From: Spirochaetales bacterium
GTDB taxonomy: Bacteria; Spirochaetota; Spirochaetia; Sphaerochaetales; Sphaerochaetaceae
Reading direction: 5' to 3'
DNA length: 36,069 nucleotides
NCBI GenBank assembly: GCA_012523305.1
Contig: JAAYIV010000077.1
Coordinates: forward strand, 1-36,069
Shown: positions 1 through 36,069 of the stretch, in pieces
Numbering within the stretch: position 1 is the first letter of the stretch
How the letters are laid out: each line of letters starts with the position of its first letter
The notes under the pieces: generated by a model
Database searches by the model: none
What the model was told of the DNA's origin: nothing
Seen by the model: only the letters and a program-made list of their open reading frames with translations
Translations under genes and position numbers: made by a program

Positions 1-792
1 ATCGATAACCTTGCCGATATTAACCTCGATTTCGGAAGTACGGAAGGAGACAATACGATGCGCACTACAGCCTCGATCGTAGCCGAAGCATTAGGAGAAT
101 TGGATCGTCAATTCAGGTTGGAAGGTGGTGTGTTCGCAATCTTTCTACCTCAGATTTCTAAAATTAAAGCCATAGAAAAAGCAAATACCTTACGCAATAG
201 CGTTGCAGATTCAGAAAAATACATTGTTCCGACCACTGTCTCGATGGGAGTGTTTTATTCTGACGAGATTACTTCGCCACAGGAAAAAGATATCGTTCTT
301 CTGAAACAGATTGTCACCCAAACAGCTCGGTTTAGACTCAGGTTGGCTAAAAAGAGAGGCAGGAATTCTCTTATCTATGATTCAAGTCAGACAATCGGTA
401 CAAAATCAGCGTTCTCAATTTTACTTATCGATGAACAGGGTATTCAAAGGGATATCATCCAAAGAAATCTGGAGCGACAAAAGTATCAGGTTACTACGGT
501 AACCAACGGATTATCTGCAAGGAGGCTCTTGGATGAGGTTTCGTTTGACCTGGTCATTTCCGAGATGATGATTCCAAAGGTAAGCTCATTTACCTTACGT
601 AAAGAACTCTTGGCAACCTCTGGAAAAAAACGAGTACCATTTATCATGATGTCCGCGAATAAAAATGAGACGTCTGTAAAACGGGCAATGGGATTAGGAA
701 TCACACATTTCCTCCAAAAGCCTGTTATGATGGCTGAGTTGCTGGGAATAGTAGGTTATTTTGAAAAAATCTCAGCAGAACGGGAAGGATGA
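1..792 (+). CDS. Degenerate GGDEF plus receiver-domain protein (5' partial)
   Basis: The frame is open from base 1, so the gene is cut by the window edge; the first ATG at 58 lies inside the domain. The upstream residues (IDNLADINLDFG) and the following helix resemble a GGDEF fold, but the signature reads GGVFA, so cyclase activity is unlikely. The C-terminal part, from about base 412, is receiver-like (ILLIDEQ, then DLVISEMMIP, MMSANKN, FLQKPV). The phospho-acceptor Asp is replaced by Glu (codon 562-564) and the acidic pair reads D-E, while the conserved Lys (718-720) remains. This suggests a phosphorylation-independent protein or a Glu that mimics the phosphorylated state (inference). The stop lies one base before the next gene's ATG, so the two are probably co-translated, pointing to a regulatory role towards the glycosyltransferase. 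Confidence 0.8.
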   Translation: MDNLADINLDFGSTEGDNTMRTTASIVAEALGELDRQFRLEGGVFAIFLPQISKIKAIEKANTLRNSVADSEKYIVPTTVSMGVFYSDEITSPQEKDIVLLKQIVTQTARFRLRLAKKRGRNSLIYDSSQTIGTKSAFSILLIDEQGIQRDIIQRNLERQKYQVTTVTNGLSARRLLDEVSFDLVISEMMIPKVSSFTLRKELLATSGKKRVPFIMMSANKNETSVKRAMGLGITHFLQKPVMMAELLGIVGYFEKISAEREG

Positions 793-793
793 C

Positions 794-3664
794 ATGGCGG
801 ATTCGGTGGCTATTCCATTAACAATCGGTTTATTCTTCCTGAATCTCTTCATGTTTGCCTTTACTTTTCTCGTGCGGTGGGGAAAGGAACGACGCAAAAC
901 AAAAAGGCTCCAGTTTGAATCAAAACTGGAACAACAGATAATCAACGAAGAGATAGATATCGATAGTATCGATCCACAAGAGTTGTTTCCTATCTACAAG
1001 AAACTACGCGAACATATTGAACTTCCTTCTTCCCAAGAAGTCCATATGCGGGAACTGCTGCTCAATAGCGGCTTGTGTACCAGTCAATTGAAACAACTGA
1101 AGTCACATTTTTATGTAAGAAGAGCTCAGGCTGCAGCTAACTTGAAATATCTTGAAAGTAAAATCGTTCGAGAGGCACTTCTAGAAGCATTGCTGAAAGA
1201 AAACCATCCGGTAGTCATTATTCAGCTCGCCCATGCCTTATCACTTCAGAAAGTAAAGAAGTCGATAGGAGTTATTGTGAGTAAGTTGCGTAAATCCAAT
1301 CACTGGATTCGAAAACGATTGACTGCGATCCTTCACACCTTCGGAGATGATTTCAAACGTTATGCTGTTCGCCATCTTGGAAATCGACGTTCATATATGC
1401 GTAATCTGATCTGTTCTTTCGCATTGTACTACCCCGTAAAAGAGTTTAAAAGTTACCTAGTTTCAATCGCGTCGGAAAAACGTACTGCGGGAAAGGCGTA
1501 TGCGTTGGCAGCTTTGTTAAAACATTTTCCAAAAGAATTATTGGAACAATCATTTCTAGACAGTACAAACAGATTGACACTAGCACATGTTGTTCAAGCT
1601 TTGGCAACAACTCCACAAGAGAATCAGATCCGACGCATCCTATATTACGCAAAGTACAAAGCGTTGCATGGGATCATCGTTCAATGTCTTTCTGAAATCA
1701 CAACAAATGATCCATCAACCCTTTTGGAAATCAGAAGCCTGTTTATACAATGCAACGTGAAACGAAATAGGGAGATTCTAGCAAAAGTCCTTGAAAACCG
1801 AATTGAACACTACCTTTCGAGAATCAATGGAAATGATAAAGATAATATAGTTCAATTGATCAATGAGCTTATTAAAGCACATCACACAAGTGCCATGTTG
1901 TTCTTCCTCAATCGAAATAAAGATCCGGATATTGAAAAAACTCTCATCAAGGTACTCAAAACCGCCACCATACACCAACCGTATCTTCGTGCTGAGATAA
2001 AGTATTATCTGGACAAGCGCCTTCAGCAATCATTTGGATTTTCAACTAAGATTAAAGTTACTGAAACACCAAAGCTCCACTCGGAACCTCCTAAAAGGCT
2101 GCAACTGGCAATCATCCTCATCGCACTATTGCTGTTCTTTCCGATTGTGGTACTTGCAAGTGAATTCTCTTCGTTGGTGTCCTTGACATGGAGTGAAATC
2201 GGTCGACTTTATATCGTTCGATTCAACTATCTTCTCATGTTCTATTCAATCATTATCAACGTCATATACCTCTCTGTTCTGGCTGTTTCAATCCATGGAG
2301 CCCGTGTTCAAGCACGTTTGTGGGAGACAAAAGATTATCGGTTCCTTTTTACCAAAGGCATGTTGCCATCCATCTCGATTATAGCACCTGCATACAACGA
2401 AATGGTAAACATCGTGGAAAGCACGAACTCTTTACTCAATCAGTACTATCCTGATTTTGAACTCATCGTTGTAAATGACGGTTCAAAGGACGATACACTC
2501 AATACGCTGATCAATTATTATAATCTTGAAAAGCGGGATATGTTTGTGCGCAGGCGATTGCATACGCGACAGCTCAGGGGCATATACACTAACAAGGATA
2601 TCCCGAATCTTATTGTGGTTGACAAGATGAACGGAGGCAAAGCTGATTCATTGAACATGGGATTGAATATCGCATCGAAAGAGTTTTTCTGTGGAATCGA
2701 TGCGGATTCGTTGTTAGAAAGCAACGCACTGCTCAAGGCAGTTTCAACCATGATCGATGCCCCTGTGGAATGTGTTGCCGCAGGAGGGAACATCTGTCCT
2801 GCAAATGGCTGTACGGTTGAACATGGGTATCTAGAACATATTGCACTCCCGAAAAAATTCTTGGCCCGTTTGCAATCATTGGAATACACGCGGGCGTTCA
2901 TGGCAGGGAGAGTCGGTTGGGCCCATATGAATCTCTTATTAATCATATCGGGAGCATTTGGAATCTTTAATCGGGAAAGGACTATCCGTACCGGTGGATA
3001 TCTTACTAAAAGCGGACGTTATAGAAAGGATACTGTCGGAGAAGACATGGAACTGGTTGTCCGCCTATCGAGATATATGCGAGAAATGAAATTACCGTAT
3101 AGCGTGGATTATGCATTCAATGCCAACTGTTGGACAGAGGTGCCGGAAACGATGAAAATTCTTCATCGTCAACGAGACCGCTGGCATCGCGGTTTAATAG
3201 ATATTCTTTTGTTTCACCGTAGAATAATCGCGAACCCGCGTTATGGAAGACTGGGAATGGTATCGATGCTCTATTATTTCCTTTTCGAGCTGATCGGACC
3301 ATTTATTGAGACTCAAGGACTGATGATGGTGGCTGTTGCCGCTATTGTTGGATTATTGGATCTACCATTAGCGCTGCTTTTATTTTCAACGACCATACTG
3401 TTAGGAGTATTGGTTTCCATTTCTTCCGTATACGTTGCGGATATGGATCGCAATATCTATGGTACCAGGGACGTGTTCAAATTACTTACGATGGCGGTGA
3501 TAGAGAATTTTGGAGTCAGGCAGCTTATCAGTTTTTGGAGAGTCTCGGGGTTTTTCAGCGCGATGAAAAAAGGCAAAGGTTGGGGGGCGCAGGTAAGAAA
3601 AGGCTTTGGGCCGTCAATACCACCAACAACAGTCACTGCCAAGGAACGAAAGAAAAAGACTTGA
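794..3664 (+). CDS. Membrane GT2 glycosyltransferase with N-terminal HEAT-like region
   Basis: The protein is 956 residues from ATG 794, chosen because GGAAGG lies five bases upstream; an in-frame ATG at 761 would extend back into the previous gene. In order there is an N-terminal membrane helix (about 5-28), a long alpha-helical region resembling HEAT repeats (about 60-420), two membrane helices (about 435-455 and 478-500), a family-2 glycosyltransferase domain, and C-terminal membrane helices (about 820-890). GT2 motifs are APAYNE (about 526), VVNDGSKDD (about 558), DADS (about 633), GEDME (about 748) and QRDRW (about 792), the Q-x-x-R-W signature of processive synthases such as cellulose, hyaluronan or PgaC types. 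It probably polymerises or transfers an exopolysaccharide at the inner membrane; the sugar is unknown. Its 3' end overlaps the convergent glycanase gene by 32 bases. Confidence 0.88.
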   Translation: MADSVAIPLTIGLFFLNLFMFAFTFLVRWGKERRKTKRLQFESKLEQQIINEEIDIDSIDPQELFPIYKKLREHIELPSSQEVHMRELLLNSGLCTSQLKQLKSHFYVRRAQAAANLKYLESKIVREALLEALLKENHPVVIIQLAHALSLQKVKKSIGVIVSKLRKSNHWIRKRLTAILHTFGDDFKRYAVRHLGNRRSYMRNLICSFALYYPVKEFKSYLVSIASEKRTAGKAYALAALLKHFPKELLEQSFLDSTNRLTLAHVVQALATTPQENQIRRILYYAKYKALHGIIVQCLSEITTNDPSTLLEIRSLFIQCNVKRNREILAKVLENRIEHYLSRINGNDKDNIVQLINELIKAHHTSAMLFFLNRNKDPDIEKTLIKVLKTATIHQPYLRAEIKYYLDKRLQQSFGFSTKIKVTETPKLHSEPPKRLQLAIILIALLLFFPIVVLASEFSSLVSLTWSEIGRLYIVRFNYLLMFYSIIINVIYLSVLAVSIHGARVQARLWETKDYRFLFTKGMLPSISIIAPAYNEMVNIVESTNSLLNQYYPDFELIVVNDGSKDDTLNTLINYYNLEKRDMFVRRRLHTRQLRGIYTNKDIPNLIVVDKMNGGKADSLNMGLNIASKEFFCGIDADSLLESNALLKAVSTMIDAPVECVAAGGNICPANGCTVEHGYLEHIALPKKFLARLQSLEYTRAFMAGRVGWAHMNLLLIISGAFGIFNRERTIRTGGYLTKSGRYRKDTVGEDMELVVRLSRYMREMKLPYSVDYAFNANCWTEVPETMKILHRQRDRWHRGLIDILLFHRRIIANPRYGRLGMVSMLYYFLFELIGPFIETQGLMMVAVAAIVGLLDLPLALLLFSTTILLGVLVSISSVYVADMDRNIYGTRDVFKLLTMAVIENFGVRQLISFWRVSGFFSAMKKGKGWGAQVRKGFGPSIPPTTVTAKERKKKT

Positions 3665-4382
3665 TAGTAAGAACGGTGGTTGCTTCACTTGCCGGTTCTC
3701 TTCCCTGGAATAACCAAAGGTTGATTCTAAATCGCGCCCTTCCCTCGGTTGGTATCTGACCATTGAAAGTCCATTCGGCCATCAAGTTTGAGAAGGCTTC
3801 AGGACTTTCAGGATCGATAGCTCCATGCCAACTGGCGAATTGTAATATTGATGGAGTCCACACGATTCTGTGCGTCGAGTATGTTCCTTGCATTTTAGGG
3901 TTGAATAATTTAATCCGATCAGGAGAAGTGAATGGTTGAACAACATACTGCCCATACATATTCTGAGGGATCCCCCATGATGCAAATTCAATGTCAATTT
4001 CCCTATTCGCCTCTACATTTTGGGTGTCCCACGTAAAGAATCCTGCTACAATATTCGGATCATAGGCTGAAAAATCACTGTCAACAGTAAATACGTACGT
4101 ACCATATCCCAACGGTGCCCTGGTAAAGATTTCGGTTGCATACCATATCTCGTCTCGTTTGGAAATGGTAAGGTGCATTCCTTGATCATCGAGCCATACC
4201 GACTGCGATGAGTTGGACCAATAGTTCGGACCAGGAGCGACAGGGCCATGAGAAGTTTTTACTCTCCATTGTTGACCTCCGAACTCCATTTCAGTGGTTA
4301 CAGCTGCAAGCATACTGCCCATAAGTGTAAGCATGAGTATGATTAGAGGTCTTTTTTGTATTCTATGGCCCGCCGATTGGAT
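3633..4382 (-). CDS. Secreted GH16-like glycoside hydrolase
   Basis: The sequence contains the family-16 catalytic signature EIDIE (residues 112-116 counted from ATG 4334), the form without a beta-bulge typical of laminarinase/lichenase-type enzymes, with the outer Glu residues as nucleophile and acid/base. Aromatic-rich strands around it fit a beta-jelly roll. From ATG 4334 the signal peptide lacks a basic n-region and there is no Shine-Dalgarno. The frame stays open upstream, and AGGGG (4394-4390) sits seven bases before ATC 4382, giving a full signal peptide (HRIQKRPLIILMLTLMGSML then AAV). I infer the ATC start; an ATA at 4361 is the alternative and ATG 4334 the fallback. A sigma70-like promoter lies just upstream. 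It probably trims the polysaccharide made by the convergent glycosyltransferase (inference). Confidence 0.8.
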   Translation of the reverse strand: MQSAGHRIQKRPLIILMLTLMGSMLAAVTTEMEFGGQQWRVKTSHGPVAPGPNYWSNSSQSVWLDDQGMHLTISKRDEIWYATEIFTRAPLGYGTYVFTVDSDFSAYDPNIVAGFFTWDTQNVEANREIDIEFASWGIPQNMYGQYVVQPFTSPDRIKLFNPKMQGTYSTHRIVWTPSILQFASWHGAIDPESPEAFSNLMAEWTFNGQIPTEGRARFRINLWLFQGREPASEATTVLTIKSFSFVPWQ

Positions 4383-4412
4383 GTTTCTACCCCTTTCCGA
4401 TTCAGTAAATTA

Positions 4413-4441
4413 ACTATAATGTTTAGTTCTTGTAATGACAA
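4413..4441 (-). promoter_or_regulatory. Sigma70-like promoter of the GH16 gene
   Basis: TTGTCA (4441-4436), a 17-base spacer and TATAGT (4418-4413) match the consensus at five of six positions each. Predicted transcription begins near 4406, a short distance before the AGGGG sequence used by the GH16 gene. Confidence 0.65.
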
Positions 4442-4447
4442 CAACAA

Positions 4448-5620
4448 TCAATGGGTTATAAAAGTTTCTGCTTTCTGAACTAAATGTTGGGGTATTTTCA
4501 ATGTGTCGAGCGATCGTACCTTCATGCATTTACGAGCTTTCAGAATTCTTCCTACGGAAATCGGCCCTAATCCGGGAACTCGTAACAATTCTTCTTTCGA
4601 CGCCTTGGAAAGCGATACGGGGAAAAATTCAGGGTGTCTGTTAGCCCATAGTTGCTTTGGATCTATGTTGAGATCCAAATTGCCTGCTTGTTCAAATAAC
4701 AGATCATCAAAAGAAAAACCATACTGTCTGAATAAGTAATCGGCTTGATACAATCGGTGTTCCCTTATCAACAACGAACCGTCTTTTCTTCTTGGTTCGA
4801 AAGGGAATAGTGTTTGATCATCAATGTGGTCCGGAAGGATGATCCGATTCTGTTCACCGGGGATTGAAGGATCTCCCAATCCTGATTGATATGCGGAAAA
4901 GTATAATCTGTGAAACGATAGTTTTTTGTACATCGCCCATGTATAGGATAGGATGTCGCGATCTGATTCGTCTGAGGCGCCTACTATGAATTGGCTGGTC
5001 TTGTGTATCTTGGCAAAGGGCGCATCGTTGGCTGTCATGTGCGCTATGTACTTCAACGGTTCGATAATGTCGGTTTCAAACTGTTTCTTTTCTGATAATT
5101 TTGAGAAAAACTTTGCTCCGGGTGTCTCGATATTCAATGATACTGCAGAAGCTAATGAAAGAGCCTTATCAATTGCTGCGGTTGAAGACCCTGGTATTAT
5201 CTTGATGTGCACATATCCACGATATCGATATTTCTTTCGTAAGATTTCAGCGGTAGCAGTCAATTTCTCCATGGTAGCATCAGGACTTCCGATTACACCT
5301 GAACTTAGAAACATGCCGATCAATTTACGCTTTCTTTGAAGGTCCATGAAGAAAGAAGCCAATTCGTCTGGAATCAATCCGACCCGACGGGTATCCATCG
5401 TATTACGCAAAGGGCAATATAAACAATCATTGGTACACACATTTGACATGAGGGTTTTAAGCATGATCCCAGTACCGCCATTTGCCACCGTAACCGGGTA
5501 CAACCAAGTATCACCGGTACTTTTTTTACGGTGTTCGGCAGGATTTTTTGTTCCACATGCACATGACAAATCGTATTGTGCGTCGCGCGAAAGAATATCA
5601 AGCTTTTCTACCACGTTCAT
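4448..5620 (-). CDS. Radical SAM protein with helix-hairpin-helix, DNA modification/repair type
   Basis: This 390-residue protein matches the putative DNA modification/repair radical SAM family recalled as TIGR03916. The cluster-binding motif is C62-x3-C66-x2-C69 (VCTNDCLYC). An extra N-terminal Cys pair (SCACG, residues 20 and 22) is also present. The C-terminus has a helix-hairpin-helix (LLRVPGLGPISVGRIL, about 340-365) that usually binds DNA backbone. The family is normally linked to a uracil-DNA-glycosylase-like partner (TIGR03915); none is beside it here, since the neighbours are fabV and a glycanase. No Shine-Dalgarno precedes ATG 5620. Instead an extended -10 ends seven bases upstream, suggesting a leaderless mRNA. 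The family assignment is from memory of its motifs; the reaction is not known to me. Confidence 0.82.
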   Translation of the reverse strand: MNVVEKLDILSRDAQYDLSCACGTKNPAEHRKKSTGDTWLYPVTVANGGTGIMLKTLMSNVCTNDCLYCPLRNTMDTRRVGLIPDELASFFMDLQRKRKLIGMFLSSGVIGSPDATMEKLTATAEILRKKYRYRGYVHIKIIPGSSTAAIDKALSLASAVSLNIETPGAKFFSKLSEKKQFETDIIEPLKYIAHMTANDAPFAKIHKTSQFIVGASDESDRDILSYTWAMYKKLSFHRLYFSAYQSGLGDPSIPGEQNRIILPDHIDDQTLFPFEPRRKDGSLLIREHRLYQADYLFRQYGFSFDDLLFEQAGNLDLNIDPKQLWANRHPEFFPVSLSKASKEELLRVPGLGPISVGRILKARKCMKVRSLDTLKIPQHLVQKAETFITH

Positions 5621-5626
5621 ACGAAC

Positions 5627-5635
5627 ATGATAACA
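5627..5635 (-). promoter_or_regulatory. Extended -10 promoter directly abutting the radical SAM start
   Basis: TGTTATCAT (5635-5627) is an extended -10 element of the TGnTATAAT type with one mismatch. Its last base is seven bases before the A of ATG 5620, so transcription would start at or next to the start codon. The -35 position is poor (AGAAAA). Confidence 0.5.
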
Positions 5636-5640
5636 TATGT

Positions 5641-5660
5641 ATAGTATTTTTTTCTACTAT
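5641..5660. repeat. AT-rich inverted repeat between fabV and the radical SAM gene
   Basis: ATAGTA (5641-5646), eight bases of mostly T, then TACTAT (5655-5660). It lies in the 49-base gap after fabV. On the minus strand it is not followed by a T-tract, so it does not look like a terminator for the fab operon. An operator is possible. Confidence 0.35.
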
Positions 5661-5669
5661 TTTTTCCTG

Positions 5670-6878
5670 CTAAATGATACGAGGATCTATATCCTCCGAA
5701 TAATTAATCTCATCAAATCCAAATCCATGAATCTTGGCATATTCGGTGATAAATCCTTCCAGGTCACCACCGATGATAGCCTGCCCTTCACTTTGGGCAG
5801 ACCAGAGCAGATGTACAGCTTGTTGCACCGAATCGGACATCTCCCAATCATCGATACGGATTCTGCCTTTTTCATCCAGAGGAATTGATGTACCAGTATA
5901 CAATCGTTCGGAAAATAGACGGTATATTTGATGGATGCATTCTTCGTGGAGATTCAAATCTTTCATCACTCGATAGAGCAAAGCTATATACAACGGGACG
6001 ACCGGGATTACTGCACTTGCCCGAGTGACAAGGGCCTTGTTGACTGATACATAGGCAGACCCATTAACGCTCTGCAATGTTTCATTCAACAATCTTGCGC
6101 TGTTTTCCAAGTCTTCCTTTGCTTTGCCTATAGTTCCCGAACGATAGATCGGATATGTCAATTCTGGTCCGATATATGAATAAGAAACCGTTTTAAAGCC
6201 ATCGGAGAGAAGATTGCATTGCAATAGATATGTGATCCAATCATTCCAGTCTTCCCCGCCCATGACCTTCACGGTTTCTTCTATCTGGCTTTGATCGGCA
6301 GGTTCAACGATTACTTTTGATACCATACCCGTAGTAACATCAACAGATAGCGCGCCATACTGATTGCCAATAGGCTTGATTACTGAGCGATAGGTCGTTC
6401 CGGAGCTGTCTGTCCTTGCAGGAGACGCCAGGCTATAGATCAATAAGTCGATCGTTCCGAAATGCTTGGCAATAAGGGAGGCCACTTCGGCTTTTGTCGT
6501 TTTTGCATACGCATCCTTGAGCACTGAGACAGCCTTTAGTCCATGTGTTTTTGCATATCGTTCGAAAACGGTAGTGTTGTACCATCCAGGCGTCGCTGTT
6601 TTTGTCTCGGATGGCTCTCGTTCAACCGAAACATTGATAGTATCGGCTTTGCCGACACAAGCTGCTACAATCCTTGATGCCAAACCATATCCGGTAGACC
6701 CTCCTACTATGAGGACTTTTTTCGGGAAGAAATTCGTATGTGGCAGTTGATAACGCGTATCAGAGTGTTGCTCAAGCTGCTGACGTACCCAATCAATTTG
6801 GTTTCGCACTGAAAGCTCACATCCTTTAGGATGGGCCGTCAGTGATACATTTCTTAAGATTTTAGGAACAATTACCAT
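5670..6878 (-). CDS. fabV: Trans-2-enoyl-ACP/CoA reductase FabV
   Basis: This 402-residue protein is FabV/TER-like over its whole length. It begins VPKILRNVSLTAHPKGCE, as FabV proteins do, has the NADH-binding GGSTGYGL at 59-66, and has the FabV-specific Y-x8-K pair at Y245 and K254 (YRSGTIGKAK). FabV catalyses the final NAD(P)H-dependent reduction of the elongation cycle. The homologous Treponema denticola TER reduces crotonyl-CoA, so a role in butyryl-CoA formation cannot be excluded. It is the last gene of the fab operon, starting nine bases after fabZ with GGGGG just before ATG. The placement supports a biosynthetic role and implies that no FabI or FabK is needed here. FabV enzymes are typically less sensitive to triclosan (known of the family). 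Confidence 0.95.
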   Translation of the reverse strand: MVIVPKILRNVSLTAHPKGCELSVRNQIDWVRQQLEQHSDTRYQLPHTNFFPKKVLIVGGSTGYGLASRIVAACVGKADTINVSVEREPSETKTATPGWYNTTVFERYAKTHGLKAVSVLKDAYAKTTKAEVASLIAKHFGTIDLLIYSLASPARTDSSGTTYRSVIKPIGNQYGALSVDVTTGMVSKVIVEPADQSQIEETVKVMGGEDWNDWITYLLQCNLLSDGFKTVSYSYIGPELTYPIYRSGTIGKAKEDLENSARLLNETLQSVNGSAYVSVNKALVTRASAVIPVVPLYIALLYRVMKDLNLHEECIHQIYRLFSERLYTGTSIPLDEKGRIRIDDWEMSDSVQQAVHLLWSAQSEGQAIIGGDLEGFITEYAKIHGFGFDEINYSEDIDPRII

Positions 6879-6887
6879 GGATACCCC

Positions 6888-7322
6888 CTATTGTCGTGAA
6901 CCGACAAGACACATCCAAGTAGCTTCCGCAGCCACTCGTCCGTTGACCTTCACGATTCCACTCTGCCGAATCATCACTTGAGAGACCCGAAGATTAGTAA
7001 TTTCGATCACTGCAAGATTTCCGGGGCGAACTTGGTGTCTAAATTTTGCTTTCTCAACAGTACCTAACATAAACAGTGAATCGGAAGGCAATATTCCGAA
7101 CTCCCTCAGTCCCGCACCTCCGCTCTGAGCCATCATCTCAATCAACAGTACCCCCGGAACCACCGGATAATGTGGGAAATGGCCTTTAAAGAATTGTTCG
7201 TCACCTCGAAAAAGATGTTCGGCAATGCAACCATGTTCATCGACGGCAACCAAACGATCCACTAATAGAAATGGTTCACGGTGTGGCAACAATTCTTTAA
7301 TTTCCTGATACTCATCCTTCAT
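6888..7322 (-). CDS. fabZ: 3-hydroxyacyl-ACP dehydratase FabZ
   Basis: The 144-residue hotdog-fold protein carries LLPHREPFLLVD at the N-terminus, then GHFP with catalytic H48 and PGVLLIE with catalytic E62. It dehydrates beta-hydroxyacyl-ACP to trans-2-enoyl-ACP. Length and motifs are standard for FabZ rather than FabA. It lies between fabF and fabV in the same operon. GGAGG is present upstream of ATG 7322 but with a long spacer of about 12 bases, so translation may depend partly on coupling. Confidence 0.95.
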   Translation of the reverse strand: MKDEYQEIKELLPHREPFLLVDRLVAVDEHGCIAEHLFRGDEQFFKGHFPHYPVVPGVLLIEMMAQSGGAGLREFGILPSDSLFMLGTVEKAKFRHQVRPGNLAVIEITNLRVSQVMIRQSGIVKVNGRVAAEATWMCLVGSRQ

Positions 7323-7374
7323 TTTCAGACTCTTCCTCCGCTATATTCCAAGTAAATCATAACAAGCTCTGTTC

Positions 7375-8634
7375 TCAGACTCTTTTGAAGATTAACGCAC
7401 CGTTATGACCTCCGAAGCCAAGTGATTCGCTTAATGCATTACGAATACTACCATATAGCCCTTGGTTCGGGACATAATCAAGGTCACATTCTGGATCAGG
7501 GTTTGTTATGTTAAGAGTACAGGGGAAAAATTGATCTCTTAATGCTAGGATTGTTATTATTGCCTCGACCGCTCCTGCCGCAGCAATAAGATGGCTAGTC
7601 ATCGACTTTGTCGATGAAACCTTCAACTTGTATGCATGTTCTTTGAACGCATGCTTGATCGCTTTGGTTTCCATGACATCATTTGCTTGTGTCGATGTTC
7701 CATGGGCATTGATATAATCGACTTCTTCAGGTGCAATGTTGGCCATCTTCATCGCAATTTGCATCGCTCTCGAAGCTCCGGAGCCTTCGGGATCAGGTGC
7801 TGTGAGATGATACGCATCGCAAGTGGCACCATATCCGGTGATTTCACCCAATATCGGAGCCCCTCTCTTTTTTGCATGTTCGAATTCTTCAAGTACTAAT
7901 ATTCCCGAACCTTCTCCGATTACAAATCCATCCCTATCGTTATCGAATGGTCTGCATGCCTGTGTCGGAACATCGTTATAAGCGGTCGAAAGAGCTTGCA
8001 ATCTGCAAAAACCCGATACTGCCAATTCTGTTATGGCTCCCTCAGTTCCACCGGTAATTGCCAGATCGACCATATTACACTTGATTGCTTGGAAAGCTTC
8101 ACCAATCGCATCGGTCCCGGATGCGCATGCTGTCACTTTGGTCAGGCATGGTCCTTTGATACCATACCGGATCGCAATATTTCCAGCAGCTTCGTTTGCA
8201 ATTAATTTTGGAATCGTGAGTGGTGCTACTGCTCGAGGCCCTCTTTCGAATAGTTTCCTCAAATTATCTTCAACTATTTCAAATCCGCCGATACCATTTC
8301 CGATGAACACTCCTGCCGAACAGGGATCAAAACCACCTTCCCCGTTCGGTCCGAGCCGAGCTTGTCCCATCGCCTGCGCGGCGGCATGCATCGCATAGAC
8401 GGTAAAGTCAGCCATCGATCTGAGTTCTTTCCTATCCAACAGGTCGGAAGGGTCAAAATCGTGGATTTCACCGGCTACTTTAGATGGATAATCTGTGCAA
8501 TCAAATTTTGTCAGTACGCCGATACCTGATTTCCCTGCTTTGATATTTTCCCAAAATTCACCTATACAGTGGCCAAGTGGATTAACCGTGCCCATCCCGG
8601 TCACTACTACTCGCCTGCCAAAGTCACAAAACAT
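7375..8634 (-). CDS. fabF: 3-oxoacyl-ACP synthase II FabF
   Basis: The 419-residue condensing enzyme has a Cys-His-His triad: C170 in TACASGT, H311 in NAHGTSTQAND and H348 in KSMTSHLIAAAGA. Lys343 of the KSMT motif is also present. The usual KSMTGHLL is KSMTSHLI here, a mild variation. It condenses malonyl-ACP with a growing acyl-ACP. GGGAGG lies nine bases before ATG 8634, and the gap after fabG is 15 bases. In many bacteria acpP lies just before fabF; it does not here. Confidence 0.96.
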   Translation of the reverse strand: MFCDFGRRVVVTGMGTVNPLGHCIGEFWENIKAGKSGIGVLTKFDCTDYPSKVAGEIHDFDPSDLLDRKELRSMADFTVYAMHAAAQAMGQARLGPNGEGGFDPCSAGVFIGNGIGGFEIVEDNLRKLFERGPRAVAPLTIPKLIANEAAGNIAIRYGIKGPCLTKVTACASGTDAIGEAFQAIKCNMVDLAITGGTEGAITELAVSGFCRLQALSTAYNDVPTQACRPFDNDRDGFVIGEGSGILVLEEFEHAKKRGAPILGEITGYGATCDAYHLTAPDPEGSGASRAMQIAMKMANIAPEEVDYINAHGTSTQANDVMETKAIKHAFKEHAYKLKVSSTKSMTSHLIAAAGAVEAIITILALRDQFFPCTLNITNPDPECDLDYVPNQGLYGSIRNALSESLGFGGHNGALIFKRV

Positions 8635-8649
8635 TGATCTCGCCCTCCC

Positions 8650-9417
8650 TTACATTGCCATGCCGCCGTCAACGGCTATTACCTGTCCGGTAATATAAGA
8701 AGCATCCCCAGAAGCAAGGAACAGTACCGCCTTGGCGACCTCTTCAGGGGTCCCTATTCTTCCTAAGGGAATGTTTTCGCGTAATGAATCTTGAATCTGT
8801 TCGGATAGAATATCTGTCATGGAAGTCTTGATAAAACCGGGGGCTACGATATTGACCCGTACTGATCGGCTGGCTAATTCGCGGGCCAGGCTTTTTGAAA
8901 AGCCGATAATTCCAGCTTTCGAAGCAGCATAATTTGTTTGACCACCATTACCAGTTATTCCAACGATTGAAGACATGTTGATTATCGACCCTGAACGTCT
9001 TGAGGCCATTACCCTGCTGATTTTCCTACAAGTGATAAACATTGCCTTTAAATTCACTTGGAGCACTTCGTCCCATGCTTCATCTTTCATTCTCATGATG
9101 AGGCCGTCACGTGTGATACCGGCGTTATTTACAAGCACATCGATCCAAGAGGCTTCAGCCATCACTGTATCCAAAGCCTGTTCTATCGAATGGTTATCGG
9201 CCATATCACAGGGCACATGCTTCACGTTCCCTGTATGTTCAGCAGCAATTGAGATCCATCTCGATTCATGTTCACTCTGTGAGCGACTTAGGTACCAAAC
9301 CATGTCCCCTTCCTTGATGAATTGTTCGACAATAGCCGCTCCGATGCCTTTCGATCCTCCGGTAACCAATACATTTCTCTTATGTTCCATCGTTGAGTCA
9401 TGATCATTCATCTTCAT
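8650..9417 (-). CDS. fabG: 3-oxoacyl-ACP reductase FabG
   Basis: This classical short-chain dehydrogenase has TGGSKGIG (19-26), NNAG (97-100), N122, S150, Y163 and K167 (YAASK), and VAPGFIKTSM. It reduces beta-ketoacyl-ACP with NADPH. The start is ambiguous: ATG 9417 and ATG 9411 both follow AAGGAG (9427-9422), at spacings of 4 and 10 bases. The gene overlaps the end of fabD by 14 bases with ATG 9417, indicating translational coupling. Position inside the fab operon separates it from the other SDR at 22288. Confidence 0.95.
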   Translation of the reverse strand: MKMNDHDSTMEHKRNVLVTGGSKGIGAAIVEQFIKEGDMVWYLSRSQSEHESRWISIAAEHTGNVKHVPCDMADNHSIEQALDTVMAEASWIDVLVNNAGITRDGLIMRMKDEAWDEVLQVNLKAMFITCRKISRVMASRRSGSIINMSSIVGITGNGGQTNYAASKAGIIGFSKSLARELASRSVRVNIVAPGFIKTSMTDILSEQIQDSLRENIPLGRIGTPEEVAKAVLFLASGDASYITGQVIAVDGGMAM

Positions 9418-10375
9418 TCATCTCCTTGATTGCCATGATGCTCTCAATCTTTTGCATACTTCCTGCAGAAAATACCGGGATAGCATCTGAATAGCTTCTC
9501 CATAACTTTGTGAGTACCATTCCCGGACCTACTTCGAGCAATCCGTTGGTTTCGGTTTTCTGCATGAAGGTTTCTATGGTCTTCATGGCTTGCGTCCATC
9601 GAACTGGATTGGCTAACTGTCTTGCCAAAAGGAGTCGGGCTTGTGATCCACTGGAAATCTGTTCTCCTGATACCGATGAGATTACGGTAATGTTTGGATC
9701 ATTAAACGGAATTGTTTCTAGGAATGATGAAAAAGGTTCCACAGCAGAGTTCAACAAAGGAGTATGAAATGGACCTGAGACTTTCAAAGGTATGATGTTC
9801 CTTACGCCAGCGGCTTTCAGCAGATCGCTCGCTTCATCCAATTCTTGTTTTGCCCCGGCTATTACAACCTGTGTCGGGCTATTGTCGTTCGAACAGTATA
9901 TGTGGTCCAACCTGGATGATGTTACCACTGCTTCGACTTCGGGATAGCTCAAGCCGATCGCAGCCACCATTCCAAGTTCTCCATACAACGAAGAGGAGGA
10001 CCGTATCACCTGTTTCATTAATCTTGCCCGTTCAATGACAATCGTTATTAGGCTCTGATCATCAATTATCTTTGATGTCGCCAATGCTGAAAGTTCGCCC
10101 AGACTAAAACCGGCAACCAATGGAATGAAAATTTGCATCTCATCAAGTACAATGGAGGCGCTACGATTGGCCAAGGTGATAGCCAATTGTGTATTGGTTG
10201 TTTGCTGTAACTCTTCTTGAGATCCTTCGGACAGCAATGTATGCATATTGATTTTCGAACATTCACTGGTGAATTCAAACAGCTGACGTACTGCTTTTGA
10301 CCGTTCGTAGAAATCAAGTGCCATCTGTTGATATTGTGATCCTTGACCCGGATACAGTGCTCCAAAGGTTACCAT
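9404..10375 (-). CDS. fabD: Malonyl-CoA:ACP transacylase FabD
   Basis: The 323-residue acyltransferase carries GQGSQ (10-14), the nucleophile S91 in GFSLGE, the malonyl-binding Arg near 116 (ERARLM) and catalytic H204 in GPFHTPL. The common GHSLGE has Phe in place of His; hydrophobic residues at this site occur in other FabD proteins, so activity is not in doubt. It loads malonyl onto ACP. Its ATG overlaps the fabH stop (ATGGTAA), and its GGAGGT lies inside the last codons of fabH, so the two are translationally coupled. Confidence 0.95.
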   Translation of the reverse strand: MVTFGALYPGQGSQYQQMALDFYERSKAVRQLFEFTSECSKINMHTLLSEGSQEELQQTTNTQLAITLANRSASIVLDEMQIFIPLVAGFSLGELSALATSKIIDDQSLITIVIERARLMKQVIRSSSSLYGELGMVAAIGLSYPEVEAVVTSSRLDHIYCSNDNSPTQVVIAGAKQELDEASDLLKAAGVRNIIPLKVSGPFHTPLLNSAVEPFSSFLETIPFNDPNITVISSVSGEQISSGSQARLLLARQLANPVRWTQAMKTIETFMQKTETNGLLEVGPGMVLTKLWRSYSDAIPVFSAGSMQKIESIMAIKEMNEDE

Positions 10376-11361
10376 ATGATATAATTACCTCCATACGTGA
10401 GGCCAGCTCCGAATCCGACTGTGATGATTTTATTCCCTTTTCGTAACAGCCCTTTTCCACACATTTCACTCATGGCGATCGGTATGGATGCTGAAGAGGT
10501 ATTGGCATATTCCAAGATATTCATATAAAATTTATCAATATCGACTTTTAACCGTTTGGAAGCTGCCATTATTATCCGGCTATTGGCTTGGTGCGGGATA
10601 ATCCAATCGATATCATCGATTGTCAAGTCATTTCGTTCAAGCAATTCTTCGATCACCGAGCCCATTACACGCACAGCAAAATTATAGACAGCCCTACCAT
10701 CCATGTGGATTTTATGCGGATCAGATCCGTCCACGATTGATTGCCTGGATGAACCTCCGCTCGGTATGCATAGATACGATGCTCCGCTCCCCTCGGAATG
10801 AAGTACGCTGTCAACGATACCTGATATTTGACTGTCTCTGGATTCAATAAGCACACAGCCGGCTCCGTCACCGAATAACACACAAGTATCACGATCGGTC
10901 CAATCAGTGATTGCTGAGAGTTTTTCAGCACCGATTACCGCGATTCGCCTCGCTGATTTGCTCATGATCAAACCTTTTGCCACTTCCAATGCATAGATAA
11001 ATCCAGTGCAACCCGCGGCAAGATCGAACGCAGCGATCGGTGTCAGTCCTAATTTGCCTTGAACAACACATGCGGTCGAAGGAAACCCGACAAAATCCTG
11101 GGTCGCTGTTGCAACTATGATTGCATCGATCGTGCACAGATCGATGTTATGGTCGTCTTGCATCTTACGAAGAGCAGCGATTGCAAGATCACTCGTTGCC
11201 ATATCTTCATCGGCTAAGTGTCGGTATTTGATACCGGTATGGGAAAAAATCCACTCATCACTGGTTTCAACTTGGTTCGCCAACTCTTCGTTTGAAACTC
11301 TCCTTGGAGGAACGTAGGCTCCGATGGCCACTATCCCCGCATTGATTGATTGTTGTGTCAA
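10369..11361 (-). CDS. fabH: 3-oxoacyl-ACP synthase III FabH
   Basis: I choose the TTG start at 11361 because GGAGG stands six bases before it and it gives 330 residues, the normal FabH length. The ATG at 11421 would add 20 atypical residues without a ribosome site. From the TTG start the triad is C118 (AAGCTGF), H257 (PHQANSR) and N287 (ANTSSASIP). It condenses an acyl-CoA, usually acetyl-CoA, with malonyl-ACP to start each chain. It is first in the leftward fab operon and diverges from accB across about 175 bases that hold back-to-back promoters. Confidence 0.95.
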   Translation of the reverse strand: MTQQSINAGIVAIGAYVPPRRVSNEELANQVETSDEWIFSHTGIKYRHLADEDMATSDLAIAALRKMQDDHNIDLCTIDAIIVATATQDFVGFPSTACVVQGKLGLTPIAAFDLAAGCTGFIYALEVAKGLIMSKSARRIAVIGAEKLSAITDWTDRDTCVLFGDGAGCVLIESRDSQISGIVDSVLHSEGSGASYLCIPSGGSSRQSIVDGSDPHKIHMDGRAVYNFAVRVMGSVIEELLERNDLTIDDIDWIIPHQANSRIIMAASKRLKVDIDKFYMNILEYANTSSASIPIAMSEMCGKGLLRKGNKIITVGFGAGLTYGGNYIIW

Positions 11362-11437
11362 CTTTGCCCTCCATTCATCATATAGTATCTTCGAACCACA
11401 GCATGGTTCTCCAGTTTTCACATCAACAGCCCTCTAT

Positions 11438-11467
11438 TATTAATTACATTTTATTATTTTTTGTCAA
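11438..11467 (-). promoter_or_regulatory. Promoter of the fabHDGFZV operon
   Basis: A consensus -35 TTGACA (11467-11462) faces left. The -10 is less clear: TTAATA (11443-11438) at 18 bases or TAATAA (11442-11437) at 19 bases. The -35 shares a palindrome with the -35 of the acc promoter. Confidence 0.5.
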
Positions 11468-11474
11468 TATTGAC
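11463..11474. repeat. Palindrome GTCAATATTGAC between fabH and accB
   Basis: A perfect 12-base inverted repeat without a loop. It contains most of both opposed -35 hexamers (TGTCAA on the left, TTGACT on the right, two bases apart), so it may simply result from the back-to-back promoters, or be an operator for a lipid regulator. Confidence 0.6.
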
Positions 11475-11498
11475 TATAAACACATATATCGTTAAAAT
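11470..11498 (+). promoter_or_regulatory. Sigma70-like promoter of the accB-accC-accDA operon
   Basis: TTGACT (11470-11475), 17-base spacer and TAAAAT (11493-11498). Transcription is predicted near 11505, giving a leader of about 33 bases that includes AGAAGGA seven bases before accB ATG. Confidence 0.7.
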
Positions 11499-11537
11499 AA
11501 AATTACACGTACGAACAACTATTAGAAGGATAAAGCT

Positions 11538-11957
11538 ATGGATAGTTTAGATTTACATACGATAATCGAAGAATTTGAACATAGCACTTTAAGCGAGTTA
11601 GAACTACAATGTGCTTCTTATACAGTGAAATTAAAGCGGGCGAACGAGCCAAACTTGCCCCCGGTCGTCCCTCCATCGCAACAACCGGTAGCTAACCATC
11701 GTGTGACAGAAAACTCGCCGGATATTATTGAATCCCCATTGGTAGGGACTTTTTATCTTACTCCATCTCCCGATGCCCCGCCGTTTATCGAAGTGGGTCG
11801 CACCATAGCTACGGGTGACGTGTTATGCATCATTGAAGCGATGAAGATGATGAATCAACTCCAAGCGGAATTCCCTTGTGAGATAGTGAAGGTATTGGCA
11901 AAGCAAGGCGCGATGGTAGAATTCGGACAACCGTTATTTGAGGTACGCCGGATATGA
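11538..11957 (+). CDS. accB: Biotin carboxyl carrier protein AccB
   Basis: The 139-residue protein has a helical N-terminal region, a Pro-rich linker (about 38-60: PPVVPPSQQP) and a biotinyl domain whose acceptor Lys is K103 in EAMKMMN. It carries carboxybiotin between AccC and the carboxyltransferase in acetyl-CoA carboxylase. It starts the rightward acc operon with AGAAGGA seven bases before ATG. Its stop overlaps the accC start by four bases (ATGA). Confidence 0.96.
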   Translation: MDSLDLHTIIEEFEHSTLSELELQCASYTVKLKRANEPNLPPVVPPSQQPVANHRVTENSPDIIESPLVGTFYLTPSPDAPPFIEVGRTIATGDVLCIIEAMKMMNQLQAEFPCEIVKVLAKQGAMVEFGQPLFEVRRI

Positions 11958-13303
11958 TTCGTTCAATTCTCATCGCTAATCGTGGAGAAATCGCCTTGAG
12001 GATAATCAGGGCTTGCAGGGACCTAGGGATACGGTCTGTGGCTGTCTATTCAAATGCAGACGTTGATTCGCTTCATGTAAAAATGGCAGATGAAGCGGTG
12101 TGTATTGGAGGGCCAACTCCTGCTGACAGTTATCTTAACGGTTCAAATATCATTACTGCAGCATGTCTGACTCGATGTGATGCAATTCATCCAGGTGTCG
12201 GATTTTTATCTGAGAACAGTAGGTTCGCCAAAGCAACTGAAAACTCCGGCCTGATTTTCATCGGCCCGGATTCCGAAACGATAGCACTGATGGGAGATAA
12301 GATTGAAGCTAAGAGAATTGCTAAAGCAATAGGGGTTCCCACCACCATAGGAAGTGAAGGTCCTCTTGCTGATATGCAAACAGCATTGTCATACGCCGAG
12401 GCAGTGGGATACCCGGTAATCCTCAAAGCTGCCGCAGGTGGCGGAGGCAGGGGGATGCGAATAATAGAAAATCGTTCACAGATGCCTGAAATGTTTGCTG
12501 CCGCTACCAAGGAAGCCCTTTCATATTTCGCTGACGGGAATCTCCTTCTGGAAAAATTCATAGGGAATGCCCGTCATGTTGAAGTGCAATTGCTTGCAGA
12601 TTCTTTTGGTAATGTCATTCATCTTGGAGAACGGGATTGTTCGGTACAGCACCATCATCAAAAACTCATTGAAGAGAGTCCGTGTGCAGCACTTGATGAA
12701 AAAACTAAAGTACGGATGACCGATGCGGCAATAGAGATTTTCAAACACATCGGGTACAGAGGTGCCGGTACTGTGGAATTCTTATTATATAACGATGAAT
12801 TTTATTTCATGGAGGTCAATACCCGCCTGCAAGTTGAACATCCAGTTTCTGAAATGGTCTGTGGTATCGATATCGTGCAGCAACAGATACACATTGCCGA
12901 CAAAGAAGCCTTGCCTTTTTCACAAGAAGAAGTAACATTGACCGGTCATGCATTGGAATGTAGGATCAATGCTTTGTCTCCTGGAAAAATTGAAAACTAT
13001 ATTCCTTGTGGCGGCCCTTGGGTGCGAATTGACAGTCATATATACTCACATTACTCTATCGGGTGCCATTATGATCACCTATTAGCAAAGATCATTGTAC
13101 ACACATCACATAGGAACCATAGTATTCGCGTGATGAAACGAGCATTGCAGGAGTTGGTAATCGAAGGAATCGTAACAAACCGCGACCAACAACTTCAAGT
13201 CTTGGACACCATGCAATTCAAGACAGGGCAATTTTCAACCAATCTATTCGATCAGGTTATGTCAGTCCAAAAATCGCAAACCAGGAAGAAAGCCTATGCT
13301 TAG
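11954..13303 (+). CDS. accC: Acetyl-CoA carboxylase biotin carboxylase AccC
   Basis: The 449-residue ATP-grasp enzyme has the N-terminal signature ILIANRGEIALRIIRACRD, the glycine-rich ATP loop GGGGRGMR, and the metal and bicarbonate motif EVNTRLQVEHPVSE (about 287-300). It carboxylates biotin on AccB using ATP and bicarbonate. Length is typical of free-standing AccC. The C-terminal residues overlap the next gene by eight bases, so accB, accC and accDA are translationally coupled and probably made in fixed ratio. Confidence 0.96.
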   Translation: MIRSILIANRGEIALRIIRACRDLGIRSVAVYSNADVDSLHVKMADEAVCIGGPTPADSYLNGSNIITAACLTRCDAIHPGVGFLSENSRFAKATENSGLIFIGPDSETIALMGDKIEAKRIAKAIGVPTTIGSEGPLADMQTALSYAEAVGYPVILKAAAGGGGRGMRIIENRSQMPEMFAAATKEALSYFADGNLLLEKFIGNARHVEVQLLADSFGNVIHLGERDCSVQHHHQKLIEESPCAALDEKTKVRMTDAAIEIFKHIGYRGAGTVEFLLYNDEFYFMEVNTRLQVEHPVSEMVCGIDIVQQQIHIADKEALPFSQEEVTLTGHALECRINALSPGKIENYIPCGGPWVRIDSHIYSHYSIGCHYDHLLAKIIVHTSHRNHSIRVMKRALQELVIEGIVTNRDQQLQVLDTMQFKTGQFSTNLFDQVMSVQKSQTRKKAYA

Positions 13304-15056
13304 AGAAGACAATTGCCCACGTTGTGGTCATGTGATAAAAGGACAAGCTCTCGCATCCGAATGGGGCATCTGCAATGATTGCACCCATCATCTCGATATC
13401 GATCCCCGGCAAAGAATAACACTGCTTACCGATTCAGATTCATTCATCGAGTTTGCCGGTGAACTGACTTCTTCTAATCCGATAGGCATTGATGGGTACG
13501 CTGAAAAGATTGCCCAGAATCAGAAACGCTCGGATCTGACCGATGCTGTAATTACAGGTAGTTGCACCATCGGTTCTTATAAGGCTATTCTCGCCGTGAT
13601 GTCATTCAGGTTCATGGGTGGTTCAATGGGTTCTGTCGTCGGAGAAAAAATCACCCAGGCAATGTTCAAAGGAGCATTAGAACACACCCCCGTCATAATT
13701 TGTACGGCATCGGGTGGCGCAAGGATGCAAGAAGGAATCTTCTCCCTCATGCAGATGGCAAAGACAAGTAGTGCGGCAGCATTACTCGATCGGTTGGGAA
13801 TCCCCTTATTCATCATTCTCACAAACCCCACGACCGGCGGAGTAACCGCTTCGTTTGCCATGCTCGGAGATGTAATCTTAGCCGAACCGGGAGCACTTAT
13901 CGGTTTCGCCGGTCCGCGCGTGATTGAAGGAACGATCGGCGAACGTCTGCCGGCTGGTTTCCAAACTGCCCAATTCCAATTGGAAAGAGGATTTGTAGAT
14001 GCCATCGTAGACAGACGAAAGTTAAAAGAAACGCTAGCGTATCTATTAGGGATGCATCAATACAAGAAGATAAAACGTACGATGAGGAATGTGCCGAAAA
14101 AAGAAGAAACACAAGTAATTTCAGGTGAACAGGGAGATCTCGTATCTTCAGTCGGGACGATGGAGAACATGGTCGATGTCGAAGCTCCATCTCCTTCCAG
14201 ATCGTCATGGGATCGTGTATTGCTGGCAAGGCAACAATGTCGTCCTGGAGTTGACACATACATCAAGTTGATATGTGAAAATTTCATGGAACTTCACGGT
14301 GATCGTTATTATCAGGACGATCCGGCGATGATCGGAGGTATCGGCACAATCGGCGGGTACCAAGTCACGATAATTGGAAATCGAAAAGGATCAAACTTAA
14401 AGGAAAATGTACTACGCAATTACGGGATGAGTAATCCGGAGGGATATCGCAAAGCGTTGCGTTTGGCGAAACAAGCTGAAAAATTCCATCGTCCGGTCAT
14501 TTGTTTTATCGATACGCCCGGAGCCTATCCCGGACTCGAATCAGAACAGCGCGGAATAGGTGAAGCAATCGCCCGGAATCTAAAGGAATTTTCAATGTTA
14601 AAAACTCCTATCATTTGTTTCATCACCGGCGAAGGCGGTAGTGGCGGAGCGTTGGGAATCGGGATAGGAGATAAATTATATATGCTGGAAAATGCTGTCT
14701 ACTCGGTAATTACTCCCGAAGGGTATGCTTCCATATTATTACGTGATCCTTCACGAGCTAAAGAAGCTGCCGAGGCGATGAAGATTACCGCGAGAGATCT
14801 GAAACGATTCAACATCATTCACGATATTATCGAGGAAGTCCCGGAAGGAGCCCATGCAAATCCCGCATACACAGCACAAAAAATCAAAGATACCATCTTA
14901 AAGGATCTTGCCATTTTATGCAGGAAGCCAGCCGATACATTAGTACGATACAGAATTAAAAAAATACGAGGCATAGGCATGGGGAAATATGCCTCATCAT
15001 GGTGGGATCCTTTATTACAGATATTCAGAGACGTACAAAACCGCGTTGAACATTAG
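13296..15056 (+). CDS. accDA: Fused acetyl-CoA carboxyltransferase, AccD-AccA
   Basis: One 586-residue frame contains both carboxyltransferase subunits. The AccD-like half (about 1-262) opens with a four-Cys zinc finger (C7, C10, C26, C29) and has TASGGARMQEG. A linker rich in Glu, Ser and Val (about 263-298) follows. The AccA-like half (about 299-586) has ELHGDR, FIDTPGAYPGL and GEGGSGGALGIGIGD. Both crotonase folds look intact, so this should transfer carboxyl from biotin to acetyl-CoA. In the common bacterial arrangement these are separate genes; the fusion enforces 1:1 stoichiometry. The stop overlaps the stop of the convergent gene by four bases, leaving no room for a terminator. Confidence 0.95.
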   Translation: MLREDNCPRCGHVIKGQALASEWGICNDCTHHLDIDPRQRITLLTDSDSFIEFAGELTSSNPIGIDGYAEKIAQNQKRSDLTDAVITGSCTIGSYKAILAVMSFRFMGGSMGSVVGEKITQAMFKGALEHTPVIICTASGGARMQEGIFSLMQMAKTSSAAALLDRLGIPLFIILTNPTTGGVTASFAMLGDVILAEPGALIGFAGPRVIEGTIGERLPAGFQTAQFQLERGFVDAIVDRRKLKETLAYLLGMHQYKKIKRTMRNVPKKEETQVISGEQGDLVSSVGTMENMVDVEAPSPSRSSWDRVLLARQQCRPGVDTYIKLICENFMELHGDRYYQDDPAMIGGIGTIGGYQVTIIGNRKGSNLKENVLRNYGMSNPEGYRKALRLAKQAEKFHRPVICFIDTPGAYPGLESEQRGIGEAIARNLKEFSMLKTPIICFITGEGGSGGALGIGIGDKLYMLENAVYSVITPEGYASILLRDPSRAKEAAEAMKITARDLKRFNIIHDIIEEVPEGAHANPAYTAQKIKDTILKDLAILCRKPADTLVRYRIKKIRGIGMGKYASSWWDPLLQIFRDVQNRVEH

Positions 15057-16150
15057 TTTCTATTGTAATGGCTGGCCGTATTATCGCTGTCTTTCGTATG
15101 GCCACGAAGATTCCATTTGCGTGATTGGCTATCGAGCTCGGTATACAGCTGGGTGAATTTGGTTGCATCTTCATAATCCCTGAACAGTACTCCGTATTGC
15201 TGCAACAGATCCAAAGCATTGTCCATACCGCTATCAGCTATACAAACATCGGCGAGATCAGCCAGTAGATCATCGATGTCTTCTTTCGCAGGCAGATCAT
15301 AGCCCGATAGAAACTCTCGCATCTCGCGTACGGCAGGAGATCTGTCGTTATATGGGTCTGAGAAATACTCACGCAACTCATCTTTCGTTGGCACATAATA
15401 GGGGATGTCATGGACTTTCGCCATGAACTGGGCGAGCATTTCTTCCGAATCAAAATAAGACGATATGATCAGTTCATCAGAATACCAGAAAGCATACCAA
15501 GTAAAAGCCAAGAATCCCATTTCGTCTCCGATTTGAGCAGGAGTCAACAACTCACTCTCATAACGGTTCCACACTTTTGCAAATTGATCGATATCGAGCA
15601 CTCCGTATAAATTTGTCAATGACACCGCATAACCGGCAAGCCGTTGGTGAAGTTCGGCCATCGAAAACAATGAATCGGTATCAAGTTCAAGAAACATCTT
15701 GCGCAAAACACTTGGCAACACAGCAGTATAGTATTCCCCAGTATCGAATAAAAACAAATATCCCAAGTTATGGGTATGGGAAATATCTCTATATAGCATT
15801 GCCTCTTTTGGAATTACATTTATTGATTGTTCTTTGAATCGTAAAAGAAATCTGAGGTTTGCCACAGGAAGATACACGATAAAATCGGCAAATGACGTAG
15901 TTATCGCTTCAGTTATGAGCTCAATTAATTGTGTCTTTGCCATCGAAGATTTCAATGGCACCGACAAATCAGCACCGAGTTCTTTTAGAGTATTTTTATC
16001 GAGTCTGTTCAACCCATCTGATAATGAGTCGGTCACTTTACCGGAAAGCGCACACAATTCCAAAAAATCCCGATTATCCTCATGGCTGATCTCCCAAGAA
16101 TCCAAGAAGATTCCCTCATCGAAAATTACCGGGTCAGATGGTTGTTGCAT
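15053..16150 (-). CDS. Uncharacterised acidic protein with possible Rho-N/SAP-like motif
   Basis: I do not recognise this 365-residue protein. It has no signal peptide or membrane segment and is acidic. Residues about 50-83 (LDKNTLKELGADL, then AKTQLIELITEAI) resemble a Rho-N/SAP helix-extended-helix, which in other proteins binds nucleic acid; this is weak. The middle is rich in Tyr, Phe and Trp with a YGVLDIDQFAKVWNRYE stretch. Its ATG has AGGAGG 13 bases upstream, further than usual, although a closer GAG is also present. It lies 58 bases after the DUF4954 gene on the same strand and probably shares its transcript, so the two may function together. The 3' end overlaps accDA by four bases. 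Confidence 0.75.
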   Translation of the reverse strand: MQQPSDPVIFDEGIFLDSWEISHEDNRDFLELCALSGKVTDSLSDGLNRLDKNTLKELGADLSVPLKSSMAKTQLIELITEAITTSFADFIVYLPVANLRFLLRFKEQSINVIPKEAMLYRDISHTHNLGYLFLFDTGEYYTAVLPSVLRKMFLELDTDSLFSMAELHQRLAGYAVSLTNLYGVLDIDQFAKVWNRYESELLTPAQIGDEMGFLAFTWYAFWYSDELIISSYFDSEEMLAQFMAKVHDIPYYVPTKDELREYFSDPYNDRSPAVREMREFLSGYDLPAKEDIDDLLADLADVCIADSGMDNALDLLQQYGVLFRDYEDATKFTQLYTELDSQSRKWNLRGHTKDSDNTASHYNRN

Positions 16151-16208
16151 GAATACTCAAAGTCCTCCTTTCATGTGGCCGTTTCTATCCTGCTCTGATT
16201 GTAACATA

Positions 16209-18425
16209 TCAAGCCCATGAAAAGAAGCGTTGGGCAAGGCTCTTCATCGCCTCCATTCTTTCTGCGGTAGTATGTACGAAGCTGTTTTCTTCTGGCTTTC
16301 CCAATACCGCTGTCATTTCCTCGAGATTCCTGTAAGTGCATTTCCTGAACGGCTCGTCATAATCCTTCTTCCGAGTCTTAAGTACTTCAGAAGCATTGAG
16401 GTCACACAAGTTCTTGAAAATAGTTATGAAATCATTCCATGACTCTGCAACCGTTGATTGTGATACGAACATATTCAACACGCGCAATGCACAGGCAAGT
16501 TTAACCATCGGGTATTCAATCCACCAAACATCGTATCGTTCATGGACCTGTTCCCAACTTGCTATCGAACCATTGACAATATCCTCTGCCAAATGCATTA
16601 CCATCCGTTCCGAGACAATCTGTCCTCCCAAATTGACGAACGGTCCTTGTATGCTATCTTTTGCCCCTTCATGGTTATCGGTCCATTCATGTATGTTCTT
16701 TTCCAATGCTTGAAGGCCGGATACAGTTTCATTTTCATCTAGGAACCGAAGCAATGTTTTCACTGCAAAGAATATAAGCATCTCTTTATAAGCATGATAC
16801 CCTTCGCATGGTTTTATGATATGCGTCGGTGAAGATGAACGTTCCAATCCTTTTGCATACACATCACCCGTAAATGGTTTTGTAGTATCTTCGAGCAATA
16901 ATTTCCCAATTTCTTTTAGCTCTTGGTCTGTCGAGGCCTTGTAAAGTCCTGAATCCACTGCAGACTTACCGGTCCATAAACAGAGCAACTCCATGGCATG
17001 TACGATGTATTCGACCGTATCGGGAGCTAGATAATCGGTCTCGATATGCTGCACTACCCGTTTGCGTTTGTCACGTGTCCTGAATTTCCAATCGTTGCGT
17101 TCCAAAGCATATCGGTTATACATCCACCAATAGGCCGGCATGACTGTCAAACAATCATTCTTCTCGTGGAAGGAGACCAGTGAAAATGGCAAGGGAATAT
17201 TCATCTCGTTAGGATAATCTCCCTTCGTAATTATCGTGAACGGAGCAAATTTGCTATTGTATTTGATTGAACTTGATAGTGCTGGCCAGAATCCCCTTCC
17301 TGCAATGAACTCTCCGTCGTTTCCACGCGTATTATGGTTTGATCCGATATTTGCTCCTGCAGCCATATTTGATTGCCCCATGACCAAGGCAGCGATAAGA
17401 AAAGAATTGTTATGATGTTGTTCATGGAACGGGAATACCAATGAATTAAGGACTTCGCAACATGAAATAGTCGAGTTATCACCCAAGACCGAGTTGAGTA
17501 ACCTTGCTCCATACTTCAGGTTGCTGTTGTTCCCCATTACAAATCGAACGGCTTTTACTCCATAGAACACATGGCATCCGTACCCGATAATGCCATTGAC
17601 TAACTCAACGCCTTCACCGATTTGCGATGGAGAAGCTTCGTCGGAATGAACGGTAAGGTTTTTGAGTTTATTCGCACCCTTAACATAAGCAAACGGTCCA
17701 AAATTTACATCTTTGATCGTCCTGCAAGTCTTTATTACGGCATGTTCTCCGATCATACTGTAATAGCCTCGGCGAGTATCTTTGCATTTATTCGTTAGTT
17801 CGATGAACCGTTGCATCAATTGAGGATGTTCACGATATGTGGCCCACATCCATGCGTCCGCACAGATCATTGAAGCAAACGGAAGGATTTTTCTTCCTTC
17901 GGCTTCATTCATGATGCCAAGCCAGATCCTGACATCCTCCGACTCGTTCTCCATCACCACGCCATTTCCGAATTTAGCGTGATTTGTAGAATCCAATTCA
18001 TCAACTTCATGAATGATTGCAAATTCGCCTATGATATAATGCGACAGATATCCACAACGATGGATTGAACTGTGACGACCGATATCACAGGACACGATAT
18101 GGCTGTAACGGATTCCTTCGGGTATGAAAAAATCATGGTGACCAACTACAAATGGCTGCATAGATCCTATCCGTACCAATCCGTAGAAAGAATTCCCTTT
18201 GATCAGTTCGATATCTATCGGATTTTCAACGAGTACATCATTCCAATTCGGGCAGGTATTGCCCAATTGTTCGAGACGGTTAATCTCTAGGTCAGTGAGA
18301 TGTCTCCATGTACAATTCCATTCTGTGATCTGTTGATTTCTTACATAGTATTCGTCTTCTCCGGCAGGAACATATGGTTGTTCAATGAAGTTGTATCCAT
18401 ATTGAGAAATAGGAATTCTTGGCAT
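16209..18425 (-). CDS. DUF4954 family protein, left-handed beta-helix sugar-nucleotide-transferase-like
   Basis: The 738-residue protein resembles DUF4954 proteins of Bacteroidetes and spirochaetes. Residues about 90-400 contain hexapeptide-type turns (SHIVSCDIGRHSSIH, YSMIGEHAVIKTC, LVNGIIGYGCHVFYG, LNSVLGDNSTI) typical of left-handed parallel beta-helices, as in acyltransferases and UDP-sugar enzymes. The Gly/Asn-rich segment GANIGSNHNTRGNDGEF and an all-helical C-terminal part follow. No biochemical role is known to me. AAGGAGG lies six bases before ATG 18425, and a candidate promoter is just upstream. The next gene on the same strand is the unrecognised 15053-16150 protein. Confidence 0.85.
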   Translation of the reverse strand: MPRIPISQYGYNFIEQPYVPAGEDEYYVRNQQITEWNCTWRHLTDLEINRLEQLGNTCPNWNDVLVENPIDIELIKGNSFYGLVRIGSMQPFVVGHHDFFIPEGIRYSHIVSCDIGRHSSIHRCGYLSHYIIGEFAIIHEVDELDSTNHAKFGNGVVMENESEDVRIWLGIMNEAEGRKILPFASMICADAWMWATYREHPQLMQRFIELTNKCKDTRRGYYSMIGEHAVIKTCRTIKDVNFGPFAYVKGANKLKNLTVHSDEASPSQIGEGVELVNGIIGYGCHVFYGVKAVRFVMGNNSNLKYGARLLNSVLGDNSTISCCEVLNSLVFPFHEQHHNNSFLIAALVMGQSNMAAGANIGSNHNTRGNDGEFIAGRGFWPALSSSIKYNSKFAPFTIITKGDYPNEMNIPLPFSLVSFHEKNDCLTVMPAYWWMYNRYALERNDWKFRTRDKRKRVVQHIETDYLAPDTVEYIVHAMELLCLWTGKSAVDSGLYKASTDQELKEIGKLLLEDTTKPFTGDVYAKGLERSSSPTHIIKPCEGYHAYKEMLIFFAVKTLLRFLDENETVSGLQALEKNIHEWTDNHEGAKDSIQGPFVNLGGQIVSERMVMHLAEDIVNGSIASWEQVHERYDVWWIEYPMVKLACALRVLNMFVSQSTVAESWNDFITIFKNLCDLNASEVLKTRKKDYDEPFRKCTYRNLEEMTAVLGKPEENSFVHTTAERMEAMKSLAQRFFSWA

Positions 18426-18451
18426 GCCAAACCTCCTTTTTATCCTTATGA

Positions 18452-18480
18452 ATCATACAACCGAGAGCTTTCATATACAA
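18452..18480 (-). promoter_or_regulatory. Candidate promoter of the DUF4954 gene
   Basis: TTGTAT (18480-18475), 17-base spacer, TATGAT (18457-18452). The -10 is strong and the -35 weak. It lies in the 72-base gap after azlD. Confidence 0.4.
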
Positions 18481-18497
18481 TCAATAATTCGAAATTG

Positions 18498-18830
18498 TCA
18501 TGATAGCCCTAGTTGAAGCAATACCATGTACGTCACAGTGCCGGTAATAATGCTAAGCAGGACGTTTCTGCGCCAAAGATGTAAGCATGCCGTGACGGTG
18601 ACAGCGATGATTGTTCCTGTCCAATTGTGTAGGTGTTGGAAATTCACGTTCCGGATGCAATAGAATAATAATGCCATCATCACTGCCTGTGGCAGAGTAT
18701 GTTCCAATGACACGATGATTTTCGGCAGTTCTTTGCGCTTTGAGAAAATAAGGAAAGGCAATATGCGAACACCTATGGTGCATCCAGCGGCTACAAGAAT
18801 GGCAAGCACCATGTACAATGTTGTCATCAT
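18498..18830 (-). CDS. azlD: AzlD family branched-chain amino acid exporter subunit
   Basis: The 110-residue hydrophobic protein has four predicted membrane helices and the AzlD-type TIGVRILPFLIF followed by KRKELPKIIVSLEHTLPQAVM. With AzlC it forms an exporter, in known cases for branched-chain amino acids or analogues. Two consecutive ATG codons occur. The first overlaps the azlC stop as ATGA; the second (18827) has the better six-base spacing from AGGAG. The overlap indicates coupled synthesis of the two subunits. Confidence 0.88.
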   Translation of the reverse strand: MMTTLYMVLAILVAAGCTIGVRILPFLIFSKRKELPKIIVSLEHTLPQAVMMALLFYCIRNVNFQHLHNWTGTIIAVTVTACLHLWRRNVLLSIITGTVTYMVLLQLGLS

Positions 18831-19513
18831 GTACTCCTATTTAAGAAGCGCGATGGGATAAGGGAAAGTGCGACCACCGATACTGAAAGTGCCGGCAAGA
18901 GGAATTTGTCGGGACCAAGCAGCAGTAAAAAGATCACCGAGCTCATCGCTCCTATGACCGCAGGCGACTTGTTTGAAGAAAACCTCAATTGATCCACGAC
19001 GATGACGGTAAACAGTGCGGTCATAGCGAAATCCACACCTTGCAACTCGAATGGAATGACCTCACCCAGAACAGAACCTATAAGTGTTCCGGTAATCCAA
19101 TAGAGCTGATTCATCACCGCGATCGTACCCATCGTATATGGGTCTTTCTGGTCGGGAGGAAGCGAACAGAACAAGGCATAGGTTTCATCGGTAAGTGAGA
19201 ACATCAGGTATGGGCGACGATGACCCATACGTTTGAAGGTTTCGATGAAGGAAAGTCCATAGAATATATGGCGGCTATTCACTGCTAACGTGGTTATTGC
19301 TATCGTCATCAAAGGCGAACCCTGTGCTAACAATCCCGCTAGCACAAATTGTAACGATCCGGCATAAATGAATACGCTCATAAAAACAGCCCATAATAGA
19401 TTGAAACCAAATTGGTTCATCACTAGGCCAAACGCAATCCCGAGAACTATGTATCCCATCATGACCGGAATCGTTTTAACGATGATCTGCCAAAAAGGTT
19501 GTTGCCGTTCCAT
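18827..19513 (-). CDS. azlC: AzlC family amino acid exporter subunit
   Basis: The 228-residue membrane protein has the AzlC pattern: PVMMGYIVLGIAFGLVMNQ near the N-terminus, a long hydrophobic stretch with YAGSLQFVLAGLL, then NSRHIFYGLSF and SLTDETYALF. It is the large subunit of the AzlCD exporter. It begins nine bases after trpS, so trpS-azlC-azlD form one transcript. Linking a Trp-charging enzyme to an amino acid exporter suggests a possible aromatic or branched substrate, but the sequence alone does not decide this. Confidence 0.9.
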   Translation of the reverse strand: MERQQPFWQIIVKTIPVMMGYIVLGIAFGLVMNQFGFNLLWAVFMSVFIYAGSLQFVLAGLLAQGSPLMTIAITTLAVNSRHIFYGLSFIETFKRMGHRRPYLMFSLTDETYALFCSLPPDQKDPYTMGTIAVMNQLYWITGTLIGSVLGEVIPFELQGVDFAMTALFTVIVVDQLRFSSNKSPAVIGAMSSVIFLLLLGPDKFLLPALSVSVVALSLIPSRFLNRST

Positions 19514-19522
19514 ATCGGTCCA

Positions 19523-20515
19523 TTAAATCGCAATGTGCATAGCTTCACGCATCATGGCAACTTGAGCATCGCCGATTTCATTTGCCTTCTTGCTTCCAGT
19601 AAGGATGATATCGGAAACTTCATCCATATGGTTCTCATAATAAGCACGGCGTTCTCTCATCGGATCCAATAGCGTGTTAAGCGAATTGATCAGAATTTTT
19701 TTACATGCAACACAACCGATCTTTGCCGCTCGACAGTCTGCACATATCTGATCATATTTATCCGGTGTGAATATCTTGTGATATTTGGCCACATTACAGA
19801 TGTCGGGATTCCCTGGTATCGAAATCTTAATTCTTGCAGGGTCGGTCACTGCCATGCGCACCTTTTGCGCTACTTCGTCAGCTGAATCTGATAAATATAT
19901 CGCGTTGCCGAGGCTTTTCCCCATTTTCGCGTTACCGTCTAATCCAGAGAGTCGCGGGACATCGCTTAATTTCGCCTGCGGTTCTGTAATAAAAGTGCCA
20001 TACATGTCGTTGAACTTTCTCACAATCTTTCTTGACAATTCGATATGGGGAATCTGATCTTCGCCAACAGGTACCAAATCTGCGTTGCAGAACGTTATGT
20101 CAGCTGCCTGGCTTACGGGATACCCGAGAAATCCGTAGGTCAGTTCACTATAACCATATTGTTTTGCCTCTGTCTTTATCGTCGGATTATGGCGTAAGGC
20201 ATTCACGCTTACCAACATGGAATAAAAGACTGTCATTTCAGCTATCGCCTTCACGGCACTTTGCTGGACAATGGTCACTTTCGTGGGGTCCAATCCGACA
20301 GAAAGATTATCGATGGTAACATCGAAAATACTGTCATGGATAAGGCTCGGATTTTCAAAGTGAGTCGTCAATGCTTGAATATCAGCCAACAAGATAAATG
20401 TATCATACATATCCTGAAGAGCTACTCGGCTTTTAAGGCTTCCGACATAGTGTCCCAAATGCAATCTGCCGGTAGTACGGTCTCCAGTGAGGATCCGCAT
20501 CTTCTTCTTTTCCAT
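19523..20515 (-). CDS. trpS: Tryptophanyl-tRNA synthetase with probable iron-sulphur site
   Basis: I start at ATG 20515 (MEKKKMRILTGDR), which has AGGGAG eight bases upstream and gives 330 residues; the longer ATG at 20560 adds residues with no family match. The class I signatures are TGRLHLGH (HIGH-like, 15-22) and KMGKSLGN (KMSKS-like, about 198-205). Cysteines C240, C261, C268 and C271 have the spacing C-x20-C-x6-C-x2-C, with a further C258. This nearly matches the C-x22-C-x6-C-x2-C site that binds a 4Fe-4S cluster in Thermotoga maritima TrpRS, near the anticodon-binding end. Charging of tRNA-Trp is certain; cluster binding is inferred. It heads the trpS-azlC-azlD transcript. Confidence 0.95.
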   Translation of the reverse strand: MEKKKMRILTGDRTTGRLHLGHYVGSLKSRVALQDMYDTFILLADIQALTTHFENPSLIHDSIFDVTIDNLSVGLDPTKVTIVQQSAVKAIAEMTVFYSMLVSVNALRHNPTIKTEAKQYGYSELTYGFLGYPVSQAADITFCNADLVPVGEDQIPHIELSRKIVRKFNDMYGTFITEPQAKLSDVPRLSGLDGNAKMGKSLGNAIYLSDSADEVAQKVRMAVTDPARIKISIPGNPDICNVAKYHKIFTPDKYDQICADCRAAKIGCVACKKILINSLNTLLDPMRERRAYYENHMDEVSDIILTGSKKANEIGDAQVAMMREAMHIAI

Positions 20516-20590
20516 ACCTGTGTCTCCCTTGAACATTTCCGAAGTGCTGAAAGTATACACTAATTGGCAACTTAAGAGAAAGAGGGGCTA

Positions 20591-21649
20591 TTAGATAAGC
20601 CTTCCTTCTAGGAGCAAAACTATCGGCGGCATAAGGCTTATCGTGGCTACTATCCTGAAGGTATGCATGATAACGATCTTTGGCGTATCCAATCCCAGTT
20701 CTTCGGCGATGATGCTCGTTTCAGTGATTCCTCCGGGGATACAGCTGAATAAAGCTGTCGTATAATCCAGCTTGCATGTTGTATGAATAATAAACGCGGT
20801 TATAAAGGCCATGGCAAAGACTTCGACGATCATAATACCCACGGGGATCATCAATGAAGGCAATGCGGTAAACGTATCAACGCCAATTTTACTTCCGATG
20901 TAACAGCCCGCTGCAATCTGTATTATCACCATGAGAGGTTTTGGATAGAAAGCTTCACCGAATCTTACATTATATACGACGATGGCACATACCGCACCCA
21001 AGATGGCACCCGCAGGTATTCCTATCACTTTGAACAATAGGCCTCCGGCAGCTGCGATCATCAATAACAGTAACAGATGTGTCACATAGTGAATATCAAC
21101 ATTCTTTTTAGGTTTTTCAATCGGTTCGTCCAAATGTGCTTCCAATGAATCAGAGCGCATTCTTTTCAGATAGAAATGACGCATCATAGGCGGAAACACT
21201 GCTATCACAAACACCAAACGGAACAGCTGAAGGAGTGCCACTTGTTCGACCGTAGCCCCAAAATCAGCTGCGATGATAGTTAAATCGGTCATTCCCCCCG
21301 GAGCAGTGGCAAAAAATATGGTTGATGCCGATAAATCGGTGAGAATTTTCATGATGAAAGAAAACCCTATGGTGAAACCAAGCAGCATCACAATAAGTAT
21401 TATTACGGGGGCTATCATCGTCTTCAAATTGGAAATGTCATGTTTGCGCAACCTGCTGGCGATGATCAATCCCGAACAGATTTGCATGATCGTCCTTAGC
21501 ACTTGAGGATAATCGACAGTGCTTTTGGTGACCGAATTGTAAATTGTTACGAACACCATTGCTCCTATAAGTGCCCCTGCAGGCATTTTGAACTTTCTAA
21601 AAAGCAACCCACCTATCGTTCCGATGATATGCAACAACAAGATATGCAT
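20591..21649 (-). CDS. AbrB-type duplicated membrane protein
   Basis: Start ATG 21649 gives 352 residues, the usual family length, and begins at the first membrane helix (MHILLLHIIGTIGGLLF). GAAGG lies ten bases upstream; the ATGs further out (to 21778) lack support. The protein is an internal duplication: each half has KMPAGALIGAM or IPAGAILGAV, then a helix with QICSGLIIASRL or QIAAGCYIGSKI, then ATAPGGMTDLTIIAADFGA or SCIPGGITETSIIAEELGL. This is the AbrB membrane family (Pfam AmoA-like naming), whose transport function is not settled. It ends 75 bases before trpS on the same strand and is divergent from mscL. Confidence 0.88.
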   Translation of the reverse strand: MHILLLHIIGTIGGLLFRKFKMPAGALIGAMVFVTIYNSVTKSTVDYPQVLRTIMQICSGLIIASRLRKHDISNLKTMIAPVIILIVMLLGFTIGFSFIMKILTDLSASTIFFATAPGGMTDLTIIAADFGATVEQVALLQLFRLVFVIAVFPPMMRHFYLKRMRSDSLEAHLDEPIEKPKKNVDIHYVTHLLLLLMIAAAGGLLFKVIGIPAGAILGAVCAIVVYNVRFGEAFYPKPLMVIIQIAAGCYIGSKIGVDTFTALPSLMIPVGIMIVEVFAMAFITAFIIHTTCKLDYTTALFSCIPGGITETSIIAEELGLDTPKIVIMHTFRIVATISLMPPIVLLLEGRLI

Positions 21650-21846
21650 GTGAAAACAACCTTCATTTTGGATTATGCGATGATGCATTGAAATCATACG
21701 GTGAAGATTCTTCAGTGTAAAGCAGTCGATTCTCATGATCGATAACCGTTTAAATATTGTAATCCTTATTAAAAACATAACCTTGAACTAGCTTATGGAA
21801 TCAAGATGTGATAAGATTTTCAAACTTGCGTTAGGAGGCAAGCAGA

Positions 21847-22284
21847 ATGGCAAAGAACAAAGGTTTAATTGCAGAATTTAAACAGTTTATCTCGAAAGGC
21901 AGCGTATTGGATCTTGCTGTTGGAATAATCATCGGCACAGCGTTTACAGCAATTGTCAACTCTTTAGTCAAAGATATCATCATGCCCTTTGTAGGATGGG
22001 TTCTTGGCGGTGTGAATTTTACTGAATTACGTATCGTCATCAGGCAAGCGACTGCAGAAACTGCAGAATTGGCACTCACATACGGGAATTTCATCCAGAG
22101 ACTTGTTGATTTCCTCATAATTGCATTTGTAGTTTTCATGATTGTACGCACATTCAACAAATTCAGAGAATTACGAGAAAAACAAATGGCAGCCGAAGAA
22201 GCTGCAAAACCCGCACCTACACCTGTTACTCCTCAAGACATCGTCTTGCTTACTGAAATCAGAGATTTGTTACAAAAGAAGTAA
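21847..22284 (+). CDS. mscL: Large-conductance mechanosensitive channel MscL
   Basis: The 145-residue protein has the MscL N-terminus (EFKQFISKGSVLDLAVGIIIG), the TM1 pore helix, a periplasmic loop, TM2 (VDFLIIAFVVFMIVRTFNKF) and a charged C-terminal bundle. It is a tension-gated pore that releases solutes on osmotic downshock. AGGAGG lies eight bases before ATG. A TGTGATAAG sequence at 21807-21815 could be an extended -10 but has no matching -35. The SDR gene follows three bases after its stop. Confidence 0.96.
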   Translation: MAKNKGLIAEFKQFISKGSVLDLAVGIIIGTAFTAIVNSLVKDIIMPFVGWVLGGVNFTELRIVIRQATAETAELALTYGNFIQRLVDFLIIAFVVFMIVRTFNKFRELREKQMAAEEAAKPAPTPVTPQDIVLLTEIRDLLQKK

Positions 22285-22287
22285 GTC

Positions 22288-23118
22288 ATGCATTCTCGAT
22301 TCGGAAACAATGTACTAATCACAGGGGCAAGTTCAGGCATTGGACTTGCCTCTGCCTTATTATTCGCAGAAAAAGGTTTCAAAGTATGGGGAGTCTCACG
22401 TTCAGCAACTTCTGACTCTTCCGATGGAAAAAATATCATCATGCATCGTATGGATGTTACCGATGATAGCAGTGTTGCTTCAAAGATCGCATCAATTTGG
22501 GAAGAAGCCGTTTCAATGACCGGTAGGGGTATTTCAATTATTATCCATTGCGCGGGAATGGGAATCGCAGGAACCGCAGAAGAGACGAGCCATGCTGACG
22601 CGACGATGCAATTTGAAACCAATTACTTCGGAGTATTGCGTGTCAACAGAGTGCTTCTCCCCCTGATGCGCTTTCAAGGACCATCGTTGGTCATAGTTGT
22701 CGGATCTGTCGCAGGAAGAATCTGTGTGCCGTTCCAAAGCCATTACAGTGCATCGAAAAGTGCTTTGGAATCGTATGTGGAAGCGTTGCGGATAGAAGGG
22801 AGACCGTTTGGCATCCACGCTACCATTATCGAACCTGGCGATACCAACACGGGATTTACAGGAAGCAGGAGAAGTGTGATCCCCGAAGATTCACCCTATG
22901 CAATGCAAGCAAAACGATCAATTACAAAAATGGAACAGGATGAATTGCATGGGGCATCGGCAAAAGCTGTTGCTAAAGTTATTGTTCGCATGCCACAAAA
23001 AAAGCGACTGCCCATCCGACGTGCCGTAGGTATTACGTATAAACTGATGTTGTTTGCAAAGCGATTTTTACCTGACAGATTAGTAGAACTAATTGTCAGT
23101 AAACTCTATGCATCATAA
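22288..23118 (+). CDS. Short-chain dehydrogenase/reductase, substrate unknown
   Basis: The 276-residue Rossmann enzyme has TGASSGIG (12-19), HCAG (87-90), S140, Y153 and K157 (YSASK). The C-terminal extension ends in a basic helix (KRFLPDRLVELIVSKLY), and the pattern EPGDTNTGF after the active site resembles acyl- or steroid-type classical SDRs. No Shine-Dalgarno of its own stands out; its ATG follows mscL by three bases, so it is likely translationally coupled. There is no obvious link with MscL function. It ends eight bases from the end of the convergent methyltransferase-like gene. Confidence 0.85.
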   Translation: MHSRFGNNVLITGASSGIGLASALLFAEKGFKVWGVSRSATSDSSDGKNIIMHRMDVTDDSSVASKIASIWEEAVSMTGRGISIIIHCAGMGIAGTAEETSHADATMQFETNYFGVLRVNRVLLPLMRFQGPSLVIVVGSVAGRICVPFQSHYSASKSALESYVEALRIEGRPFGIHATIIEPGDTNTGFTGSRRSVIPEDSPYAMQAKRSITKMEQDELHGASAKAVAKVIVRMPQKKRLPIRRAVGITYKLMLFAKRFLPDRLVELIVSKLYAS

Positions 23119-23126
23119 AAACTAAT

Positions 23127-23729
23127 TCATTTATTTTTCATCTTGTTAAAGAATATGAATCCATTCACTCTCATTGTATAATCAGAATATTCTTGGGGGA
23201 ATTTCTCATTCAAAGCACGTTCTTCGAATTTTATCCTGATAACTGTCAATGTTACAATAATCAAGATTCCCAAAAGGGCAAATAGCCAGTTTTCAATCAA
23301 TAAGCCTAATCCCGGAAACAATATGAAATATGAAAGATACATCGGATGCCTTATATATCGATACGGTCCGGTCATTACCAGTTTATCAATTTGTGATGTT
23401 TCAATGGTGGTTGAGAAAGCCTCTTTCAAACAATGGTGAGACCACCATAACAATCCTAAGGCAGCGATTGCCATTATCGCCCCGATTATTTGGATAGCAT
23501 CGTTTAGATTCGTGGTTCCCCATGCAGTGTCTCGATTGCCAAAAAGGATCACCCATAGCAGTGCCAACAACATGCATCCGAGAATATACCGTAAAAGTAT
23601 TAAGTATAAAGGTTCATGGGCGAATGCCCTGAGACCACTGCCATGAGCATACCGAATCTTGTAATACGTTCGCATGATGGACAATAAGCAAAGAATTCCG
23701 ATAAAGAGCCATGTATCTAGCGTGCTGAT
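23127..23729 (-). CDS. Isoprenylcysteine-methyltransferase-like membrane protein
   Basis: The C-terminal half has the ICMT/phospholipid methyltransferase signature GPYRYIRHPMYLSY (about 121-134) and a distal E-x-x-x-x-x-x-FPQEYSDY. Membrane helices fill the rest. Bacterial members are of mostly unknown substrate. A conventional start would be TTG 23684, which cuts a membrane helix in half and lacks a ribosome site. The frame is open upstream, and a perfect AAGGAG (23742-23737) overlapping the hydantoinase stop codon lies seven bases before ATC 23729. That start adds the missing helix (LDTWLFIGILCLLSIM), so I infer an AUC start and 200 residues. The gene is downstream of, and coupled to, the hydantoinase gene. 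Confidence 0.8.
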   Translation of the reverse strand: MSTLDTWLFIGILCLLSIMRTYYKIRYAHGSGLRAFAHEPLYLILLRYILGCMLLALLWVILFGNRDTAWGTTNLNDAIQIIGAIMAIAALGLLWWSHHCLKEAFSTTIETSQIDKLVMTGPYRYIRHPMYLSYFILFPGLGLLIENWLFALLGILIIVTLTVIRIKFEERALNEKFPQEYSDYTMRVNGFIFFNKMKNK

Positions 23730-23740
23730 GACAGTACTCC

Positions 23741-25126
23741 TTACATATAAGCCGTAGATATTCCCATTGGAATGAAATGTCCGTCACCCGGCCTTCCTAT
23801 GTACACATCATCGCCCATGACCAACCTGCCCCTTAGATAGGTCATGACAGCTTTCCCCACTACCCTGAACCCCTCATAGGCAGTGTATCTTGCAGCCGAA
23901 TGTATATTGTGGCCATCAAGAGTCCATAAAGCTTCAGGATCAAACAACACGATATCAGCATCGGATCCGATTTTCAGTGATCCTTTTCTGGGATACAGAC
24001 CGAATAACCTTGCAGGTCCGGTCGACAATAACCGGACCATCTGCGACACTGACATCCTGCCCGAAGCGACGGCAAAAGTATGAATAAGTGGCAACATCTC
24101 TTCGGTTCCAGGAATTCCCGGTAATATCGAACGGCAATCGAGGGCCGCCAGTTTTTGCTCCTTGGTAAATGAGCAATGGTCACTGGCAACGACTTGGAGC
24201 TCTCTTGCGACCATAGCATCTTGCAATACTAGATTATCTTCTCTACTACGTAAGGGAGGCGTCATTACGAATAAAGGCCCTTTGTCACCTTTCAGTTTAG
24301 TTTTGTCCAGTAATAGGTAATGGCAGGTCGTCTCAGCATACACAGCGACATTCTCTGATCGCAATTGTCTGATCGCCTCCATTCCTCGGGAAGAAGAAAC
24401 ATGGACGATATAAAGAGGGATACCCACTTCTTTGGCAAGTTGGCCCAATGTCATGATTGCCTTGTATTCAGCTTCCGCAGGCCGCAAATCGGCATGATTT
24501 GCAGCTTCGTAGCCACCGGTATAAGAACGAGCAATCGCATTGAGAAGATCATCGTCCTCACAGTGAGCGGTTACAAGAATCTCCAACTTCTTGCACGCTT
24601 GAAACAGTTGACGCAACGAGCCCGATTCGATGTAATACCCTACGTTCTTATAAGTCGTGAATATTTTTATCGCACTTACTCCAATTGCCTTCAATTGTGT
24701 TAATTCACTGATCAGGTTATCTCCTACTTGATATACGCCTTGGTGAATTGCGTAATCGATTGCCATCTTCGCACCCATTGCATCTATCCGTAGTTTGGCT
24801 GATTGGCCCAACGGTTTATGTTTATCATGATCTGCAAAATCGATGACAGTGGTCACGCCGCCGAAGGTCGCCAATTTACTTCCTTCAGCAAAGCCATCCG
24901 CCGTGACAGTATTACGTGATTCAAGGTGATAATGAGTGTGAGCATCGATGAGTCCGGGTAACACGCACAATCCTTCAGCATGAATAACCTCGGTATCGCC
25001 AGGCAGCTCCCGTTCTTTTATCGAAGGGGCGATCCTGGAAATCTTTTCTCCTTCAATCAACAAATCAGCATGCCAAGACCGATCCGATTCAACCAACAAT
25101 CCATCTTTAATCAATATGTTACTCAT
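23741..25126 (-). CDS. Hydantoinase/dihydropyrimidinase family amidohydrolase
   Basis: The 461-residue amidohydrolase has the full dinuclear metal set: H63 and H65 (DAHTHYH), K154 as carboxylated Lys (SAIKIF), H188 (TAHCED), H242 (IVHVSSS) and D316 (ASDHCSF). It should open cyclic ureides such as dihydropyrimidines or hydantoins. Motifs favour D-hydantoinase/dihydropyrimidinase over dihydroorotase or allantoinase, but the natural substrate is open. No Shine-Dalgarno precedes ATG 25126. A promoter (TTGTCA, 17 bases, TATCCT) places the start of transcription on the A of ATG. The next gene's ribosome site overlaps its stop. Confidence 0.9.
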   Translation of the reverse strand: MSNILIKDGLLVESDRSWHADLLIEGEKISRIAPSIKERELPGDTEVIHAEGLCVLPGLIDAHTHYHLESRNTVTADGFAEGSKLATFGGVTTVIDFADHDKHKPLGQSAKLRIDAMGAKMAIDYAIHQGVYQVGDNLISELTQLKAIGVSAIKIFTTYKNVGYYIESGSLRQLFQACKKLEILVTAHCEDDDLLNAIARSYTGGYEAANHADLRPAEAEYKAIMTLGQLAKEVGIPLYIVHVSSSRGMEAIRQLRSENVAVYAETTCHYLLLDKTKLKGDKGPLFVMTPPLRSREDNLVLQDAMVARELQVVASDHCSFTKEQKLAALDCRSILPGIPGTEEMLPLIHTFAVASGRMSVSQMVRLLSTGPARLFGLYPRKGSLKIGSDADIVLFDPEALWTLDGHNIHSAARYTAYEGFRVVGKAVMTYLRGRLVMGDDVYIGRPGDGHFIPMGISTAYM

Positions 25127-25132
25127 GCGAAA

Positions 25133-25161
25133 AGGATACTATTGAAGTGGGAGGTTGACAA
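25133..25161 (-). promoter_or_regulatory. Promoter predicted to give a leaderless hydantoinase mRNA
   Basis: TTGTCA (25161-25156), 17-base spacer, TATCCT (25138-25133). Seven bases downstream of the -10 is the A of ATG 25126, and no Shine-Dalgarno is present. Confidence 0.5.
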
Positions 25162-25217
25162 TCCCAATTCAAGATTACCGATTAGCAGTTTGTATGTATC
25201 TCATATGCACAGCTGTT

Positions 25218-25226
25218 TGTTATAAT
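25218..25226 (+). promoter_or_regulatory. Extended -10 promoter of the serpin gene
   Basis: TGTTATAAT (25218-25226) is a perfect extended -10. Transcription near 25233 gives a leader of about 48 bases containing GGGGGAG before ATG 25281. No good -35 is seen. Confidence 0.6.
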
Positions 25227-25280
25227 GATTGTTCTAAGACTAATGCTTTCAATTCGTCGAAAAGGGGGAGTTCTTATTCT

Positions 25281-26561
25281 ATGAAACCAAGAATCAAGAA
25301 GTTAATCGCCGTTGTATTCTTTGTTCTTCCCATAGCGATACTTTTTTCAAAAGGAATACCTGAAAAACAATCTGAGGATTTGATGCAACACATCGGCCCG
25401 TCAAAAGGACTTGTAACATCAGGTGAAGCAACTCCCGCTGTCACTGACGGTTACTATCAATTCGCCCATAACCTATTGCAATCAACAAGCGAACGGCAAC
25501 ATGAAAATATCATGATCAGTCCGCTCTCCGTATATCTAGCTCTTGGCATGAGTGCCAACGGCGCTCAAGGAGAGACAAAAGCCGCGATGGTAAAGGTACT
25601 ATCGCCGAAGGCCTCTCTGGAAGATCTTAATAAGAACGTTGCTTTCTGGATAGATGCATTATCCGATACAGAAAAGAATACCATAGTGGAAATCGCAAAT
25701 TCCATTTGGGTGCAACATGATTATCATGTTGCCCAAAAATTCTTACAGATAAATGCTGATTACTTTAAGGCGACTGCGAAAAGTATCGATTTCAATGATC
25801 AGGAAGCAGCTAAGACCATCAATTCATGGATTGCGAAATCAACAAAAGATAAAATCGATTCGATCATCGACCGTACGTCTGCAGACATGTTGGTGATGTT
25901 GATCAATGCCAGTTATTTTAAATCTGATTGGGAAGAACCTTTCGAAGTGAAACGGACTCGTGAACAAATCTTTCATGCTCAGTCAGAGGATATCATGAGA
26001 CCGTTTATGCACACCATTCGCAGCATGCAGTACATTGATTTCAATCAAGCACAGGGAATCATGATGCCTTACGAAGGAAGACGGTATTGGTTTGCGGCAC
26101 TGATACCGCAAGAAGGATTATCCATCAGATCTTGGTTTGAACACCAAGATCCCCGGGATTTGTTTTCGGTACTTAATGGAAAACATTCGATTGTTTCGGC
26201 TGAAGTCGATCTCGCCATACCCACATTTACTTCAACATATGAAGTCAGTCTTATCACCGATTTGGCTTCAATGGGAATGAAAATTGCCTTCTTACCCGAT
26301 CAAGCCGATTTTTCATTGATGAGCGAGGCCGGGACAAAAGATCTGTTTATCAGCGATGTGAAACATAAGAGCTTTATTCAAGTCGATGAGGTGGGAACCG
26401 AAGCCGCGGCGGTCACTTCAGTAGTGATGAAAGCCACGGCGATGGCTCCTCAGGAAATCAAACGTATTGTTTTTGACCGCCCGTTCTTATACGCGATCAT
26501 TGATAGGACAACTGAGTTACCACTATTTATCGGCATCCTTGACAAGCCGGTAGCTCCTTAA
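25281..26561 (+). CDS. Secreted serpin-family protease inhibitor
   Basis: I start at ATG 25281, with GGGGGAG ten bases upstream and a signal peptide (MKPRIKKLIAVVFFVLPIAI); 426 residues. No lipobox Cys is seen, so it is probably periplasmic or exported. Serpin landmarks include ISPLSVYLALGMSANGAQGETK, the shutter region and the C-terminal FDRPFLYAIID. The reactive-loop hinge is inhibitory in type: E370 (P17), then VGTEAAAVTS. Counting from P17 as in antitrypsin puts the cleavage site at about T386-A387, suggesting an elastase-like or small-residue-preferring target. Serpins are sporadic in bacteria and often laterally acquired. The stop overlaps that of the convergent FAD protein by four bases. 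Confidence 0.93.
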   Translation: MKPRIKKLIAVVFFVLPIAILFSKGIPEKQSEDLMQHIGPSKGLVTSGEATPAVTDGYYQFAHNLLQSTSERQHENIMISPLSVYLALGMSANGAQGETKAAMVKVLSPKASLEDLNKNVAFWIDALSDTEKNTIVEIANSIWVQHDYHVAQKFLQINADYFKATAKSIDFNDQEAAKTINSWIAKSTKDKIDSIIDRTSADMLVMLINASYFKSDWEEPFEVKRTREQIFHAQSEDIMRPFMHTIRSMQYIDFNQAQGIMMPYEGRRYWFAALIPQEGLSIRSWFEHQDPRDLFSVLNGKHSIVSAEVDLAIPTFTSTYEVSLITDLASMGMKIAFLPDQADFSLMSEAGTKDLFISDVKHKSFIQVDEVGTEAAAVTSVVMKATAMAPQEIKRIVFDRPFLYAIIDRTTELPLFIGILDKPVAP

Positions 26562-28516
26562 GTTGAAGATTGTTTGGCAAATTGAGCAGACCCTTCCTCG
26601 AAAGCTTTCAACAATACCGATCGAATTGCGACAGGTTCGTCATCAAATGTAGATCGCAAACAGGAATCAACGCAAGGGGCGCTACAGGAGGCACATACAA
26701 GTTGCCCTGTTTCATGATCCGCGTGGAGCTTGAGGATGTTGTAAACACCGAATAAATTACCACATTCCAAGCGTCGCATGATCGCTCTGATATCGATAGC
26801 ACCGGGACACGCTTGGATACAAACAGCAGGGTCGCACCATTGACACGCAGTGGCAACATCGTGAAGCGCTATCATTGCATCACCTTCAACCTTGTTAAGC
26901 GAGGGGATGACCCTCTTCCCGTCAAGACGAGGTTCAGGAGCGTTCTGGGCAATCACTTCAACCACATTCTTCGTTTTTTCAGAGTACCGGTATTCTTTCA
27001 TCTTTCTCTTGCGGAGCACCATGTTCGCCGCCCCGATCCCGCTGATTGTCACAGACGGACTACCGGTGCCCATCACTGTCCCCTCTCCACAGAAGAAAAG
27101 CGTTGGCCAAGGTCCTTTGGCATGTTGTCGTCTTAACAGGTCCTGTCCCATCATCTGCTTGGGACCTGCCACACATCCTTTTTCCTTCATCACATAATAT
27201 TCAATGGTCGAAGGGGTCGCCACTTCCGCATGGATCACCCCTTCTGAAAATCCTGGATAATGGCTTTCCAACACTCCGACAAGCCTATCGAGTTCTTCCT
27301 GCTTGAATTGAGCGTATTCCTTGTTTCTGTAACCGGGGGAAGCCGGTGATGGCCATTCTCGTAACGAAGGACCGATGGCAATCACCACATGTTCATTAGG
27401 TTTGCTTATGGACCTATCTGCTAAAGAATAGGCATATACCGTCACTTCCTTTTCATCCAATGCATCGGGGTTGTCAGCCATCATCTCGATGGGAAGGGTT
27501 CCTTCAGGTAACACCGAAGCATCGACAACGCAATAAAGCACAACGCTCGGATACGTCATCGCATAATTCTTGACCTTCTCAACCATTGCTGGATCCCTGT
27601 GTTCTTCGTCGATCATCTTGGTGTAAAGATTCAACAGAGTTCCGCCATATATGATTTCATCAGCGGTTATTTCAATCGTGCCTGACGGACTTTCAGCAAC
27701 GACCATCCTGGGATTCCCATCGAGGAATTTTAATCCGACAGCTTTCGTATCGTACAGAATGGTCCCGCTGTGTTCTTCTATAGACTTTTCCAGTTTACCC
27801 GGTAATTGCTCCGAACTCCCTACCGGGTAATAACTTCCTCCGGTATGGTTTTCCATGAACATGGTAACTGCCAAGATCGCCGGAGTTTCATCCAACGTGG
27901 TATAACAATAGGTACTTGTCAGTTTGTTAAAAAATCCAAACACACGTTCTGACGTGACAAACTTTCTCATCAGCTGCCCGGCACTTTGGTTGAGCAACCG
28001 CAATAGTTTGATATTCCGGACCGGATTACGTAAAAATCGTTTTGCTCCGTCGGAATTTGGTATTTCAGAGGGTGCGATACATACGGGATCCACAGCAATG
28101 ACATGATGATACAAATCACCGATATAATCATAGAAGGCACGAATACCACCGATATCCTCCGGAAAAAGACCGCTTAGGAATTCCAGATATTTATCAATGT
28201 CTTTATCAAACAATATTGGATGTTTAGCATAATTGAGACGATACAGTTCTCGGTGTTTGATGACGGAAATCGGTTCGGATAGTTCGTTCATTACAAACCG
28301 ATGGGGATTGAATCCGATTTCTCCGAATCCGAAGAGCATAGAAGTCCCTTGGTCGAAGGTTCTGTCCTCGCGTCTGAAAGCTCCACAGGAGCCTCCGGGT
28401 TGAAAATGTTGCTCAACAACCATTACCTTGAGTCCTCGTTTGGCTAACAACGCAGCTGCTGTCAACGAACCCAAACCGGAACCTATCACCACCACATCTG
28501 TCTTAAATGACTGCAT
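26558..28516 (-). CDS. CrtI-like FAD oxidoreductase with C-terminal GltD-type iron-sulphur domain
   Basis: The N-terminal approximately 510 residues are a phytoene-desaturase/retinol-saturase-like flavoprotein: GSGLGSLTAAALL at 12-24, then VVEQHFQPGGSCGAF and the C-terminal FAD-binding FFCGEGTVMGTGSPSVT. From about 555 there is a ferredoxin-like segment with C-x2-C-x4-C-x3-CP and C-x2-C-x3-C-x3-C followed by EPVAIRSVL, matching the N-terminal two-cluster domain of GltD and dihydropyrimidine dehydrogenase. Here that domain is placed at the C-terminus. It could pass electrons between a partner and FAD; the substrate is unknown. It lies 24 bases after gcvPB with AAAAGGAAATC before ATG, so it belongs to the glycine-cleavage transcript. 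Confidence 0.85.
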   Translation of the reverse strand: MQSFKTDVVVIGSGLGSLTAAALLAKRGLKVMVVEQHFQPGGSCGAFRREDRTFDQGTSMLFGFGEIGFNPHRFVMNELSEPISVIKHRELYRLNYAKHPILFDKDIDKYLEFLSGLFPEDIGGIRAFYDYIGDLYHHVIAVDPVCIAPSEIPNSDGAKRFLRNPVRNIKLLRLLNQSAGQLMRKFVTSERVFGFFNKLTSTYCYTTLDETPAILAVTMFMENHTGGSYYPVGSSEQLPGKLEKSIEEHSGTILYDTKAVGLKFLDGNPRMVVAESPSGTIEITADEIIYGGTLLNLYTKMIDEEHRDPAMVEKVKNYAMTYPSVVLYCVVDASVLPEGTLPIEMMADNPDALDEKEVTVYAYSLADRSISKPNEHVVIAIGPSLREWPSPASPGYRNKEYAQFKQEELDRLVGVLESHYPGFSEGVIHAEVATPSTIEYYVMKEKGCVAGPKQMMGQDLLRRQHAKGPWPTLFFCGEGTVMGTGSPSVTISGIGAANMVLRKRKMKEYRYSEKTKNVVEVIAQNAPEPRLDGKRVIPSLNKVEGDAMIALHDVATACQWCDPAVCIQACPGAIDIRAIMRRLECGNLFGVYNILKLHADHETGQLVCASCSAPCVDSCLRSTFDDEPVAIRSVLLKAFEEGSAQFAKQSST

Positions 28517-28540
28517 ACGATTTCCTTTTCATTCGAATTT

Positions 28541-29992
28541 TTACTGTATACTATTGGCATTCCATTGAAGAATTGGGAATTTTGCAGCGGAGACTTCATC
28601 GACCCTTCCGATAATTGTCTTCTGAGGTGCATCCTTCGCCCGTTGTATATCTTCTTTGGCTGAAGCAACGAGTTCCTTCAGTACATCGGCCATTGCCTCC
28701 AGATCATCAATCGATTCGGTCTCAGTCGGTTCAAACATCATAGCTTCATGTACTATTAGCGGGAAATAGATCGTGGGAGGATGATATCCTCTGTCAAGCA
28801 ACATCTTGGCAATATCCAAAGCCGTGATCTGATGGTTATCTTTTAAGCTTTGTCCTGACACGACAAATTCATGCATGCATCGCGTTCCATACGGCAAATC
28901 GAATAATCCTTGCAAAAGAGACAGTAAATAATTGGCGTTCAAAACAGCATGTCTCGAAGCTTCTCGCAAGCCTTCCAAGCCCATTTGGACAACGTAGGCA
29001 TATGCCCGGACCAATACGAGGAAATTCCCCCAAAATCCAGAGACTTTCCCAATAGAGCGCTGCGAACCCCAATCAAAGGCATACATTCCGTTTTTCCTGG
29101 TTATGTCAGGTTTTGGAAGGTAATCGACCAATCCTTCAGTTACCATAACCGGACCGGCACCAGGGCCACCGCCCCCGTGTGGTGTCGAAAAGGTTTTATG
29201 TAGATTCAGGTGTACTACATCGAATCCCATATCCTTCGGCCGCACCATCCCCATGATTGCATTGAGGTTTGCCCCGTCGTAATACAGCAACCCCCCAGCC
29301 TTGTGAACGGCATCGGCAATGTTTCGAATATCTTTTTCAAACAAGCCCAGCGTATTCGGGTTGGTCAACATGATCGCCGCGACCGAATCATCGAGCAAGA
29401 TCTTCAAAGCATCCATATCGACAAGACCGTGGTTATCGGTCGCAACCTCAACGATATCAAAACCATTGAGGGCCGCCGAAGCCGGATTGGTTCCGTGAGC
29501 CGAGACTGGAACGATGACCTTGGTTCGCTTCTCATCCCCGTGTGCCAAATGATAGGCTTTGATTATCTTCAACCCTGTGTATTCACCATGCGCGCCGGCT
29601 GAGGGTTGCAACGTACCCCAGCTCATGCCGGTAACGACCGAGAGCGTTTCAAGCAGCCGATACATCAGCTCCAGAGCACCCTGTACGGTCTCTTCCGGTT
29701 GTAATGGATGGATAGTATTAAACGCTTCGATTGCGGCAACCTGTTCATTGATCTTGGGATTGTATTTCATCGTACAAGAGCCCAATGGATACACACCGTA
29801 ATCAACACCGAATGTCTTTGTCGAAAGGCGTGAGAAGTGGCGAACAACATCAAGCTCGGAAAGCTCTGGCAATGCAGCAGGTTTTTTACGCTTGAGATGT
29901 TCCTGGATTTCTGGAACTGTTAGGGACGACACAGGATAAGAATAAGCTTGCTTTCCTTGACGGGAAAGTTCGATTAACAACGGTTCAGTCAT
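28541..29992 (-). CDS. gcvPB: Glycine dehydrogenase (decarboxylating) subunit 2, GcvPB
   Basis: The 483-residue protein is the C-terminal half of the P-protein. The PLP-binding Lys lies in HLNLHKTFSTPHGGGGPG (about 266), and other typical stretches are GSCTMKYNP near the N-terminus and AHGTNPASA. With GcvPA it decarboxylates glycine and transfers aminomethyl to lipoylated GcvH. The split form is usual in many thermophiles, Firmicutes and spirochaetes. The gene overlaps gcvPA by four bases and has AGGAGGG inside the end of gcvPA. Confidence 0.96.
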   Translation of the reverse strand: MTEPLLIELSRQGKQAYSYPVSSLTVPEIQEHLKRKKPAALPELSELDVVRHFSRLSTKTFGVDYGVYPLGSCTMKYNPKINEQVAAIEAFNTIHPLQPEETVQGALELMYRLLETLSVVTGMSWGTLQPSAGAHGEYTGLKIIKAYHLAHGDEKRTKVIVPVSAHGTNPASAALNGFDIVEVATDNHGLVDMDALKILLDDSVAAIMLTNPNTLGLFEKDIRNIADAVHKAGGLLYYDGANLNAIMGMVRPKDMGFDVVHLNLHKTFSTPHGGGGPGAGPVMVTEGLVDYLPKPDITRKNGMYAFDWGSQRSIGKVSGFWGNFLVLVRAYAYVVQMGLEGLREASRHAVLNANYLLSLLQGLFDLPYGTRCMHEFVVSGQSLKDNHQITALDIAKMLLDRGYHPPTIYFPLIVHEAMMFEPTETESIDDLEAMADVLKELVASAKEDIQRAKDAPQKTIIGRVDEVSAAKFPILQWNANSIQ

Positions 29993-31341
29993 GCCAAGAC
30001 CCTCCTCGCGGTTTCAATGTAACATCGCAGTTGTTCCTCTGTTCGTTTTTCCGTAACAGCAACGACCAAAAGAGCGTCATTCTCGGAATCGTTGGTCAGT
30101 CTTGAGAGCTTTACACCACCGAGCATATGTTGGTCAGCCAAGGCATTCAACAACTTGTCAATCAATTCCGGATGTTCGAGACGGAGGGTGAATTCACACC
30201 AGAACGGCTTGTCCCATGCCAAATGGACATGTGGCAATGCAGTTAATTCGGAAGCAAGGTAATGGGCTTTCGCCAAGCTTTGATTGGCGGCCTCAACCAT
30301 ACCCTGCCATCCGATCATAGAAAGGTGAATCGTCGTGGTCAAAGCGGCAAGTGCCTGGTTCGAACAGATATTACTGGTTGCCCGTTCACGCTTGATATGT
30401 TGTTCACGAGCCTGTAATGTCAGTACGAATGCCCGGTTGCCCCGATTGTCGAGTGTTTGGCCAACAATTCGCCCCGGCATCTTCCGCATCAATTCTTTGT
30501 GTACTGCGATATAACCGCAGGAAGGTCCTCCGAATGACATCGGCAGGCCTAATGGTTGGGTATCGCCAAACGCGATGTCAGCATCCCATTCAGCTTGTGA
30601 CGAATACAAGGCAAGCGATAACGGATCGCTGGAAATTGCCAGCATCGCTTTGTGTCGGTGCAGCAAATCTGCCACACCGGTGTAGTCTTCAACCACTCCA
30701 TAGCGGTTAGGGCTTTGAACGATTAATCCCGCAACACTGTCATCGATAAGCCGATCAAGTGAGTCGATGGAGAAACTACCATCCGAAACATTCACTTCCT
30801 TGATAACAAAGCCTGTCCCCATAGCCCATGTATGTACTACATCGAGCATGAATGGGTGGACTGTCGAGGATATCAGGATAGTAGTGCTCTTACGTTTGGA
30901 TGAGAGCATCATCGCGGCAGCTTCCGCAGCCGCAGAGTTACCATCATACAATGATGCATTCGACACTTCCATACCTGTCAATTCACATATCATGCTTTGG
31001 TATTCAAAAATTGCCTGCAATAATCCCTGCGATATTTCAGGTTGATACGGTGTATAAGCGGTCACGAATGCTGGTAATGAGGCGAGAGCTTTTACCGCAG
31101 CGGGGATGAGTCTGTCATACGAACCGAGTCCCATAAACGGAACCATCATCTTATTAGTGGCGGCAAGAGCGGCAAGATGCGCAAAAGTTTCAGCCTCGCT
31201 CAGTCCTTTCTGACTGAATAACGAGGGCTCCGGCCGAACCTCTTCCGGGATATCGGCGAATAGTTGATCGATCGAAGAAATACCGATAGCCGCAAGCATC
31301 TTCCTTCGATCGTCATCTGTATGGGGAATATACGGTGTCAT
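29989..31341 (-). CDS. gcvPA: Glycine dehydrogenase (decarboxylating) subunit 1, GcvPA
   Basis: This 450-residue half has the expected YIPHTDDDRRKMLAAIG start, the FMGLGSYDRLIP region, AYTPYQPEISQGLLQAIFEYQ split across the substrate pocket, and GPSCGYIAV. It carries no PLP Lys, which is normal for subunit 1. GGGAGG precedes ATG 31341. A separate promoter is predicted between it and the upstream barrel gene, so gcvPA-gcvPB-FAD protein may be expressed independently of glyA-gcvH. Confidence 0.96.
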   Translation of the reverse strand: MTPYIPHTDDDRRKMLAAIGISSIDQLFADIPEEVRPEPSLFSQKGLSEAETFAHLAALAATNKMMVPFMGLGSYDRLIPAAVKALASLPAFVTAYTPYQPEISQGLLQAIFEYQSMICELTGMEVSNASLYDGNSAAAEAAAMMLSSKRKSTTILISSTVHPFMLDVVHTWAMGTGFVIKEVNVSDGSFSIDSLDRLIDDSVAGLIVQSPNRYGVVEDYTGVADLLHRHKAMLAISSDPLSLALYSSQAEWDADIAFGDTQPLGLPMSFGGPSCGYIAVHKELMRKMPGRIVGQTLDNRGNRAFVLTLQAREQHIKRERATSNICSNQALAALTTTIHLSMIGWQGMVEAANQSLAKAHYLASELTALPHVHLAWDKPFWCEFTLRLEHPELIDKLLNALADQHMLGGVKLSRLTNDSENDALLVVAVTEKRTEEQLRCYIETARRVLA

Positions 31342-31378
31342 GAAGCCTCCCGGTCAAAAGACAACAAACCTTCGTTTC

Positions 31379-31407
31379 AGTGTAGACCACTTGCCCGAAG
31401 CTGACAA
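31379..31407 (-). promoter_or_regulatory. Candidate promoter of gcvPA-gcvPB
   Basis: TTGTCA (31407-31402), 17-base spacer, TACACT (31384-31379). It lies in the 85-base gap between the barrel gene and gcvPA. The same TACACT -10 recurs in the candidate promoter of the NSS transporter. Confidence 0.45.
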
Positions 31408-31426
31408 TACTGTACGTTTGGCTATA

Positions 31427-32272
31427 TTACCAGGATTTGTTCACTCCGACTGAGACCGTAATGGCTGCAATGTTATTTTTAGTGTATCTGGTAGTTGGCT
31501 CCGTCCATGCATCGACTTCATAACCACTCGTACCGTTTGCCGTCCCGCCAAAGAACCTGAGATTGCCAAACAGCTGCACGTCATCTCCAACAAGATACCC
31601 CATCCTCAGAGATGCATCCAAGATCGATCCTTCGAAGGTGAAGTTCGCTCCATTAAGTCCTTTCAAATAGGTATAAATACCGGTAATCTCTGCAGAGAGA
31701 ACCAAGCCAAAAGGGAATTCATAGCGCGAATAGAGAACAAGCGCGGGAACGAATCCCAAATTCTGCGATACATACTGTGCAGTTCCATCAACTTTCTCAA
31801 ACACTATGGAAGCATTGCGAATCTGCAACGCAAGGCCTATGCCTACATCAGCTTCCGCATGTTTCGACAACACGTCATAGGTATAGGAGAACCGATAAAA
31901 TGGAAAGCTGTAGAGCAGATCCATTTGACTGCCAGCGGCAAAGAGCACATTCCCAATTGTAACAGCGTCCCTGAAGGTGACATTGGTCTCGAGACGCAAG
32001 GGCTGGTATGTGAGCCATGCCCTGTGGGTATTGGCTATCGTGGCACCGACAACGTATCGGGAAAATGGAAAGGCAATCTCTTGACCACCGTTATTCCTGA
32101 AATCAAAATCAGTCCCTGCAGAGATTTCAGAGGTTCCATTTTGGTAGGTATGGGACAGTACTGAAATCAAACCCTGTTCAGTTTCAACAAACGGGATAAA
32201 CCGAGATGAACTAGCGAAAACGCCGGATACAATCAGTATGCCCAACAATAGAACGATCGCTCTTTTTCTCAT
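31427..32272 (-). CDS. Putative outer-membrane beta-barrel protein
   Basis: The 281-residue protein starts with a clear signal peptide (MRKRAIVLLLGILIVSGVFA). The rest alternates polar and hydrophobic residues with many Tyr, Phe and Gly, suggesting amphipathic strands, and it ends in an aromatic residue (VSVGVNKSW), as many outer-membrane barrels do. I cannot assign a family or substrate. It sits between gcvH and gcvPA but has its own promoter and leader inverted repeat, so its presence in the glycine-cleavage cluster need not mean a related function. AGAGG lies five bases before ATG. Confidence 0.75.
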   Translation of the reverse strand: MRKRAIVLLLGILIVSGVFASSSRFIPFVETEQGLISVLSHTYQNGTSEISAGTDFDFRNNGGQEIAFPFSRYVVGATIANTHRAWLTYQPLRLETNVTFRDAVTIGNVLFAAGSQMDLLYSFPFYRFSYTYDVLSKHAEADVGIGLALQIRNASIVFEKVDGTAQYVSQNLGFVPALVLYSRYEFPFGLVLSAEITGIYTYLKGLNGANFTFEGSILDASLRMGYLVGDDVQLFGNLRFFGGTANGTSGYEVDAWTEPTTRYTKNNIAAITVSVGVNKSW

Positions 32273-32295
32273 GATAACCTCTGTAATAATTTTCT

Positions 32296-32314
32296 ATTTG
32301 TAGTTTTTACAAAT
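32296..32314. repeat. Inverted repeat at the -10 region of the barrel gene
   Basis: ATTTGTA (32296-32302), five-base loop, TACAAAT (32308-32314): a perfect seven-base inverted repeat overlapping the predicted -10 (32316-32311) and start of transcription. Candidate operator or leader hairpin. Confidence 0.45.
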
Positions 32315-32339
32315 TATCAATAGCAGCCTATAGTGTCAA
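32311..32339 (-). promoter_or_regulatory. Promoter of the barrel gene
   Basis: Consensus TTGACA (32339-32334), 17-base spacer, TAATTT (32316-32311). GATAAT at a 15-base spacing is an alternative -10. Confidence 0.5.
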
Positions 32340-32402
32340 TACTCTAAACCGTTATTTTTATCATGAGAAAAGAGTAATATTTTGTAGTTAGACACGATCG
32401 TA

Positions 32403-32786
32403 TCAGAGAGTTCTCAGGAATTCCTCATACCCTTTGGCATCCAATAACGCTTCGACATCGGCTTTGTTGAAGTCCTTGAGTTGATACAGGTAATGCTTAT
32501 AGCAATCTTCATTGATCAACTCGGGCGATCCGTCGAGTTCGTCATTCACCGCAGACACAGTCCCGGCGATAGGGTTATAGATAGCTGAAGCAGCCTTGAC
32601 AGATTCGATATTGGCAATTTCTTCATCTGCAGCATAGGCTTCATCCACAGGAGGAAGTTCAACGAATACAATTTCCCCCAATGAGTCCTGTGCGTAATCA
32701 GTAATGCCAACCAAAGCTGCGTCTTGTACGATCCTCACCCATTCATGATCTTTAGAATACCTCAAATCTGTAGGAATCTTGCTCAT
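32403..32786 (-). CDS. gcvH: Glycine cleavage system H protein
   Basis: The 127-residue lipoyl-domain protein has YSKDHEWVR at the N-terminus, GITDYAQDSLGEIVFVELP, and the lipoylation site K64 in ESVKAAS. It shuttles the aminomethyl group between GcvPA/PB and GcvT. ATG 32786 has AAGGAG six bases upstream; a GTG directly before it would be too close. It starts 24 bases after glyA ends, so glyA-gcvH are one transcript. No gcvT or lipoate ligase lies nearby. Confidence 0.96.
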   Translation of the reverse strand: MSKIPTDLRYSKDHEWVRIVQDAALVGITDYAQDSLGEIVFVELPPVDEAYAADEEIANIESVKAASAIYNPIAGTVSAVNDELDGSPELINEDCYKHYLYQLKDFNKADVEALLDAKGYEEFLRTL

Positions 32787-32810
32787 CACGATCTCCTTTG
32801 ATCCAAATAT

Positions 32811-34337
32811 CTACTCGTTCATCAGAACATATTTCTGCAGAAACTCACCATCCAGTTCAGGATAAAGCAAGAATGCGTCGAGCAGGGCTTTTATCCTTGA
32901 TCGAGCTTCTTTTGCTGCCATTTGATCGGTAATGGCCTTGGCCTTGCTCAATTGCCCTGCCTTTTCACCCTTCGTAATCTTGGCAGGTCGCGTTGAGGAA
33001 AGCACAAGTTTAATGATTGCTGCGATTTCCTTCATTTCACCGGCTCCCATACCCAATGTCGTGACCGCAGGAGTGCCGATTCTCAAACCGCTCGTGTACC
33101 AAGGTCCGTTCGGATCGAATGGCAGTGCATTCCTATTCAAGGTCACGCCACATTCTCGTAACGCGGTTTCTGCTTGGCGCCCATTGAGTCCGAATGGTCG
33201 TACATCGAGCAACATGAGGTGGTTGTCGGTTCCGCCGGTAGCCACACCGATGCCCAGTTCCATGCAACTTCTTGCCAATGTTTTTGCGTTTTCGACAATT
33301 TTGTTTGCATAGATCGTAAAAGAAGGATCCAAGGCTTCGGCAAACGCTACTGCTTTTGCAGCGATCATATGAGGAAGCGGGCCTCCTATGACCAACGGGC
33401 ATCCCTTATCGACAGCATCCGCATAGGCTTGTTTACAAAGAATCATTCCCCCACGGGGTCCGCGCAATGTTTTATGGGTGGTGGTGGTCACCACATCCGC
33501 CCAAGCAACCGGATCATAGGATCCGGTCATTACTTTTCCGGCAACAAGTCCTGCAAAATGGGCCATGTCGACCATAAAGGTCGCTCCGACTTTCTTTGCT
33601 ATCTCTGCCAGACGCTCAAAATGAATCAATCGCGGATAAGCACTATAACCAGCTAATAAAATCAACGGTTTAATCTCAATCGCCAGCTGCTCTATGGCAT
33701 CATAATCGAGCAATCCTGTTTCGCGATCTACCGTATAGGTATATGCATCGAACATCTGTGCGGATACATTCTGACGATACCCATGTGTCAAATGACCACC
33801 TGAATAGTAATCAAGACCCAATAGACGTTGGTTGCCGCAGCTATGGCGAATCGCGTCCCATTGGACACGATCCAATTCGCTAGGATTGGTGATTCCAATT
33901 TTTTCCAATTCGGGGGTTTGGACACGGGCATTCAAGATTGCCCAATAAGCACATAAATTTGCATCAGCTCCGCTATGGGGTTGCACGTATGCATGGTCCG
34001 CACCGAACAATTGGCATGCAAGACGTGCAGCTACATCTTCGATCGCATCAACATTGTCGCAACCGGCATAGAATCTATGGAACGGATACCCCTCGGCATA
34101 CTTGTCGGTCATAAGGTTCCCCATGGCCAACTGGCACGAAAGACTGCTGAAATTCTCACTGGCTATGAGCTTGAGATGGCTTCTTTGATCTTTCAGTTCA
34201 TTCACTATTCTGGAAGCAATCGAAGGGGCGACCTGAGAAACTTTTTCCAGTGCCGCAACATATGCGACCATACCGGCATCCAATCGTTCCAAGGGAAGCG
34301 AAGAAAGATAGGAATAGAGAATCGAGCGTGTGTCCAT
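32811..34337 (-). CDS. glyA: Serine hydroxymethyltransferase, long spirochaete/chlamydia-type
   Basis: The 508-residue PLP enzyme interconverts serine and glycine with tetrahydrofolate. The PLP Lys lies in TTTTHKTLRGPRGG (about 290), and LIASENFSS, DKYAEGYPFHRFYAGCDNVD and RIGTPAVTT are typical. It is about 90 residues longer than E. coli GlyA, with an N-terminal extension and an insertion around 130-190, a form I associate with spirochaetes and chlamydiae. AAGGAG is eight bases before ATG. It heads the cluster with gcvH, which fits serine-glycine-one-carbon flux. A large inverted repeat overlaps its predicted -35 box. Confidence 0.96.
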   Translation of the reverse strand: MDTRSILYSYLSSLPLERLDAGMVAYVAALEKVSQVAPSIASRIVNELKDQRSHLKLIASENFSSLSCQLAMGNLMTDKYAEGYPFHRFYAGCDNVDAIEDVAARLACQLFGADHAYVQPHSGADANLCAYWAILNARVQTPELEKIGITNPSELDRVQWDAIRHSCGNQRLLGLDYYSGGHLTHGYRQNVSAQMFDAYTYTVDRETGLLDYDAIEQLAIEIKPLILLAGYSAYPRLIHFERLAEIAKKVGATFMVDMAHFAGLVAGKVMTGSYDPVAWADVVTTTTHKTLRGPRGGMILCKQAYADAVDKGCPLVIGGPLPHMIAAKAVAFAEALDPSFTIYANKIVENAKTLARSCMELGIGVATGGTDNHLMLLDVRPFGLNGRQAETALRECGVTLNRNALPFDPNGPWYTSGLRIGTPAVTTLGMGAGEMKEIAAIIKLVLSSTRPAKITKGEKAGQLSKAKAITDQMAAKEARSRIKALLDAFLLYPELDGEFLQKYVLMNE

Positions 34338-34375
34338 GGGGTTTACTCCTTAAGCATCTGAAGCCTTATGAGCAT

Positions 34376-34405
34376 ATTGTGCCTTTCCTGTGGCACCAAT
34401 GTCAA
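34376..34405 (-). promoter_or_regulatory. Candidate promoter of glyA-gcvH
   Basis: Consensus TTGACA (34405-34400), 18-base spacer, weak CACAAT (34381-34376). The -35 touches the right arm of an inverted repeat. Confidence 0.38.
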
Positions 34406-34412
34406 GGAAAGG
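34382..34412. repeat. Inverted repeat in the glyA/NSS divergent region
   Basis: CCTTTCCT (34382-34389), 15-base loop, AGGAAAGG (34405-34412), a perfect eight-base match. It brackets the spacer and -35 of the predicted glyA promoter, as an operator would. Confidence 0.5.
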
Positions 34413-34424
34413 ATGAAAAGTATC

Positions 34425-34453
34425 TTGCATTCTAAAACCCTAGCGTTTACACT
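34425..34453 (+). promoter_or_regulatory. Candidate promoter of the NSS transporter gene
   Basis: TTGCAT (34425-34430), 17-base spacer, TACACT (34448-34453). Transcription is predicted to begin near 34460, at the base of the next hairpin. Both boxes are imperfect. Confidence 0.35.
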
Positions 34454-34459
34454 TGCCGG

Positions 34460-34477
34460 CAGTATGCTCTCATACTG
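34460..34477 (+). repeat. Hairpin at the predicted 5' end of the NSS transporter mRNA
   Basis: CAGTATG (34460-34466), loop CTCT, CATACTG (34471-34477): seven perfect base pairs ending about 15 bases before the Shine-Dalgarno. It may stabilise the mRNA or be an operator at the transcription start. No T-tract follows. Confidence 0.5.
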
Positions 34478-34503
34478 GCAATCAGACATCATGGAGTTGT
34501 GTT

Positions 34504-35898
34504 ATGGAACAAAGTAAAGGACGCGAGACGTTAGCGAGCCGTTTGGGGTTTATCTTATTGTCGGCAGGTTGTGCCATCGGTTTGGGAAATGTGTGGAGAT
34601 TTCCATTTATCACAGGGAAACATGGTGGTGCGGCATTCGTACTGATCTACTTGGTATTTCTCGTGATATTGGGGTTACCTATCATGGTTATGGAATTTGC
34701 AGTCGGAAGAGCTTCCAAACAAAATATCGGTCTTGCATTGAAGACTTTGGAACCCAAGAAAACAAAATGGCATGCGTATGGACCGATAGCGATAGGAGGA
34801 AACTATGTATTGATGATGTTTTATACCACGGTTAGTGGTTGGCTCCTCCATTATTTCTTTGCCATGGCTACAGGAAGATTGCGGGGTTTTGATGCCTCCT
34901 CTGTTGGCAACTATTTCGGAACCTTACTTGCGGATCCGTTGAAAATGACGTTTTGGATGATCCTGGCCGTGATTCTGGGTATGGGAACCTGTATCATAGG
35001 GTTACAGAAAGGGGTCGAGCGAATTACAAAAGTTGTGATGACAATATTGTTCGTGGTCATGATACTGTTAGTAATCAAATCGGTCACGCTTCCCGGCGCC
35101 GCAGAAGGCCTTCGTTTTTATCTATTGCCTGACTTCAACCGTTTGGCTGATTCAGGGCTTTGGAATGCTATTTATGCAGCTATGGGGCAGGCTTTTTTCA
35201 CGTTGAGTCTTGGGATCGGAAGTATGGCAATTTTCGGGTCGTACATAGGTAAGGAACGTACACTCACTGGAGAAAGTGTGAATATCATCGCTCTTGATAC
35301 CTCGGTAGCACTTCTCAGTGGATTGATAATTTTCCCGGCTTGTTTTGCCTTCGGTGTGAGTCCCGATGCCGGGCCATCATTAATCTTTATCACTTTACCA
35401 AATATTTTCAATTCAATGACCGGAGGGGGATTATGGGGGGCACTGTTCTTCTTGTTCCTTAGTTTTGCCGCCCTTTCGACTTTGATTGCGGTCTTCGAGA
35501 ATATCGTGAGCTATTGGATAGATGTCAAGCATTGGTCACGAAAGAAAGCCGTTGCTTTCAATGTGGCGGCAATCATCATCCTGTCAATGCCTTGCGTGCT
35601 TGGATTCAATTTCCTTTCTGGATTCCAACCCTTAGGACCTGGCTCAGGCGTGTTGGATCTTGAAGATTTCATTGTCAGTTCTACACTATTGCCCCTCGGA
35701 TCATTAGTCTTTCTATTTTTCTGTTGTTCGAAACGAGGATGGGGCTGGAAAAATTTCGTTACTGAAGCTGACACCGGTAAAGGCCTGAAATTTCCAAAAT
35801 GGACACGCGCATATGTAACGTACGTATTGCCGCTGATCGTCATCACCGTATTCGTCATGGGGTATTGGAATATCTTCGTACCCCTGTTCAAGGCCTAG
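34504..35898 (+). CDS. Neurotransmitter:sodium symporter (NSS) family transporter
   Basis: I start at ATG 34504 (MEQSKGRETLASRLGF), with GGAG seven bases upstream; the earlier in-frame ATG at 34453 adds a non-family leader. The 464 residues are highly hydrophobic with 11-12 likely helices. The unwound TM1 motif AGCAIGLGNVWRFPF, which forms part of the sodium and substrate sites in LeuT/MhsT, is intact, and TM6/TM7 stretches (YAAMGQAFFTLSLGIGSM) are typical. It imports an amino acid with sodium; the substrate cannot be read off, though divergence from glyA suggests serine, glycine or alanine (inference). A strong terminator follows. Confidence 0.92.
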   Translation: MEQSKGRETLASRLGFILLSAGCAIGLGNVWRFPFITGKHGGAAFVLIYLVFLVILGLPIMVMEFAVGRASKQNIGLALKTLEPKKTKWHAYGPIAIGGNYVLMMFYTTVSGWLLHYFFAMATGRLRGFDASSVGNYFGTLLADPLKMTFWMILAVILGMGTCIIGLQKGVERITKVVMTILFVVMILLVIKSVTLPGAAEGLRFYLLPDFNRLADSGLWNAIYAAMGQAFFTLSLGIGSMAIFGSYIGKERTLTGESVNIIALDTSVALLSGLIIFPACFAFGVSPDAGPSLIFITLPNIFNSMTGGGLWGALFFLFLSFAALSTLIAVFENIVSYWIDVKHWSRKKAVAFNVAAIIILSMPCVLGFNFLSGFQPLGPGSGVLDLEDFIVSSTLLPLGSLVFLFFCCSKRGWGWKNFVTEADTGKGLKFPKWTRAYVTYVLPLIVITVFVMGYWNIFVPLFKA

Positions 35899-35920
35899 GG
35901 TTCGTAGGGATAACGCAATG

Positions 35921-35959
35921 CAGCCGGTTGTAGTAATACCAACCGGCTGTCAGTTTTTA
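35921..35959 (+). terminator. Rho-independent terminator after the NSS transporter
   Basis: CAGCCGGTTG (35921-35930), nine-base loop, CAACCGGCTG (35940-35949), a perfect ten-base stem, followed after four bases by TTTTT. It lies between converging genes; on the minus strand there is no T-tract, so it should act mainly rightward. Confidence 0.85.
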
Positions 35960-35972
35960 TTCCAATACAATG

Positions 35973-36069
35973 TCAGATTTTAACTTTCAATACTACCTTT
36001 CGGCACGATACCGCTTTCCCGTTGTGTCGGATGCCAGGTCGATGGGCATCTTCAGGAAACAGTATCGCA
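35973..36069 (-). CDS. YhcH/YjgK/YiaL (DUF386) family protein, C-terminal end only
   Basis: The last 31 codons of a leftward gene run off the window edge and stop at TGA 35975-35973. The tail reads ILFPEDAHRPGIRHNGKAV and then RKVVLKVKI, the usual C-terminus of the YhcH/YjgK/YiaL cupin family (PxDxHxPG, then KxVVKV), whose members include sialic-acid-related NanQ. The His residues in this motif normally bind metal. Only this fragment is visible, so function is tentative. Confidence 0.65.
   Translation of the reverse strand, partial: AILFPEDAHRPGIRHNGKAVSCRKVVLKVKI

Follow-up and report, generated by a model that had tools for sequence, protein, structure and literature searches.

The window (the whole 36,069-nucleotide stretch of DNA that was analysed) carries two divergent operons of fatty-acid synthesis, fabHDGFZV on the minus strand and accB-accC-accDA on the plus strand. 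Among named records, accDA has its nearest matches in Spirochaetales and Sphaerochaeta genomes, in line with a spirochaete as the source of the window. The intergenic region between the operons holds a 14-letter palindrome, TGTCAATATTGACT (11462–11475), with a 12-base core, GTCAATATTGAC, at 11463–11474. The features of the region, with genes named from NCBIfam matches, are as follows.

5670–6878, minus strand: fabV, enoyl-ACP reductase
6888–7322, minus strand: fabZ
7375–8634, minus strand: fabF
8650–9417, minus strand: fabG
9404–10375, minus strand: fabD
10369–11361, minus strand: fabH, probable start TTG at 11361 with GGAGGG upstream
11444–11448, minus strand: TGTAA, 13 bases off the leftward −35 box, an extended −10 region and/or a flanking operator half-site (from TGTA in 26/26 junctions and the spacing spectrum)
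11462–11475, no strand: palindrome TGTCAATATTGACT, proposed operator core (consensus of relatives TGTCAATATTGACA, from column counts over 26 junctions)
11462–11467, minus strand: −35 box TTGACA of the fab operon, invariant (26/26)
11470–11475, plus strand: −35 box TTGACT of the acc operon, TTGACA in most relatives
11490–11498, plus strand: CGTTAAAAT, rightward extended −10 region (hexamer TAAAAT, spacer 17), in relatives a flanking half-site TGTTATTAT (from the sequence, junction counts and spacing spectrum)
11538–11957, plus strand: accB
11954–13303, plus strand: accC
13296–15056, plus strand: accDA, carboxyltransferase beta and alpha in a single reading frame

The opposed −35 boxes are separated by two bases only (TA), so that the arrangement described in the initial annotation, TTGACA leftward and TTGACT rightward between fab and acc, is confirmed in the sequence. 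The right promoter is clearly spaced and reads TTGACT-17-TAAAAT, the CGT preceding its −10 hexamer being part of a conserved extended −10 element, while on the left an invariant TGTA accompanies a loose hexamer. The left edge originally given to the region, 11437, would imply a left −10 element about 19 bases from its −35 box; what relatives conserve is TGTAA at 11448–11444, 13 bases off. Translation of fabH most likely begins at TTG 11361, behind GGAGGG, rather than at GTG 11421, and the fab leader would therefore be about 70 nt long.

Two further observations concern the flanking genes, with the caveat that gene calling was mechanical. The fusion of AccD and AccA (13296–15056) is found in the window and in one relative (G001), while most relatives have two open reading frames. 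A radical SAM protein (4448–5620, rSAM_link_UDG family, scoring under the cut-off) follows fabV in the window and likewise in several relatives, and is a possible tenth gene, as a member of the fab operon.

Conservation of the palindrome between fabH and accB

Taken by itself the palindrome is unremarkable. The genome from which the window derives (2.56 Mb) has a single exact copy of the 12-mer, and the two matches with up to two mismatches seen within the window are close to the 2.28 expected. Since length alone carries so little weight, the case for the palindrome rests on its conservation. Junctions between fabH and accB were gathered by protein search, without use of the motif, and 26 non-redundant ones (flanks less than 75% alike) were kept. 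Eleven of the twelve core positions are identical in all 26; one central base is kept in 25, and the 14-mer ends in a base kept in 24. The central TA, which lies outside both −35 boxes, is nearly as fixed as the boxes themselves, and the right −10 element is less conserved than the palindrome, with 22–24 of 26 at its main positions. Conservation extends to the flanks in a spacing-dependent manner: the leftward TGTA is present throughout and always exactly 13 bases from the palindrome, a rightward TGT[ACT]A occurs at 14 bases in 17 of the 26, and the G of the right extended −10 element is found in 25.

The palindrome is thus more conserved than the surrounding DNA and keeps a constant place, as expected of an operator, and its near-invariance bears out the conservation in relatives on which the initial annotation had made its proposal depend. 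A chance origin is ruled out by the same data. Among 395 genomes of the class, 39 contain the exact palindrome with a downstream TAnnnT, and in the loci fetched from these genomes it lies nearly always at fabH/accB, in families f1, f4, f17 and f26, so that at least four spirochaete families have the palindrome at this location. Within the junctions compared it is absent where the divergent partner is fabZ instead of fabH or fabD. One genome (G193, L434:1-530) retains the palindrome with a sugar kinase-like gene, not accB, as the divergent partner of fabH.

Related sites at other genes

Exact copies of the palindrome elsewhere in relatives lie mostly within coding sequence, the exceptions being sites upstream of fadD-like genes and a few others, and two copies in one genome (G036) look like overlapping contig ends, i.e., a single site. 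The notion of many copies genome-wide was accordingly discarded. A near copy in another relative (G018) pointed to a fadD-like acyl ligase, and fadD-like genes turned out to be preceded by multiple half-sites. Their 22 non-redundant upstream regions contain 42 occurrences of TTGACA/TGTCAA (4.2 in dinucleotide shuffles), 18 of them contain TTGACA-N13/14-TGT, and the spacing k in TTGACA-Nk-TGTCAA is 13 or 14 only; the TTGACA-N13/14 elements are mostly oriented towards the genes. The fadD-like gene of the window genome is preceded by TGTCATAATTGACA (other strand TGTCAATTATGACA) and by TTGACA-N13-TGTCAA. On contig 111 of the window genome (L364:8685-15494), several half-sites separate a fadD-like gene from a divergent set comprising ferredoxin, 2-oxoacid:ferredoxin oxidoreductase, acetate/butyrate kinase-type and phosphotransacylase-type genes.

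A first control for the fadD-like regions, made on 26 upstream regions, was weak, and because many of these sit inside operons it was redone on 309 intergenic upstream regions. TTGACA-N13/14-TGTnA is found in 25 of them, nearly all belonging to fabH, accB or fadD-like genes; as the loci had been fetched around those genes, this proportion does not estimate a frequency for whole genomes, yet the difference from the other regions stands. Whole-genome searches with TTGACA-N13/14-TGTCAA returned about 30 places against about 15 with the reversed pattern, so that single matches are not trustworthy; the matches that repeat are those at fadD-like and oxidoreductase genes. Sites were also found upstream of 2-oxoacid:ferredoxin oxidoreductase genes and, in two families, of beta-carbonic anhydrase. 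The site therefore recurs upstream of genes of related function, a further property of operators, mainly at fadD-like genes and less often at those for 2-oxoacid oxidoreductase and carbonic anhydrase. Of the lipid genes suggested for a search of similar sites in the initial annotation, plsX drops out as a target, since it (PF02504) was not found in 23 palindrome-bearing genomes, under conditions in which control genomes gave matches.

A different setting for the palindrome occurs in two genomes of one genus (L226:1501-1514, L227:1523-1536). Here the exact palindrome, with TGTnA flanks on both sides, lies upstream of an iron alcohol dehydrogenase-like gene, and its far side has no gene start. 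Sampled genomes of this genus have a different, co-directional fab-acc operon lacking the palindrome.

A TetR-family candidate regulator

In the window's family no conserved regulator is found in the 20-kb neighbourhood of fab and acc, and a regulator encoded there was ruled out on this ground. A candidate emerged from a search for TetR proteins in ten genomes across f1, f4, f17 and f26, each of which contains a single ortholog, although all ten bear the palindrome and the co-occurrence is therefore one-sided. The segment ISRPT of the recognition helix is invariant among the orthologs. In two families the fab operon ends with tetR. In G193 it directly follows fabV, giving an operon fabHDGFZV-tetR behind the palindrome, and in G272 it likewise comes last, after fabV, on a contig broken within fabD, while fabH and the palindrome lie at the end of another contig, a separate record. 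In f1 genomes it lies beside a clpB-like gene, away from fab, as on contig 26 of the window genome. The region upstream of tetR contains TTGACA-N14-TGTAA in the window genome, and related sites in G039. The search for a co-conserved regulator, as had been recommended at the outset, has thus yielded one that is present in every palindrome-bearing genome searched and fab-linked in two families.

Four orthologs were compared with protein family profiles. All pass the threshold of the TetR DNA-binding domain (PF00440, 45–52 bits, cut-off 24), and their best NCBIfam match is NF053878, the Bacillus FadR family, with scores of 40–46 bits that fall below its cut-off of 200, for which reason the protein is not classed as FadR itself. 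An AlphaFold model (mean pLDDT 89) has an overall fold like that of FadR. The first three matches of a PDB fold search are to 6azh, which is a putative fatty-acid regulator from Clostridium perfringens, and to Bacillus subtilis FadR (3whb), with TM values of about 0.73–0.78 for 3whb/3whc at some 20% identity. Judged from profile scores and the predicted model, the acyl-CoA-binding FadR of Bacillus is the closest relative in sequence and fold, and as far as can be seen the spirochaete protein may work like it. The likeness to B. subtilis FadR, a TetR-family binder of long-chain acyl-CoA, comprises the TetR fold, a place among the first fold matches, the best NCBIfam match and, among the proposed targets, fatty-acid genes including an acyl ligase. 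The differences are the low identity, the NCBIfam score far under the cut-off, and the nature of the proposed targets, which here are biosynthetic (fab, acc) in addition to the acyl ligase. Bacillus FadR is known for degradation genes, and its operator sequence is unlike the palindrome found here.

Proposed joint control of fab and acc

The palindrome is probably the operator of this FadR-like TetR repressor, placed across both −35 boxes and jointly switching off fabHDGFZV and accB-accC-accDA. Control of all six fab and all three acc genes by one repressor, as originally put forward, is the best reading because the palindrome is strictly conserved and marks the fab/acc junction in at least four families, it recurs with its spaced half-sites at other lipid-related genes, and tetR, present in every palindrome-bearing genome searched, is fab-linked in two families. 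Most likely a TetR dimer would bind TGTCA-ATAT-TGACA, covering both −35 boxes, and further TetR molecules may occupy the flanking TGTnA elements, overlapping both −10 regions. We infer TetR as the binding protein, repression as the sign of control, and this order of binding. Long-chain acyl-CoA or acyl-ACP is the presumed ligand that releases or loads the repressor; release by such a ligand would couple elongation with malonyl-CoA supply. With the −35 boxes only two bases apart, a clash between two polymerases is very probable, and the geometry suggests, as did the initial annotation, that they could not load together and that the balance between malonyl-CoA supply and elongation would be set at this point. 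Counting against the TetR operator, tetR lies apart from fab in the window's family, and the window genome has no second exact 12-mer.

The most serious competitor is a purely promoter-based reading, in which the palindrome is no more than two strong sigma-70 promoters with consensus −35 boxes and extended −10 elements, and polymerase competition would account for any coupling. TTGACA-N13/14-TGT also describes a −35 box and an extended −10 element at spacers 16/17, so that the promoter and operator readings overlap and part of this signal may be promoter, not operator, a view in keeping with the gene-facing orientation of the elements upstream of most fadD-like genes. However, promoters by themselves do not account for a nearly invariant central TA that polymerase need not contact, for a right −10 element less conserved than the −35 side, for the rarity of the arrangement in general upstream regions of these genomes, or for the L226 and L227 palindromes, which are flanked on both sides yet have a gene start on one. 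The operator is additionally favoured by the fixed centre, by the absence of a far-side gene start at these two loci, and by TGTCAA, a poor hexamer, which occupies the −10 place in several fadD-like and oxidoreductase promoters. Promoters alone are thus an unlikely explanation.

Less likely still is an operator of some other regulator (MarR, GntR or other), with TetR playing no part in this control although its gene belongs to the fab operon in two families. MarR-type regulators are numerous, and one genus has a MarR-MATE pair adjoining the acc operon, but in a partial check of other regulator families no cluster among the subset of MarR genes fetched covers the whole set of genomes compared, which argues against MarR as a universal regulator; the TetR ortholog, in contrast, is found in 10/10 palindrome-bearing genomes searched and is fab-linked in two families. 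A dedicated alternative sigma factor reading TTGACA-N13/14-TGTnA, for which the palindrome would be two promoters back to back, would fit the directional arrangement shared by fabH, accB and fadD-like genes and by some of those for 2-oxoacid oxidoreductase and carbonic anhydrase, but is very improbable, as a combination of TTGACA and TGnTAnnnT is nothing unusual for sigma-70 and both the conserved centre and the fab-linked TetR would be left unexplained.

Under the favoured reading, a TetR repressor on the palindrome, the closest precedents differ in several respects. FabT of streptococci, a MarR-family protein, is one regulator for fab and acc genes, with the differences that protein family and operator are others and that fab and acc form one cluster there and are divergent here. 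FapR, which is not a TetR protein, shares with the system predicted here the repression of fatty-acid synthesis at an inverted repeat in the promoter region. In Bacillus and Staphylococcus this repressor acts at a 17-bp inverted repeat that lies inside the promoters or immediately downstream of them, and its ligand is malonyl-CoA (PMC5052256). Overlapping divergent promoters likewise place two opposed promoters in one common region, but here the common part is a palindrome made up of both −35 boxes and retained across several families. In a search of the open-access literature, no paper was found that deals with how spirochaetes control the transcription of fatty-acid synthesis genes, or with such a switch in them. 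Because one palindrome constitutes both −35 boxes, a single occupant, be it repressor or polymerase, should act on both pathways, a compact way of tying two operons together. The analysis puts names to a proposed operator and to its candidate regulator and narrows the targets to a short list, and a single purified protein would suffice to test them all.

A broader spirochaete fatty-acid regulon can be put forward more tentatively, and is somewhat less probable than not. In it a FadR-like TetR would act on a row of half-sites doubling as both −35 boxes, and one acyl signal would set fab (acyl-chain synthesis), acc (malonyl-CoA) and, in some lineages, carbonic anhydrase (bicarbonate), 2-oxoacid oxidoreductase (branched acyl-CoA) and fadD (acyl activation).

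A possible further target was noted in G039 (L464:5117-6538), where a protein that by eye resembles nitronate monooxygenase/FabK-like enzymes is encoded behind TTGACA-N13-TGTCAA.
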